From Thermomonas sp. (GTDB lineage Bacteria; Pseudomonadota; Gammaproteobacteria; Xanthomonadales; Xanthomonadaceae): a stretch of 64,000 bases of DNA. The notes beneath the pieces were generated by a model. The model saw only the letters and a list, made by a program, of their open reading frames with translations. It was not told the origin of the DNA and made no database searches. Positions 1-64,000 of this stretch are shown here, piece by piece (the stretch's first letter is position 1; each line of letters starts with the position of its first letter). The DNA lies in assembly GCF_029945965.1 (NCBI RefSeq), contig NZ_JAQSDO010000008.1:1-64000 (forward strand). Reading direction: 5' to 3'. Made by a program: the position numbers and the translations under genes.

Positions 1-54
1 GGGTGGGTCAATTTTGGTTGGAAACCCCGGGTCAGTTTTGCGTGGAAATCAACA
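1..54. mobile_element. Probable terminal fragment of an IS21-family insertion sequence
   Basis: The first bases contain two imperfect 20-bp direct repeats at 5-24 and 29-48 (17 of 20 identical, 24-bp period), each of the form GGGTCA-N-TTTTG-NN-TGGAAA, followed by a CA dinucleotide at 53-54. Repeated motifs inside the termini and TG/CA ends are known for the IS21 family, and this wording resembles IS21-type ends that I recall. The transposase genes (istA/istB) would lie to the left, outside the window, so it cannot be told whether the element is complete. The family assignment is inference from the end sequence alone. Confidence 0.5.
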
Positions 55-106
55 GGTACGCGCTCGCCCGCGGCTTGAGCGTGCGCAATTTTGTGTCTGT
101 AAGCAT

Positions 107-179
107 GTGAGTCAACCAATTGTGAGTCAGCGCGGCAGACACCGACTCTTCGACTCACATATTGACTCACTTTATTGGT
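107..179. repeat. Cluster of direct and inverted GTGAGTCA repeats
   Basis: GTGAGTCA occurs directly at 107-114 and 122-129 and in inverted form at 163-170, with a one-mismatch inverted copy at 151-158. ACCAAT at 115-120 and ATTGGT at 174-179 extend the outer pair into an imperfect inverted repeat. The stretch is more AT-rich than the genes around it and lies between the IS end and the tRNA gene. It could be an operator, a recombination site or a decayed element; nothing here decides. No gene is supported between 55 and 285. Confidence 0.4.
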
Positions 180-285
180 GGATTCAATCTGACAGCTTTG
201 TACAGATATCGACATGAAGTTATTTCAAATCAGTGACTTAAGTCGTTTTTTGGGCAGATCTGGATGGCTCTATACAGCTATTAAA

Positions 286-594
286 TGGGCCCACCAGGAC
301 TCGAACCTGGAACCAAAGGATTCACTTGTCCGGGACTTTCGCCCCGGGGTGGACTATCTCATCACCCTCAGCTTGCGCTGGTGGGGTGCGGGACGCTCTA
401 GCCTGTTATCAAGGGCACTGCAGCCCCCAGGTAGTCTCTGCACCTTCCGGCGGTGTACCGCCGGCTTGGCTCAGGATTGCCGCCGGCCTGACCGCTGCGG
501 TTTCCCTGAATTCATCCCGTTTCTCATCCAGCGATTACGCGCTGGCGTCACCTTTTCGATGAGTCCTCTGCTCTAACCATTGAGCTATAGGCCC
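286..594 (-). tRNA. tRNA with CAU anticodon (probably tRNA-Ile2), split by a group I intron
   Basis: On the minus strand, exon 1 (594-559, 36 nt) and exon 2 (322-286, 37 nt) join to a standard 73-nt cloverleaf: acceptor stem GGGCCTA/TGGGCCC, D arm GCTC/GAGC, anticodon stem GAGGA/TCCTT around loop CTCATAA, T arm CCAGG-TTCGAGT-CCTGG and discriminator A. CCA is not encoded. The anticodon is CAU, which could be elongator Met or the lysidine-modified Ile2. Ile2 is preferred because the D arm and anticodon stem resemble Ile2 genes and because E. coli ileX also lies close to rpoD, as this gene does. The insertion follows the third anticodon base, so the tRNA is functional only after splicing. Confidence 0.9.
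323..558 (-). ncRNA. Group I self-splicing intron in the tRNA anticodon loop
   Basis: The 236-nt insert has group I hallmarks on the minus strand. P1 is formed by exon UCAU and intron GUGA, with the canonical U-G wobble at the 5' splice site, and the intron ends in G (323). P2 is CCAGCG/CGCTGG. The conserved core AATCCTGAGCCAAG lies at 478-465, a 7-bp P6-like hairpin closed by a TACA loop follows, AAGGTGCAGAGACTA lies at 446-432, and its P7 partner GATAGTCC at 358-351. A GAAA-capped P9 hairpin sits near the 3' end. The CAU/GUG pairing and size recall the Azoarcus tRNA-Ile(CAU) intron (about 205 nt, subgroup IC3). It is too small to encode an endonuclease, and ORFs across it are artefacts. Confidence 0.92.
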
Positions 595-664
595 GCAGTG
601 GAATCGTAACAAGTAACGCCGTGCTTACAGCGTACTTGGTGCTAAATCGGATTATGATAATTTG

Positions 665-1066
665 ATGAAATCCGAAAAATGTGCCACATGCCAACAGCAA
701 CTGAGCGGACGCCAGCGCCGCTTCTGCTCACTGAAGTGCAAGAACGCAGATACCAACGATCGCCATCAGAGCTACCTGAGTCAGCAGAAACGCGGCCTTG
801 CCCGCAAACTGCAATTAGTCGACGAAGTCGGCGGGAGGTGCGTGAAGTGTGGGTACGACCGCAACCTTGCTGCGTTGGCATGGCACCACATCGATCCGCG
901 AACCAAACGGTTCCAGCTCGACTTGCGCTCGCTTTCAAACCGTGGCGAACGGGACATCCGCATCGAGTTGGAGAAGTGCATGCTCGTGTGCGCCAATTGC
1001 CACGCCGAAATCCACTCCCCAACCATGGAAATGTGTGCGCTTCTAAACAAACAAGGCCGCGATTAG
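665..1066 (+). CDS. Free-standing HNH endonuclease-like protein
   Basis: A 133-residue protein begins at ATG 665; an in-frame TTG lies one codon earlier. It carries an N-terminal zinc-ribbon-like segment (CATC ... FCSLKC), a second CVKCGY pair, then the HNH core: WHHIDP with tandem histidines near residue 77, followed by CMLVCANCHAEIH near residues 104-116. This order is typical of small HNH nucleases found free-standing in phages and bacterial chromosomes. The gene diverges from the intron-containing tRNA with only about 70 bp between them and converges on rpoD across a shared terminator. Its substrate is unknown. Cleavage of the intronless tRNA allele is an attractive but unproven idea. Confidence 0.75.
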   Translation: MKSEKCATCQQQLSGRQRRFCSLKCKNADTNDRHQSYLSQQKRGLARKLQLVDEVGGRCVKCGYDRNLAALAWHHIDPRTKRFQLDLRSLSNRGERDIRIELEKCMLVCANCHAEIHSPTMEMCALLNKQGRD

Positions 1067-1078
1067 CGGCCTTGTTTG
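1048..1078. terminator. Bidirectional hairpin terminator between the HNH gene and rpoD
   Basis: A perfect 13-bp stem (1048-1060 with 1066-1078) encloses a 5-nt GATTA loop that overlaps the HNH stop codon. On the minus strand the stem ends in TTGTTTG and is followed by TTTAG, giving a T-rich tail suited to ending rpoD transcripts. On the plus strand the tail is weaker. Confidence 0.75.
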
Positions 1079-1095
1079 TGTGACATTGGATTCAC

Positions 1096-2982
<1,887 letters not shown>

Positions 2983-3022
2983 GGATCGGGCTACCGTGTA
3001 AGTGACGCGAAGGGAACCCAGC

Positions 3023-3031
3023 ATTATACCA
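3023..3031 (-). promoter_or_regulatory. Extended -10 promoter element upstream of rpoD
   Basis: The minus strand reads TGGTATAAT, a perfect TATAAT with an upstream TG (extended -10), about 40 bp before the rpoD ATG. No good -35 match is present at 17-18 bp, which is tolerated by extended -10 promoters. The assignment is by motif and position only. Confidence 0.5.
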
Positions 3032-3144
3032 GCGCTGCCGGGGCTTGGCTTGTAACGAGGCACTGTCCGCTGAACGACACGCCAGCAGGTGTGGGATAAC
3101 CACGCTGGAAAGCGGCTGTCGCGGGTCGGATCAGGAACGGAACG

Positions 3145-3585
3145 TCACGCCTTCAAAAGGAAAGTGACCGGACCGTCATTGACCAGGCTGATCACCATAT
3201 GGGTACCGAACCGCCCGATTTCCACCCCTGGCGGGTGAAGTCCACGACATGTTTCGACCAGACGGTTGAAGCCAAGTTCCGCTTCGACCGGTGCTGCGGC
3301 GGTAGTGAAGCCGGGCCGCATGCCGCTGCGGGTGTCCGCCGCAAGCGTGAACTGGCTGACCAGCAGCAAGCCGCCACCGGTGTCGCTCAATGAGTGATTC
3401 ATCTTGCCGGCATCGTCGGCGAACACGCGATAACCAAGCAGCCTTTGTGCCATCCGCGCGATCTGCACCTCGCTGTCACCGGGCTCGATCGCGACCAATG
3501 CCAGCAGGCCGGGACCAATCGCGCCAACCACGGCATCGTCCACGGCCACCCTGGCTTCAGTCACGCGCTGGATCAAGGCAAGCAT
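3145..3585 (-). CDS. dtd: D-aminoacyl-tRNA deacylase
   Basis: Dtd hydrolyses D-amino acids mis-attached to tRNA, such as D-Tyr-tRNA, in the cytoplasm. The 146 residues match the usual length (about 145). The two motifs that form the cross-dimer active site are present: SQFTL at 77-81 and NDGPVTF at 136-142. The N-terminus MLALIQRVTEARV is typical. It lies upstream of rpoD on the same strand and diverges from the acyltransferase gene with under 40 bp between the starts. Confidence 0.96.
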   Translation of the reverse strand: MLALIQRVTEARVAVDDAVVGAIGPGLLALVAIEPGDSEVQIARMAQRLLGYRVFADDAGKMNHSLSDTGGGLLLVSQFTLAADTRSGMRPGFTTAAAPVEAELGFNRLVETCRGLHPPGVEIGRFGTHMVISLVNDGPVTFLLKA

Positions 3586-3623
3586 GGCGCAAGCCTAACC
3601 CGGACGAAAGCTAGAATGGCTGC

Positions 3624-4550
3624 ATGAGCCGCCTGCTTGCCACCCTGCTATATGCCCTTGCCTGGAGCCTGGCCCGGCTGCCACAGCCGTGGCTGGCGGC
3701 GCTGGCGGATACAATTGCCGGTTGGTGGATCCGCATCGATGCACGCGAGGCACGGGTCGCCAGGCGCAATCTGGAGCTGGTGATGCCACAGCTGGATGCC
3801 GATGCGCGCACGGCGTTGCACCGCCAGGTCCTGTGTACTACTGCGCAGCAGGCGCTGGAAACGATGCGTTTCTGGACCCACCCGCACGCCGAGAATCTGG
3901 CGCTGATCCGCGAGACCCACGGTGTCGACCTGTTCGATGCCGCCATCGCGCGCGGAAACGGCGTGATCGTCGCCGCGCCGCATTACGGCAACTGGGAACT
4001 ACTCAACCAGTGGTTGGCCGCGCACACCGCACTGGCGATCCTGTACCGGCCTCCGGAATCGGCGATCGGCGAGGCCTTCCTGCAACGGGTGCGCGCCGAC
4101 GGCGATGGCCACATCACCCAGATCCGCGCCGGGGCCGCGGGGGTGCGCCAGCTATTCCGGCTGCTGCAGGGCGGTGGCGTGGTCGGGATCTTGCCCGACC
4201 AGCAACCAAAGGTCGGCGACGGCGTGTTCGCCCCGTTCTTCGGACTGCAGGCGCTGACCATGACGCTGCTGACGCGACTGGCTCAGCGCACCGGGGCGAC
4301 GGTGCTGTTCGCCTATTGCGAACGCATACGGTCGGCTACGGGTGTACCGGGCTTTGATTTGCGCTTCGAGGCGGCCCCGGCCGGGATCGATGCAGCGAAT
4401 CCGGATACCGGCGCACGCGCGCTGAACGCAATGATCGAGCGGATCGCGCGCCGCGATCCGGCCCAGTACCAGTGGACCTACAAGCGTTACAACGTGCGCC
4501 CCCATGATTCCGGGGAAACCAGCCCGTACGCGAACACACCACTGCAATGA
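3624..4550 (+). CDS. lpxL: Lipid A biosynthesis acyltransferase (LpxL/HtrB family)
   Basis: The 308-residue protein transfers a secondary acyl chain from acyl-ACP to the Kdo-lipid A precursor at the inner face of the cytoplasmic membrane. An N-terminal hydrophobic segment (about 1-30) anchors it, and the catalytic HX4E motif is visible as HYGNWE at 120-125. A second family element, GILPDQQPKVGDGVFAPFFG, follows in the middle. Whether it adds the laurate or myristate chain cannot be read from the sequence. The gene diverges from dtd and is followed by a glycosyltransferase through a tiny bridging ORF. Confidence 0.9.
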   Translation: MSRLLATLLYALAWSLARLPQPWLAALADTIAGWWIRIDAREARVARRNLELVMPQLDADARTALHRQVLCTTAQQALETMRFWTHPHAENLALIRETHGVDLFDAAIARGNGVIVAAPHYGNWELLNQWLAAHTALAILYRPPESAIGEAFLQRVRADGDGHITQIRAGAAGVRQLFRLLQGGGVVGILPDQQPKVGDGVFAPFFGLQALTMTLLTRLAQRTGATVLFAYCERIRSATGVPGFDLRFEAAPAGIDAANPDTGARALNAMIERIARRDPAQYQWTYKRYNVRPHDSGETSPYANTPLQ

Positions 4551-4612
4551 CCGCGCGACCTCCACTGTCGGGCACCGAAACTGCATTGCGCGTGCTGAAG
4601 GCCAGCCCATGA
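4547..4612 (+). CDS. Possible 21-codon bridging ORF between lpxL and the glycosyltransferase
   Basis: ATG at 4547 overlaps the lpxL stop as ATGA, and the short frame ends in a TGA at 4610-4612 that again overlaps the next gene's start as ATGA. A ribosome finishing lpxL could therefore reinitiate twice without leaving the message. The predicted peptide (MTARPPLSGTETALRVLKASP, plus stop) matches no family that I recognise. The geometry may be chance; it is listed because both junctions are exact ATGA overlaps. Confidence 0.3.
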   Translation: MTARPPLSGTETALRVLKASP

Positions 4613-5673
4613 GTTCCATCCTGTTCTGGGACCCAACCTGCGTTCGCCCCTACGACACGCAGTCCATCCTGCGGGAAGCCACTGGCGGCACCGAGTCGAG
4701 CGTGACGCGCATCGCCGATGCGCTGGATGCATACGTGGTCCAGCACAACCGCACCACGGCCGATGGCCGCTACCGCCCGCCCGGAAGGATTTCCGGCATC
4801 ACGCACGTTGTGGTTGTCCGCGATTCGCGCGCCATGTCGACTGTTCGCGAACTCTATCCTGACGCCAAACACTTCCTGTGGCTGCACGACCAGATCAACC
4901 CGGGTTCGAAACGCGGCCGGCGGCTGGCGGGCACCGCTGCGCTGCTGCGCGAATTATCGGTCACGCTGGTGTGCGTTTCGGATGCACAGCGCCGCGGCGT
5001 GAACGCAGTGCTCCGCGGCATGGGCGTCGCAGGTCAGGTCCGCACGCGCACGATCTACAATCCGATCGACGATGCGCTGGTGCCGGATGGATCGCCCATC
5101 GACAACAACAAGCTGGTTTTTTTCTCATCGCCCAACAAGGGCCTGCTGTTCACCCTGGATGCGTTCCGCGCGATGCGGCGTGCGATGCCCGAGCTGCGCC
5201 TGGTGGTCGGCAATCCCGGATACAAGGCCGGCAAGTCCGCGGGCATCGCGGGAGTGACGTACCTGGGGCCACAGCCACAGGCGCGCATCCATGCCGAAGT
5301 CCGCACCGCCTTGTGCACGTTCTGCCCGAACTTCGTGCTTCCGGAAACCTTCGGGCTGGTGTTCGCCGAATCGATGGCCCTGGGTACGCCGGTATTGACC
5401 CACGACTGCGGCGCGGCCAGCGAGGTCATCGGCGATCCTGCACAGGTGCTGCCGATCACGCGCTGGCAGCGCGCCTACGAGCGCGCGTGCGGGGGAATGT
5501 CGTCGCACTTCCGCAGTGGCCCAGCGCGAGTTGCCGCGCAGTTGGGACTGTTCGATCCCTACATCGAGCGCATCCGCGCTTGGCGCTCCGGGGCAAGGCC
5601 GCAGACCGGCCCGGATCCGCGTTTCGGCCTGACCACGGTCGCGGCGCAGTGGCGCGAGTTGCTGGACAGCTGA
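4609..5673 (+). CDS. GT-B fold glycosyltransferase (GT4-like)
   Basis: The 354-residue protein begins MSSILFWDP, preceded by an AAGG ribosome site about 10 bases upstream; longer upstream frames lack support. The C-terminal half carries the retaining GT4/GT1 signature PETFGLVFAESMALGTPV near 245-262, where the conserved glutamates contact the nucleotide-sugar donor, followed by a DCGAASEVIGD segment. Donor and acceptor are unknown. Following an LpxL-type gene and preceding two ArnT-like enzymes, it probably modifies a lipopolysaccharide or other envelope glycan. Confidence 0.82.
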   Translation: MSSILFWDPTCVRPYDTQSILREATGGTESSVTRIADALDAYVVQHNRTTADGRYRPPGRISGITHVVVVRDSRAMSTVRELYPDAKHFLWLHDQINPGSKRGRRLAGTAALLRELSVTLVCVSDAQRRGVNAVLRGMGVAGQVRTRTIYNPIDDALVPDGSPIDNNKLVFFSSPNKGLLFTLDAFRAMRRAMPELRLVVGNPGYKAGKSAGIAGVTYLGPQPQARIHAEVRTALCTFCPNFVLPETFGLVFAESMALGTPVLTHDCGAASEVIGDPAQVLPITRWQRAYERACGGMSSHFRSGPARVAAQLGLFDPYIERIRAWRSGARPQTGPDPRFGLTTVAAQWRELLDS

Positions 5674-5739
5674 CGCACCAGCGGGGCGCGGCGCCGGCCG
5701 AACCACGGCAGGCTGCCGTTGGCGCAGGCACGGGATTTG

Positions 5740-7353
5740 TCAGTGCGGCGAGCTACGCAGCTCGCCCTCACCCGGTTGCAGCGGTATTTGTTGCGCTGGT
5801 AGCGCGCGCCATTGTCCAGCGCGCCAGACCTGGATCCAGCGCGTGCGGAAGCGTTGCTGGGTGACCGGCTGCGGGCCCGGCAGCGTCCATGCATCGAGCG
5901 TATTGACCACCAGCAACTGGGTTGGATGCTGCAATGCCCACGCGCGCGCATCGGCCTCGTCGACTACCAGCAATGGCGCGTGCAGTCGGCCGGTGAAGTG
6001 GAATTGCAATTGGTACTCACCCAGGAACGCAACCTGGGTGCCGTCACGTTGCGCGCTGCTGATGACATTTGCCGTCGGGGTGAAATCGAATTGCGACTTC
6101 AACAAGGGCGTGACCGCCGCATGCAGGGTCGCCATCGCCAGCAGCAGGCCGAAGGCATGCACCGACAATGATCTCCAACGCAGCAAGGCGATGCCCAGCA
6201 GCACCAGCACTGCACCTGCGATGGGCATGCTGGTCAGCAGCTCGTCCGGGAATGGCTCGCCAATGTTTCCCGCAAACAGACGTGCACCCAGCATCGCAAT
6301 CCCGGTGAACAGCAAAAGCATTGGCGCAGCGATGCCGAGCCGCGGGCGGGCATCCGCAGCCACCGCCAGCAGTAGCGCGAGTGCCGCGAAATCCGGCAGC
6401 ATGTAATACGGTTGCTTGCCACTGATCAGGCTGAAGGCCAGCACCATCCCGAGTAGCCAGCACCATGCGAAGCGATTGCGGGCATCGCGCCACAGCGCCG
6501 GCACCTGGCTCCACCACCAACGCGACCACCACCACGGTGCCATCAAGGCCATCAGCATCGGCGCGTACCACCACCAGGGCTCGGCGTGGTCGAAACTATC
6601 CTTGATGCGACCGGCGGTCTGGGTGACCAGCAAGGCTTCGCGGTATTCGGGATCGCCCAAGGTCAATGCCGGCACCAGCCACAGCGCGAACAGGCCGATG
6701 CCGGCAAGTGTGGCCAACAGCGTTTTCTTCGCGAATCCCTTGCTGTCCTCGCGCGCGGCCGGATGCCATAGGCGCGCGGTCAGCAATGGCACGCCCAGAT
6801 GTAGAAGCGCGACCGGACCTTTGGCCAGCAGGCCGAAGCCGACCGCCAGCGCGAGCCCTGGCCACCACGGCGCCCAAGCCGCGCCACGACGTCGGCAAAG
6901 CGCCAGCAGGCCGCCAAGCACGGCCACCGTGAGCGGCAGTTCGTACATGACCTGCAACGAGAACATGAAAAAGAACCAGAACCCGGCCATCGCCCATGCG
7001 GTCAATGCCGGCAAGTTCGGGCGCGACGGATACAGGTGCCGTGCAAGCACGCCCGCCTGTGCGATCGCAACAGTGCCCAGCAGCACCATCAGCAACCGCG
7101 GCCAGATGTCGCTGACCCCGCCCACCAGCCAACCGGCATGGATCAGCCACGGCAACAGCGGCGTCTTGTGCGAGTAGGGCGCGCCATTGAACAGCGGCAC
7201 CAGCCAGCTGCCCTGGTCCCACATTTCCCACGCCACCGCGAGCGTGCGCGTGGAATACAGCGGTAGCGGCCCGTGCAGGAAGATCGACAGCAGCGCCAGC
7301 GCGCTCCAGGCCAGCAGCGGCGCGCGCAACGAGGTTAGGGTAGGTCGCGTCAT
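5740..7353 (-). CDS. ArnT-like polytopic glycosyltransferase (GT83/PMT superfamily)
   Basis: A 537-residue integral membrane protein with about 10-12 hydrophobic helices. The first periplasmic loop holds the family's acidic/aromatic region (WEMWDQGSWLVPLFNGAPYSHKTPLLPWL), where the PMT superfamily binds the polyprenyl-phosphate sugar. Later elements LLAKGPVALLHLGVPLL and SGKQPYYMLPDFAALALLLA are typical of ArnT relatives. Such enzymes transfer a sugar (4-amino-4-deoxy-L-arabinose in ArnT) from undecaprenyl phosphate to lipid A or another acceptor on the periplasmic side. The actual sugar here is unknown. A second paralogue lies just downstream of the divergent GT2 gene. Confidence 0.85.
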   Translation of the reverse strand: MTRPTLTSLRAPLLAWSALALLSIFLHGPLPLYSTRTLAVAWEMWDQGSWLVPLFNGAPYSHKTPLLPWLIHAGWLVGGVSDIWPRLLMVLLGTVAIAQAGVLARHLYPSRPNLPALTAWAMAGFWFFFMFSLQVMYELPLTVAVLGGLLALCRRRGAAWAPWWPGLALAVGFGLLAKGPVALLHLGVPLLTARLWHPAAREDSKGFAKKTLLATLAGIGLFALWLVPALTLGDPEYREALLVTQTAGRIKDSFDHAEPWWWYAPMLMALMAPWWWSRWWWSQVPALWRDARNRFAWCWLLGMVLAFSLISGKQPYYMLPDFAALALLLAVAADARPRLGIAAPMLLLFTGIAMLGARLFAGNIGEPFPDELLTSMPIAGAVLVLLGIALLRWRSLSVHAFGLLLAMATLHAAVTPLLKSQFDFTPTANVISSAQRDGTQVAFLGEYQLQFHFTGRLHAPLLVVDEADARAWALQHPTQLLVVNTLDAWTLPGPQPVTQQRFRTRWIQVWRAGQWRALPAQQIPLQPGEGELRSSPH

Positions 7354-7370
7354 CGGGCGCAGGATACGAC

Positions 7371-8177
7371 ATGGCCGTGGCGAGCCTTGCTACGCTCACG
7401 TCCATGCCGACCGATGCTTCCCCCTTGCCCCTGTCCGGCGTCGTGATCACCTTGAACGAGGCGGATCGCATCGGCCGCTGCCTGGCGTCGCTGGCGGGCT
7501 TGTGCTGCGAAATGATCGTATTGGACTCGGGCTCGACCGACGGCACTGGCGAAATCGCCCAAGCCTACGGTGCACGGGTGGTGCAACAACCCTGGCTGGG
7601 CTTTGCCGCGCAAAAGAACGCAGCCATTGCCCAGGCCACGCAGCCGTTCGTGCTGTTGCTGGATGCGGACGAGTGGCTGGCACCGGACGGTGCCGAAGCG
7701 ATCCGCGTGTTGTTCGCGGATGCCACGGTGGAACAGGCGGATGTCTGGCGCTTGCATCGGCGCACGCACTTCCTCGGCACCACGCTCGATCATGGTGGCT
7801 GGGGTCGCGAGCCGGTCGACCGACTGTTCCGACCTGGCCTGCGCTACCGCCCGGCGCAGGTGCATGAGGCATTCGATCTTGCGGGGCGTCGCGTGCGCGC
7901 GCTGGATGCGCGCATTGAGCACGACACCGCGCGCAGCGACGCCGAGTACGCCGCCAAACTGCATCGCTATGCGCAATTGTGGGCACAGCAACGCCACGCA
8001 TCCGGCAGGCGGGCAAGCGCGTGGTCGGCGCCGCTGCATGCCTTGGCGCATTGGCTGAAAAATTATGTCCTGCGAGGCGGTTTCCTCGACGGCGGGCATG
8101 CACACCGCTACCACGCGCTGCACACGCGTTATGTCAACGACAAATATCGCCTATTGCGCGTGCTCGGCACAGGCTAA
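7371..8177 (+). CDS. Family 2 glycosyltransferase, WaaE/KdtX-like
   Basis: A 268-residue cytoplasmic GT-A enzyme. The N-terminal half shows the GT2 pattern: VVITLNEADRIGRCLASL near 24-41, VLDSGSTDGT (nucleotide binding) near 50-59 and LLLDADEWL containing the DxD metal motif near 94-102. The C-terminal half, with KNYVLRGGFLDGGHAHRYH, resembles WaaE/KdtX proteins that add glucose to the lipopolysaccharide inner core. ATG 7371 has a weak GGA upstream; ATG 7404 (MPTDASPLPLSG) is an equally good start. The 3' end overlaps the convergent ArnT-like gene by 27 bp. Confidence 0.85.
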   Translation: MAVASLATLTSMPTDASPLPLSGVVITLNEADRIGRCLASLAGLCCEMIVLDSGSTDGTGEIAQAYGARVVQQPWLGFAAQKNAAIAQATQPFVLLLDADEWLAPDGAEAIRVLFADATVEQADVWRLHRRTHFLGTTLDHGGWGREPVDRLFRPGLRYRPAQVHEAFDLAGRRVRALDARIEHDTARSDAEYAAKLHRYAQLWAQQRHASGRRASAWSAPLHALAHWLKNYVLRGGFLDGGHAHRYHALHTRYVNDKYRLLRVLGTG

Positions 8178-9824
8178 GGTCGCCACGGCCGGCACTAACC
8201 ACCATTGTCGACGGTTGGCATTGCCCATGTCGCGCGCGTGAGTCTTGTCCACGCAAGCCGGCAGCACGCCGTCTTCGACCAGTAGCCAGCGCGAACTGGT
8301 CGCCTGCCGCTGCCATGCCAGCGCATCCACGAATTGCTCCGCGCCATCACGCTTGAAACCGAAGGTCGCGGCGTCTCGATCGGCCATCAGCAACTGCTGC
8401 TCACGCCAGCCGACCAGTCCTAGCTGCGCACCAGGACCAATCGCCGCGCCGACCCGTTGCATGAGTCCACGCGATGACGAACCGTCGTTCAACAACGGCG
8501 CACCGATCAGCGAATACAACACCCACAGTGTTGTCAGCAATGCGACCAGCGCAACGTGTGCACGGCGACGGCCACGCCACAGCAGCGCGGCAATGCCGAC
8601 ACCGCCGATCGCGCTGAACATCAGCGCCAAGCCACGCGCGATGCCGGGATCGCGGCCATCCATGAGCTTCGCTTCGAAGCCGGGCTCACCGAACAGCATC
8701 GCCAGTCCTGCGCCGAGCGCGGCCAGCGCCAGCATCGCTACGAAGGCGTATAGCAAGCGCTGCGCATTGCGCTTGCACAGGATGCCCGGCAGCAATGGCG
8801 CCAGCGCCAGGCACAGCATCGGCAAAGCCGGCAGGATGTACATGTCGCGCTTGCCGGACGGAATGCTGAAGAACACGAACACCAGCAGCGCCCAGGCCAA
8901 CGGCAGCAGGTAGCGCGCATCGACGCGACGCAGGCGGCGCCTCCATGCCGGCAGTGCCCACGGCAACACCAGCATGGTCGGCAGCCACGCGGTCAACGCG
9001 ACTTCGATGAAATACCAGGGTGGCTGCCCGTGGTGCCAGGACTGCGCATAGCGGGTCACAGTTTGCCGCAACAGGATGTCGTCGACATAGGCGCGGTAAT
9101 CGCCTGTGCCGTTGCCCAGTGCCGCGATCAGCATCGGTACCAGCCAGATCCCACAGGCAGCGATGAAGGCCAGCGGTCCCAGCCAGAACTTCCATTCGCG
9201 TGCATGCAGGCGCACGCCTGACCAGCCGCGCAGCGAGGCGAATGCCGCCGGCAGCAGCATCAGCAGCGCGATGACGCCAACACCCTTGGTAATCGTGCCC
9301 AGTCCGGCGGCCGCCCAACCCAGCGCCCACATCTTCCAGTCGGGACCGCGCAGCACATGCCGCAGCAGGCCGTAATTGGCCAGGGTGATCCAGAACATCA
9401 CCAGCGGATCGATCTGCGCCTTCTTCGATTGCCAGGTGAACTGCAGGGTCAGCAGCACTGCCCAGCCCGCGTAGACGCCGATGCGTCGCGTCCAATAGCG
9501 CGTGCCGAGATCGACCACGCACCACAGCGTACCCAGCGCGGCCAGCAAGGAGGGCAGCAGGAAGGCCACCCGCCAGTTGCCGAACACGGAGAAGGACAGG
9601 GCCTGCAACCACATGAACAGCGGTGGCTTGTCCGAATACAGTTCGGTGCCGCGCATCGGGAACAACCAGTTGCCACTTTCGACCATGTGCTTGGCAACCA
9701 GCGCGAAGCGCGGTTCGTCAGCCGGCCACGGATCGCGCAGGCCCAAGCCTGCACCCAGGATCAACAGGGCGAACAGCCAGAACAGCCATGTGTCGCGCTG
9801 GGCTTTGGTCATCGTGCGAGTCAT
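8151..9824 (-). CDS. Second ArnT-like polytopic glycosyltransferase (GT83)
   Basis: A 557-residue membrane protein with a dozen predicted helices. The first loop contains DPWPADEPRFALVAKHMVE, including the conserved DE pair of GT83 enzymes, followed by YSDKPPLFMWLQAL; SGKRDMYILPALPMLCLALAP is the counterpart of the ArnT KRPYY-type region. It should use a polyprenyl-phosphate sugar to glycosylate an envelope acceptor. It lies 23 bp downstream of rsmB on the same strand, so it is probably the last gene of the def-fmt-rsmB unit. It is a diverged paralogue of the enzyme at 5740-7353. Confidence 0.87.
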   Translation of the reverse strand: MTRTMTKAQRDTWLFWLFALLILGAGLGLRDPWPADEPRFALVAKHMVESGNWLFPMRGTELYSDKPPLFMWLQALSFSVFGNWRVAFLLPSLLAALGTLWCVVDLGTRYWTRRIGVYAGWAVLLTLQFTWQSKKAQIDPLVMFWITLANYGLLRHVLRGPDWKMWALGWAAAGLGTITKGVGVIALLMLLPAAFASLRGWSGVRLHAREWKFWLGPLAFIAACGIWLVPMLIAALGNGTGDYRAYVDDILLRQTVTRYAQSWHHGQPPWYFIEVALTAWLPTMLVLPWALPAWRRRLRRVDARYLLPLAWALLVFVFFSIPSGKRDMYILPALPMLCLALAPLLPGILCKRNAQRLLYAFVAMLALAALGAGLAMLFGEPGFEAKLMDGRDPGIARGLALMFSAIGGVGIAALLWRGRRRAHVALVALLTTLWVLYSLIGAPLLNDGSSSRGLMQRVGAAIGPGAQLGLVGWREQQLLMADRDAATFGFKRDGAEQFVDALAWQRQATSSRWLLVEDGVLPACVDKTHARDMGNANRRQWWLVPAVATLACAEHAQ

Positions 9825-9847
9825 CGGGCGATGATAGCTGCGGCCGG

Positions 9848-11146
9848 TTACATCTTTCTCAGCCGCGCGTAGAAAAAGCCGTCCATGCCCAGCTCGCCGG
9901 GCAAGCGCTGGCGACCAAAGTCGGTGTCATGGCCGAAGCCGGCATCCAGCGGTTCCAGCAGCGCATCCGGCGTGCGTGCAAGGAACGCTTCGACCTGCGC
10001 GGCGTTTTCGGCCCGCAGGATCGAACAGGTGGCGTACAGCAGCATGCCGCCGGGTGCGAGCAGCGGCCACAGCGCATCCAGCAGGTCCGACTGGATTTTG
10101 TTCAGCGCTGTAATGTCGGCCTCTCGCCGATGCAGCAGCACATCCGGCTGGCGACGCACGATGCCAGTTGCGCTGCACGGCGCATCGATCAGGATCGCGT
10201 CGAAAGCCGTGCCATCCCACCAGGCCGCAGGCTGCGCGGCATCCGCCACCCGTGCATCCGCCTGCAAGCCAAGCCGGGCGAAGCTGTCCTGCATCCGGCG
10301 CACGCGACGCGCGTCGATATCGAGCGCGGTAAGCCGCAGCGATGGGTCGCGCTCCAGCAGGTGGGCAGCCTTGCCACCCGGTGCGGCGCAGGCATCCAGC
10401 ACGCGCGCGCAGTGTGCGGGTGACAGCGCATCAGCTACGCGCTGCGCGGCGGCGTCCTGCACCGAGATCTTGCCGGCATCGAAACCCGGCAGATCATGCA
10501 CCGGACGTTGTGTCGCCAACCGGATCGCATCGGCGGCTTCGTGCAATGCGCTGGCGTCGATGCCGGCATCGGTGAGCAGTTTCAGGTAGTCGTCGCGGGA
10601 ACCGTCACGCGGATTGACCCGCAGCCACATCGGCGCGGCCTGTGCGCTGGCGGCAAAGATGGCATCGGCATCGCATGGCCAGTCCCCGCGGATGCGCTGG
10701 GCCAGCCACTGTGGCCAGCTTGCGTCATCGGCAGCTGCCGGCAGGTCTTCGCGCTGGACCCGGCGCAGGATCGCGTTCACTAGGCCAGCCTGGTGCGGGC
10801 GGCCCAATGCACGCGTGGCATCCACGGTCGCCGCGACCAGTGCATGCGCCGGCAAGCCGAGTTCCCATTGCGCAAAACCGACGCACAGCAATGCACGCAA
10901 TTCGGCGTCACGTCCTGTCAGCGGCTTCTGCATCCACTGCGCGAGTGCGGCATCGAAGCGTGCGCGCTGGCGCAGGGCCGTGAACACGATCGCCTCGACC
11001 AAGGCGCGGTCGCGCGAATCGGCCAGTGCCGGCAATGCCGCGGCAAGCGTCGCCTTCAACGAACGCCCGCGATGCAGGACGACATCCAGCACCCGCGTCG
11101 CGGCCACGCGCGTGGCGACGCCGGGGTTCATCCGGCCGGTGTTCAT
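9848..11146 (-). CDS. rsmB: 16S rRNA m5C967 methyltransferase RsmB
   Basis: The 432-residue protein methylates C967 of 16S rRNA using S-adenosylmethionine. It has an N-terminal NusB-like helical domain (about 10-140) and a C-terminal Rossmann methyltransferase domain with [16 protein letters not shown] (SAM binding), DAPCSATGI and YATCSI, which carry the two catalytic cysteines. Length equals E. coli RsmB (429). Its ATG overlaps the fmt stop codon as ATGA, so translation is likely coupled; an alternative start lies five codons in (MNPGVA). Confidence 0.95.
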
Positions 11147-12075
11147 CCGGCTTCGCTTCGTCCAGCTGGCGTGCGGCGCGCGTTGAGGTAATCGGCGGAG
11201 GTAATTGCCTTGCCGCCCTCACGTTGCAGCACGCGAATGCGCAGCACGCCTTCGCCACAGGCGACATCGATGCCCTCGCGGCCCATCCGCAAGATCTCGC
11301 CCGGCGTGGCGGCATGCGGCTCGTCCAGCGCAACCGCGCCATGGATGCGCAGGCGTTCGTCCAGCAGGCGCGCCTCGGCGACCGGCCACGGATTGAAGGC
11401 GCGCACCTTGTCAGCCAGGACGCGTGCAGGCTGGGCCCAGTCGAGCCTGGCCTCGGCCTTGTCGAGCTTGTGCGCATAGGTCACGCCCGCTGCCGGCTGC
11501 GGCTTGGCGATCGGCTTGAAGCCGGCGCGCAGCAGGCCCAGGCCATCGGACAGCACCTGCGCGCCGAGCGCGGCCAGCCGGTCGTGCAACTTGCCGCCGG
11601 TTTCATCGGCGCAAATATCAAGCGATTGCGATAGCAGCACCGGGCCGGTATCCAGGCCCTTTTCCATTTGCATCAGGCACACGCCGGTGTGGCTGTCGCC
11701 GGCTTGGATGGCGCGCTGGATCGGCGCCGCGCCGCGCCAGCGTGGCAGCAGCGAGGCATGCACGTTCCAGCAGCCGTGGGTTGGGATACCGAGCACCGAC
11801 TGCGGCAGGATCAGGCCGTAAGCCACCACTACCAGCAGGTCGGGTTTCAGCGCGCGCAGCGCATCCTTCGAAAGCGCGTCCTTGAAATTCTCAGGCTGCA
11901 GCACCGGGATGCCGCGCTGCACGGCTTCAAGTTTCACCGGCGACGCAGTGACGCCGCGCCCGCGCCCGGCCGGGCGATCCGGTTGGGTGTAGACCGCCAC
12001 CACTTCATTGCGGGCGGCGGCGGCGCGCAGGCTGGGAACGGCGAAGTCCGGCGTGCCGGCGAAGATGATCCTCAA
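11143..12075 (-). CDS. fmt: Methionyl-tRNA formyltransferase
   Basis: Fmt formylates initiator Met-tRNA with 10-formyl-tetrahydrofolate. The 310 residues match the family length (315 in E. coli). N-terminal [16 protein letters not shown], the active-site loop [17 protein letters not shown] near 110-126 (catalytic Asn and His), and [17 protein letters not shown] (conserved Asp) are all present, followed by the C-terminal OB-like domain. It lies 36 bp downstream of def and overlaps rsmB by 4 bp, the common def-fmt-rsmB order. Confidence 0.97.
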
Positions 12076-12111
12076 GAGCGTTTGATCCTCAAGGGCATGC
12101 GATCCACACGA

Positions 12112-12630
12112 TCAGGCCGCGTTGGCTTGCTTGCGCGCCTTGGCCAGCTTCTTGCGCACCATTTCGCGCTTGAGCGGGCTCAGGTAGTCGACGAAGAGCT
12201 TGCCGTCCAGATGGTCCATTTCATGCTGCACGCAGACTGCCAGCACGCCATCGACTTCCAGCGTGAACGGCTGACCATGGCGATCCAGCGCCTGCACGGT
12301 GATCATGTCGCTGCGGGTGACATCGGCAAAGATGTTGGGCACCGACAGGCAGCCTTCCTGGTAGACCTGCTCACCCTGGCGCGCGGTGATCTCCGGGTTC
12401 ACGAACACCAACGGCCGGATTTTGTCCTCGGTCACGTCGATCACCATGAAGCGCTGGTGTACGTCGATCTGGCTGGCGGCAAGACCAATCCCGGGAGCCT
12501 CGTACATGGTCTCGAACATGTCGTCGAACAACTGTTGGAACGACGGGTCGGCCAGGCGTGCAGCCTCTACTGGCACGGCCTTGGTGCGCAGGCGCGGGTC
12601 TGGGAATTCGAGGATCGGGAGCTGGGCCAT
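12112..12630 (-). CDS. def: Peptide deformylase
   Basis: Def removes the formyl group from nascent N-terminal methionine. The 172-residue protein has all three metal-site motifs of the family: GIGLAASQ near 47-54, EGCLSVP near 92-98 (Cys ligand) and QHEMDHLDG near 135-143 (HExxH ligands and catalytic Glu). It heads the minus-strand operon def-fmt-rsmB and diverges from the LysM gene. Confidence 0.97.
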
Positions 12631-12705
12631 GGTGAAAATCCGGGGACGAAGGGCCGTCTGCGCGACCCACGTCGCAATTGTACCCCGGCAAACCTTGCTG
12701 GCCGC

Positions 12706-12736
12706 TTGCCAGCAGCTGCCTCTTGTGGTCTATAGT
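12706..12736 (+). promoter_or_regulatory. Candidate sigma-70 promoter for the LysM gene
   Basis: TTGCCA (12706-12711) and TATAGT (12731-12736) are separated by 19 bp, about 40 bp upstream of the LysM protein start. The -10 is a one-mismatch match; the spacer is on the long side. Confidence 0.4.
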
Positions 12737-12776
12737 GACCGAGCTTCACGGGGATTTTACCAACGGGAGCGGGGAG

Positions 12777-13976
12777 ATGGCCGCCATGCTTGAACGGGTT
12801 TCTAACCTGGTACGAACCGATGTGTTGCGCCCACGCGGGCTGCGCACCCTTTTTGCCGTTGCATTGCTGACGGTGGCGACTTATGCCGCTGCGGTGGAAG
12901 TGCGCAGCGATCACCCGGATAGCTACGTCGTCAAGAGTGGCGACACCCTCTGGGATATCGCCGGGCGCTTCCTGCAACGCCCGTGGCTGTGGCCGGAGAT
13001 CTGGCAGGCCAATCCGCAGGTCAAGAATCCGCACCTGATCTATCCGGGCGACGTACTCAGCCTGGCCTATATGGATCGGGTCCAAGTCCAGCAGTCGGGC
13101 AACGTCGGCGAGCCGATCAACGCGGTGCCACTGGCCGAGGTCGAACCGTTCCTGAAAGACCTGCGCATGGTCGACAGCCTCGATGGCCTGCCCTACGTGG
13201 TCGGACTTGAGGACGACCGCCTGCGCAGCACCAGTGGGCAAGTGGTGTATGTGCGTGGCCTCGAGGGCATCGCACCAGGCCAGCGTTACCTGGTGGTGCG
13301 TCCGGAAAAACGCTATCGCCTGATCGAACGCGCCGGCCTGTGCTGCGACAAGACGCAAACCGTTGACCTGGACTACCGCGGCAAGCAGATGGCCGATGCG
13401 GGCACGTTCTGGAGCAATACCGTATTCCCGAGCAAGAACACCGAGATGCTCGGCTACGAGCTCCGGACCCAAGCCGTCGGCACCTTGACCCGTGGCGAAG
13501 TGGGCGGCCTGCAGGCTTCCACCTTGGTGCTGGACGAACAAGGCCATGAAGTGCGCATCGGCGATCGGCTGGTGCCGGTCGAGGCGCAGCCTTATGACCT
13601 TCAGTTCTTCCCGCACCCGCCCAAGCAGCAGGCCGACTATGGCCGGCTACAGGTGATGGCGGTGGCTGACCAGCTCACCAGCGGTGGCCCGCATGATGTG
13701 ATCGCCATCTCTGGTGGCTCGCGTGAAGGCATCGACAATGGCACCGTGTTCTCCATCTGGCGCCATGGCCAGTCGACGGTGGACCGGGTCAAGACCAGCA
13801 AGGATTTCGACGAAGACCTGGTTCCGTTCGAGTCCAAGGTGCGACTACCCGACGAGTTCGCCGGCCATGCGATGGTATTCCGTACTTTCGACAAGGTCAG
13901 CTATGCGCTGGTGATGAGCGGCATCAAGCCGGCCCGCGTCGGCTACGAATTGAAGCATCCGGACGCGCCTTACTGA
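12777..13976 (+). CDS. Secreted LysM-domain protein
   Basis: About 399 residues with an N-terminal hydrophobic segment (LRTLFAVALLTVATYAAAVEV) that should act as a signal peptide or anchor. A LysM domain follows directly: YVVKSGDTLWDIAGRF through LIYPGDVLSLAY. LysM binds the glycan of peptidoglycan, so the protein is expected in the periplasm. The remaining 300 residues have no motif that I recognise. A gene of this type beside dprA is familiar in xanthomonads. ATG 12777 (GGGAG upstream) and ATG 12786 (GGGGAG upstream) are both plausible starts. Confidence 0.85.
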   Translation: MAAMLERVSNLVRTDVLRPRGLRTLFAVALLTVATYAAAVEVRSDHPDSYVVKSGDTLWDIAGRFLQRPWLWPEIWQANPQVKNPHLIYPGDVLSLAYMDRVQVQQSGNVGEPINAVPLAEVEPFLKDLRMVDSLDGLPYVVGLEDDRLRSTSGQVVYVRGLEGIAPGQRYLVVRPEKRYRLIERAGLCCDKTQTVDLDYRGKQMADAGTFWSNTVFPSKNTEMLGYELRTQAVGTLTRGEVGGLQASTLVLDEQGHEVRIGDRLVPVEAQPYDLQFFPHPPKQQADYGRLQVMAVADQLTSGGPHDVIAISGGSREGIDNGTVFSIWRHGQSTVDRVKTSKDFDEDLVPFESKVRLPDEFAGHAMVFRTFDKVSYALVMSGIKPARVGYELKHPDAPY

Positions 13977-14029
13977 GGATCCAGAGCAAGTATCCTTACC
14001 GAAAGATCGGGGTTTTCCGACCCGAATAC

Positions 14030-14055
14030 ACAACGGCGCCCGAGGGCGCCGTTGT
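14030..14055 (+). terminator. Hairpin terminator after the LysM gene
   Basis: An 11-bp perfect stem (14030-14040 with 14045-14055) with a CGAG loop lies 54 bp past the stop codon. The tail (CGTCTC) is T-poor, so termination may be partial and dprA could be read through. Its position rules out the earliest possible dprA start (14052). Confidence 0.6.
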
Positions 14056-14078
14056 CGTCTCTGGCCGATGCTGGCAGC

Positions 14079-15245
14079 ATGCCTGCCTCGCCTGCCTTAC
14101 CCATATCCGATCACGACGAACATGACGCGCTGCTGCGCCTGCTCACCAGCGGCGCACCCGCTGCGGCCATCCGCCGCCTGCTGGATAGTCACGGTAGCGC
14201 GGACACCGCCTTGCGCGCAGGTGCCCGCGATTGGGCCAGCCATGGCCTGGATGCCACTACCTGCAATGCGATCCGCACTCCGGACCTCGTCCTGCTGTCA
14301 CGCGGGCAGTCCTGGCTGGAGTCGGCCAGCCATGAGTTGATCGGCTGGTCGCAGGCCGACTATCCACCCTTGCTGCGGCGCATCCCCAGTCCGCCACCTA
14401 TGCTGTTCGTCGCCGGCGACGCCGGCCTGCTGTGGCGGCCCACGGTCGCGATCGTCGGCAGCCGCGCGGCGACGGCAGGCGGTTGCACCAATGCGGCCAT
14501 GTTTGCCGATGCGCTGTCCCGCAACGGCCTGTGCATCGCCAGCGGCCTGGCCGCCGGGATCGATGCCGCCGCCCATGAAGCGACCCTGCGGGCCGATGGC
14601 GCTACCGTGGCTGTGCTCGGCACCGGCCCGGACATCGCCTATCCGGTTCGCAACCGGCCGCTACTGGAACGCATTGCCGCCCAAGGCTGTGTGATCAGCG
14701 AACACCTGCCTGGCACGCGGCCATTGCGCCAGTATTTTCCCAGCCGCAACCGCATCCTTGCTGGCCTCAGCCTGGGCACCCTGGTAATTGAGGCCGCCGA
14801 GCGCTCCGGGGCGCTGATCACCGCCCGCCTGTCGGCCGAGGTCGGTCGCGAGGTGTTCGCCCTGCCCGGCTCAATCCACAATCCAATGGCGCGCGGCTGC
14901 CATCGGTTGATCCGTGAGGGCGCGCAACTGGTGGAATCCCCTGACGAGGTACTGGAAGTGCTCGCGCCACTTGCCATCGACCTCGCCAAAGCACTGCGCG
15001 GTGAACTGGAGGCCAGTTATGCACCACCCCAAGCCCAGCTCCAGACCCCACTCCAGCCGTGCCTGCCGATCGACCCGGACTACAACCGCTTGTGGGAGGC
15101 GCTCGGTCATGACCCAACAGGTATGGATGAGCTGGGTCAGCGCAGCGGATTGACGACTGCCGAGCTGTCGGCCATGCTGCTGTCGCTGGAACTGGAGGGG
15201 CGGGTCGCGGCCGAACATGGCCGTTACTGCAGGATCGGACCCTGA
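14079..15245 (+). CDS. dprA: DNA-processing protein DprA (Smf)
   Basis: DprA protects incoming single-stranded DNA and loads RecA during natural transformation. From ATG 14079 the protein has 388 residues. After an N-terminal SAM-like helical region it shows the Rossmann-like DprA core: [50 protein letters not shown] and [22 protein letters not shown]-terminal winged-helix (DML1-like) follows, ending [13 protein letters not shown]. The longer frame from TTG 14052 overlaps the upstream hairpin and was not used. smg follows 49 bp downstream. Confidence 0.95.
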
Positions 15246-15294
15246 CAGCGGTGGTTTGCCAATATCGCGCCAAATACGGCGCAGGCCGGGGGAC

Positions 15295-15786
15295 ATGAAA
15301 GAAAGCATCCTGGACGTCCTGCTGTACCTGTTCGAGCACTACTTCACCAACGACGCGATCGCCGCGTCCGGCGACGCCATCACCACCCAGAACGGCCCGT
15401 TGATGGGCGAGTTGAGCGAAGCCGGCTTCTCCAATGCAGAGATCCGCAAGGCCTTCGACTGGCTGGATGCGCTGGCGCGCCAGCGGCCTGCACCGGGGCA
15501 ATCACGCAGCAATGGGCCTATCCGCGTCTTCCATGAGGCCGAGCAGGACAAGCTCGATACCGAATCGCGCGGATTCCTGCTGTTCCTGGAGCAGCACGGC
15601 ATCCTCAATCCCGACCAGCGCGAGCTGGTGGTGGATCGGGCGATGGCGCTGGATCAGGACGAACTGGACCTGGATGACCTCAAATGGGTGGTGTTGATGG
15701 TGTTGTTCAACCAGCCTGGCTCCGAAGCGGCTTACGCCTGGATGGAGACCCAGATGTTCCTGGATGAGCCCGAACCGGTACATTAG
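15295..15786 (+). CDS. smg: Smg family protein (DUF494)
   Basis: A 163-residue cytoplasmic protein of unknown biochemical role, conserved beside dprA and topA in many proteobacteria. The N-terminus [17 protein letters not shown] is characteristic of Smg, and the protein is rich in acidic residues. The start was set at ATG 15295, which has GGGGG upstream; the frame extends 26 codons further back into dprA without support. Confidence 0.92.
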
Positions 15787-15951
15787 CCGGAGCTTTTGGC
15801 GGCCGGCGCTTGACAGCCAGCCCCTCGCCGTGATTCCACTGTAAATGGAAAAGTCCAGCGCCCGGACCGCCTTTCACGGCGTTCTCCCGGGCGTTAGCTT
15901 CTGCGGCGCCAGATCGCGCCGCACTCTTCGTGATACCCGGAAACTGCATCA

Positions 15952-18564
<2,613 letters not shown>

Positions 18565-18606
18565 TCCAATGCGTCATTCCGGCAAAAGCCGGAATGACGC
18601 ATTGGA
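18565..18606. repeat. REP-like 19-bp perfect hairpin after topA
   Basis: A perfect 19-bp stem (18565-18583 with 18588-18606) with an AAAA loop begins right after the topA stop. Its core, GTCATTCCGGC and its complement, is the same type as the widespread dispersed palindromes whose translation gives IPAFAGMT. It can act as a terminator for topA and lies just before tsaC. I read it as a REP or small mobile palindrome that also serves as transcript end. Confidence 0.75.
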
Positions 18607-18619
18607 CATCGCACGACCA

Positions 18620-19186
18620 ATGATGTTTCCGCAGACCGACATCGCCGACGCCATCGCCGCACTCCGACGCGGCGGCGTCATCGCCTATCCAACCGAAGCC
18701 GTGTGGGGGCTGGGCTGCGATCCAAGCAATGAAGCCGCTGTCTTGCGCCTGTTGACGTTGAAACAGCGCGAGGTCGACAAGGGCCTGATCCTGATCGCGG
18801 CTGACGAAGCGCAGCTCGCGCCCTACATCGACATGGCCGCGCTGGACGACACACAACGCACTGCGGTGCGTGCCGGCTGGCCGGGCCCGCATACCTGGGT
18901 CGTGCCAGCATCAACCAATGCACCCGCATGGATTACCGGCACGCATACCGGCATCGCGGTGCGAGTCAGCGCACACCCCACCGTCATCACGTTATGTAAC
19001 GCGTTCGGTGGCGCGTTGGTGTCAACCAGCGCCAATCGCGCCAGCGAATCCGCGCCGTGCAGCCGTGATGCACTGGATCCCGTCATCATGGCCGGCGTTG
19101 ATGCCATCACCATCGGCGAAACCGGCGGACTGCAACGGCCGACCGCGATCCGCGATGCACGCAGCGGCGACACTCTGCGGATCTGA
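18620..19186 (+). CDS. tsaC: Threonylcarbamoyl-AMP synthase TsaC (YrdC/Sua5 family)
   Basis: TsaC makes threonylcarbamoyl-adenylate from threonine, bicarbonate and ATP, the first step of the t6A37 modification of ANN-decoding tRNAs. The 188 residues fit TsaC (190 in E. coli). GGVIAYPTEAVWGLGCDP near 18-35, the KQREVDKGLILIA element (family K-x-R...KG) near 50-62, and GGALVSTSANRA near 133-144 are family signatures. Two adjacent ATGs (18620 and 18623) are possible. The longer frame is excluded because it would translate the REP hairpin. Confidence 0.93.
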   Translation: MMFPQTDIADAIAALRRGGVIAYPTEAVWGLGCDPSNEAAVLRLLTLKQREVDKGLILIAADEAQLAPYIDMAALDDTQRTAVRAGWPGPHTWVVPASTNAPAWITGTHTGIAVRVSAHPTVITLCNAFGGALVSTSANRASESAPCSRDALDPVIMAGVDAITIGETGGLQRPTAIRDARSGDTLRI

Positions 19187-19246
19187 GTGCCGTTGTTACC
19201 TGCCCCGCCCATTTGCGATTCAGCGTCAGCCGCGCAAGATGGCAAG

Positions 19247-19930
19247 ATGAAACCGGCTTTCACCATCACTGCACTGGCCTGTCTTGGATGGGCACTGGCT
19301 TCTCCCGCTGCCTCGGCGCAAAGCAGTGAAGTGCGCATCTACCGGTGCACCAACAGCGCTGGCAAGCAGGCCCTGCGCGACAGCCCATGCCCGAAGGGCC
19401 AGCAACAGCAAGTGCGCGACATGACCAGACCGAAGGACGCGCCTCCCGTGAAAACACCTGAGCAGTCACCGAAGCCGACAACTGCTCCGCAGGCACCCGC
19501 ACCCAGGCAAGTGGTTTACCTGGCGCCGCCACGGCCAATGTACGAATGCGTGACACCCGACGGCAAGCGCTATACCAGCGACGACAATGCCGGCAACCCA
19601 CGCTGGGTGCCGCTGTGGACGCTGGGCTATCAGGCAGTGCGGCCAACCACTTCGCTGGGCAGCAATATCGGTGGCGCCACGCCACGCCCCGACAACCCGA
19701 CACGGCCGCCCCGCGGCGACATCAATTGGCCGGTGGCCATGGGTGGTGGCCAGTGGATTCGCGACGACTGCGCGATGTTGCCGCCAGCAGAGACCTGTTC
19801 GCGCCTGCGTGATCGCCGCAAGGAAATCCGCACCCGCTTCTTCAATGCGATGCCGTCCGAGCGCGACGTGCTGCGGGTCGAGGAACGCGGCATCAATGCC
19901 CGCCTCGACAACGACTGTGGGGGTCATTGA
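19247..19930 (+). CDS. Secreted DUF4124-like protein, first of a tandem pair
   Basis: A 227-residue protein with a signal peptide (MKPAFTITALACLGWALASPAASAQ). The mature N-terminus contains VRIYRCTNSAGKQALRDSPCP, the DUF4124-type Cys-...-Cys pattern with a hydrophobic/aromatic lead. A Pro-rich linker follows, then a second YECVTPDGKRYTSDD copy, and a C-terminal part with WIRDDCAMLP ... CSRLRDRRKEIR. No enzymatic motif is seen; the function is unknown and probably periplasmic. The stop overlaps the next gene's ATG by one base (TGATG), so the pair is co-translated. Confidence 0.8.
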   Translation: MKPAFTITALACLGWALASPAASAQSSEVRIYRCTNSAGKQALRDSPCPKGQQQQVRDMTRPKDAPPVKTPEQSPKPTTAPQAPAPRQVVYLAPPRPMYECVTPDGKRYTSDDNAGNPRWVPLWTLGYQAVRPTTSLGSNIGGATPRPDNPTRPPRGDINWPVAMGGGQWIRDDCAMLPPAETCSRLRDRRKEIRTRFFNAMPSERDVLRVEERGINARLDNDCGGH

Positions 19931-20598
19931 TGTTGCGTCGTTGCGTCTTGCTCATGCTGCTGCTTGCCCCGTGCATGGGGTTGGCACAGGAAACCGTGTT
20001 CTACAAATGCACCGATGCGAAAGGTGCGGTGTCGATGCAGAACGGCACGCCATGCGCGCCTGGCATGAAGCAGGAGATCCGCCGCGTCGGCGAAGTACGC
20101 ACGGTGCCGGTTCCGGCGAAGAAACCCCAAGCCGATGCACCACCGCCAGCGCCGGTCTACGGTGATTTCGTGATGGTCAGCGGACCCAACATGAAGCGCA
20201 AGCCGGCGCCGGAATCCGCCGAACTGCCAGCGCCACCACCGCTGTTCCAGTGCCGCACGTGGGACGGCGACGACTATCTCGGCGAAAAGGAGATGCCGCC
20301 GCCGCGCTGCGTACCGCTGCAGGTGGTCGGCATTGATGGCAGCCAGGCGTTGGGCATGGGCAGCGCCTGCGAGATGCGCGACGACACCTGCACTGCGATT
20401 CCCGACGACGGCCTGTGCGATGCCTGGTTGCGACGGCTCGACGATGCCGAGTTCAAACTCAAGTACGCCGGCAACGACAACCGCGGCGAGCGCCAGGCGG
20501 CATTCGATGGCATCGATGCGAAGGTGAAGGCAAGTCGGTGTTCGCCGGTTGCGCCAGCAGCTGATCCCGCCACCACCACGCCTGCGCCGACCCCGTAG
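19930..20598 (+). CDS. Secreted DUF4124-like protein, second of a tandem pair
   Basis: A 222-residue paralogue of the preceding protein: signal peptide (MLRRCVLLMLLLAPCMGLAQ), an N-terminal VFYKCTDAKGAVSMQNGTPC motif, a Pro-rich linker, a second FQCRTWDGDDYLGEKE copy and a Cys-containing C-terminal domain ending in a Pro/Ala/Thr tail. Order and spacing of elements mirror the first gene, which supports tandem duplication followed by divergence. Unknown function. Confidence 0.8.
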   Translation: MLRRCVLLMLLLAPCMGLAQETVFYKCTDAKGAVSMQNGTPCAPGMKQEIRRVGEVRTVPVPAKKPQADAPPPAPVYGDFVMVSGPNMKRKPAPESAELPAPPPLFQCRTWDGDDYLGEKEMPPPRCVPLQVVGIDGSQALGMGSACEMRDDTCTAIPDDGLCDAWLRRLDDAEFKLKYAGNDNRGERQAAFDGIDAKVKASRCSPVAPAADPATTTPAPTP

Positions 20599-20648
20599 AT
20601 CGGGCGTTGGCCCACTGTTCCTGGTTGCGCGACAAACTCCATCGCGGG

Positions 20649-21434
20649 TCAGAACCCGTAACGCAAAAAGCCCCCATCCACTGCGATGCACTCGCCGGTG
20701 ATGAAGCTGGATGCCGGCATGCACAGGAACGCGACCGCAGCCGCAACTTCCTCCGGTTCGCCAATGCGACCCATCGGCGTGCGCAACAGGACTTCGTCCA
20801 GGTAATCGGGATCAGCCAACTTGCCCGACGTCCGCCGCGTGCGGATGTACCAAGGTGCCACCGCGTTCACCCGCACCCCGTCCTCGGCCCATTCCACTGC
20901 CAGGTTGCGGGTCATCTGCTGCAACGCCGCCTTGGCCATGCCGTAAGGCACGCCGCTGCGCACATGGGTGATGCCGGACACGCTGCCGATATTGACGATG
21001 CTCGACACGGGATGCTTGACCAGCATCGGATACACGCCACGGCACAACTCGAATGCACTGAACAAGTTGGTTTCGAAGATGCCGCGCCACTGGTCCTCGC
21101 CATAATCCAGCGCGGGTCGAGTGATGTTGCAACCGGCATTGTTGATCAGGATGTGCAGGCCGCCCTGGTCGGCCACCCAGTCCAGGATTTCAACGCGCTG
21201 CTCGTCGTCGCTGACATCGGCAGGCAGGGCCAGCACCGCATCCTCGGGACCGGGGAATTCTTCTTCAAGTTCGGCGCGCGCGGCTTCCAGCGCCTCGGGT
21301 TCTCGCGCCACCATCAATACCTGCGCGCCCAAGCCCAGCAGCTCACGGCAGATTGCGAAGCCAATCCCGGCGCTGGCGCCGGTCACCAGCGCGCGTTGCC
21401 CATCCAGGTTCCAGCGGTTGCGGTTGCGATCCAT
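20649..21434 (-). CDS. Short-chain dehydrogenase/reductase, tropinone-reductase-like
   Basis: A 261-residue NAD(P)-dependent oxidoreductase with [11 protein letters not shown] (cofactor glycine motif) near 15-25, the NNAG motif, the catalytic serine in NIGSVSG, and Y-x3-K as YGMAK. The C-terminal [15 protein letters not shown] is typical of classical SDRs. The AWEEDG-type sequence around [21 protein letters not shown] resembles the tropinone-reductase-like branch. The substrate is unknown. The ATG was chosen for its AGGAG site 7-8 bases upstream; a 78-codon upstream extension is antisense to the lipoprotein gene. Confidence 0.88.
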
Positions 21435-21516
21435 GCCCGACTCCTGCGCAATCTGTGTCGGGGGTAGCATACGACTGATGCCGGCCCTTCCCGCCACGCC
21501 GGCACTGGAGCCCATC

Positions 21517-21759
21517 ATGCGTACGACGCGTGCGATTCGTGCAATGCCGCCAACCCTGGTGCTGGCCTGCCTGCTGCTGTCCGCCTGTTCCTCGCCCAAG
21601 CCGCCGGATGAGGAACGCCGTCCCGAGCCGCAGGCGCAACCGAAATCAGCATTGGTGGAAACTGCCAATGCCTACAAAGACGCTGCGCACGCATCCGTCA
21701 CCGCAACCGAGGACGCGGCAAAACGCGAGCAAGCGGAACTCGATGCCGCGACGCAGTAG
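21517..21759 (+). CDS. Small lipoprotein
   Basis: An 80-residue protein whose N-terminus ([24 protein letters not shown]) is a lipoprotein signal with lipobox LLSAC, giving a mature lipoprotein of about 56 residues. The mature part is charged and helical (EERRPEPQ ... [18 protein letters not shown]) and has no motif that I know. A GGAG site lies 6 bases before the ATG. It diverges from the SDR gene. Confidence 0.65.
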
Positions 21760-21802
21760 CGCCGCGCTTATTCCACCGCCAGGCTTACTCAGCTGCGCAG
21801 GC

Positions 21803-23695
21803 TTACTCAACTGCGCAAAAGCAGTGCGCCAGCGGCATCACGCGCACGTTGCCGCGTTGTTGCATCACCGTATCGAGCAGGCGCAGCGGGGCCTGTGCCT
21901 TGAGGTGCTGCAGCAGCAGGGTTTCGCCGATGCCGCTTGCACGTAGCAGGGCCAGGCCGGCGCGGCTTTGCACGAAGCCGCCGAACAACTGTTCGAACGG
22001 CTTGACCGTCCGTTCGATGTACTGGGTCTGCCATTTGTCGGGCTTGCCGAGTTTGGCCCGCGCCGCAGCATCGGCCACCGCCGCATCCAGTCCGCCGAAC
22101 GCATCCACCAGTCCACGCGCCTTGGCCTGTTCGCCGCTCCACACGCGACCGCGCGCCACTTCGTCGATCTGCTCGATGCTCCGACCGCGCGCCTTGGCGA
22201 CCTTGCCGGTGAAGTCGCGATAGCCCTTGTCGATCACCGACTGGACGATGGTCGCCACGCCTGGATCCAACGGACGAGTGATGTCGAAGGCACCCGCATA
22301 ACGGGTGGTGGCGACGCCATCGGTGTGCACGCCGATCTTGTCCAGCGCGCGGTCGGCGGTCGGGAACAGGCCGAAGATGCCGATGGAACCGGTAATCGTG
22401 GATTGATCAGCATAGATGCGATCGGCATTCATGCTGATCCAGTAGCCACCCGATGCGGCGACATCGCCCATCGACACCACGACAGGTTTTCCGGCATCCT
22501 TCAGCGCGGCCACTTCGCGACGGATCTGCTCGGAGGCGAACACCTCGCCACCGGGTGAATTCACCCGCAGCACCACCGCCTTCACCTTGTCGTCGTCGCG
22601 CGCCTGGCGCAGCAGCTCTGCGGTGGATTGCCCACCGACCTTGCCCGCCGGCTGCTCGCCACCGGCGATCTCGCCTTCGGCCACCACCACCCCGACCTGC
22701 GGGCGCATGTCGGCCTGTGGCAACGCGCCATCCAGGTGCTTCAGGTATGCATCCAGCGAGACCTGGCGAAAGCCGCCGTCGGCGTCGGCGTCGGCCACGC
22801 CGCGCTCGGCCAGCAGCTTGTCGACGTCCTCCTGCGTCTTCAGGCCATCGACCAGCTTCTGGGTCAGTGCGAGCTGGGCCAGGTCACCATTGGCGGCGGT
22901 CACCTGCTCGGGCAGCGCATTGATCCGCGCAGACAGCGTAGCCGGATTGATCCCGCGGGCCTTGCCGATGTCGGCCAGCATCCGCTGCCAAACGTCGCCC
23001 ATCCAGTACAGGTCAGCCTGCTTGGCTTCCGGCGAGGCGGCATCCAGCACATAGGGCTCGGCGGCGGACTTGAACTCGCCGACCTTGAACAGGTGCATGT
23101 CCACGCCCAGCTTGTCCTGCAGGCCTTCGCGGAAATACTGGCGATAGGCGGCCAGTCCTTCCAGCATTACGCCACCCTGCGACATCGGATCAAGGTAGAC
23201 CTCGTTGGCCTGCGCGGCCAGCAGATACTGGCCCTGGCTGTAGTTGTCGCCATACGCGATGACCTGCTTGCCGCTTGCGCGCAACTTGGCCAGCGACGCC
23301 GCGACTTCACGCAGCGAGGCGAAGCCGCCGGGCTGGAATTCATCGAGTTCCAGCACCACGCGCTCGATGCGCTTGTCGGTGCGCGCCGCGTCCAGCGCAC
23401 GCAGTACGTCGCGCAGGCGCAGTTCGCGGCAATCGCTGCCGCGGGTGGCGCGAGCGAACGCGCGGCTGATTGGATCGCAGCTGAACTGTTCGACCAGACG
23501 GCCCTGCGGCGCGATCACCAAGGCGGAGCGATCCGCCGGTGGCGCGATCTTGCCGCCGCCGAACATCACCGCCAGCACGATGACCACGACGATCAGGAAC
23601 AGGATGTTGAAGACCAGCCGGCGGCTGAAATTGACCGCATCCCACAGGCCGATGACCAGACGGGCGATGGGGCCGCGGGTGCGCGGTGGGTTCAT
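21803..23695 (-). CDS. sppA: Signal peptide peptidase SppA, 67K type
   Basis: The 630-residue inner-membrane protease degrades cleaved signal peptides. It has one N-terminal membrane helix (about 22-45) and two tandem ClpP-like domains, as in E. coli SppA (618). The catalytic Lys lies in the first domain (VGEFKSAAEPYVLD), in the position of E. coli Lys209, and the nucleophilic Ser in the second (MGDVAASGGYWISMNADRIYA), in that of Ser409. An extra C-terminal tail of about 20 residues follows the usual end. It lies downstream of the MATE exporter on the same strand. Confidence 0.95.
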   Translation of the reverse strand: MNPPRTRGPIARLVIGLWDAVNFSRRLVFNILFLIVVVIVLAVMFGGGKIAPPADRSALVIAPQGRLVEQFSCDPISRAFARATRGSDCRELRLRDVLRALDAARTDKRIERVVLELDEFQPGGFASLREVAASLAKLRASGKQVIAYGDNYSQGQYLLAAQANEVYLDPMSQGGVMLEGLAAYRQYFREGLQDKLGVDMHLFKVGEFKSAAEPYVLDAASPEAKQADLYWMGDVWQRMLADIGKARGINPATLSARINALPEQVTAANGDLAQLALTQKLVDGLKTQEDVDKLLAERGVADADADGGFRQVSLDAYLKHLDGALPQADMRPQVGVVVAEGEIAGGEQPAGKVGGQSTAELLRQARDDDKVKAVVLRVNSPGGEVFASEQIRREVAALKDAGKPVVVSMGDVAASGGYWISMNADRIYADQSTITGSIGIFGLFPTADRALDKIGVHTDGVATTRYAGAFDITRPLDPGVATIVQSVIDKGYRDFTGKVAKARGRSIEQIDEVARGRVWSGEQAKARGLVDAFGGLDAAVADAAARAKLGKPDKWQTQYIERTVKPFEQLFGGFVQSRAGLALLRASGIGETLLLQHLKAQAPLRLLDTVMQQRGNVRVMPLAHCFCAVE

Positions 23696-23776
23696 TTCAA
23701 GCTCCAGGAGAACGAGGCCACCGATGCGGGAAGCTGGGTGGCGATGGCGACAGGGTAACGGGGCGACGTGAAACCT

Positions 23777-25192
23777 TCATCCGCCTTCGGTCATCGTGAC
23801 CGATGGCGCTGCAGGCGTTTGGCCTGAGATGGGGACGCGCAGGCTGCTGCGCAAGAACCGCCGCGCCAGCAGGAAGGCAGCGACCGACAAGCCCGCGGTT
23901 AGCCCAACCCACATGCCCCGTGGCCCCAATGCCGGGGTGAAACCGCCCAGGCCGAGCCCCAGGCCGGCGCCGACCGGTATGCCGACGCACCAGTACGCCA
24001 GCAGGGCCAGCAGCATCGGCACGCGCGTGTCCTTGAGGCCGCGCAGCGCACCGGCGGAGAGCACCTGCACGCCGTCCGGGAACTGGAACAACGCGGCATA
24101 CAGCAACAAGGATGCCGCCAGCGCCGCAACCCTGGCATCGGCCGTGTACAGCCCGGCGATCGCGTGGTTGGCTGTCAGCATCACCGTGGCCGATATCGCC
24201 TGTGCGCACAGCACCAAGGCCAGCCCAGCGAACGCCGCACGACGGATGCCGGCGCGGTCGCCACGACCCAATGCATGGCCGACGCGCACCGTGGTGGCTT
24301 CCGCTATCCCGAACGGAATCATGAAACTCAGGGTGGCGACATTGATCGCGACCTGGTGCGCTGCCACCGGCAACTCACCGAGCCGCCCGATCAGCAGTGC
24401 GGTGACGATAAACAAGCTGCCTTCCATGCTGACGGTGACCCCGATCGGCAGACCTGTACCCAACAAGTCGCGCAGCACGCGCCAGTCAGGACGCCGGAAA
24501 TCCGTGTACAGGCGCAGGTCGGCGAAGCGTGGCGAACGTGACAGGTAGTACGCGAACGCCAGCATTTGCAGCCAGAACATCGCCGCCGAGGCCCAGCCCA
24601 ACCCGGCCGCACCCATTTCCTGGAATCCGAGCAAGCCATTGGTCAGCACATAGCCCAGCGGCGCCAGCAGTAGCAGGCCACCGAAGCCCAGCAGCATGGT
24701 TGGCAGCGACCAGTGCAGGCCGTCGCTGAGATAGCGCATCGCCAGGTACAGGGTGAACGCGGGGATGCCCCAGCGGATTGCATGGATGAAGTCGGTGGCG
24801 CCGGGCACGATTTCGGCGGCGATGCCCATCGGCGCCAGCACCATCGGCAGCACCGTCATCAACGCGAACAGCAACAGGCCCAGCCCGAGCGCCAGCCATA
24901 GCGCCTGCCGCCACAGCGGGCCAATCTCCTCCCGACGCCCCGCGCCATCCAGCTCCGACACCGAGGGCGGCAACGCCATCAGCATGCCCATGGGCATCAT
25001 CATCGGCAGCCAGAACAGCGCAGTGCCAACCGCCACCGCGGCCAGCGTGGTGATGCCGTGGTGGCCGGCGACCACGGTATCGACGAAACCGACCAGTCCA
25101 TGCGACAAATGCCCGGCCGCCATCGGCGCAGCCAGGCGTGCGCTGGAGCGCACTTCATCGGCAAAGCGGGGAATGGCGTGTACGGAAGACAT
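23777..25192 (-). CDS. MATE-family multidrug efflux transporter (NorM-like)
   Basis: A 471-residue inner-membrane protein with 12 predicted helices in two homologous halves; MATE proteins export cationic drugs using Na+ or H+ gradients. Family elements include GHLSHGLVGFVDTVVAGHHG in helix 1-2, AAHQVAINVATLSFMIPFGIAEATTVRVGHALGRGD in helix 7-8 and ALRGLKDTRVPML. The start is set at MSSVHAIPRF, leaving 74 bp to the divergent DUF3667 gene; the frame is open further upstream but antisense to that gene. Confidence 0.93.
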   Translation of the reverse strand: MSSVHAIPRFADEVRSSARLAAPMAAGHLSHGLVGFVDTVVAGHHGITTLAAVAVGTALFWLPMMMPMGMLMALPPSVSELDGAGRREEIGPLWRQALWLALGLGLLLFALMTVLPMVLAPMGIAAEIVPGATDFIHAIRWGIPAFTLYLAMRYLSDGLHWSLPTMLLGFGGLLLLAPLGYVLTNGLLGFQEMGAAGLGWASAAMFWLQMLAFAYYLSRSPRFADLRLYTDFRRPDWRVLRDLLGTGLPIGVTVSMEGSLFIVTALLIGRLGELPVAAHQVAINVATLSFMIPFGIAEATTVRVGHALGRGDRAGIRRAAFAGLALVLCAQAISATVMLTANHAIAGLYTADARVAALAASLLLYAALFQFPDGVQVLSAGALRGLKDTRVPMLLALLAYWCVGIPVGAGLGLGLGGFTPALGPRGMWVGLTAGLSVAAFLLARRFLRSSLRVPISGQTPAAPSVTMTEGG

Positions 25193-25266
25193 GGCGGGCT
25201 CGGGCGTCGCGGCAGTGGCGTCGGCACGCGCGGGCTGCCATCTTACCGGCAGTAGAGAGACTGCCC

Positions 25267-26442
25267 ATGACCACACCCAACGACACCATGCCCGACGCTG
25301 ATCCCGTGACACCACAGCCGCCAGCTGTCCGCGAAGCCGAAGAGCCTGGCACCTGCGGCAACTGCAACACGCCGCTACTCGGCCCGCACTGCCATGCATG
25401 CGGGCAACCTGTGAAGGGCCTGGTACGGCATTTCTCCAGCGTCATCGGCGATGCGCTGGACACCGTGTTCGACTTCGACACCCGCATCGTGCGAACGATC
25501 GGCCCGCTGTTCGCCAAGCCGGGCTTCATCACCCGCGAATACTTCGCCGGGCGGCGGGTGCGCTACGTCAGTCCGGTGCGGCTGTTTTTTTTCCTGATCA
25601 TCGCCACCATCTTCTTGGCGCAGCTCAGCTTCGATGGCTCCGACCTGGCGATCAAATCCGACAACAGCGGAATCTCGTCTTCGACCACCGTGGCCGCGGT
25701 CGAAGCCGAGCGCGACAAGGCCCTCTTGGAATTTGCCGTGGCGCGCAAGGCGGCGGAAAATACGCCGGGCGCAGCGGGCGTCGAGTTCGGCGAACAGGCG
25801 ATCCGGAACGCCGCCGACGCGCGCATCAAAGTGTTGCGTGATGCGCAGGCCAAAGGCGTGCCGCCACCAGCCAGTAACGACGGCATCACGCTAGGCGATG
25901 GCACCTGGGATGCGAAGACGAACCCGATCAAGGTTGATTGGCTGCCGGGCTTCGCCAACAGGTGGCTGAATACGCAGATGGGCCGGGCCACCAAGAACCT
26001 GGCCCGCCTCAGGGACGACCCGACCGCATACAAGACTGCCGCGCTGGGCGCAGTGCCGACCACCCTGTTCGTGCTGGTTCCGATTTTTGCGCTGATGCTC
26101 AAAGTGGCCTATGTGTTCAAGCGCAGGCTGTACATGGAGCACCTGATCGTGGCCTTGCACAGCCATGCGTTCCTGTGCCTGAGCGTGATGCTGATCCTGC
26201 TGGTATTGGCGCTCGAGCAATGGGTTGCGCCTCAATCGCCGGCATTGCAGACCCTGTTCGACTGGACTGAAGGCCTGCTCGCGGCGTGGATCCCGGTGTA
26301 CCTGCTGCTCATGCAGAAGCGGGTGTACAAACAGGGCTGGCCAATGACGCTCCTGAAATATCTAGCGCTTGGCCTGTGCTACATGATCCTGCTCAGCTTT
26401 GCGATGGCCGCCAGCATGACCATTGGCCTGCTGGCGATGTGA
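25267..26442 (+). CDS. DUF3667 membrane protein with N-terminal zinc ribbon
   Basis: A 391-residue protein. Near residues 26-46 it has a zinc-ribbon-like CGNCNTPLLGPHCHACGQ, followed by the DUF3667 stretch (FSSVIGDALDTVFDFDTRIVRTIGPLFAKPGFITREYFAGRRVRYVSP given here as a region at about 52-100). A first membrane helix near 103-118, a long charged loop, and four more helices in the C-terminal 150 residues complete it. The family's function is unknown. ATG 25267 is preceded by a purine-rich GAGAGA. It diverges from the MATE gene. Confidence 0.85.
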   Translation: MTTPNDTMPDADPVTPQPPAVREAEEPGTCGNCNTPLLGPHCHACGQPVKGLVRHFSSVIGDALDTVFDFDTRIVRTIGPLFAKPGFITREYFAGRRVRYVSPVRLFFFLIIATIFLAQLSFDGSDLAIKSDNSGISSSTTVAAVEAERDKALLEFAVARKAAENTPGAAGVEFGEQAIRNAADARIKVLRDAQAKGVPPPASNDGITLGDGTWDAKTNPIKVDWLPGFANRWLNTQMGRATKNLARLRDDPTAYKTAALGAVPTTLFVLVPIFALMLKVAYVFKRRLYMEHLIVALHSHAFLCLSVMLILLVLALEQWVAPQSPALQTLFDWTEGLLAAWIPVYLLLMQKRVYKQGWPMTLLKYLALGLCYMILLSFAMAASMTIGLLAM

Positions 26443-26462
26443 TGACCGCCGCGATTTGACGC

Positions 26463-27860
26463 TCAGCGGGCGAGTTGCGCCCGCAACCATGCGCCACGTT
26501 GCGAGGGCGCCTGTGCCAGCAGCTCGGCGCGCAGCTGTGCGCGTTCTTCCGGTGACGTGGTTTGCGCCAGCCGTGCCAACACGTCCCAGCCGTCGCGGTC
26601 GGTGGTGCGCAGCAGTTGCAGCAGTGCGTCGCGCTGGCCGACATCGACATATGCAAACAATGCCTGGATACGTGGCCAGTCGCGGCCCAGGGTCGGGCCC
26701 AGCCACCAGCCGTTGCGGGCATCGAACGTCTGCACCTGGAAGCGCTCACGCAGAGCCTGCTGTTGTTGCGGAGCCAATGTGCGCCAGCGTTCGGCGATGC
26801 CACGCAACTGGATGCGCTCGCCCGCGGTCAGCGCACGCCAGGCCTGCCACTGGCCGCGACGCAGGCCGTGCACGCGCGCAGGCAAGACATCCCATTGGTG
26901 CAAGCGCGTGGCCATTGCGGAGGCATCGTGCGCAGGGTCCATGTTCGTGCGTGGCTTGGGTGCGGTAATCACCGGCAACTGCACTGCATCCGCGGCGCGC
27001 GGATCCTCGCTGTTCACCGTCAGCCACGACAGCAATGCCAGCTGGCTGGCATGGCCCGTCTCTTCAGGTGCTGCGAGTAGTTCGCGATCAGGATGCGAGC
27101 CACCATCATCGGCATCGAAACGGGCTTTCGGCGCAGCGGCAGCCGGCAAGGGCTCGAGCTTGATCGTCGCCGTCCAGCGCTGCAGCACGGCGCGCCCGGC
27201 AGGATGCAGGAAGAAGGTGGTCGCGAATGCCAGTACGCAGATCGCCACGCCCAGCCACAACCAGCGCACATGACGATGGTGTGCTTCGTTGGCGATCACC
27301 TCACCAGCTGGGGCGCTTGCAGCTTTAGGCGGCGGTGCCGTGCGCGATTCCGGCACCAAGACGTCCGGCGCCGGCCGGGCATTGGCCAGTTCCCGCTGCA
27401 CGGCCTCGCGCCAAGCGCGCCAGACGTCAATATCGGGCTGGCCAAGTGCATCACACGGCAGGCCGTCGCGGATCACATCCTGGTACGCACTGACCGACGT
27501 GCCCAGCGCGGTCGCCGCGGTGGCATCGTCCAGGCCGGCCACCAGTTGTAGCAGGAACGCGGCACGCTGGGTCGGCGCTAGTCGTGCGATACCGGGCAGT
27601 GGCAACCCCGGCTCGGGCGTGCCGGGCTGGCGCAGGTGCGGCGTGGCCAACAGCAAGCGCCAGTATTGTTGTGGCCACTGCGCGATCGGCCACTGCCCGG
27701 CTTCGCTGGCGAACACCCGCGCCACCACCGCCAACGCCTGCTCCGCAGGCTTGCTGGCGCCGGCCTGGACCGTCGCCAGCAGGCGCGCACGCTGGCCCAC
27801 GCCGCGCACGAAGGCGGCGATGGCAGGGGGCGAGGACACAGGCGCCGGCGGCGTGGTCAT
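26463..27860 (-). CDS. Membrane protein with sigma-4-like N-terminus and DUF3106-like C-terminus
   Basis: A 465-residue protein. Residues about 90-135 (LAPTQRAAFLLQLVAGLDDA through SVSAYQDVIRDGL) look like the region-4 helix-turn-helix of ECF sigma factors, including the ATAATALG turn. One membrane helix follows at about 199-219, then a Pro/Ala linker and a C-terminal DUF3106-type domain (about 325-455) with paired Trp/Leu repeats (RRGQWQAWRALTAGERIQL, AERWRTLAPQQQQALRERF). Such an architecture suggests a membrane-bound regulator or anti-sigma-like protein, but no enzymatic motif is visible. The start MTTPPAPVSS was chosen; the frame is open 51 codons further upstream into the non-coding region. 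Confidence 0.7.
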   Translation of the reverse strand: MTTPPAPVSSPPAIAAFVRGVGQRARLLATVQAGASKPAEQALAVVARVFASEAGQWPIAQWPQQYWRLLLATPHLRQPGTPEPGLPLPGIARLAPTQRAAFLLQLVAGLDDATAATALGTSVSAYQDVIRDGLPCDALGQPDIDVWRAWREAVQRELANARPAPDVLVPESRTAPPPKAASAPAGEVIANEAHHRHVRWLWLGVAICVLAFATTFFLHPAGRAVLQRWTATIKLEPLPAAAAPKARFDADDGGSHPDRELLAAPEETGHASQLALLSWLTVNSEDPRAADAVQLPVITAPKPRTNMDPAHDASAMATRLHQWDVLPARVHGLRRGQWQAWRALTAGERIQLRGIAERWRTLAPQQQQALRERFQVQTFDARNGWWLGPTLGRDWPRIQALFAYVDVGQRDALLQLLRTTDRDGWDVLARLAQTTSPEERAQLRAELLAQAPSQRGAWLRAQLAR

Positions 27861-27994
27861 TGCGGAGGGTTGGGCACGCCGCATCTTAGCCGGACAGCCG
27901 CTCGTCTGGCCTGCAAAAAACCGCTTGACAGTGCCGTCAGGGGTGGCTCCGCAAGCAATGACGCGGCCTGTGGCTAAACGGTTGTGCACAGGCG

Positions 27995-28036
27995 TCATGG
28001 AATCGTCATGCACGCCTGTTTCACGGAATCTTCATG
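27995..28036. repeat. Two 16-bp direct repeats upstream of priA
   Basis: TCATGGAATCGTCATG (27995-28010) and TCACGGAATCTTCATG (28021-28036) differ at two positions and are spaced by 26 bp, about two and a half helical turns. They lie in the 474-bp non-coding stretch 27861-28334, which is AT-richer than its surroundings and holds no convincing gene. They could be a regulator's binding sites. Confidence 0.45.
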
Positions 28037-28172
28037 TCATGTGACAGCGATGTTTCACGAGCAACTATTTGATTTCATTGAACTTGTCCTATTTGGCTGT
28101 TTTTTCACCACAAGCGGCGAAGGCCTTGCATCGTGGCCATTGCGCACCTGTGAAGGTTGCCCGTGCACAGAC

Positions 28173-28195
28173 TTATCCACAGCTGATGTGGATAA
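28173..28195. promoter_or_regulatory. Inverted pair of perfect DnaA boxes upstream of priA
   Basis: TTATCCACA (28173-28181) and TGTGGATAA (28187-28195) are both exact matches to the DnaA-box consensus, facing each other across 5 bp. They lie 140 bp before the priA start. The location suggests DnaA control of a replication-restart gene or a DnaA-titrating site; it is not a normal oriC context because dnaA and gidA are absent here. Confidence 0.65.
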
Positions 28196-28334
28196 ACATG
28201 ATTTCCCTGCAGCGACAATCGTTTACGCCACTTTCCGGGGCTAATGGCTGAGTTATGGCCCGCAACTTGAAATTGACATGGCCGGCAATGCCGGAGCGGG
28301 CCCGATTGGCTGGTCTGACGACTAGACTGGCGCG

Positions 28335-30530
28335 ATGCAGGCAACCCGTCCCGTGCTGCGCGTCGCCCTGCCGCTTCCGTTGCCGCAGCCATTCGACTAT
28401 GCGCCGCCTCCAGGCATCGAGGCCGGGTCGGTGCAGCGCGGCCAACGCATCCTGGTGCCGTTCGGCGCGCGCGAACTGTACGGCGTGGTCGTCGGCCATG
28501 CCATGGCCGATCCCGGCATCGAACTGAAAGCGGCACGCGCGCTGCCAGACGATGCACCGCTGTTGCACGACGAACTGTTCGAGTCTCTCCAATGGCTGTC
28601 GCACTATCTGCACGCGCCGCTAGGGGAAGTACTGGCGACAGCCTTGCCGAGCGCGCTGCGTCGCGGCGAGCCGTTGCCGGACACGACAACCTACGGCTGG
28701 TCACTGACTGAAGCCGGCCGCACTGCCTTGCCGTCGATGCGCGCAGGCAAGCCGCAGGCATTGGCGACGGTGCTTGAAATCGCTGCCTGCGAAGAAGCGC
28801 TGCTCGATACCGCACATCCCGGCTGGCGCACGCCGATGCGTACGCTGCGAGATCGCCGGCTGGTGGAGCGTGTCGAAAAGTGGACGGAGGGAATTAAGCC
28901 GAACTTAATTCCCTCCGCCCACTTTTCACTCAATGATGAACAACGCAGCGCCACCCAGGCAATCGACAGCGCCACTGGCTTTGCGCCGTTCCTGCTTGAC
29001 GGCGTCACCGGTAGCGGCAAGACCGAGGTTTACCTGCATGCGATCCGCGCCTGCCTGGCGCGCGGCAAGCAGGCGTTGGTGCTGGTGCCGGAGATCGGCC
29101 TGACCCCGCAACTGTTGCAGCGTTTTCGCTCGCGCCTGGGCGTGCCGGTGGAGGTACTGCATTCGGGCCTGGGCGATGCCGAACGGGCGCGCACCTGGAT
29201 GGCGGCGGCGCGCGGGCAGGCACGGGTGATCGTCGGCACGCGTTCGGCGGTGTTCGTGCCCTTGCCCGATGCGGGATTGATTGTCATCGACGAGGAGCAC
29301 GACGGCAGCTACAAGCAGTTCGACGGCATCCGCTACCACGCGCGTGACTTCGCCTTGGTCCGCGCCAAGGCGATGGGCGTCCCCATCGTTCTCGGCAGCG
29401 CCACGCCGTCGCTGGAATCGCTGCACAACGCGCAGGCAGGTCGCTTCACGCATCTGCGCCTGCGGCAGCGCGCAGGTGGCGCACATCCTCCGCAGGTGCG
29501 CGTGCAGGACGTACGCAAGCGGCCACTACAGGCGGGCCTGTCGGCCGAAGCGTTGCAGGCGATCGAAGCCGCGCTGGCCGCCGGTGGCCAAGTGCTAGTG
29601 TTCAAAAATCGACGCGGCTATGCGCCGGTGCTGCTCTGTCACGACTGCGGCTGGAGCGCGCATTGCCCGCGCTGCAGCACGCCGGAGCAAGGCACGCCGA
29701 TGACCGTGCATGGGGCAGGCCGACGCCTGCAATGCCACCACTGCGGGACACGCAGGCCGGTGCCATTGGCCTGCCCGGATTGCGCAAGCCTGGCCTTGCA
29801 GCCTCAGGGCGCCGGCACCGAACGCATCGAGGAACTCCTGCAACAGCGATTCACTGAGGTTCCGGTGTTGCGCATCGACCGCGGCAGCACTCGTCAGCGC
29901 GATGCGCTGCAGGCCCATTTCGACACGCTGGGCACGCAGCCCGGAATCCTGGTTGGCACCCAGATGCTGGCCAAGGGCCACGACCTGCCCAACCTCACCT
30001 TGGTCGTGGTGGTCGGGGTCGACGAGGGACTTTTTTCCGCAGACTTCCGCAGCAGCGAGAAACTCGCGCAGTTGCTGATCCAGGTGGCCGGTCGCGCCGG
30101 CCGCGCGGACAAACCCGGCAGCGTGCTGATCCAGACCCACCATCCCGAGCATCCGCTACTGCAAATCCTGATCCAGGGCGGTTATCACGCCTTCGCCGAA
30201 GCCGAGCTCATCCAGCGCGAAGCCGCCGAGTTCCCGCCGTTCGCGCATCTGGCCCTGCTGCGTGCCGAAGCGAAACACGCCGACCCGCCAGTGCGCTTCC
30301 TGCAGCTCGCGAAGGAATTGCTGGGTGATGCCGGCATCGAACTATCCGGCCCCTTGCCAGCGCCAATGCCGCGTCGCGCCGGCTACCAGCGCGCGCAACT
30401 GCTGCTGGCCTCACCACAGCGCCGCAAATTGCATGTCGCACTGGATGACGTGATACCTCAGCTCTACGCCTTACCCGATGCACGCAAGGTGCGCTGGTCG
30501 CTGGACGTGGATCCGGTCGAGCTTTATTGA
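28335..30530 (+). CDS. priA: Primosomal replication-restart helicase PriA
   Basis: The 731-residue 3'-5' helicase reloads the replisome at stalled forks. It has an N-terminal 3'-DNA-binding domain (about 1-105), a winged-helix region, Walker A GVTGSGKT at 223-230, Walker B DEEH at 319-322, and the zinc-binding insertion with four CxxC pairs (CHDCGWSAHCPRC ... CHHCGTRRPVPLACPDC). Length equals E. coli PriA (732). Residues 181-198, just before the helicase domain, are encoded by an unusual 53-bp palindrome, apparently an in-frame insertion in a tolerant linker. The 3' end overlaps the convergent NYN gene by 7 bp. Confidence 0.97.
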   Translation: MQATRPVLRVALPLPLPQPFDYAPPPGIEAGSVQRGQRILVPFGARELYGVVVGHAMADPGIELKAARALPDDAPLLHDELFESLQWLSHYLHAPLGEVLATALPSALRRGEPLPDTTTYGWSLTEAGRTALPSMRAGKPQALATVLEIAACEEALLDTAHPGWRTPMRTLRDRRLVERVEKWTEGIKPNLIPSAHFSLNDEQRSATQAIDSATGFAPFLLDGVTGSGKTEVYLHAIRACLARGKQALVLVPEIGLTPQLLQRFRSRLGVPVEVLHSGLGDAERARTWMAAARGQARVIVGTRSAVFVPLPDAGLIVIDEEHDGSYKQFDGIRYHARDFALVRAKAMGVPIVLGSATPSLESLHNAQAGRFTHLRLRQRAGGAHPPQVRVQDVRKRPLQAGLSAEALQAIEAALAAGGQVLVFKNRRGYAPVLLCHDCGWSAHCPRCSTPEQGTPMTVHGAGRRLQCHHCGTRRPVPLACPDCASLALQPQGAGTERIEELLQQRFTEVPVLRIDRGSTRQRDALQAHFDTLGTQPGILVGTQMLAKGHDLPNLTLVVVVGVDEGLFSADFRSSEKLAQLLIQVAGRAGRADKPGSVLIQTHHPEHPLLQILIQGGYHAFAEAELIQREAAEFPPFAHLALLRAEAKHADPPVRFLQLAKELLGDAGIELSGPLPAPMPRRAGYQRAQLLLASPQRRKLHVALDDVIPQLYALPDARKVRWSLDVDPVELY
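28875..28927. repeat. 53-bp near-perfect palindrome inside priA
   Basis: Outer arms GAAAAGTGG (28875-28883) and CCACTTTTC (28919-28927) pair over 9 bp. After one A/C mismatch, a 14-bp perfect stem (28885-28898 with 28904-28917) encloses a CCGAA loop. The arms are AT-richer than priA. The outer sequence resembles the hairpin at 44539-44592, and I recall related GAAAAGNGG-ACGGAGGGAATTAAG palindromes elsewhere in xanthomonads, so a REP/MITE-like origin is likely. Confidence 0.8.
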
Positions 30531-31309
30531 GGTTTCGGATCGACGATGAAAGTAACTTTCTTTTTTGCCGCCTTCCTGGCCGGCTTATTCGCTGGCTTGG
30601 CACGAACGTGCACGACCTGGTTGACCTTGCGCACCTCGAACAAGTCGCTGGCTTCGACAAGGCTACTAAGGTTCGGATAGCCGTAATTGCGCGGGTCGAA
30701 CGAAGCGCGGTTGGCGATGTATTGGCCGACCGGACTCAAGTGCGCCCAGCCATCGTCGCCCTTCGCGGAGTCAACAGCCCCACGCAGCAGGGCCACCAAT
30801 GCCGTGTCCTGCCGCAGTTGCGCAGTAGTCTTCGGCTTGGACGATGCCGCATCCGTGGTGGTTCCAGTTGCCGTCGACATTGCCTCGTCGAGGTAGAGGA
30901 AAGTCGAACAAGCATTTACAAAAGGCTTGGGAGTCTGCTGCGCGCCAAACCCGAATACCCGCATGTTCTGGGCCCGCATGCGCATCACCAGCGGGGTGAA
31001 GTCCGCGTCGCTGGAAACAATTCCAAAAGCATCAAATTGCCCGCTATGCAAGAGATCCATTGCATCGACCACGATCGCCATGTCAGACGCGTTCTTGCCG
31101 ATGCTGTAGGCAAATTGCTGCATCGGCTGGATCGCATGCGGGTGCAGCATCTGCTCCCACTTCTGCAAATGCGCGCTCTTCCAGTTGCCATAGGCGCGGC
31201 GCACATTGGCGATGCCATGCCGCGACAGCTCATTCAACACGACTTCAATCTTGGTGGCAGGTGCATTGTCTGCGTCGATCAACAGTGCAATGCGCAACGT
31301 GGCATCCAT
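30524..31309 (-). CDS. NYN-domain protein with C-terminal OST-HTH/LOTUS domain
   Basis: A 261-residue LabA-like (DUF88) protein. The N-terminal NYN/PIN-like nuclease fold shows its acidic residues in ALLIDADNAP (near 6-15), IVVDAMDLLH and GIVSSDADFTPLVMRMR (near 88-105). The C-terminal part from about 165 (LRGAVDSAKGDDGWAHLSPVG ... FDPRNYGYPNLSSLVEA) is an OST-HTH/LOTUS domain, which binds RNA. The combination suggests a structure-specific ribonuclease, target unknown. The tail is lysine-rich. MDATLRIALL was chosen as start because AGGAG lies 7 bases upstream. Confidence 0.88.
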   Translation of the reverse strand: MDATLRIALLIDADNAPATKIEVVLNELSRHGIANVRRAYGNWKSAHLQKWEQMLHPHAIQPMQQFAYSIGKNASDMAIVVDAMDLLHSGQFDAFGIVSSDADFTPLVMRMRAQNMRVFGFGAQQTPKPFVNACSTFLYLDEAMSTATGTTTDAASSKPKTTAQLRQDTALVALLRGAVDSAKGDDGWAHLSPVGQYIANRASFDPRNYGYPNLSSLVEASDLFEVRKVNQVVHVRAKPANKPARKAAKKKVTFIVDPKPQ

Positions 31310-31355
31310 CGGCAACTCCTGAGTCCTTGTTGCGGAAATCCTAGCGCACAACGCA

Positions 31356-31379
31356 AACGGCCCGCTTGCGCGGGCTGTT
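31356..31379 (-). terminator. Terminator downstream of rpoH
   Basis: On the minus strand, AACAGCCCGC and GCGGGCCGTT pair with one mismatch around a GCAA tetraloop, followed by TTTGCG. It lies 24 bp after the rpoH stop and before the NYN gene, so it probably separates the two transcripts. Confidence 0.6.
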
Positions 31380-31403
31380 CGTGATTGCTGCGAGAGCCGC
31401 GGA

Positions 31404-32279
<876 letters not shown>

Positions 32280-32319
32280 GGTGGTCTCGCTCATGGGGTC
32301 GATTTTAGCAGTCGTCATA

Positions 32320-32346
32320 TCCGACTGCTAACCCTGCCGTTAGTTC
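32320..32346 (-). promoter_or_regulatory. Candidate sigma-E-type promoter of rpoH
   Basis: On the minus strand GAACTA (32346-32341) and GTCGGA (32325-32320) are separated by 15 bp. This closely resembles the sigma-E promoter rpoHp3 of E. coli (GAACTT, 15 bp, GTCTGA). Transcription would start near 32313, giving a leader of about 30 nt to the ATG at 32279. Control of rpoH by envelope stress sigma factor is known in E. coli; here it is inferred from motif and position. Confidence 0.45.
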
Positions 32347-32350
32347 ACTA

Positions 32351-32370
32351 CTGTTCCATTCATGGAACAG
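32351..32370. promoter_or_regulatory. Perfect 8-bp inverted repeat upstream of the rpoH promoter
   Basis: CTGTTCCA and TGGAACAG pair across a TTCA spacer, and CTGCCG (32334-32339) and CGGCAG (32371-32376) form an outer arm. It sits just upstream of the candidate -35 and could bind a dimeric regulator. The spacing does not fit the CTGT-N8-ACAG LexA consensus. Confidence 0.4.
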
Positions 32371-32443
32371 CGGCAGGCTGAAGGACGGCTTTTTGAAGTA
32401 TTACCGCAGCCATCAGCCTGTCACAGGGGTGATCAAGACCGGG

Positions 32444-33151
32444 TCAAGGCCGCGTGGGCATCCATGGCGTGGGTAGGGTCCAGTTGATCGGCGTCTGCCC
32501 GGTGCGGGTCAGGAACTGGTTGGCCGCCGAGAAATGCCCGCAGCCCATGAAGCCCCGGTACGCGGACAGTGGCGAGGGATGCGGCGCCTTGAGCACGCGA
32601 TGCCGTCGGGCATCAATCACCTTGCCCTTGGTCTGCGCATAGCTGCCCCAGAGCAGGAACACCAGGTTCTCGCGCTCGCGGTTGAGCACGTCGACCACGT
32701 GATCGGTGAAGCCTTCCCAGCCCTTGCGCTGATGCGCGCCAGGGGTTCCGGCCTCGACCGTCAGCACGCTGTTGAGCAGCAGCACGCCTTGTGCGGCCCA
32801 TGGCAGCAAACAGCCATGGTCCGGCCGCTGGAATCCGACATCGCGCGCCAGTTCCTTGTAGATGTTGTCCAGCGACGGCGGCACCGGCACCCCGGGCTGG
32901 ACCGAGAAGCACAGCCCATGCGCCTGGCCTGGACCGTGATACGGATCCTGGCCGAGTATGACGACCTTGACCAAGTCGAACGGAGTGGCATCGAAAGCGG
33001 CAAAGATCTGCCCGCCGGGCGGATAGATGGTGGCGCCGGCGGCCTTGCGCTGACGCAGGAAGCCGGACAACTGCTGCATGTCCTCACGCGCGAACCAGTC
33101 GCCAATGCGGGCTTTCCAACTGGGTTCCAGGCGGATGTCGTGCTCGCTCAA
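32444..33151 (-). CDS. ung: Uracil-DNA glycosylase (family 1)
   Basis: Ung removes uracil from DNA to start base-excision repair. The 235-residue protein carries the water-activating motif [14 protein letters not shown] near 67-80 (catalytic Asp), [18 protein letters not shown] and the minor-groove intercalation loop [21 protein letters not shown] near 191-211 (catalytic His; motif longer than needed is given by its key residues H and L). Length fits the family (229 in E. coli). It lies 8 bp downstream of the receiver-domain gene on the same strand. Confidence 0.97.
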
Positions 33152-33159
33152 AGGCGCAC

Positions 33160-34011
33160 TCAGCGGTTGAAGCTGCCGGGCTCCGGCAGCTTGGCCAGCC
33201 GCAACTGGAACAGGGCCTTGGTCACCAGCAAGCGCTCTTCGATCGGCTTCAGCACCAGGTCGTTGGCGCCCTCGCGCAGCAGCGACGCCTGGTTGTCGCG
33301 GTTGTCGTCACCGGTCATCACCAGCACCGGCAGGCGCCGCTTGCCATAACCGAATGCCCCACGAACCTGGCTGAGCAAGTCGTGCCCGCTGAGCACGCCT
33401 TTCAGATAGACATCGGTCAGCAGCAGGTCGCAACCGACATCGCCATCGCTGCGCCCGATGTACTTGTGCAAGTGCTCGAGCGCGTCTTCGGCACTGATCA
33501 CGTGCAACACCTGCATCGCCTGCCGCTCCAGCATGCGCTTGGTCGCGGTCGCCACCACTCGGCTGTCCTCGACGTAGAGCACTCGCGCACCCTCGATCGG
33601 CGCCGGCTGCACATAGCCGCGGATGAATGTGGCCAGCGCGCCATGGCCAAGGCTCTTGTCGAAATAATCGGTGACATCTTCGGTGAAGGTTCGGGTTTCC
33701 AGTGCTTCCTGCGCATTGCCGGAGACCACAATGATCGGCACGTAGGCTTGTCCGCCGGCCTCGCGCACTACGCGTGCCACCGCCATGCCGTCGCCGTCGG
33801 GCAGTAGTAGTGCGGTGGTGACCAGGTCGACCGCGCCCTTGGCCAGCACGGCGCGCACTTCGGCCAGGTTGGCGCAGCCGATCACCTCGGCATTGGGCAC
33901 GTCGCGCTTCAGGGTGTCGCCGATCAGCTTGCGCACCATCCGCGAGCCATCCACCACCATGACGCGTGGGGCATCGCTGACGACGTGGCGTAGATCCTGG
34001 CCAGCAGCCAC
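33160..34011 (-). CDS. Double receiver-domain response regulator, translationally linked to ftsX
   Basis: A 283-residue protein with two CheY-like receiver domains and no output domain. Domain 1 (about 16-130) keeps [12 protein letters not shown], but the usual phospho-acceptor position reads [11 protein letters not shown], so phosphorylation there is doubtful. Domain 2 (about 147-275) has [12 protein letters not shown], an intact acceptor Asp in [10 protein letters not shown], and a late Lys in [13 protein letters not shown] 34011 was chosen as start: it is 2 bp past the ftsX TGA and has a perfect GGAGG 7 bases before it, whereas longer frames are antisense. Linkage to ftsEX suggests a role around division or c-di-GMP signalling, but that is inference. 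Confidence 0.85.
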
Positions 34012-34013
34012 GT

Positions 34014-34979
34014 TCAGGCCTCCGTCGGCCGGGTCTGGCGCAAGTAATGGCCGGTGACCAGGCCGGCGCCGAGCCAACCCAACACACCCGCCGCCACCAG
34101 CACCAGCAAGCCCTGCAACGGATCCAGTCCGCGCAAGGCGAAATGACTGCCGTAACGCGCGGCGAGTTCGGCCAGGGGCTCGCGCAGGCCCATCCAGGCC
34201 AGGGTCAGCACGCCGAGCGCGGCCGCGCCCGCAGCCAGCCCGTACCAGGCACCCAGGTACAGGAACGGCCGACGTACGAACCCGTCGCTGGCACCCAGCA
34301 GTTGCAGCACGCCGATCTCCTCTCGGCGCGACTGGATGTCTAGCCGCACGGTATTGCCGACCACCAACAATGCGCCAAATCCCAGCAATGCCGCCAGCAC
34401 CAGGGCGACCCGTGCGCCGAAACGCAGCCACGCATCCAGCCGTTCGCGCCATGCCAGGTCATGCTGCACGCGCTCGGTCTGCGGCAGCTTGCGCAGAGAA
34501 TCGGCAAGCAGGCGCTCATCGCCACGCGGGCTGACCCGCAACACGCTTGGCAATGCCGCGCGCGCGGCGTCGGCACCAAGTGCATCGATCGCCTCGGCCA
34601 GGTCCGGCCGCGCGCGCAACTGCGCAAGCGCCTGCTCTGGCGTGACCAGCACCACGTCGGCGACATCGCCACGTTGGCGCAGGGTGTCAGCAAGGGATTT
34701 CGCCGCATCGGCATCGATGCCCTGTTTCAGGAACACATCGACATTGCGACTGGCCTGCACTTCGCCGCCCAGCCGCGCCAAGTTTCCCATCACCAGCCAC
34801 AGACCCAGCGGCAAGGCCAGCGCCAGCGCCATCACCCCGACCGTGAGCAGGGTCGCCCATGGCTTGCGCAGCATCCGGCCAAGGCTGGCCACGAGGCTGT
34901 AGCCATGGTGCGATATCCATGCGCCGAAGCGGCTGGACTGCATGCTGTCACCGGTGCGTTCATTGACGCGCTCATTCAT
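34014..34979 (-). CDS. ftsX: Cell-division ABC transporter permease FtsX
   Basis: FtsX with FtsE activates peptidoglycan amidases at the division septum. The 321-residue protein has a cytoplasmic N-terminus, membrane helix 1 near 40-60 (LLTVGVMALALALPLGLWLV), a periplasmic loop of about 110 residues that recruits EnvC-type activators, and three C-terminal helices, with LLGASDGFVRRPFLYLGAWYG typical of the FtsX/MacB permease fold. Its ATG overlaps the ftsE stop (ATGAATGA), so the pair is co-translated. Confidence 0.95.
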   Translation of the reverse strand: MNERVNERTGDSMQSSRFGAWISHHGYSLVASLGRMLRKPWATLLTVGVMALALALPLGLWLVMGNLARLGGEVQASRNVDVFLKQGIDADAAKSLADTLRQRGDVADVVLVTPEQALAQLRARPDLAEAIDALGADAARAALPSVLRVSPRGDERLLADSLRKLPQTERVQHDLAWRERLDAWLRFGARVALVLAALLGFGALLVVGNTVRLDIQSRREEIGVLQLLGASDGFVRRPFLYLGAWYGLAAGAAALGVLTLAWMGLREPLAELAARYGSHFALRGLDPLQGLLVLVAAGVLGWLGAGLVTGHYLRQTRPTEA

Positions 34980-35661
34980 CTGCCAGGTCCTCCGGCGAGA
35001 TGTCGTCGACCAGCTGCCCATGGTCGAGCACCAGCACACGCTTGCGCATGCGCTTGACCAGGCCGAGGTCGTGGCTGGCGACCAGCACGCTGGTGCCGCG
35101 TTCCGGCAGCGCCGCGAACAGAGCAAGGATTTCCGCCGACAAGGTCGGGTCGAGATTGCCGGTGGGCTCATCCGCCACCAGCAGTGCGGGTTCGGCGATC
35201 ACCGCGCGCGCGATGCCGACCCGCTGCTGCTCGCCCGCCGACAATTGCGACGGAAGTGAGCGTTCGCGCTCGCCGAGACCGAGCTTGTCCAGCAGCACGC
35301 GCACGCGCTTGTTGATTTCACCGCGCTTGATCCCGCGCAACACCAGCGGCAAGCCGACGTTCTCGGCAACGCTGCGGTCCATCAGCAGTTGGTGGTTTTG
35401 GTAGACCACGCCGACATTACGCCGATGATGGGCGATGCGGCCACCGCGGACCTTGGCCAGGTTGCGCTCGTCGAACAACACCACGCCGCGGCTGGGCCGT
35501 TCGGCCAACTGGATCAGCTTCAGCAAGGTGCTTTTGCCGGCACCAGAGTGGCCAGTGACGAACAGCATCTCGCCAGCAGCGACGGAAAAACTCACTTCTG
35601 CCAGGGCGGCATGGCCGCCCGGATACTGCTTGCTGACGTTGTCGAAACGCAGAACCGTCAT
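34972..35661 (-). CDS. ftsE: Cell-division ATP-binding protein FtsE
   Basis: The 229-residue ATPase partner of FtsX. Walker A GHSGAGKST near 37-45, Q-loop VYQNHQLL, ABC signature QLSAGEQQRVGIARA, Walker B LLVADEPTGNLD and the switch His in VASHDLGL are intact. Length is as in E. coli (222). The start MTVLRFDNVSK was used; 21 further upstream codons are open but not family-like. The 161 bp between ftsE and rhlB hold no gene that I can see. Confidence 0.96.
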   Translation of the reverse strand: MTVLRFDNVSKQYPGGHAALAEVSFSVAAGEMLFVTGHSGAGKSTLLKLIQLAERPSRGVVLFDERNLAKVRGGRIAHHRRNVGVVYQNHQLLMDRSVAENVGLPLVLRGIKRGEINKRVRVLLDKLGLGERERSLPSQLSAGEQQRVGIARAVIAEPALLVADEPTGNLDPTLSAEILALFAALPERGTSVLVASHDLGLVKRMRKRVLVLDHGQLVDDISPEDLADE

Positions 35662-35822
35662 TGCGTCGCCGAGCTGCGGGGAATGGGCGGCAGTATCGCC
35701 CGAGCCGACCGCGGCGGCCAGCACGGCGATGCCGGCAACGTGCGCGGAGTCACGCCGGCAAGCGGCGTGGCATTACCACCGAGCCGAAACCCTGCCGGCC
35801 CGGCCGATCCGTGCGTCGCACC

Positions 35823-37541
35823 TCAGTGCTGGTTGCGTGGCGCGCGGGTCACCAGCGACTTCAGGCCCTTGCCAATCCGCGTGAGCAACGAGGGCGAAGA
35901 TCCGGTCTTGTTCGCGGTGGAAGCATCGGCTGGCTTGGCGGATTTGGTCGCAGGTTTGACTGCAGCCACTTGCGAAGTCGATGTGGTCGTCGCAGCACCG
36001 TTTTCCAATGGCACGCCACCACGCCTGCGCCGACGCTTGCGCGCGGGCTTCTCGCCGTCCACGGCTGTATTTGCAGGACCGGTCGCTGGCGTGGCGACTG
36101 GAGCTGCCGCAGCGGCCTCGCCTTCGACTCGTGGTTTGCGTGGTGGACGCGGACCACGACTCTCTGTACCTCCGCTGCTGCGTCCGCCACCGGCGCTGCG
36201 CGGGCCACGTTCGCCGGAGCGACCAGCGCCCGGACCGGAACGACCGCCGCCACGCTTGGCGTCCTCGACGGCGCGTGCCTCGCGCACTTCCTTGAAGATC
36301 TCGCCGATGCTCTCACCTTCCTCGGCATCGGCTTCGACCTGCTGCTCGCGGGGCTTGCGCGGCAACGCGGTCATCAGTTCGGAGGTCACCGGCTCGACCG
36401 GGATCTTCTGCTCGATGAAAGCCTCGATGTCGGGCAGGCTCTGCGCGTAGCGCTCGCAGGCGAAGCTGATCGCATCACCCTCCGCTCCAAGACGAGCCGT
36501 CCGGCCGATTCGGTGCACGTAGTCCTCGGCATCGAACGGCAAGTCGTAGTTGTAGACGTGCGATACACCATCGATGTGCAGGCCGCGGGCGGCGACGTCG
36601 GTCGCGACCAGTAGTTCGAGCTGCCCGGCCTGGAACTTCTTGAGCAAGCTCTCGCGCTTCTTCTGCGGCACGTCGCCGCTGAGCACGCCGACCCGGTAGC
36701 CGGCTTTTTCCAGCGAGCGAGCGACGCGCTCGACGAATGCCTTGGTGTTGACGAACACCATGGTGCGAGCGCCTTCACTGCGCGACAGCAGGCCGAGCAG
36801 CAGCTTGATCTTCTCGTCGTCGGCCGGGAAGTACATCAGCTGGCGCACCTTGGCGTTGGTGATGAACTCGGTCTCCACGACGAGCTTCTCGGGCTCGTTC
36901 ATGTGCTCGTAGGCCAGCTCCAGCACGCGGTGCGAGAGGGTCGCCGAGAACAGCAGGGTCTGCCGCTCGGTACGCACCGGCATGCGCCGCAGCAGGAAGC
37001 GAATGTCCTTGATGAAGCCGAGATCGAACATGCGGTCTGCTTCGTCCAGCACGCAGATTTCGCAGGCATGCAGGCTGACCACCTTGTGCTGCTTGACGTA
37101 GTCGATCAGGCGGCCGGGGGTGGCGATGATCACGTCGGCGCCGCGCTGCAGCAGCTCGCGCTGCTTGTCGTAGTCAACACCGCCATAGACCAGGGCGAAT
37201 TTCAGCCCGAGGTCGGAACCGAATTTGACCGCATCCTTGTGGATCTGGATCGCCAATTCGCGGGTCGGCGCCAGGATCAGTGCGCGCGGATCTTCCGGCT
37301 TGCGGTCGGCCAGCGCCGGCTTGGTCATCAGCCGGTTGACCACCGTGACCAGGAAGGCCAGGGTCTTGCCAGTGCCGGTCTGGGCCTGGCCAGCGACATC
37401 GCGGCCTTGCAGCGCGAGCGGCAACGTCATCGCCTGGATCGGCGTGCAACGGGAGAATCCGGCCGCTTCAAGCCCTGCAAGCAGGGACGGGTGCAGGTCG
37501 AAGCTGGAAAACGCGATATCGGTAAGGGGCTTGTCGCTCAT
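35823..37541 (-). CDS. rhlB: DEAD-box ATP-dependent RNA helicase RhlB
   Basis: RhlB unwinds RNA for the degradosome. The 572-residue protein starts with the Q motif ([26 protein letters not shown]), then motif I AQTGTGKT, Ia PTRELAIQ, Ib [30 protein letters not shown] and [14 protein letters not shown], all intact by residue 350. The C-terminal third (about 400-572) is low-complexity, with Gly/Arg/Ser-rich and KRRRRRGG basic runs typical of RNA-binding tails; it is longer than in E. coli RhlB (421). It diverges from trxA across a 276-bp region without a recognisable gene. Confidence 0.93.
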
Positions 37542-37817
37542 GCGTAGGTCTGGATGCCTTCGGGCTGGGGCAGTGGGCGCGGCGCAATCGGTTTGTACGC
37601 TGGCGCGGGGCGTCGAACTTGCCTCGAAACTTGCGAAAGGCGCGCGTGCCACGCAGACTGCCGGGGGTCGGATTCGGGTACCTGCAGGACGCGTCCAAGA
37701 TTGCGCCTGACGCTTGAAAGCCTGCTCGTAACGCCCCAGTTTAACAGCATTCGCGTGGCCATCCCCGCGCATCCCCTTGATCCGGCATGGAATTGCCATG
37801 CCCCAGCAGGAGTTTCC

Positions 37818-38144
37818 ATGAGCGATACCGTGATCCACGCCACCGATGCCGACTTCGACAGCCAGGTACTGGCCTCCGACCAGCCGGTCCTGGTCGATTT
37901 CTGGGCCCCATGGTGCGGTCCGTGCAAGATGATTGCCCCGGCCCTGGACGATTTGGCCGGCACCTACGCCGGGCGCGCCAAGATTGTGAAGATCGATGTC
38001 GATCAGAACCAGGCCACCGCGCTGAAGTACCACGTGCGCTCGATCCCGATGCTGCTGCTGTTCAAGGACGGCCAGGTGCAGGCCACCCAGATCGGCGCCG
38101 TGGGCAAGGCCCAGTTGGCGCAGATGATCGACAAGGCGCTCTGA
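37818..38144 (+). CDS. trxA: Thioredoxin
   Basis: The 108-residue cytoplasmic redox protein reduces disulfides using thioredoxin reductase. The active site WCGPCK lies near residues 32-37 within [18 protein letters not shown], and the cis-proline follows in [13 protein letters not shown]. Length matches E. coli TrxA (109). AGGAG sits 6 bases before the ATG. Its placement just upstream of rho is the common proteobacterial arrangement. Confidence 0.97.
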
Positions 38145-38202
38145 AGCCTTTCTCTTTTCTACCTCCAACCCCTTCCCAGACTCCCCCTTCCGTGGAAGGG
38201 GG
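38145..38202 (+). promoter_or_regulatory. C-rich leader with hairpin between trxA and rho
   Basis: Directly after the trxA stop come about 45 nt rich in C and T and nearly free of G (38148-38190), then an 8-bp hairpin CCCCCTTC-CGTG-GAAGGGGG (38183-38202) without a T-run. A C-rich, G-poor, unstructured stretch is the usual form of a Rho utilisation (rut) site. In the 315-bp trxA-rho gap it may end trxA messages and let Rho limit its own transcription, as known for E. coli rho. The rest of the gap shows nothing further. Confidence 0.4.
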
Positions 38203-38459
38203 AAGAGCTGAAATCAGGCGTCCGCTGGACAGCTCGGTTTGCATCGGCCTGAACGCTTTTCGCCACACCGCTTGCCGCCGACCGCGGCGAATGCTAGTTT
38301 TCCTGCACGGCCCGGCGCTGAACCACCGCCTGTAAGGCGCGCCGCACCCCTTCTGCATCTATTTCTGAAACTCCTGCTTCGGTCGAGGGACTCCCGGCCT
38401 GGCACCCACACGACGCCCCAGCCTGCGGGCGCTCGCAACCTCAAGCGAGGAATCTCCAC

Positions 38460-40277
38460 TTGTCCGACCCAACCAACGACGCCGGCGAACCCGCCGCCAA
38501 GCGCGTGCGCAAGCCCCGCGTAGCCAAGACCGTCGCCGATGCGCCAAGCATGCCGACGCTGCCCGAGCCGTCTGCAGCGCCGAAGCCAGCCGCGCCCAGA
38601 TCCGCTGAAAGCAAGCCGTCTGAAAGAAAGCCTGCTGAAAGCAAACCCTCAGAGAACAAGCCTGCCGAAGCCAAGCCTGCCGAAGCCAAGCCGGCTGAAC
38701 CCAGGCACGAAGCGGCATCGCCCGCGCCCTCGTCCAGCGAACAAGCCCCGCGCGGCAATGCCGAGCATGCGCCCCACAACGAGGGCAACACCGGTGGCGG
38801 TGAGAACCGCCAAGGCGGCCAGGCCGACAGCCAGGGCGGCGAAGGCCAGCGTCACGACGGCCAGCGCAACAACAACAATAATCGCCGCGACCGCTTCAAG
38901 AATCGCCGCGACCGCCAGCGCGACCGCCACCAAGAGGGCGGCATGCCCGACGACGGCGGCAATGGTGAAACCTTCGTGCCGCGCCCGCATCCGCTAGTGC
39001 CGGAAGGCTTCGCGCAGTACTCGCTGGGCGACCTCAAGCGGATGCCCGCGCACAAGCTGCTGGAAATTGCCGACCAGTTGCAGATCAGCGAGGGTGTAGC
39101 CCGCGCGCGCAAGCAGGACATCATCTTCGGCATCCTCAAGGTGCTCACCCGCCACGCCGAAGGCGTCGCCGCTGACGGCGTGCTGGAAATCCTGCCGGAC
39201 GGCTTCGGTTTCCTGCGCGCCGCAGAGGCCAGTTATCTTGCTGGCCCCGACGACACCTACATCAGCCCGTCACAGATCCGCCGCTTCAACCTGCGTACCG
39301 GCGACCATTTGTCCGGCCGCATCCGCTGGCCGAAGGATGGCGAACGCTACTTCGCGCTGTCGGTGGTGGACACCATCAATGGCGAGCCGATCGAGGCCAG
39401 CAAGAACAAGACCCTGTTCGAGAACCTGACTCCGTTGTTCCCGCGCAAGAAGTTCAAGCTCGAACGCGGCGACGGCAGCAGCGAAGACATCACCGGCCGC
39501 ATCCTCGATTTGATGGCGCCGCAAGGCAAGGGCCAGCGCGCGCTGATCGTCAGCCCGCCGAAGGCCGGCAAGACCATGATGATGCAGCAGATCGCCACCG
39601 CGATCACCGGCAACCATCCGGACGTGCACCTGATCGTGCTGCTGATCGACGAGCGTCCGGAAGAAGTGACCGAAATGCAGCGCACCGTGCGCGGCGAGGT
39701 GATTTCCTCCACCTTCGACGAGCCCGCCGCGCGCCACGTGCAAGTCGCCGAAATGGTGATCGAGCGCGCCAAGCGCCTGGTTGAACACAAGAAGGACGTG
39801 GTGATCCTGCTCGACTCGATCACCCGCCTGGCACGTGCCTACAACAACGTGCTGCCGAGTTCCGGCAAGGTGCTGACCGGCGGCGTGGACGCCAACGCCC
39901 TGCACCGTCCGAAGCGCTTCTTCGGTGCCGCCCGCAACGTCGAGGAAGGCGGCAGCCTGACGATCATTGCCACCGCCCTGGTCGACACCGGCAGCGCGAT
40001 GGACAAGGTGATCTACGAGGAGTTCAAGGGCACCGGCAACAGCGAAGTGCACCTGGACCGCCGCATCGCCGAAAAGCGCGTGTACCCGGCGATCAACGTC
40101 AACGCCTCCGGCACCCGCCGCGAGGATTACCTGATCGAGCCCGAGCTGCTGCAGAAGATCTGGATCCTGCGCAAGCTGCTGCACCCGATGGACGAGATCG
40201 CGGCCATGGAATTCCTGTTGGACAAGATGCGCAACACCAAATCCAACGACGAGTTCTTCGGTTCGATGAAGCGCTGA
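38460..40277 (+). CDS. rho: Transcription termination factor Rho
   Basis: Rho is the hexameric RNA helicase that ends transcription at C-rich sites. The 605-residue form is much longer than E. coli Rho (419): residues 1-175 are low-complexity, with [20 protein letters not shown]-type repeats followed by an Asn/Arg/Asp-rich part. The core then follows: RNA-binding domain ([22 protein letters not shown]), Walker [13 protein letters not shown], Walker [14 protein letters not shown], the Q and R loops, and C-terminal FFGSMKR. The start is TTG 38460 with GAGG upstream; an ATG start would cut into the N-terminal region. Part of its 3' end is duplicated 1.5 kb downstream. Confidence 0.97.
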
Positions 40278-40300
40278 GTTTTTCGCAACGTTTCAAACAA

Positions 40301-40327
40301 AACGCCCCGCAATGCGGGGCGTTTTTG
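40301..40327. terminator. Bidirectional terminator between rho and the GGDEF gene
   Basis: AACGCCCCGC (40301-40310) and GCGGGGCGTT (40314-40323) form a 10-bp stem with an AAT loop and T-runs on both strands (TTTTT after it, TTTTGTTTG on the minus strand). It serves rho and the convergent diguanylate cyclase gene. A near-identical copy lies at 41569-41595. Confidence 0.9.
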
Positions 40328-40342
40328 TTGGTTGCTTCAAGC

Positions 40343-41353
40343 TTAGGTCGTCCTGGCAGTTGCAACCGGCTCGGAACCTTGGTCAATTTCCACCCGGTTG
40401 CGGCCGCCGCGCTTGGCCCTGTACAGCGCCAGGTCGGCCCGTGCCAGCCAGTCCGCACTGTCCTCGTCATACTTGAGCTCGGCGGCCCCGATCGACACCG
40501 TGATCGATTTACCCTGGATGCGTAGCCCAGTCTCCACGCGCGCGCGCACGCTCTCGCAGATCGTGGCCAACCCCCGGACATTGGAACCGGGCAGGATCAA
40601 CACGAATTCCTCGCCGCCGATACGGTACATCCGGTCGAGCTTGCGAATGCCGGACTGTACCAGCGTGGCGAAGTTGACCAGGACAACGTCCCCCGCCTCG
40701 TGACCATGGGTGTCGTTGATCGATTTGAACCGGTCAAGGTCGAGCAGCATCAAGCCATAGGTGGTGCCAAGGCGTCGATGCGCCTCTATGACCATCTGCA
40801 GCTCCTGTTCCATCGCGCGGCGGTTCAAAACGCCGGTCAGCGGGTCTCGCGACGCCAGCGTCTCAAGCTGGTCCCTCTGGGCCTCAGTGCGCAGCGCGAA
40901 GATGAAGGCGAACAGGCTCACCATGCTCGCCGAGGCGAAAAAATCGAATCGCTCGATCAGTGAATCGAACGCCTGACCGTGCAACACCAGCACCATGATG
41001 GCAGCCGCCGATACCAGCAGCGCGGGCATCCGCCCGACCAGCAGGAAGTTGGTCATCACCACCGGGTACATCCACATCAGCCCGGGGGTGCCCACCAGCG
41101 TCGTCAGCACCACGCAACCGGTGGTATAGAAAATGACCATGCCATGCGCGATGCGATCAATGTTGCCGCCACGCCAGCCATAGGTCACTCCGGCCATGAG
41201 GCCGGTGACGATCGCCAGATCGACGCTGCCGGCAATTACCTGCCCGGTCGCAAATCGGTAGATCGCGAATGGAAGGATCACCACCACTGCGATCACGCCG
41301 AACAGGCTGATGATGGCGAATCGGAAATCGTTGCGAAGACGCAACATGGACAT
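40343..41353 (-). CDS. Membrane-bound diguanylate cyclase (GGDEF)
   Basis: A 336-residue enzyme expected to make cyclic di-GMP from GTP. The N-terminal half (about 12-160) has five or six membrane helices forming a sensor region that I cannot assign to a MASE family. From about 170 the GGDEF domain shows RDPLTGVLNRRAMEQE, LLDLDRFKSINDTHGHEAGD and an intact active-site loop RIGGEEFVL near 255-263. There is no RxxD inhibitory site five residues upstream (sequence LDRMY), so product inhibition may be weak. The gene is flanked by two copies of the rho 3' end, and its last two codons lie within the repeated DNA. Confidence 0.9.
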   Translation of the reverse strand: MSMLRLRNDFRFAIISLFGVIAVVVILPFAIYRFATGQVIAGSVDLAIVTGLMAGVTYGWRGGNIDRIAHGMVIFYTTGCVVLTTLVGTPGLMWMYPVVMTNFLLVGRMPALLVSAAAIMVLVLHGQAFDSLIERFDFFASASMVSLFAFIFALRTEAQRDQLETLASRDPLTGVLNRRAMEQELQMVIEAHRRLGTTYGLMLLDLDRFKSINDTHGHEAGDVVLVNFATLVQSGIRKLDRMYRIGGEEFVLILPGSNVRGLATICESVRARVETGLRIQGKSITVSIGAAELKYDEDSADWLARADLALYRAKRGGRNRVEIDQGSEPVATARTT

Positions 41354-41424
41354 GGCTGTCCCCTAGGCGCACTTGGTCAACATAGGAACAGGGCATGCTC
41401 CCATGCGCAAGCATTGACGGCTTG

Positions 41425-41568
41425 GCCGCCCGTAATATCGAGAAAGGCGGCAGCCTGACGATCATTGCCACTGCCCTGGTCGACACCGGCAGCGCGATGG
41501 GCAAGATGATCCAACGACGAGTTCTTCGGTTCGATGAAGTGCTGATTCCTTGGAAGCGTTTCAATCAA
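41425..41568 (+). pseudogene. rho': Decayed duplicate of the rho 3' end
   Basis: The segment 41425-41510 aligns without gaps to rho 39927-40012 with about ten substitutions and would encode [18 protein letters not shown]. After a deletion of roughly 230 bp it resumes at the last 30 bp of rho (CCAACGACGAGTTCTTCGG) and continues through the former stop codon into the terminator region. The deletion shifts the frame and the fragment lacks a start, so it is not expressed as Rho. It is not contiguous with the intact gene: the GGDEF gene lies between them. Confidence 0.9.
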
Positions 41569-41595
41569 AAAGCCCCGCAATGCGGGGCTTTTTTG
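41569..41595. terminator. Duplicated copy of the rho terminator
   Basis: AAAGCCCCGC and GCGGGGCTTT pair around AAT, with T-runs on both sides. It is a near copy of 40301-40327 and is followed by 30 bp (41591-41620) identical to the sequence downstream of rho. It now can end transcripts of the TonB-C-like gene, whose stop is about 70 bp upstream on the minus strand. Confidence 0.85.
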
Positions 41596-41666
41596 TTGGT
41601 TGCTTCAAGCTTAGGTCGTCGAAGTACCTCATGAATATCGACGCACTCGCAGACGGGCCGCACAAT

Positions 41667-42629
41667 CTAGAGCGTGCTACCGATGATCCCCTCGTCAGCA
41701 AGCCGGAAACGAGTGGTGCCTGCGAGGAATTCGCCGCCGGCAAGATCCGATACACCTATCCGTCGGTCAGCTTGCTCACTCAACCACGGCACTCGGAGGT
41801 TCGGGCCACGAAATTCCTGGCGCCATTTGCCAGCAAGTGTGCTGTCTTTCATGCCCGGCCTTCCGAGCACATATTCGACGGGGGTGCGTACCGTGAGGTC
41901 CGCCGCTGTCAGCAACGCTGGGTTGACAGTATCCACGTTGAAGGTCCAGCCGCGTGCGGCCGATAGTGCGCTGCGTTCCAGCATTTTCCGTGCGCGATCA
42001 AGCATCTCGGTGCGACCCTTGACGTTGAGGAGGCTCGACTGCGACGCCATGGCCTCGGCTACCGTTCCGTCCGGATTAAGTCGAAGTACCAAAAGCACGA
42101 TTCCCTCGACCCCGCCCATCAACATTCCTTGCGGGTACGAAGGCGGCGTCAAGCGTTTGTGTGAAATCACGACAGGCTGGGTTGCTCGCCCCGACTCACC
42201 GGCAACCTCGATGGCCATACCTAGCGCCGCAGCTTGTTTCTGAGCATCGAGCGCCTGCTCGTAATCTTCCTTCGTGTTGGGACGAAAAACCACGTTGTCC
42301 ACGCGCACCCGATAGCCTCCATCCGCCTCGGTCGCTGCAAGCGTAATACTCATTGGCGATTGAGCGGTGACTGGCTTGCCACCCACCAGGATCGGCGCGA
42401 ACGTCCACTTCGGCACGGCCCGTTCCACGATGCCCTGCACCCCTGGCGGCAGCTCGCTGCGAATCTCGAAAGACTTCACCCTTCCTTCGGGATCGATGGT
42501 GAGTTGACCATTCAAGCGCAGCGTAAGCACGCTTTCACTTTTCGAAACTGGCGCATCCGCTGCGCGGGCGCCACTTGACGTTAACAGTGCGGCGAATGCC
42601 AATGTAGTGAAAATCTTCTGTGGTCCCAT
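41667..42629 (-). CDS. Secreted protein with TonB-C-like domain
   Basis: A 320-residue protein with a cleavable signal peptide (FTTLAFAALLTSSGARAAD). Two weakly similar modules resembling the TonB C-terminal fold follow: a first around LRLNGQLTIDPEGRVKSFEI and a clearer second around PSYPQGMLMGGVEGIVLLVLRLNPDGTVAEA near 175-205. There is no N-terminal anchor or Pro-rich spanner, so it is not a classical energy transducer. Function unknown, probably periplasmic. MGPQKIF was chosen as start because GGGAG lies 8 bases upstream. Confidence 0.72.
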   Translation of the reverse strand: MGPQKIFTTLAFAALLTSSGARAADAPVSKSESVLTLRLNGQLTIDPEGRVKSFEIRSELPPGVQGIVERAVPKWTFAPILVGGKPVTAQSPMSITLAATEADGGYRVRVDNVVFRPNTKEDYEQALDAQKQAAALGMAIEVAGESGRATQPVVISHKRLTPPSYPQGMLMGGVEGIVLLVLRLNPDGTVAEAMASQSSLLNVKGRTEMLDRARKMLERSALSAARGWTFNVDTVNPALLTAADLTVRTPVEYVLGRPGMKDSTLAGKWRQEFRGPNLRVPWLSEQADRRIGVSDLAGGEFLAGTTRFRLADEGIIGSTL

Positions 42630-42711
42630 TGGTTCGCTCCCACGGCTGCTCAGTTGCGATCGAGTATGCCTCAATCGCCCATACTGACCTCCTTGAACAC
42701 GGGAGCTGGCC

Positions 42712-44532
42712 ATGCACGGCGGCGGACTTGAACTTGCAATGGTGTTCCTGCTGGCTGCTGTCATCGCGGTGCCGGTGTTCAAGCGTTTCGGCTTGGGCGC
42801 GGTGCTTGGCTACCTCGCCGCAGGCGCGTTGCTCGGCCCGCATGCGCTGCGGGTGATCGGTGATGCCGGGCCGGTACTTGCGGCCAGCGAAATCGGCGTG
42901 GTGATGATGCTGTTCGTGATCGGACTGGAACTGTCATTGCCGCGCCTGAAGGTGATGCGCAAACTGATCTTCGGGGTCGGCGGACTGCAGGTCCTGCTGT
43001 CCGGGGCCGTGTTGGCGGCGCTGGTGTTCTTGCTCATGGACGGCGACCAGGGCCTGGGCTGGAAGGCCGCGCTGGTGGTCGGCCTTGGACTGGCGCTGTC
43101 GTCGACCGCAGTGGGCCTGCAATTGCTGGCTGAGCGCAAGGAACTGACCGCAGGGCACGGCCGGCTGGCCTTCGCGATCCTGCTGTTCCAGGACCTGGCC
43201 GCGATCCCGCTGCTGGCGGCAATCCCGCTACTCGGCGCGCATGCTGCCGACAGCGATGGCAGCATCATGATCGCCGTGACCAAGGCGATTGCCGCGATCG
43301 CGGCGCTGGTAATGGGTGGCCGCTACCTGTTGCGCCATGTGTTCCGGGTCATTGCGCGCACGCGGATGCCGGAAGTGTTCACCGCCGCCGCCTTGCTGGT
43401 GGTGCTGGGCAGCGCGTGGTTGATGGAGCTGGCCGGCCTGAGCGCGGGCCTGGGCGCATTCCTGGCCGGCGTGCTGCTGGCAGAATCCGAATTCCGGCAC
43501 GAACTTGAATCGCAGATCCAGCCATTCGAAGGACTGCTGCTGGGCCTGTTCTTCATGGCCGTGGGAATGAGCATCGACCTGCAGCGAATCGCGGCCGAGC
43601 CGGGCACGATTGTCATTGGCGTGCTGGTATTGCTGGTAGTGAAGTTTGCCGTGCTGGCGCTGCTTGGCCGTGGCCCGGGTCGGCTGGACCTGCGCGGCAC
43701 GTTGCTGTTGGGCGGCACCCTGGCACTGGGCGGCGAATTCGCATTCGTGGTGTTTGGCGAAGCAGCCAAGGCCGGATTGCTGGATGCGCCGCAACGCGAC
43801 CGACTGGTCGCCATCGTCGGCCTGTCGATGGCGGTGACGCCATTGCTGTTGATGCTGATATCGAAACTGGCGCCGCAGCCAGGGCAAGTGCAGGCACGCG
43901 ATTTCGACGAAATGCCGGACGAACATCCGCATGTGTTGATCGCCGGCTTCGGCCGCTTCGGGCAGATCGTTGCGCGCCTGCTGTCGGCGCACAAGATTCC
44001 GTTCATCGCGATCGATCCAGACGTCGAACAGGTCGACTTCGTGCGCCGCTTCGGCAACAAGATCTATTACGGCGATCCGACCCGACCAGACTTGCTGCGC
44101 GCTGCTGGTGCGGCGCATGTGCGGCTGTTCGTGGTCGCGGTCGATGGCATCGATGCCAGCCTGCAGATGACTCGCCTGCTGCGCCAGCACTACCCGGATG
44201 CGAAAGTGTTTGCCCGCGCACGTGACCGCCGCCATGCCTGGCAGCTGATGGATCTGGGCGCGATAGTGTTCCGCGAACTGTTCGGCAGCAGCGTGGAGAT
44301 GGGCCGCGAAGTGCTGGTCGCGCTCGGCGTCGCGCCCGAACAGGCGGATGCCCACGTCCGTCGCTTCCGCGCGCATGATGCGAAGCTGCTGGATGCGCAG
44401 CGGCAGATGCAGGACGACGAAGATGCCCTGCTGCAGAGCACGAAAGACGCGCGCCGCGAGCTGGCCGAGCTGTTCGAGGCGGATGCCGGCGAAGGCCAGC
44501 TGGGGCGGATCGCGGATGCGCCGCGCGAGTAA
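42712..44532 (+). CDS. Kef-type monovalent cation:proton antiporter (CPA2) with RCK domain
   Basis: A 606-residue inner-membrane transporter. Residues about 1-385 hold 12-13 helices of the CPA2 exchanger fold (GYLAAGALLGPHALR, MLFVIGLELSLPRL, FQDLAAIPLLA with the ion-binding Asp). An RCK/TrkA-N domain near 403-520 (HVLIAGFGRFGQIVARLL, a Rossmann nucleotide motif) and a charged C-terminal tail follow. It resembles KefB/KefC, which export K+ during electrophile stress, but the glutathione-binding residues were not checked, so a YbaL-like role is also possible. No KefF/KefG partner is adjacent. Confidence 0.9.
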   Translation: MHGGGLELAMVFLLAAVIAVPVFKRFGLGAVLGYLAAGALLGPHALRVIGDAGPVLAASEIGVVMMLFVIGLELSLPRLKVMRKLIFGVGGLQVLLSGAVLAALVFLLMDGDQGLGWKAALVVGLGLALSSTAVGLQLLAERKELTAGHGRLAFAILLFQDLAAIPLLAAIPLLGAHAADSDGSIMIAVTKAIAAIAALVMGGRYLLRHVFRVIARTRMPEVFTAAALLVVLGSAWLMELAGLSAGLGAFLAGVLLAESEFRHELESQIQPFEGLLLGLFFMAVGMSIDLQRIAAEPGTIVIGVLVLLVVKFAVLALLGRGPGRLDLRGTLLLGGTLALGGEFAFVVFGEAAKAGLLDAPQRDRLVAIVGLSMAVTPLLLMLISKLAPQPGQVQARDFDEMPDEHPHVLIAGFGRFGQIVARLLSAHKIPFIAIDPDVEQVDFVRRFGNKIYYGDPTRPDLLRAAGAAHVRLFVVAVDGIDASLQMTRLLRQHYPDAKVFARARDRRHAWQLMDLGAIVFRELFGSSVEMGREVLVALGVAPEQADAHVRRFRAHDAKLLDAQRQMQDDEDALLQSTKDARRELAELFEADAGEGQLGRIADAPRE

Positions 44533-44538
44533 GCACGA

Positions 44539-44592
44539 GAAAAGGGGTCCGGTACATTTTCCGCCAGCGCAAATTGAACCTGACCCCTTTTC
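44539..44592. repeat. REP-like hairpin between the antiporter and ankyrin genes
   Basis: An 11-bp perfect stem GAAAAGGGGTC (44539-44549) with GACCCCTTTTC (44582-44592) continues inward as an imperfect GGTACATTTT/AAATTGAACC pairing. It lies between two convergent genes and has T-rich ends on both strands, so it can terminate both. Its outer arm resembles that of the palindrome in priA (GAAAAG-N-GG). Confidence 0.7.
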
Positions 44593-44599
44593 TTCTGCG

Positions 44600-47500
44600 C
44601 TATTCACGCAGGAAGCGCGCCATCGACACCGAGGGCGTGGTGCCATCGGTCGGTGCGAGTCCGGCGGCAACATCGACATATCCGCGCATCAAGGCGACTT
44701 CGCGCGGGGTGCGGTTGAGTGTGTCGCGCTGGTTGAGGTCGGCACCGGCGCGCAACAATACCTGCGACGCGCGCAACAGGCCATGCAGGGCTGCCAGGTG
44801 CAAGGGACCGAAGCCGCGCAGGTCGCGTGCATCCAGCCGCACCTCTTCGTCTAACAGCCGATCCAAACCGGCCAGCAACACGTCCTCGGTACTGGGCGTG
44901 CCGGGTTCAGCGCGCGCGCCGAGCAGCAGCAGCAGCGGCGTTGCGCCGCCATTCGCAGCCACCTGCGGATTGGCACCGGCCAGCAACAGGATGTCCAGCA
45001 ACGCAACCAGGCGCGGTCGCTCGCGGGCGGTAAAGCCATACAGCGCAGCGCAGTGCAGCGGGGTCAGGCCCTGCGCATCACGGGCATTGAGATCGGCGCC
45101 GGCCTGCAACAGGCGCGACACCAGTTCCGGCAGGCCCAGCGCCGCCGCCAGCATCAGCACGGTGACCTCGCCAGGCAGGCGTTGTTCCAGGCCGGCACCG
45201 GCTTCCAGCAGGCGCTCGACAATGTCGGTCTGGCGCATGCTCACCGCCGCCGACAACGGGGTGGCGCCGGTATTGGCGGCCAATCCCGGTTGCGCGCCAC
45301 GTGCCAGCAGCAGCTCTACCAGGGCGCGATGGCCGCCGCCGGCGGCGCGCAACAATGCGCTGCAACCCTGGCTGTCGACCGCATCGACCGGCATGCCGAT
45401 GTCGAGCAAGCGGCGCACCGCATCGGTGTCGCCGACGATTGCAGCGGCCGGCACATCGCTGGCCTGCAGCGGGCGACGCGGCAAGCGCCAGCCGCGCCAA
45501 TCCAGCCAGTCGGCGAGGTCGCGACGGCCGCTAGCCAGCGCCACTCCAAGCGGAGTCTGGCCGTCGGCGGCGCGGCGGTCGGGGGCGGCGCCCGCTGCCA
45601 CCAGCAATTTGAGTTCTTCCTCGCGGGCAAGCGCAGCGGCCTGGTGCAGCGCGCTCATGCCATGGCTGTCGCGCGCGTCAAGGTCGGCGCCATGTGCGAT
45701 CAGCCGCTGCAGCAGGCGTGGCCAGTGCAGGCGTACGGCAATCGCAACCGGCGGATCGCCGGCTGGCGACACCGCGTACGGATCCGCGCCACGCTCCAGC
45801 AAGTCAATCGCGAAACGCTCGGCATCGACATCGGGACTACCAGCAAGGCAGGCCGCGAGGTAACGCGCCAACCCGCCGCTGCCCGCAGGCGATGCCCCAT
45901 GCGCGAACAACACACGCAGCACGTCGATGCCCTGGTCGCCGCGCTGCAAGGCCGCATCCACCGGCATCGGCATGCCCGGCACGCGCGCCTCAGGTTGCGC
46001 GCCACGGCGCAACAGCCATTCGACCCGTTCCACGTCCAGCACGATCTCGGCATCGGTCAGCAGGCCATTGAGTTCGGCCGGGCCCAGCAAAGCCGCCAAT
46101 GACAGTAATTCACGCGACGGGCCAGCATCCAGTAGTCGCTCGCGCAGCAGCAGCAGGGGCGGACGATCCGGCGTCGAACCGTCGTCATCGACGGCCATCG
46201 ACACCGGCAACGCGCGCGCCGGGTCGAGCACGTTCGCAAGCGTCCAGCGACCCGCGCTGACGGCAAGATCCACTGCGCTGCGGCCTTCGGCATCCAGCGT
46301 CTGCGCATCCACGCCAAGTGCAAGCAGGCGCTGCACAAGCGCGGTCGAGGGCGCTTCGGCCATGCAGGCCAGGTGCAAGGCATTTGCGCCAACACCGTCG
46401 CAGGCGCGCGCATCGGCACCACCACTGAGCAACGCTTCCAGAGCCGGCAATGCAGCGGCACGCGCGCTGTCCAGCAGTGGCGTGCGGCCTTGGCCGTCGC
46501 GCGCATGCACGTCGGCACCGGCATCCAGCAATGCGCTGCAGATATCAGCATGACCAGCGAACGCGGCCTCGTGCAATGCACTCCGGTCGCGCCCATCGCG
46601 CGCATCCACCCGTGCCTTGTGGCGCAGCAGCAGCTGCACGCCGGCAGCATCGTCCTCTTCGGTTCCGGCCGCGGCCAGCAGGACCGGCTGGCCTTGGGCG
46701 GGTTCAGTCTTGGCGCCACGCTCCAGCAGGAACCGCGCCAGCCGCCAGTTGCCGGCGGCACACGCAATGCCCAGAGGCGACATGCCTTCTGCATTCACGA
46801 CGTCCATCTCGGCGCCGGCATCGCGTAGCAATGCAGCCACGCCCGGATCGGAGCTGCGCGCGGCATGGTGCAGCGGGGTGTTGCCCTCGGTATCGGCGGC
46901 GCGCGGGTCAGCGCCGTTGGCGAGCAAGGTCATCACCGCTTCCGGGCGCCCGTGCCAGCTGTCACGGGTGGCGGCCAGCAGCGGCGCCATGGAACTGCCG
47001 TGTGCGTTATTGAGGTCGACGCCGCGTTCGATCAGCCGGCGCAACAGGCGCAGGTCCGGCAGTACGGCGGCAAGCACCACCAGGCCGCGGCGATCGCGGT
47101 CGCCGGCCGGCGCCTCGGCGCGCGCATCGGCACCGGCGTCCAGCAGCTGCAGGGCGCGCTCGACCCGGCCGCTGCGCGCGGCAGCGTAAAGATCTAGGGT
47201 CAGGGCCTCGACATCGACCGTGGCACCTGCCTCGCTGGCCGCCACCAGCACGAGCGGCTGCGTGTCTTCGCCGCTTTCCTCGTCTTCATCGACTTCCATG
47301 TCCAGCACCGGCAGGCCGTGCACCAGCACCCGCGACGGCGCGGTCTGCAGCAGCGCATGCGACAGCGGCAGCGCCACCGCATACACGATCACCGCGACCA
47401 GGCGCGCATCACCGGCCAGTAGACCCGGCCAGCCCAGCGCGATACCACCGGCCAACAGCAACCATACCGACACTGCAACTTGCAGGCCACTCCAGGCGCT

Positions 47501-47914
47501 GCGTTGATGCGTCCCCAGCGCGCCAAGATGCTTGCCGATATTGCCGCCCAGTCGTTCCAGTCCATGCCACAGCGGCCAGTAGCGCCAGAGCGCGAGCAGC
47601 AGGAATGCCCCAGTCGTGCTCATCGCCAGCACCGGCAACAGGTCCGGTGCGGCCAGCAAGGCCCGCAATGGCCATGCGCTGAGCACCACAGCGAGCACGA
47701 AGCCGCCACCCCAGGCCAATGCCAACGTCAGTGCGTCGCGACCCAGCCGCGCTCCGCGTTGAGTGCCGCGCAGCAGCGCGATGCCGAGCGCCATCGGTGC
47801 CTGCGCCAGCCATGCCAGTGGACCTGCGCTGCCGGCATCGAACCAGCAGCCCGCGGCCAGCAGCAATGACGTTGCGATCAGGGCGACTGCGGCTCCGGGC
47901 CGACGCTCAGGCAT
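44600..47914 (-). CDS. Giant membrane-anchored ankyrin-repeat protein
   Basis: A 1,104-residue protein. The first 200 residues contain about six hydrophobic helices. A short acidic linker (near 208-220, DEDEESGED) leads into about 20 ankyrin repeats spanning roughly residues 235-1,090, recognised by recurring TPLHxAA, GADxxAxD and LLxAGA patterns (GNTPLHHAARSS, GLTPLHCAALYG, GPLHLAALHGLL). Ankyrin arrays bind proteins; with the helices this would be a membrane-attached scaffold. Partners are unknown. Its start overlaps ycgL by 8 bp, so the two are co-transcribed. High internal repetitiveness makes the exact repeat count approximate. Confidence 0.88.
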   Translation of the reverse strand: MPERRPGAAVALIATSLLLAAGCWFDAGSAGPLAWLAQAPMALGIALLRGTQRGARLGRDALTLALAWGGGFVLAVVLSAWPLRALLAAPDLLPVLAMSTTGAFLLLALWRYWPLWHGLERLGGNIGKHLGALGTHQRSAWSGLQVAVSVWLLLAGGIALGWPGLLAGDARLVAVIVYAVALPLSHALLQTAPSRVLVHGLPVLDMEVDEDEESGEDTQPLVLVAASEAGATVDVEALTLDLYAAARSGRVERALQLLDAGADARAEAPAGDRDRRGLVVLAAVLPDLRLLRRLIERGVDLNNAHGSSMAPLLAATRDSWHGRPEAVMTLLANGADPRAADTEGNTPLHHAARSSDPGVAALLRDAGAEMDVVNAEGMSPLGIACAAGNWRLARFLLERGAKTEPAQGQPVLLAAAGTEEDDAAGVQLLLRHKARVDARDGRDRSALHEAAFAGHADICSALLDAGADVHARDGQGRTPLLDSARAAALPALEALLSGGADARACDGVGANALHLACMAEAPSTALVQRLLALGVDAQTLDAEGRSAVDLAVSAGRWTLANVLDPARALPVSMAVDDDGSTPDRPPLLLLRERLLDAGPSRELLSLAALLGPAELNGLLTDAEIVLDVERVEWLLRRGAQPEARVPGMPMPVDAALQRGDQGIDVLRVLFAHGASPAGSGGLARYLAACLAGSPDVDAERFAIDLLERGADPYAVSPAGDPPVAIAVRLHWPRLLQRLIAHGADLDARDSHGMSALHQAAALAREEELKLLVAAGAAPDRRAADGQTPLGVALASGRRDLADWLDWRGWRLPRRPLQASDVPAAAIVGDTDAVRRLLDIGMPVDAVDSQGCSALLRAAGGGHRALVELLLARGAQPGLAANTGATPLSAAVSMRQTDIVERLLEAGAGLEQRLPGEVTVLMLAAALGLPELVSRLLQAGADLNARDAQGLTPLHCAALYGFTARERPRLVALLDILLLAGANPQVAANGGATPLLLLLGARAEPGTPSTEDVLLAGLDRLLDEEVRLDARDLRGFGPLHLAALHGLLRASQVLLRAGADLNQRDTLNRTPREVALMRGYVDVAAGLAPTDGTTPSVSMARFLRE

Positions 47915-48176
47915 CGGTGCCCCAGTCCTCGGTCATCGGGTCTTCCATACTCGGCGGGAACTGCATGTGGAAACCGCGCGACACCAGGTTGGTACGCACC
48001 ACGTCGGGATCTTCCAGCGCCAGCTTGCGGCCAGGCACCAGGTCGACGTCGAGCACGAACTGCAGCGCGCCCAGCTGCGTGCGCAGCGGTTCGGGCAGGC
48101 GGGAAAAATCATCGCGGGCGGCGAGATACAGGTAGGTATTGGCCTTTTTCAGGCTCTTGTAGACGAATGCATGCAT
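47907..48176 (-). CDS. ycgL: YcgL-domain protein
   Basis: An 89-residue cytoplasmic protein of the YcgL family (UPF0745), conserved in gammaproteobacteria. Family features are MHAFVYKSLKKANTYLYLAARDDFSRLP at the start, FVLDVDLVPGRKLA in the middle and GFHMQFPP near the end. The biochemical role is unknown. It overlaps the ankyrin gene by 8 bp and is separated from cioB by 108 bp with no CydX-like small ORF. Confidence 0.9.
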   Translation of the reverse strand: MHAFVYKSLKKANTYLYLAARDDFSRLPEPLRTQLGALQFVLDVDLVPGRKLALEDPDVVRTNLVSRGFHMQFPPSMEDPMTEDWGTDA

Positions 48177-48284
48177 CGCGTTATGCGGCGTGACTCCCGG
48201 GGGATGCGTCGATTGTGCGGGAAAGGGCGCAGCGACGGAACCGCGGTCTGCGCGAAAACACGCGTCGCAAGCCTGGCCAAGTGC

Positions 48285-49307
48285 TCAGTGGTAGCCGGAA
48301 TCGGCCTCGACCTTGCCCGCGAACACCCGGTACGACCAGTACGTATAGCCCAGAATCACCGGCAACAATACGACCAGCCCGACCAGGACAAACCCCTGCG
48401 AGGACGGCGGCGACGCTGCCTGCCAGATGGTCAGCGTGGGCGGCACGATGTACGGCCAGATCCCAAGCACTAGCCCAGCGAAGCCGAGCACGAAGAAGCA
48501 CATGGTCAGCAGGAAGGGTTTTGCATCGCGATCCTGCTGCATCACCGCCCGCCACAGCGCGAACGCATTGGCCAGCACCAGCAGCGGCACCGGCGACAGC
48601 CACCAGAAATGCCCGTCTTCGAACCAGCGCGCCATGATCTTCGAGCTCAGGAACGGCAGCGATGCGCTGACCAGTCCCATGAACACCACGACCACCAGCA
48701 CCAATGGCCGCGCCAATGTGCGCGCGGTGTGCTGCAACGGGCCTTCGGTTTTGAGGATCAGCCAGCAGGCGCCGAGCAACGCGTAGCCGAACACCACCGC
48801 GGCACCGGTTAGCATTGAGAACGGGCTGAAAAATGCGAACGCATTGCCGAACAATCCGCTGCCGATGTATTTACCGGCCTGCGTGGGCATGCCCTCAACC
48901 ACCGCGCCCAGGATCACGCCCTGCCAGAATGCCGCGCACAGCGAACCCAGCGCGAACGCCCAGCCCCACAGGAATTTCGAACGCTGCGCCTTGAAGCGGA
49001 ACTCGAATGCCACCCCGCGGAATACCAGCGCGACCAGCATCAGCAGCACCGGCAAATACAGCGACGACAGGATCAGCGCGTATGCCTTGGGGAAAGCCGC
49101 CAGCAGGCCAGCACCGCCGAGCACCAACCAGGTCTCGTTGCCATCCCAGATCGGCGCGGCGGTATTCATCATGTAGTCGAGCTGGGCTTCGTCCTCGGAA
49201 AACGGCGCGAGGATGCCCAGGCCAAGCACGAAGCCATCCAGCAGCACGTACATCAGTACGCCAAAACCAATCACGCCAAACCAGATCACGGGCAGCCAAT
49301 ATTCCAT
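48285..49307 (-). CDS. cioB: Cyanide-insensitive quinol oxidase subunit II (CioB/CydB family)
   Basis: The 340-residue, roughly nine-helix partner of CioA in a bd-type terminal oxidase of the inner membrane. The start MEYWLPVIWFGVIGFGVLMYVLLDGFVLGLG and AAPIWDGNETWLVLGGAGLLAAFPKAYA (regions near 1-30 and 50-80) are signatures of CydB. It begins at TAATG, overlapping the cioA stop by one base. Confidence 0.94.
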   Translation of the reverse strand: MEYWLPVIWFGVIGFGVLMYVLLDGFVLGLGILAPFSEDEAQLDYMMNTAAPIWDGNETWLVLGGAGLLAAFPKAYALILSSLYLPVLLMLVALVFRGVAFEFRFKAQRSKFLWGWAFALGSLCAAFWQGVILGAVVEGMPTQAGKYIGSGLFGNAFAFFSPFSMLTGAAVVFGYALLGACWLILKTEGPLQHTARTLARPLVLVVVVFMGLVSASLPFLSSKIMARWFEDGHFWWLSPVPLLVLANAFALWRAVMQQDRDAKPFLLTMCFFVLGFAGLVLGIWPYIVPPTLTIWQAASPPSSQGFVLVGLVVLLPVILGYTYWSYRVFAGKVEADSGYH

Positions 49308-50722
49308 TACAAGCCCTCCACCGGTTCATCGGGCACCGACAGCGGCCGCGCTGGGGTTTTCCCGCCACCTTCCGTGTGCTTGGGCGGCTGCTTGACCGGT
49401 CCGATCCGCAGCAGCTTGCGCAGGTACCAGATGCCGGCGCCGAACACGAATGCGTACACCGCTGCATAGATGACCAGCGACAGCATCACCGCCGCCGCAG
49501 CGATATTCGGACTGACTGCATCGCTGGTACGCAGCAGACCATAGACGACATAGGGTTGGCGGCCGATCTCGACCACGTACCAACCGGTCAGCAGCGCGAT
49601 GAACCCGGCTGGGCTCATCCAGCGCCACGCATCAAGCAGCCACGGCGACTCAAACAATTTGCCGCGCCTCCAGGCCCACAAGGATGCGAACGCCAGCAAC
49701 AGCATCGCCATGCCCAGTCCGACCATCACCCGGAATGCGTAGAACACCGGCTTCACCGGCGGGCGCTGGTCGCGCGGCACCGACGTCAGCGGCTTGATAT
49801 CGCCATCCAGCGTGTGGGTCAGGATCAGGCTGCCGAGTTTCGGGATCGCGATTTCGTAATCGTTGCGTTCCTGCGCCTCATTGGGTACTGCGAACAGCAC
49901 TAGCGGCACGCCCTTGCCGGGCGGCTCGCTGCGCCAGTGCGCTTCCATCGCGGCAAGTTTCGCCGGCTGGTATTTGCCCACATTCAGCCCATGCAGGTCG
50001 CCGATGAATATCTGCAGCGGTAATGCGATCGCGGCAAACACCACCGCATGTTTCAACATCCGCTTGCCGGCTTCGACATGCACGCCACGCCGCAGGTACC
50101 ACGCGCTCACGCCGCCGATCACGAAACACGTCGTGATGAACGCGGCCAGCACCATGTGCGACAACCTGTACGGGAATGATGGATTGAAGATGATCGCCAG
50201 CCAGTCAGCCGGCTGGAACACGCCCTGCGCGTCGATTGTGTAACCCTGCGGCGTCTGCATCCAGCTGTTGGCGGCGATGATCCAGAACGTCGAGATCAAG
50301 GTGCCGATCGCGACCATCATGGTGGCGAAGAAATGCAGCTTGTCGGACACCCGTTTCCAGCCAAACAGCATCACCCCGAGAAAGCTGGCTTCGAGGAAGA
50401 ATGCGGTCAGCACTTCATAGCTGAGCAGCGGGCCGATGATGTTGCCGGCCTTCTCGCTGAGCACCGCCCAATTGGTGCCGAACTGGAAGCTCATCACGAT
50501 TCCGGACACCACGCCCATGCCGAACGAGACCGCGAAGATCTTCAGCCAGAAGAAATACAGGTCGCGCCAGAGGTCATCCCTGGTACGCAGCCAGCGCCAT
50601 TCGATGAAGGCCAGCCAGTTGGCCAGTCCAATGGTGAAGGCCGGGAACAGGATGTGGAACGAGATCACGAAACCGAACTGCAAGCGCGATAGAAACAACG
50701 GCGACAGCAACGACGCATCCAT
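49307..50722 (-). CDS. cioA: Cyanide-insensitive quinol oxidase subunit I (CioA/CydA family)
   Basis: The 471-residue heme-bearing subunit oxidises quinol and reduces O2 at the inner membrane. The N-terminal LSRLQFGFVISFHILFPAFTIG carries the conserved His ligand region, and GWYVVEIGRQPYVVYGLLRT is the GRQP motif near 395-410. The quinol-binding Q loop is short, which, with the length (E. coli CydA is 522), places it in the Cio branch that is less sensitive to cyanide. The start MDASLLSP has GGAG 8-9 bases upstream; 30 further codons are open upstream. Confidence 0.93.
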   Translation of the reverse strand: MDASLLSPLFLSRLQFGFVISFHILFPAFTIGLANWLAFIEWRWLRTRDDLWRDLYFFWLKIFAVSFGMGVVSGIVMSFQFGTNWAVLSEKAGNIIGPLLSYEVLTAFFLEASFLGVMLFGWKRVSDKLHFFATMMVAIGTLISTFWIIAANSWMQTPQGYTIDAQGVFQPADWLAIIFNPSFPYRLSHMVLAAFITTCFVIGGVSAWYLRRGVHVEAGKRMLKHAVVFAAIALPLQIFIGDLHGLNVGKYQPAKLAAMEAHWRSEPPGKGVPLVLFAVPNEAQERNDYEIAIPKLGSLILTHTLDGDIKPLTSVPRDQRPPVKPVFYAFRVMVGLGMAMLLLAFASLWAWRRGKLFESPWLLDAWRWMSPAGFIALLTGWYVVEIGRQPYVVYGLLRTSDAVSPNIAAAAVMLSLVIYAAVYAFVFGAGIWYLRKLLRIGPVKQPPKHTEGGGKTPARPLSVPDEPVEGL

Positions 50723-50906
50723 CTGGATGATCTCCGCGTCGCGTGGGGCAGCGGCGCTACATGTATTGTGCGCCGCAGCATGCACCAATGCCAGTGCCAG
50801 GACATCTGGCACAAGCGCGTTGGTCTTCGACTGCTAACCTTCATTGATCACATCGATTTCAACGATTGAGCCCGTCAATCCATTTGGCCTATTTCACGGA
50901 TTTTCC

Positions 50907-53240
50907 ATGCGCATTGCTCCGCTGCTCGCTGCCCTGTTGTTGACCAGTCTGTCCGCTGCCGCCGCGGAGCCGATCACGCTCGCCCAGGCGATGGCCGATC
51001 CCGACTGGATCGGACCGCCGGTCGAGGATGCGTGGTGGCGTTGGGATGGCCAGGCGGCGCAGTACCTGCTCAAGCGCGACGGCGCCAGCATCCGCGACAC
51101 CTGGCAGGTCGGCATTGATGGCGGCCCGCCGATCCTGCTCGATGGCGCCGCGCTAGCCGATCTTGACAGCAGCGATGCGGTGTTCGATGCGACGGCCACG
51201 CGAACCGCCTTCGTGCGTAATGGCGATGTGTTCGTGCGCGACTTGCGCAGCGGTGCGCTGACCCAGCTCACGCGCACAACAGATAGCGAATCGCGTCCGC
51301 AATGGAGCCGCGATGGCGGCTTGGTCTGGCGCGTCGGCAATGCGTGGTATCGCTGGGACGGTCGCAACGTGGTGCAGGTCGCGCTGCTGAAAGCCGAAGA
51401 CGCGCCAGACAAGGCTCCCAAGGCCGATGACCTGCGCGAGCGCCAGCTGCGCCTGATCGATACCCTGCGCGATGACCGTGCTCGCCGCGATGCCGCACGC
51501 AAACAGGACGAAGCCTGGCGCGCTGCCGACAAGACCCGCTCACCGGCACCAACCTACCTGGGCAAGGACGTCGACATCGCCGACAGCGCGCTGTCGCCGG
51601 ATGGCCGCTGGCTGCTGGTCGCCACCACCGAAAAGGGCGCGGACACCGGCACCGAAGGCAAGTTGCCGAAGTACGTGACCGAATCCGGCTACGAGGAATT
51701 CGAAGCCGCGCGCACCCGCGTCGGCCGCAACGATCCACTGCCGCAGAAATTCTGGCTGGTTGAAACATCCACAGGCAAGCTGCGCGAACTCAGCATCGAC
51801 CCATTGCCCGGGATCAAGGACGACCCACTGGCGGCGCTGCGCAAGGCCGCCGGCAAGCCGCCGTTGAAGGGCAACCGCACGCTGCAGGTAGCGGCCCTGC
51901 AATGGACCAGTGACAGCCACAACGTCGCGATGATGCTTCGCGCGATCGACAACAAGGATCGCTGGATCACCAGTGTCGACCTGGCTGCTGCAACACTGCA
52001 GCCGCGCAATCGCCTGCATGACGATGCCTGGATCAACTGGGGCTTCAACGACTTCGGCTGGCTGCCCGACAACAAGACGGTCTGGTACCTGTCCGAGGAA
52101 AGCGGCTACTCGCATCTGTACACACTCGACGGCAGCACCCGCACCCAGCTCACCGATGGCCGCTGGGAAACCTCTGAAGTGCAGCCTGCGCGCGATGGCA
52201 GCGGATTTTTTTTCCTGTGCAACCGCACGCAGCCCGGCGATTACGAAGTGTGTCGCGTGCCGGCAAGCGGCGGTGAAGTGAACGAAGTCACTGCGCTGGA
52301 TGGCGTGGAGAGTTTCAACCTGTCGCCGAACGGAACCAAGCTGCTGGTTCGGCATTCATCGGCTTATGTGCCGCCGCAACTGGCTGTCATCGATGCGGCC
52401 GGCGGATCTGCACGCGAACTTACAGATACGCGCACCACTGCCTTCAAGACGCGTCAGTGGATCCAGCCACAGATCGTGCAGGTGCCCAGCAAGCATGGTG
52501 CCGGCAGCATCTGGGGCAAGTTGTACACACCGACCACAATGGAAGCCGGCAAGAAATATCCGATCGTGATGTTCGTGCATGGCGCCGGCTACCTGCAGAA
52601 CGTCAGCGCGCGCTATCCGAACTACTTCCGCGAGCAGATGTTCCACAACTTGTTGGTGCAGCAGGGCTACATCGTGCTGGACCTGGACTATCGCGCCAGC
52701 GAAGGCTACGGCCGTGACTGGCGCACCGCGATCTATCGCTGGATGGGCAAGCCCGAGCTGGAGGACTACCTGGACGGACTGGACTGGCTGGTCGACAACC
52801 AGCAGGGCGATCGCGATCACGTCGGCATCTATGGCGGCAGTTATGGCGGTTTCATGACCTTCGTCGCGCTATTCAAACAGCCCGGCGTGTTCAAGGCCGG
52901 CGCTGCGCTGCGCCCAGTCAGCGACTGGTCGCAGTACAACCACGAATACACGTCCAACATCCTCAACACGCCCGAACTCGACCCCGAGGCCTACAAGCGC
53001 TCAAGCCCGCTGGAGTATGCAAGCGGCCTGCAGGACAACCTGCTGATCGCGCACGGCATGATCGACGACAACGTGTTCTTCAAGGACTCGGTGATGCTGA
53101 CCCAGAAGCTGATCGAGCTGAGGAAAAGCAAGTGGGAGATCGCGCCATATCCGCTGGAACGCCATGGCTTCGTGCATCCCGACAGCTGGTATGACGAATA
53201 TCGCCGGATCGACGAATTGTTCGAACGGACGTTGAAGTAA
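50907..53240 (+). CDS. Secreted S9-family prolyl oligopeptidase (DPP IV-like)
   Basis: A 777-residue exported serine peptidase. A signal peptide (MRIAPLLAALLLTSLSAAAAEP) is followed by a beta-propeller of the DPP IV N-terminal type (about 60-510) and a C-terminal alpha/beta-hydrolase. The nucleophile lies in GIYGGSYGGFMTFVALF (G-x-S-x-G) near 650, the acid in GMIDDNVFFKDS and the His in ERHGFVHPDSW. Such enzymes cut after proline or alanine in short peptides; exact specificity is unknown. The ATG after 21 unlikely upstream codons was chosen for its fit to the signal peptide. Confidence 0.93.
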   Translation: MRIAPLLAALLLTSLSAAAAEPITLAQAMADPDWIGPPVEDAWWRWDGQAAQYLLKRDGASIRDTWQVGIDGGPPILLDGAALADLDSSDAVFDATATRTAFVRNGDVFVRDLRSGALTQLTRTTDSESRPQWSRDGGLVWRVGNAWYRWDGRNVVQVALLKAEDAPDKAPKADDLRERQLRLIDTLRDDRARRDAARKQDEAWRAADKTRSPAPTYLGKDVDIADSALSPDGRWLLVATTEKGADTGTEGKLPKYVTESGYEEFEAARTRVGRNDPLPQKFWLVETSTGKLRELSIDPLPGIKDDPLAALRKAAGKPPLKGNRTLQVAALQWTSDSHNVAMMLRAIDNKDRWITSVDLAAATLQPRNRLHDDAWINWGFNDFGWLPDNKTVWYLSEESGYSHLYTLDGSTRTQLTDGRWETSEVQPARDGSGFFFLCNRTQPGDYEVCRVPASGGEVNEVTALDGVESFNLSPNGTKLLVRHSSAYVPPQLAVIDAAGGSARELTDTRTTAFKTRQWIQPQIVQVPSKHGAGSIWGKLYTPTTMEAGKKYPIVMFVHGAGYLQNVSARYPNYFREQMFHNLLVQQGYIVLDLDYRASEGYGRDWRTAIYRWMGKPELEDYLDGLDWLVDNQQGDRDHVGIYGGSYGGFMTFVALFKQPGVFKAGAALRPVSDWSQYNHEYTSNILNTPELDPEAYKRSSPLEYASGLQDNLLIAHGMIDDNVFFKDSVMLTQKLIELRKSKWEIAPYPLERHGFVHPDSWYDEYRRIDELFERTLK

Positions 53241-53260
53241 CACTCGCCCGGACGTCGCCC

Positions 53261-54907
53261 ATGCTTCGCATCACCGACCTCAAACTGCCGCTGGACCACG
53301 ACGAGGCTGCGCTCGCCGCGGCGATCATCACGCGGCTTGGCATCGCTACCGATGACCTGACCACCTATACCGTTGCCAAGCGCAGCTACGACGCGCGCAA
53401 GCACACCGCCATCGTGCTGATCTATTCGCTCGACGTGGACACGCCGCGCGAGGCGGACATCCTGCTGCGCTTGCAGCAGGATTCCGACGCGTTTGGTGGC
53501 AAGGTCACGACGACACCGGACACGACGTACAAATTCGTCACCAAGGCGCCGACCCAATTGCCGCTGCGGCCTTTGGTGATCGGAATGGGCCCGTGCGGCC
53601 TGTTCGCCGGCCTGGTGCTGGCCCAGATGGGGTTCCGGCCAATCATCCTGGAACGTGGCAAAGCGGTACGCGAGCGCACGGTGGATACGTTCGGATTGTG
53701 GCGCCGCAAGGTACTGGATCCGGAATCCAACGTGCAGTTCGGCGAAGGCGGCGCAGGCACATTTTCCGACGGAAAACTCTATAGCCAGATCAGCGACAAG
53801 CTGCAACATGGCCGCAAGGTGCTCAGCGAATTCGTCGCCGCCGGTGCGCCCGAGGAAATCCTCTACGTCAACAAGCCGCACATCGGTACCTTCCGGCTGG
53901 TGTCGATGGTCGAACGCATGCGCGCGACGATCGAATCGCTGGGCGGCGAAATCCGTTTCAGCAGTCGTGTCGATGACGTGCTGGTCGATACCGATGCAGA
54001 TGGCGTGCGCCATCTACGCGGGGTGACCCTTGCCAATGGCGAACAGCTGCGCGCCGATCATGTGGTGATGGCGCTCGGCCATAGCGCGCGCGACACCTTC
54101 GCGATGCTGCACGCACAAGGCGTGTTCCTCGAAGCAAAACCATTTTCGATCGGTTTCCGCATCGAGCATCCGCAATCGCTGATCGACCAAGCGCGTTTCG
54201 GTAAACAAGCCGGCCACCCGTTGCTGGGCGCGGCCGACTACAAGCTGGTGCACCACGCCAACAACGGGCGTTCGGTTTACAGCTTCTGCATGTGCCCGGG
54301 CGGTACAGTCGTTGCCGCGGCCAGTGAGTCTGGCCACGTGGTCACCAACGGCATGAGCCAGTATTCGCGCAATGAGCGCAACGCCAACGCCGGCATCGTG
54401 GTCGGGATCACCCCTGAGGACTTTGCGCCGTATGGAGAAGGTCCGCTCGCCGGCATCGCCTTGCAGCGGCATTGGGAAGCGATGGCGTTCGAGCTCGGTG
54501 GCAGCGATTACTGCGCACCGGCGCAATTGGTCGGCGATTTCATTGGCAACCGCGCATCGAAGCAATTGGGCGCGGTGCTGCCGTCGTACACGCCGGGTGT
54601 GACGCTGGGAACGCTGGATGCCGCACTGCCGCGCTACGCCATCGATGCGATCCGCGAGGCATTGCCCGCCTTCGACAAACAGATTCGTGGCTTCGCCATG
54701 CACGACGCACTGTTGACCGGTGTGGAGACGCGCACCTCGTCACCGCTGCGCATCACCCGCGGCGCGGACGGCCATAGTCGCAATACGCGCGGGCTGTTCC
54801 CGGCCGGCGAAGGCGCAGGTTATGCCGGCGGCATCCTGTCGGCCGGCGTGGACGGGATCAAGGCCGCCGAAGCGGTAGCACGCAGTATTGTCCTGAAGAA
54901 AACATGA
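53261..54907 (+). CDS. FAD-dependent oxidoreductase of the COG2509 type
   Basis: A 548-residue flavoprotein of unknown substrate. An N-terminal domain of about 95 residues precedes the dinucleotide-binding motif VIGMGPCGLFAGLVLAQMG near 107-125. QFGEGGAGTFSDGKLYSQI near 150-168 and AAASESGHVVTNGMSQYSRN are typical for this uncharacterised family, and GLFPAGEGAGYAGGILSAGVDGIKAAEAV is the C-terminal FAD contact. It is 20 bp downstream of the S9 peptidase and overlaps the next small gene by 4 bp. Confidence 0.88.
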   Translation: MLRITDLKLPLDHDEAALAAAIITRLGIATDDLTTYTVAKRSYDARKHTAIVLIYSLDVDTPREADILLRLQQDSDAFGGKVTTTPDTTYKFVTKAPTQLPLRPLVIGMGPCGLFAGLVLAQMGFRPIILERGKAVRERTVDTFGLWRRKVLDPESNVQFGEGGAGTFSDGKLYSQISDKLQHGRKVLSEFVAAGAPEEILYVNKPHIGTFRLVSMVERMRATIESLGGEIRFSSRVDDVLVDTDADGVRHLRGVTLANGEQLRADHVVMALGHSARDTFAMLHAQGVFLEAKPFSIGFRIEHPQSLIDQARFGKQAGHPLLGAADYKLVHHANNGRSVYSFCMCPGGTVVAAASESGHVVTNGMSQYSRNERNANAGIVVGITPEDFAPYGEGPLAGIALQRHWEAMAFELGGSDYCAPAQLVGDFIGNRASKQLGAVLPSYTPGVTLGTLDAALPRYAIDAIREALPAFDKQIRGFAMHDALLTGVETRTSSPLRITRGADGHSRNTRGLFPAGEGAGYAGGILSAGVDGIKAAEAVARSIVLKKT

Positions 54908-55287
54908 AACGCGCGACACTGCCGCAATCGCTGGATCCAGCGGACCTGCCGCGCGACCTGCCACGGTTCCGCCACTGGTTCCGTTATCCGCTGCATCGCC
55001 ATGATTTCCAGCCGTTGTGCGCGGTGCGTGACGAACGGTTGCTTGGCTATTACACGGCCAAGCCCTTGTACGGCCTGCTCGACGCCGCTGGCCGGGTGGA
55101 CAAGAGCGCCGGCTTCAATGGCGAGATCGCCGGCGTGTTCGTGCCGTCGCCTGCGCGCTCATGGCGACAGGCGGAGTTGTTCTTCACGAAGATGCCGAAA
55201 GCCCAGGTCGCACGGCCCGACGGGCAGCGCAACTGGCCGGCGATCCATGCCGCCGCCGAACACGCGTTACACGAACGGCTGGGTTGA
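54904..55287 (+). CDS. Conserved-looking hypothetical protein
   Basis: A 127-residue basic protein without signal peptide or membrane helix. It is rich in Arg, His, Pro and Trp (RFRHWFRYPLHRHDFQPLC) and has no catalytic motif that I recognise. Its ATG overlaps the oxidoreductase stop (ATGA), so it is probably co-translated with it and may serve the same process. Confidence 0.7.
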   Translation: MKRATLPQSLDPADLPRDLPRFRHWFRYPLHRHDFQPLCAVRDERLLGYYTAKPLYGLLDAAGRVDKSAGFNGEIAGVFVPSPARSWRQAELFFTKMPKAQVARPDGQRNWPAIHAAAEHALHERLG

Positions 55288-55296
55288 TGCGCCCGA

Positions 55297-56574
55297 TCAG
55301 CGCTCCAAAATCGCCACAACGCCCATTCCGCCGGCGGTGCAGATGCTGACGAGGCAGCGGCCGCCGCCGCGTTGCTTCAATTCCTTCGCAGCTGTGGCGA
55401 TGATGCGTGCGCCGGTTGCGGCGAACGGATGGCCGGTGGCCAGCGAGGAGCCATTTATATTGATTTTGGCCGGATCGATGTTGCCAAGCGGCGCGTCCAG
55501 GCCCAGCCGGTTCTTGCAGTAGTCCTCACTCTCCCACGCACGCAGGGTGCACAGCACCTGCGCCGCGAAGGCTTCGTGGATCTCGTAGAGATCGAAATCC
55601 TGCAGGGCGAGGCCGTTGCGCTTGAGCATCTCGGCGACAGCCACGGTCGGCGCCATCAACAGGCCTTCGCCATGCACGAAGTCGACCGCCGCGGATTGCG
55701 CATCACGCAAGTGACAGAGCACTTCATGGCCATGGGCAGCCGCCCATTCATCGGTGGACAGAAGGCAGGCAGATGCGCCATCGGTCAGCGGGGTGGAATT
55801 GCCCGCGGTCAGCGTGCCTTTACCTGAGGTCTTGTCGAACGCCGGCTTCAGTGTGGCGAGTTTCTCGAGGCTGGAATCCGGGCGCATGATGTTGTCGCGG
55901 GCCACGCCGCGGAAACTCACCACCAGGTCGTCGAAGAAGCCGCGCTCGTAGGCGGCGGCGAGCTTGTGATGCGAGGCGACCGCGAGTTCATCCTGCGAAT
56001 CGCGCGCGATGTTCCATTGCCGCGCCATATCCTCGCAATGCTGCCCCATCGACTTGCCGGTGCGCGGCTCGGCCACGCCGGGGAAATCCGGCTTGAGTTC
56101 GCGAAATGAGAAGCCCTTGAAGGCAGCGAGTTTCTGGCCGAAGGTCTTTGCCGCTGCGGCCTTGAGCAAGCGCCTGCGCAACGACTTGCCGTAGACAATC
56201 GGCACATCAGACGTGCTGTCCGAACCGCCCCCGATGCCGACCTCAATCTGCCCCGTCGCGATCTTGCCGGCGATATGCACGATGGTGTCCAGCGAGGTGC
56301 CGCAGGCGCGTTGCAGGGTGATGCCCGGAGTCAGCGGAGACAGGCCGGACGACAGCGCCGCCTCGCGCCCGAGGTTCCAGTCCGCGGAATGCTTGATCAC
56401 CGCGCCCATCGCCACTTCGCCAAGTTGCTGCCCGTGCAGGCTGAACTTCTCAACCAGCGCGCCTAGCGTGCGCACCGACATGCCGAGGTTGCCGACATCG
56501 GCATAGGCCGTGTTTTGCCGGCAGAACGGGATGCGGACACCGCCAAGGATGGCGACAGGACGACCGTGCAACAT
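55297..56574 (-). CDS. fadI: Acetyl-CoA C-acyltransferase (FadI-type thiolase)
   Basis: A 425-residue thiolase, probably acting in beta-oxidation. The nucleophilic Cys lies in TLQRACGTSLDTIVH near 87-101, with HEAFAAQ, GHPFAATGAR and CTAGGMG (second Cys) providing the remaining active site. Length (E. coli FadI is 436) and the MSVRTLGALVEK N-terminal region favour the FadI branch over FadA or AtoB. No fadJ partner is adjacent in the window. Confidence 0.9.
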   Translation of the reverse strand: MLHGRPVAILGGVRIPFCRQNTAYADVGNLGMSVRTLGALVEKFSLHGQQLGEVAMGAVIKHSADWNLGREAALSSGLSPLTPGITLQRACGTSLDTIVHIAGKIATGQIEVGIGGGSDSTSDVPIVYGKSLRRRLLKAAAAKTFGQKLAAFKGFSFRELKPDFPGVAEPRTGKSMGQHCEDMARQWNIARDSQDELAVASHHKLAAAYERGFFDDLVVSFRGVARDNIMRPDSSLEKLATLKPAFDKTSGKGTLTAGNSTPLTDGASACLLSTDEWAAAHGHEVLCHLRDAQSAAVDFVHGEGLLMAPTVAVAEMLKRNGLALQDFDLYEIHEAFAAQVLCTLRAWESEDYCKNRLGLDAPLGNIDPAKININGSSLATGHPFAATGARIIATAAKELKQRGGGRCLVSICTAGGMGVVAILER

Positions 56575-56658
56575 CAGGCACCTCGAGGTTGGCCCGCGCC
56601 CGCGGGCATAATGGGCCCAGTGTAGCGCCGTCGCGCTGAGCGATAACTCGATAACCGC

Positions 56659-57543
56659 ATGAACTCACTTCAGCAACTGGATTTCCGCGGCGTGATCGCG
56701 CTCGAGCTCCGCGACGGTGATCCGCCGAAGCAGGCTGCGTTACGGGCCGATGTCGCGGGTGAGCTGGCCACCCAGCTGGGCCGTGACCTGGCCAAACTTG
56801 TCCCGGCGGCAGGCGATTGCGACCTGGCATTGTTCGCCGCGCATTTCGACCCCGCCGAAGTGTTGCGCGCCAGCTGGCCAGTGCATCGGCGGATCACGGA
56901 ATTGCTGCAACGCGCGCCGGGTCGGTCCATCTCTGGACAGGAACTGCGACCACGTATCGTCGGGTTCGGAGCGGACGCATCAGGCGACGTGCCGCAACCG
57001 CTGCGGTGCGATGCCGCCCTGGCCGGTGGCGGGTTGCGCGTGCTTCCGTTCGTGCTGTGTGGCGATGCCGCAGCAACCGCGGGCGCGCAACTGGAAGACG
57101 TGTTGCTGGATCGCGGCATGGCCGCCGCCGACACCGCGCTTGCGCTGCAGGACGGCTTCGACGCCCGCATCGAACACGTGCGCTACCTCAGCCTGCACGA
57201 CCTCACCGCGATGATCGCGATGCAGTACGCCAATGTGGGTCTTGAACCGCTATGGACGCTGCTTGAAACCGCACTGCTGGAACCGGATGCCGAAGCCTGG
57301 CTGGATGCCGGCCAGGAGCCGCTCGCGCGTTATGCAGCTGGTGAAGTGCGGATCGCCCTGTTCGATCCATGTGCATGGCGCGCGCGTTATGCGGCAAGCG
57401 AAGAAGACGGCGCGAGGCTTGAGCGCGGCTTTGCGATGTTCCAGGCGCGTCAACGCCAGTTCGCCGCGGTGCTTGACGCGCACGGCGTGCCGGTGCAGTT
57501 CGCGCATTGCGCGGATGGCAACGATGCCGGCTGCCTGCGCTAG
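56659..57543 (+). CDS. Conserved-looking protein of unknown function
   Basis: A 294-residue protein that I do not recognise. It has no signal peptide and no membrane helix. A Gly/Ala-rich middle (RVLPFVLCGDAAATAGAQLEDVLLD) and a C-terminal part with ALFDPCAWRARYAASEEDGARL are visible. Acidic composition and Rossmann-free pattern suggest a soluble cytoplasmic protein. It diverges from fadI and its stop overlaps the convergent sodC by 4 bp. Codon use is like the neighbouring genes, so it is likely real. Confidence 0.75.
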   Translation: MNSLQQLDFRGVIALELRDGDPPKQAALRADVAGELATQLGRDLAKLVPAAGDCDLALFAAHFDPAEVLRASWPVHRRITELLQRAPGRSISGQELRPRIVGFGADASGDVPQPLRCDAALAGGGLRVLPFVLCGDAAATAGAQLEDVLLDRGMAAADTALALQDGFDARIEHVRYLSLHDLTAMIAMQYANVGLEPLWTLLETALLEPDAEAWLDAGQEPLARYAAGEVRIALFDPCAWRARYAASEEDGARLERGFAMFQARQRQFAAVLDAHGVPVQFAHCADGNDAGCLR

Positions 57544-58139
57544 CGCACGACCTTGATCACCCCGCACGCCACCCGCGCACCTGCGTTGCCGGCCGGTTGG
57601 CTGGTGTAGTCGTCCGGTGCGGCGTGCACCACGATCGCGCGGCTGGCAATGTCATTGCCGGCACCGCCGCCGAGACTGACACCCATGAAGTGGGTATTGA
57701 TCTTCGCCACGCCATTGGCGTCGGCGACGAGGTTGTCGCTGTCACCAGCATGGTGGGTGCCCTGCATCGCGCGGCCATGCGGTTGCCCGGCAGGATTGAA
57801 ATGACCGCCAGCACTGGATGCGTCGGCGGCACTGCAATCGCCTTTCTCGTGGATGTGGAAGCCATGGCTGCTGCCGGGGTTGAAGCCACCGATTTCGCCA
57901 CTGACATCCACGCCATCACCCCGCGGCACCAAGGTCAGCCGGCCGCTGACCAAACTGCCGGATGCGCTGGCGAGATTGGCCACGGCTCGCTGCGCGGTGC
58001 TGGGCCCGGTCATGGGTTTCATCGGCGATGTGGCGGCCGGTTTTGCCGTCGGCGCGGTGCTCGTGCTCGCGCAGCCGGCCAGTGCGAGCATCAACGCGGC
58101 GGTCAGGATGTGAAGGTGGCGATGCGTGTGCATCTGCAT
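57540..58139 (-). CDS. sodC: Periplasmic Cu/Zn superoxide dismutase lipoprotein
   Basis: SodC converts superoxide to hydrogen peroxide and oxygen. The 199-residue precursor has a lipoprotein signal ending in LALAGC. The metal ligands are visible: HGFHIHEKGDCSAADASSAGGHFNP (Cu and bridging His, first Cys; region near 97-121), THHAGDSDN (Zn Asp) and IVVHAAPDDY (Cu His). GARVACGVI supplies the second Cys of the structural disulfide. The Thr/Pro/Ala-rich stretch after the lipobox is a flexible tether. Confidence 0.94.
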   Translation of the reverse strand: MQMHTHRHLHILTAALMLALAGCASTSTAPTAKPAATSPMKPMTGPSTAQRAVANLASASGSLVSGRLTLVPRGDGVDVSGEIGGFNPGSSHGFHIHEKGDCSAADASSAGGHFNPAGQPHGRAMQGTHHAGDSDNLVADANGVAKINTHFMGVSLGGGAGNDIASRAIVVHAAPDDYTSQPAGNAGARVACGVIKVVR

Positions 58140-58209
58140 GGCGAGGCTCCTTGTTGCGGTTCCGGCAAGTCTGCGAGGTACGCAGTTCAGTGTGGATGAA
58201 AGCGGCGCA

Positions 58210-59626
<1,417 letters not shown>

Positions 59627-59634
<8 letters not shown>

Positions 59635-60706
59635 CGTCGTGAGCTCCTGCGTCGGTGATATCGGCATCGTCATCAAGGGGCAATGGCAACAGCAAGGTGA
59701 ACACGGTGTGCCCGGGGCGCGAGCGATAGCTCAGCGAGCCGCCGTGTTCGCGCGCGATCTGCTGGGCCAGCGCCAGGCCCAAGCCACTGCCTTCGACGCG
59801 ACCCGATACCAACGGCAGGAAGATGCGCTCGGCCAGGTCCTCTGGCACGCCACGGCCGTCGTCTGCGATCTCGATGCGCACGGCCAGCCGATGCGGTGCA
59901 TCGCCGATCAGGATGTGGTGCTCGGCGCGCGTGCGCAGCTGCACATTGGTGGCGCCGGATTCAATCGCATTGCGCACCAGGTTCCACAGTGCCTGGCTCA
60001 GGCGGTCGGCATCGCCGGGAAATTCAGGCAGCGAAGGATCGTAATCGCGCTGCAAACGGGTGGCCCAGCCGGCATCGCTTTCGGCCAGGCGCAATACGCG
60101 CTCGAGCACGGCATGGATGTTGAGCGGCTCGAATGCGCGCGGCGGTGCCGGCGACAGCAAGCGATCGACCAATGTGGCCAGCCGTTCGACCTCGCCTTCA
60201 ATCAACTCGGTGAGTTCGAGCGCATCACCCTCGCTGCGCCGCGCCAGCAACTGCGCCGCACCCTTGATCCCGGCCAGTGGATTACGCAGTTCATGCGCCA
60301 ACCCCTTGAGCGAGGCCGACAGCGCCGAAGGCAGCAGCCGCGCCGGATCGTCGCCCGGGAATTCATCGACCGGGTGTGCCTCCAGCCAATACCCGGCATC
60401 ACCGGCTTTATCGACCATCGGACTCAACAGCAAATCAGCGAAATGCAGCTCGTCGTGACCGGGAAAAGCCATCTGCATCCGGCGCAGGCGCAGGGCATCG
60501 CCACCAGCCTGTTCCAGCGCCGACGCCAGCCGCTGGCTCTCGCGTTCCAGCGCCGACGCCGGCAGGCCAACCAGGCGCCGACGCCCGACCCCGAGCCAGT
60601 GTGCTGCCGCGCTGTTGGCACTGCTGATCAAACCCGCCGCATTCAGCCGCAACACCGGCGTGGCTAGCGCGTCGAGGAGTGGATCGGGAATGGCATCGGG
60701 CTGCAT
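59627..60706 (-). CDS. ntrB: Nitrogen sensor histidine kinase NtrB
   Basis: The 359-residue cytoplasmic kinase/phosphatase controls NtrC in response to PII. It has an N-terminal PAS-like sensor (about 8-120), the phospho-accepting His in GLAHELRNPLAGIKGAAQLL near 134-153, and the ATP-binding N, G1 and G2 boxes (ALWNLVRNAIES, IADDGRGVPEDL, VEGSGLGLALAQQIAREHGG). Size matches E. coli NtrB (349). A perfect NtrC-type palindrome touches its start codon, which points to autoregulation. Confidence 0.94.
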
Positions 60707-60723
60707 TGCACTAATTTAGTGCA
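60707..60723. promoter_or_regulatory. Perfect NtrC-like operator abutting the ntrB start codon
   Basis: TGCACTAATTTAGTGCA is a 17-bp perfect palindrome whose first base is next to the ntrB ATG. It fits the NtrC-box form TGCAC-N7-GTGCA known from glnA and ntrBC promoters. At this place it would block transcription or translation initiation of ntrB rather than act as a distant enhancer; the divergent L,D-transpeptidase gene starts about 100 bp away. Confidence 0.7.
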
Positions 60724-60819
60724 AACGCCGGCTGAATGCCGGGAACGTACGAGGTGCGGCATTCACATTGCGGCGATCAAGTGCCATGCAGCCTGTGGAC
60801 AATTACTTGGGGTATCTGC

Positions 60820-61812
60820 ATGAAGCTGCGTTTGAGCACTGCCATCGTCATCGCCATCACTGCCATGCTCGCCACACTGCCGGCATTCGCACAAGATGTG
60901 CCGGCCAAGGACGTACCTGCTAACAGTGAACCTGCCATTCCGGCGACGCCGGTCGCGGTCCCCGAAGTCACTGTCACTCCTGAACTGCGCGCGCAGATCC
61001 TGCTTGAGCGCGCCTGGTTTTCGCCGGGTGAGATCGACGGAAAATGGGGTAGCAAGAGCCGCATGGCTCTGGCCGGCTTCCAGCAGGCACATGGCCTGGA
61101 GATGACCGAAACACCCGATGAAGCCAGCCTGGCCGCACTGGATGTGGACGCTGCGCAGGTATTGGTCAGTTACACGATTTCCGAGGCGGATGTTGCCGGT
61201 CCGTTCTTGCCGACACCGGCCGGCCCGCAGGCGAAGTCGAAGATGAAGTCGCTTCCCTATCAATCAGCAGCCGAAGCCCTGGGCGAAAAATTCCACGCCA
61301 GTCCGGCGCTGCTGCGCGCTCTGAATCCGGGCGTGCCGCTGGACGTGGCCGGTGGAATCCTCAAGATGCCGAACGTGCAAGACCTCGCGCCCTTGGCAGT
61401 GGCCGCGAAGGTGGTCATCGACAAGTCCGATTCCGTGCTGCGCCTGCTGGATGCCGACGGCAAGGCATATGCGGAGTTTCCGATCACCAGTGGTTCTTCG
61501 GAATTCCCGCTGCCGATCGGCGAGTGGAAAATCGAGTCGATCAATCCAGATCCCTGGTACAGCTATGACCCGAAGCTGATCGTCGGTGCGAACAAGAACG
61601 ACCCCAAGGCGCTACTTCCTCCCGGACCGAACGGACCGGTCGGCACGATGTGGATGGCCTTGTCGAAGCCGCATTACGGGATCCACGGCACGCCCGAACC
61701 TGGCCTGATCGGACGCACCCAGTCGAGCGGTTGCGTGCGCCTGACCAACTGGAGCGCGAATGCGGTCTCCAAGGCGGTCAGCGTGGGCATGACCGTGAGC
61801 ATGCAGGAATAA
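60820..61812 (+). CDS. Periplasmic L,D-transpeptidase (YkuD family)
   Basis: A 330-residue exported enzyme that forms or attaches 3-3 peptidoglycan links. It has a signal peptide (MKLRLSTAIVIAITAMLATLPAFAQ) and a PG_binding_1-like segment near 74-110 (LLERAWFSPGEIDGKWG), then a LysM-like region. The catalytic YkuD domain near 230-330 carries YGIHGTPEPGLIGRTQSSGCVRL with the nucleophilic Cys in SSGCVRL. The start was set at the signal peptide; 28 upstream codons are open but overlap the ntrB control region. The M23 gene follows 4 bp downstream. Confidence 0.93.
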   Translation: MKLRLSTAIVIAITAMLATLPAFAQDVPAKDVPANSEPAIPATPVAVPEVTVTPELRAQILLERAWFSPGEIDGKWGSKSRMALAGFQQAHGLEMTETPDEASLAALDVDAAQVLVSYTISEADVAGPFLPTPAGPQAKSKMKSLPYQSAAEALGEKFHASPALLRALNPGVPLDVAGGILKMPNVQDLAPLAVAAKVVIDKSDSVLRLLDADGKAYAEFPITSGSSEFPLPIGEWKIESINPDPWYSYDPKLIVGANKNDPKALLPPGPNGPVGTMWMALSKPHYGIHGTPEPGLIGRTQSSGCVRLTNWSANAVSKAVSVGMTVSMQE

Positions 61813-61816
61813 TTCG

Positions 61817-62572
61817 ATGCGGGCCCGACGCCAGGCATCGCCCCTTCGCGGATTGCTGCTGTTCCTGTTGGGTGGCTTGGTGGGCGCCAACGCCACCTAC
61901 TTCGTCATGACGCGCAACGCGATGCCGAAGCAGCCTGTCGCGGCCATTATCTCCGAAAGCGGGCAGGCGAAAGCGCCATCACCAATAGCTGGCAAGCCAC
62001 CGCCCATCAAGCCAGGCGATACCGATTCGGTCCAACACGATTCCGGACCGATATTGCCGCCACCCGTAGCCAACATGCGCGGCACGCCGATGGCTGTCGA
62101 GCCTGCTCTCACGACGACGACACCCGTGGCTCCGGGCAACAGTTTACTGATCCCAGTGCAGGGCATCGCCGCGTCGCAACTGAGCGATACCTTCACCGAT
62201 GCACGCAGCGCGGGCCGTTCGCATGACGCGATCGACATCATGGCGCCAGCCGGCACGCCGGTGCTTGCGGTCGCCGATGGCCATGTCGAAAAACTGTTCA
62301 CCAGCAAACTTGGCGGACTGACCATCTACGAATTCAACCGCGATGGCTCACTGGCGTATTACTACGCCCACCTGCAGCGCTATGCCGACGGCCTGTCCGA
62401 ACAACAGGCCATCACGCGCGGGCAGGTGATCGGTTATGTCGGTTCCACCGGCAATGCCAATCCGGAGGCGCCGCACCTGCACTTCGCGATCTTCGTGCTC
62501 GGCCCGGAAAAACAGTGGTGGAAGGGTGAGGCGGTCAATCCGTATCCGCGGCTGGGTGGCGCGCCACACTGA
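61817..62572 (+). CDS. M23 (LytM-type) metallopeptidase
   Basis: A 251-residue protein with an N-terminal membrane anchor (GLLLFLLGGLVGANATYFVM near 12-31), a Pro-rich spacer and a C-terminal LytM domain (about 130-245). Both zinc motifs are intact: HDAID (HxxxD) and HLHF (HxH), so it should be an active peptidoglycan endopeptidase, unlike degenerate EnvC-type activators. It probably forms an operon with the L,D-transpeptidase. Confidence 0.92.
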   Translation: MRARRQASPLRGLLLFLLGGLVGANATYFVMTRNAMPKQPVAAIISESGQAKAPSPIAGKPPPIKPGDTDSVQHDSGPILPPPVANMRGTPMAVEPALTTTTPVAPGNSLLIPVQGIAASQLSDTFTDARSAGRSHDAIDIMAPAGTPVLAVADGHVEKLFTSKLGGLTIYEFNRDGSLAYYYAHLQRYADGLSEQQAITRGQVIGYVGSTGNANPEAPHLHFAIFVLGPEKQWWKGEAVNPYPRLGGAPH

Positions 62573-62598
62573 CCCAGCAGCGGATCGGCGCGGGCTGA

Positions 62599-63363
62599 TC
62601 AAGGGGTTGTCGCGAACACCGAGGCATTCAACGCGTACAAGATGCGCAGGTCTTGTGAATCGAACGTCGCCTGTGGGTCATCACCATCGTCTTGCGCGCG
62701 GTAATGGCGATGGAACGCGCGAACCGCCGCCGCCCGATCACGCACTGAATAGCCGACTGCCGCCATCGCCAGCCATGGATCAAACCCGGATGGTGGATCG
62801 ACCAGTTCGCCTTGCGGCCAGCGACCGAAGCCGGCATCAGCCAGTGTTTTCCACGGAAAGCGTGCGCCCGGATCGACCTTGCGGGTCGGCGCCAGGTCCG
62901 AATGCCCAATCACCTGCCTGCGCGGGATGTTCAGGCGCGTGCACAAGTCGTCCAGCAGCCGCATGACCGAGGCGATCTGCGCGTCGGTGTAGGCCTCGCC
63001 GCGTTCGTTGTCGATCTCGATGCCGATGGATGCCGAGTTGAGGTCGGTGATCGCACCCCACGAGCCACCACCGGCCTGCCAGGCGCGCTTGCTGTCGTCG
63101 ACCAGCTGGTAGATGTGGCCGTCGTCGCCAACCAGATAGTGCGCGCTGACCTTGCCGCCGCGATTAGCGCTGCGCAGGGTATCCAGGCTTTGCTTGACCG
63201 ATTTTTGCTCAGTGGCGTGCAAAACAATAATGACTGGGCGGCGCTCGTCGAAGTTCGGCGACGGCACCCAGGTCGCCATCGGGTTGTGGGTGGGCGGTGC
63301 ATGCGCGCAGGCGGCCAGCAGTGCGGCGCACGACAGCAGGGCAATGGACAAGGGCTTGTTCAT
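62599..63363 (-). CDS. AmpD-type N-acetylmuramoyl-L-alanine amidase, lipoprotein
   Basis: A 254-residue amidase_2 enzyme that cuts between MurNAc and the stem peptide. The lipoprotein signal ends in LLAAC, so it sits in the periplasm, like AmpDh enzymes rather than cytosolic AmpD. Zinc ligands are visible in VLHATEQ, GHSDLAP and KVDPGARFPW, and the catalytic Glu in IGIEIDNE. A C-terminal extension of about 60 residues follows the domain. It is convergent with the M23 gene. Confidence 0.9.
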   Translation of the reverse strand: MNKPLSIALLSCAALLAACAHAPPTHNPMATWVPSPNFDERRPVIIVLHATEQKSVKQSLDTLRSANRGGKVSAHYLVGDDGHIYQLVDDSKRAWQAGGGSWGAITDLNSASIGIEIDNERGEAYTDAQIASVMRLLDDLCTRLNIPRRQVIGHSDLAPTRKVDPGARFPWKTLADAGFGRWPQGELVDPPSGFDPWLAMAAVGYSVRDRAAAVRAFHRHYRAQDDGDDPQATFDSQDLRILYALNASVFATTP

Positions 63364-63523
63364 CTCAGCATTGAAGCGGCGCATGCCATGTATTGCAACC
63401 ACGAGGTCTCGTTACCACCGCACATCCAAGTCAAACGGTTTCGTCCGCAACGATTGCGCACGTGGTGCTTTCATCGACTAAGCTCGGGAAATGCTGCACT
63501 GCAGCGCAACTCTTGGGAGCGCG

Positions 63524-64000
63524 ATGAAAGCAGCATCCCCAACTGGGCTGTACGACCCCCGCGACGAGCGGGACGCGTGTGGCTTTGGACTGATTGCACA
63601 GCTTGACGATGCGCCCAGCCGCGCGCTGGTCGATGCTGCGCTGGTGGCCTTGGCGCGCATGACCCATCGCGGTGGCGTGGCCGCGGACGGACTGAGTGGC
63701 GATGGCTGCGGCCTGCTATTGAAGCAGCCGGATCGGTTCCTGCGCACGCTGGCGCGTGAAGCCAAGATTCCGCTGGGCAGCCAGTTCGCAGCCGGCCTGG
63801 TATTCCTGTCGCACGACGAGGCGCTGGCAGCGCAGGCACGCGAAACACTTCGCGCTGAATTGGCCGAAGTGCAATTGGCGATTGCCGGTTGGCGCATACC
63901 ACCGCTCGACAGCGACGCCTGCGGCGCATCCGCACGCAAGACCATGCCGCGCATCGAACAGGTGTTCGTCACGCCCTTGCTCGATGTCGAAGGCGCACGC
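63524..64000 (+). CDS. gltB: Glutamate synthase large subunit, N-terminal part (truncated by window end)
   Basis: The open frame runs from ATG 63524 to the window edge (159 codons seen of about 1,480 in the family). GltB makes glutamate from glutamine and 2-oxoglutarate. After a short propeptide (about 18 residues, MKAASPTGLYDPRDERDA) comes CGFGLIAQ, whose Cys becomes the N-terminal nucleophile of the amidotransferase domain, then ALARMTHRGGVAADGLSGDGCGLL, a family signature. GGGAG lies a few bases before the ATG. Its closeness to ntrBC fits nitrogen control. The 160 bp upstream show no clear promoter. Confidence 0.93.
   Translation, partial: MKAASPTGLYDPRDERDACGFGLIAQLDDAPSRALVDAALVALARMTHRGGVAADGLSGDGCGLLLKQPDRFLRTLAREAKIPLGSQFAAGLVFLSHDEALAAQARETLRAELAEVQLAIAGWRIPPLDSDACGASARKTMPRIEQVFVTPLLDVEGAR

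Follow-up and report, generated by a model that had tools for sequence, protein, structure and literature searches.

The small group I intron in tRNA-Ile(CAU) of Azoarcus BH72 resembles the intron described here, in a host of a different class. We take the Azoarcus intron to belong to subgroup IC3 and liken ours to it by the shared site alone; to our knowledge, no flanking endonuclease accompanies it. Crystal structures of the Azoarcus pre-tRNA-Ile exist (PMC3984707), and Ile2 group I introns of Acidovorax and Burkholderia have already been published (PMC8450103), while the available part of a 2014 review places bacterial tRNA introns in cyanobacteria, alphaproteobacteria and betaproteobacteria alone (PMC4033280). 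Collaborative homing is described, in the accessible sections of three papers, for F-CphI and the psbA intron of cyanophage S-PM2 (PMC6083498), for T3/T7-like phages, a cyanophage and possibly ICP1 (PMC10448857), and for a pair of phage systems (PMC3984707). Here we report an interrupted tRNA-Ile2 gene flanked by a gene for an HNH protein, and from sequence evidence we consider it probable (∼0.68) that intron and gene practise collaborative homing in a bacterial chromosome.

In the window, the whole 64-kb stretch of DNA that was analysed, positions 286–594 (minus strand) hold a tRNA-Ile2(CAU) gene in which a group I intron of 236 nt follows U36. The HNH gene lies between this tRNA and rpoD, on the strand opposite to the tRNA:

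559–594, minus strand: 5′ exon of tRNA-Ile2(CAU), ending in CUCAU; from sequence and script, its stems pairing with the 3′ exon
323–558, minus strand: group I intron of 236 nt with no ORF assigned; RF00028, 66.5 bits, E 1.1e-14
548–551, minus strand: internal guide GUGA, forming P1 with UCAU of the 5′ exon; by eye
286–322, minus strand: 3′ exon of tRNA-Ile2, CCA not encoded and TTT next; from sequence and script
665–1066, plus strand: predicted free-standing HNH gene of 133 aa, ATG at 665 and stop at 1064–1066, divergent from the tRNA; from PHROG, alignment and placement
1048–1078, no strand: 13-bp inverted repeat, its loop 5 nt long, between the HNH gene and rpoD; by eye
1096–3063, minus strand: rpoD, the usual upstream neighbour of tRNA-Ile2; from the ORF list and synteny

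The RF00028 match (570–330, minus strand) covers the entire model, positions 1–253 of 253, with a score well above the curated cut-off of 50 bits. No other cmscan match in the 64-kb window exceeds the gathering score, and RF00028 matches nowhere else in the 3.24 Mb of the window's own genome. The intron starts directly 3′ of CUCAU and its terminal base is G; read by eye, GUGA (551–548) can pair with UCAU, with a U·G pair at the 5′ splice site. When the exons are joined by script, 7/7 acceptor, 5/5 anticodon-stem and 5/5 T-stem pairs form (G–U allowed). The sequence-only reading had proposed a group I intron inserted after the anticodon U, with a wobble in P1 and a terminal G, whose 236 nt must be removed to give a tRNA-Ile2 cloverleaf; the significant covariance match, the paired stems and the sequence at both intron ends bear this out. 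An origin of the insert by chance, or as part of a pseudogene, is ruled out by the RF00028 match together with the perfect exon stems. The isotype we take to be Ile2 from characteristic features of this tRNA and from elimination of the other CAU tRNAs. Such genes are missed or misnamed by tRNA finders: ARAGORN called no tRNA in the 64-kb window and labels intron-free Ile2 as “tRNA-Met”. The HNH stop codon sits at the loop of the inverted repeat, a possible shared terminator; a terminator scan of the locus did not list this repeat. CCA, which is missing at window 283–285, is also unencoded in tRNA-Ile2 of other family genomes, with or without the intron (L164, L166, L184, L192, L195, L215, and L225).

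The window's genome is a draft of 20 contigs with completeness 100 and contamination 0.16. It has 42 RF00005 matches, all 42 covered by ARAGORN, and just two of these other tRNAs (L018 and L024) have a CAT anticodon; by their sequence features, we take the two to be elongator Met and initiator fMet. The interrupted CAU tRNA is distinct from both. A search of the genome for an intact Ile2-type pattern gave none (0 forward, 0 reverse), and neither tRNA-Ile(UAU) nor tRNA-Ile(GAU) is among the 42 matches. With no further Ile2 found in this search, the interrupted gene is apparently the genome's only one, the situation in which the sequence-only reading expected AUA decoding to depend on splicing. 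That dependence is supported, short of proof: the missing tRNA-Ile(GAU) means that the draft assembly lacks at least one expected tRNA, so a second Ile2 could sit in a gap. The genome encodes TilS (TIGR02432, 166.5 bits against a cut-off of 93.6), and AUA is rare, at 17 of 685 Ile codons in the 36 window ORFs of ≥ 250 aa. One metagenome-assembled genome of the family sample (G023; L172 and C122:3154–3175; completeness 89, contamination 4) holds an interrupted Ile2 together with a match to the intact pattern, which weighs against the homing reading set out below.

The window intron belongs to a known and widespread kind. RF00028 matched at E ≤ 0.001 in 30 of 296 same-family genomes, spread over 14 of 54 sampled genera, and all 30 matches interrupt Ile2 at the same site (29 by script, L175 by eye). 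Named genomes were also scanned for Ile2 with a base other than A after CAT. This pattern returned at least 119 stretches, of which at least 102 contain a complete interrupted Ile2 with an insert of 203–685 nt; the 17 left out did not yield a complete tRNA, owing to contig or locus ends, and at least four of them are not introns (L036, L113, L118, and L135). Record titles among the matches listed include Lysobacter, Luteimonas, Dyella, Rhodanobacter, Woeseiaceae, Variovorax, Limnohabitans, Runella, and Hymenobacter. After six duplicate loci were dropped, 129 nonredundant interrupted Ile2 loci were used. Their introns all end in G, and all but one have GGUG near the 5′ end (128/129); a P7-type string and ATAGTCC are likewise present in 128/129 loci (absent in L126). 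Of 18 interrupted loci given to cmscan, 17 passed the RF00028 cut-off and L099 failed.

These counts led us to reject the earlier view of the intron as a rarity that marks an under-described lineage, both on the family count and on the pattern scan. The xanthomonad host that had been proposed agrees with the family sample, where loci are identical to interrupted loci of Lysobacter daejeonensis (Gammaproteobacteria, Lysobacteraceae), Luteimonas aestuarii, and Lysobacter sp. Transfer, the other part of that proposal, holds in part. Patchy presence and an endonuclease partner point to intron mobility, but intron identity correlates with rpoD identity (Mantel r 0.40, 0/2000 permutations, 67 loci), and much of the intron's spread may therefore be local or vertical. 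Three loci titled Akkermansia, Actinomycetes, and Opitutia (L039, L080, and L063) carry Ile2 introns of proteobacterial appearance, for which we suspect binning contamination. Short, ORF-less Ile2 introns occupy the same site in several Bacteroidota (L042, L067, L069, L096, L105, and L148).

The HNH gene adjoining the tRNA was absent from the sequence-only reading. ORF 665–1066 matches five PHROG families named HNH endonuclease, including 2255 (E 6.3e-18) and 3106 (E 1.4e-16), and its product carries an N-terminal CxxC pair. Across 19 aligned relatives (alignment A1), 33 positions are invariant; C59, C62, H74, H75, N111, C112, H113, and H117 are among those identical in 19/19, and C109 is kept in at least 90%. 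The invariant set takes in the HH, N and two H of a presumed HNH motif and four N-terminal cysteines, presumably zinc-binding. Remnants and L065 were kept out of both A1 and the HNH tree, and L219, L232, and L233 are in the tree and not in A1; another profile, used for searching, drew on 22 sequences, among them L065 and two broken ones, L150 and L168. In Pfam, no HNH model matched the protein (PLATZ alone appeared, below cut-off), and NCBIfam gave nothing above cut-off. A sequence search of solved structures reached a best E of 0.11. The AlphaFold model has a pLDDT of 92.4. To look for the ββα-metal fold, it was compared with the PDB by Foldseek, which returned nothing at E ≤ 0.001; the top matches, weak ones with a best E of 0.23, include HNH and related nucleases (Cap5, Cas9, Gme HNH, and T4 endonuclease VII). 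The gene has a G + C fraction of 0.56 compared to 0.64 for the window. We judge its product most likely to be a homing endonuclease of the free-standing kind.

Intron and HNH gene are tightly associated. A family search with the HNH protein matched 10 of 296 genomes, and in nine the match directly adjoins an interrupted Ile2, as an intact gene in seven (G000, G005, G023, G180, G199, G203, and G260) and as a remnant in two (G043 and G144). The tenth match (G089) is weak (E 4.7e-4), looks unrelated, and falls in a 726-aa frame of a genome with no intron match. With G089 set aside and species treated as independent, the HNH gene accompanies 9 of 30 genomes with the intron and 0 of 266 without it (Fisher p 3.4e-10). 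A class-wide profile search that was unconditioned on introns, built on A1 and hence biased towards relatives of the A1 proteins, matched 3 of 369 genomes; one is the window's own, and the other two (G612 and G339) both show the order rpoD, HNH, interrupted Ile2. Within the genus, the Ile2 pattern was recovered in 16 of 25 genomes: five interrupted with the HNH gene, one interrupted without it (G150), and ten uninterrupted without it. None of 22 intronless Ile2 loci (10 from the genus and 12 from the family) has an HNH gene beside it; for 14 of them, the stretch retrieved includes rpoD. A tblastn search of 72,556 plasmid records gave no match, and for this collection we rejected plasmid carriage of the HNH gene.

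Among the 129 nonredundant interrupted loci, 19 have a flanking HNH match of ≥ 120 residues, three have one inside the intron, three have short remnants, and 104 have none. All 19 flanking matches are antisense and lie 43–231 bases from the tRNA, measured from domain end to tRNA. At loci that include rpoD, the median gap between rpoD and the tRNA is 220 bases without an HNH gene, but it widens to 577 where an intact one flanks the tRNA, as expected if a gene had been inserted. The association also decays: remnants stand beside introns at L168, L170, L060, L150, and, weakly, L095, which fits a cycle of gain and decay. Since 21 of the 30 family introns have no recognizable HNH gene, the gene is not needed for the intron to persist. 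Over 15 loci, HNH identity follows intron identity (r 0.78) and rpoD identity (0.60), and intron identity follows rpoD identity (0.54), so shared descent explains part of the covariation; given rpoD, the HNH–intron correlation is 0.68 (partial r over the same 15 loci, a value without permutation test). Common descent inside a single clade could also account for intron and HNH gene occupying one locus.

The same HNH family occurs inside Ile2 introns of three Bacteroidota, namely Hymenobacter coccineus (L073), Emticicia agri (L121), and a Saprospiraceae metagenome-assembled genome (L087). These introns are 665–685 nt long, all three score above the RF00028 cut-off, and the HNH gene is on the sense strand. 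It follows the 5′ splice site and precedes the guide GGUGCC (+421 to +441), which places it in loop L1, and the tail of the ORF extends into the intron core. HNHs encoded within introns occupy another part of the HNH tree than the flanking ones, with low support: the flanking HNHs group with L234 and L239 at 0.07, the three Bacteroidota with one another at 0.71, and these three with L251, L257, and L260 at 0.71. As the tree is weak at the deep nodes that link bacterial to viral HNHs, we claim no direction.

Relatives of the HNH protein, up to 53% identical, are also encoded in viral contigs. The scan found them in 213 stretches, from which 79 loci were kept; collapsing the 78 viral HNHs at 90% identity removed 15 and left 63. 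Twenty of the 63 score ≥ 140 bits, 16 with a tRNA within 250 bases and four without. The nearest tRNA has a CAT anticodon in 11 of these 16; drawing a random tRNA from the same viral locus gives a mean of 2.8, and 0 of 20000 draws reach 11, a hint at the target of the HNH protein. The other five nearest tRNAs read ctt, tcc, tat, gat, and tct. Below 120 bits, CAT is nearest in 3 of the 23 with a tRNA nearby, and many other tRNAs occur. The viral CAT tRNAs show overlapping identities to Met and to Ile2 of the window, and either isotype fits. In one phage (L234), an HNH relative stands beside an uninterrupted CAU tRNA; phages of this type indicate that an intron is not always required for protection.

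Of 85 viral stretches found with the interrupted-Ile2 pattern, 24 (L320, L322, L324, and 21 of L315–L399) hold a full Ile2-type tRNA with a 187–751-nt insert at the anticodon site. None of these 24 loci carries a gene for the HNH protein described here, a result that argues against the complete pair being a common cargo of phages. Rfam models gave no group I intron above cut-off in 14 viral loci (second batch). By eye, L247 has a group I core (954–1151) between apparent tRNA halves, with a related antisense HNH gene inside (1164–1705). A group I intron in a Leu-like phage tRNA (L246, 5683–5884, minus strand) lies near a CAT tRNA and an HNH relative. Klebsiella phages, among them Muenster (L400, positions ∼3001–3150), have ∼74% identity to the tRNA-Ile2 5′ half plus the intron 5′ half in a stretch where no tRNA is annotated, close to a tRNA array that contains HNH genes.

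Under the collaborative homing that we favour, the group I ribozyme would most likely excise itself after transcription and restore tRNA-Ile2, and TilS would then convert CAU to lysidine-AU, so that the tRNA reads AUA. The HNH protein would recognize CAU tRNA genes that lack the intron, at the insertion site or close to it. By splitting this target, the intron would protect the donor; when donor DNA meets an intron-free relative, the break would be repaired from the donor, and intron and HNH gene would be copied together. The sequences show the anatomy of the locus, the identity of the intron, and its close association with the HNH gene along with the decay of that association; splicing, lysidine modification, cutting, protection, and co-transfer we infer. 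For a broader version, the odds seem to us about even: a phage-associated HNH family directed at CAU tRNA genes would have become the partner of same-site Ile2 introns at least twice, outside the intron in Gammaproteobacteria and inside L1 in Bacteroidota.

The intron might instead be an ordinary one, inherited vertically and occasionally transferred, next to which an independent, intronless homing gene has inserted beside tRNA-Ile2. Free-standing relatives beside uninterrupted CAU tRNAs in viral contigs would suit this account, as would the correlated intron and rpoD identities; however, bacterial HNH genes stand beside interrupted Ile2 only (9/10 family matches, the tenth being weak, 3/3 class matches, and 0/22 intronless loci), and we regard it as unlikely. 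Still less probable, in our judgement, is a turnover of endonuclease genes of the kind put forward for phages (PMC10448857, in its available portion), by which an ancestral intron lost an internal endonuclease and later gained the free-standing HNH gene beside it. The same-site Bacteroidota introns with the HNH gene in L1, the short related introns there, and the separation of ORF-bearing from flanking HNHs in the tree all lean this way, but the tree supports are low and an unsystematic look at the 234–277-nt gammaproteobacterial introns with a flanking HNH gene noticed no internal ORF remnant. Such a turnover concerns history and would leave the present mechanism unchanged. We give little credence to a host or regulatory role, or to a splicing helper in place of a homing endonuclease: HNH proteins are functionally varied and homing is here predicted from sequence, but 21 of the 30 family introns do without the protein, truncated copies exist, and viral relatives sit in tRNA arrays.

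Collaborative homing of intron and HNH gene thus remains our preferred reading, and it differs from each described system. The endonuclease of a cyanobacterial tRNA-fMet intron, reportedly described by Bonocora and Shub in 2001, is encoded inside its intron, whereas the gammaproteobacterial HNH protein is encoded outside the tRNA. How introns without an ORF become mobile has long been asked. Phage tRNA-array HNHs (PHROG 2255 and 3106) are sequence relatives that are free-standing, with or without introns nearby. One proposal on intron mobility, drawn from two phage systems, holds in the accessible part of its source that the endonuclease starts out free-standing, with the same target as the intron, and enters the intron at a later stage (PMC3984707). 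At a single tRNA site, one phylum has the HNH family beside the intron and another has it within; with intact and decaying HNH copies and many intron-free relatives as natural recipients, this makes that proposal testable; if our reading is true, the free-standing and intron-encoded states of one endonuclease family can be compared at a single target.

The Acidovorax and Burkholderia introns share the tRNA and the group I type with ours, and were likewise overlooked by tRNA finders; the available text describes no endonuclease and, beyond Burkholderia-type groups, does not mention Gammaproteobacteria (PMC8450103), whereas the window locus has the HNH gene. The portions of the open-access literature that we consulted yielded neither an endonuclease encoded beside a bacterial tRNA intron nor collaborative homing in a bacterial tRNA gene, and the pair described here is likely a new form of collaborative homing, placed in a bacterial chromosome. 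As presented in the accessible sections on cyanophage S-PM2, the T3/T7-like phages, and ICP1, the intron would block self-cleavage there, as we propose here; those systems involve protein genes and other nuclease families, whereas ours would involve a tRNA gene in a bacterial chromosome and a CxxC HNH protein. A related HNH gene within same-site introns of another phylum further sets the present system apart from the phage ones.
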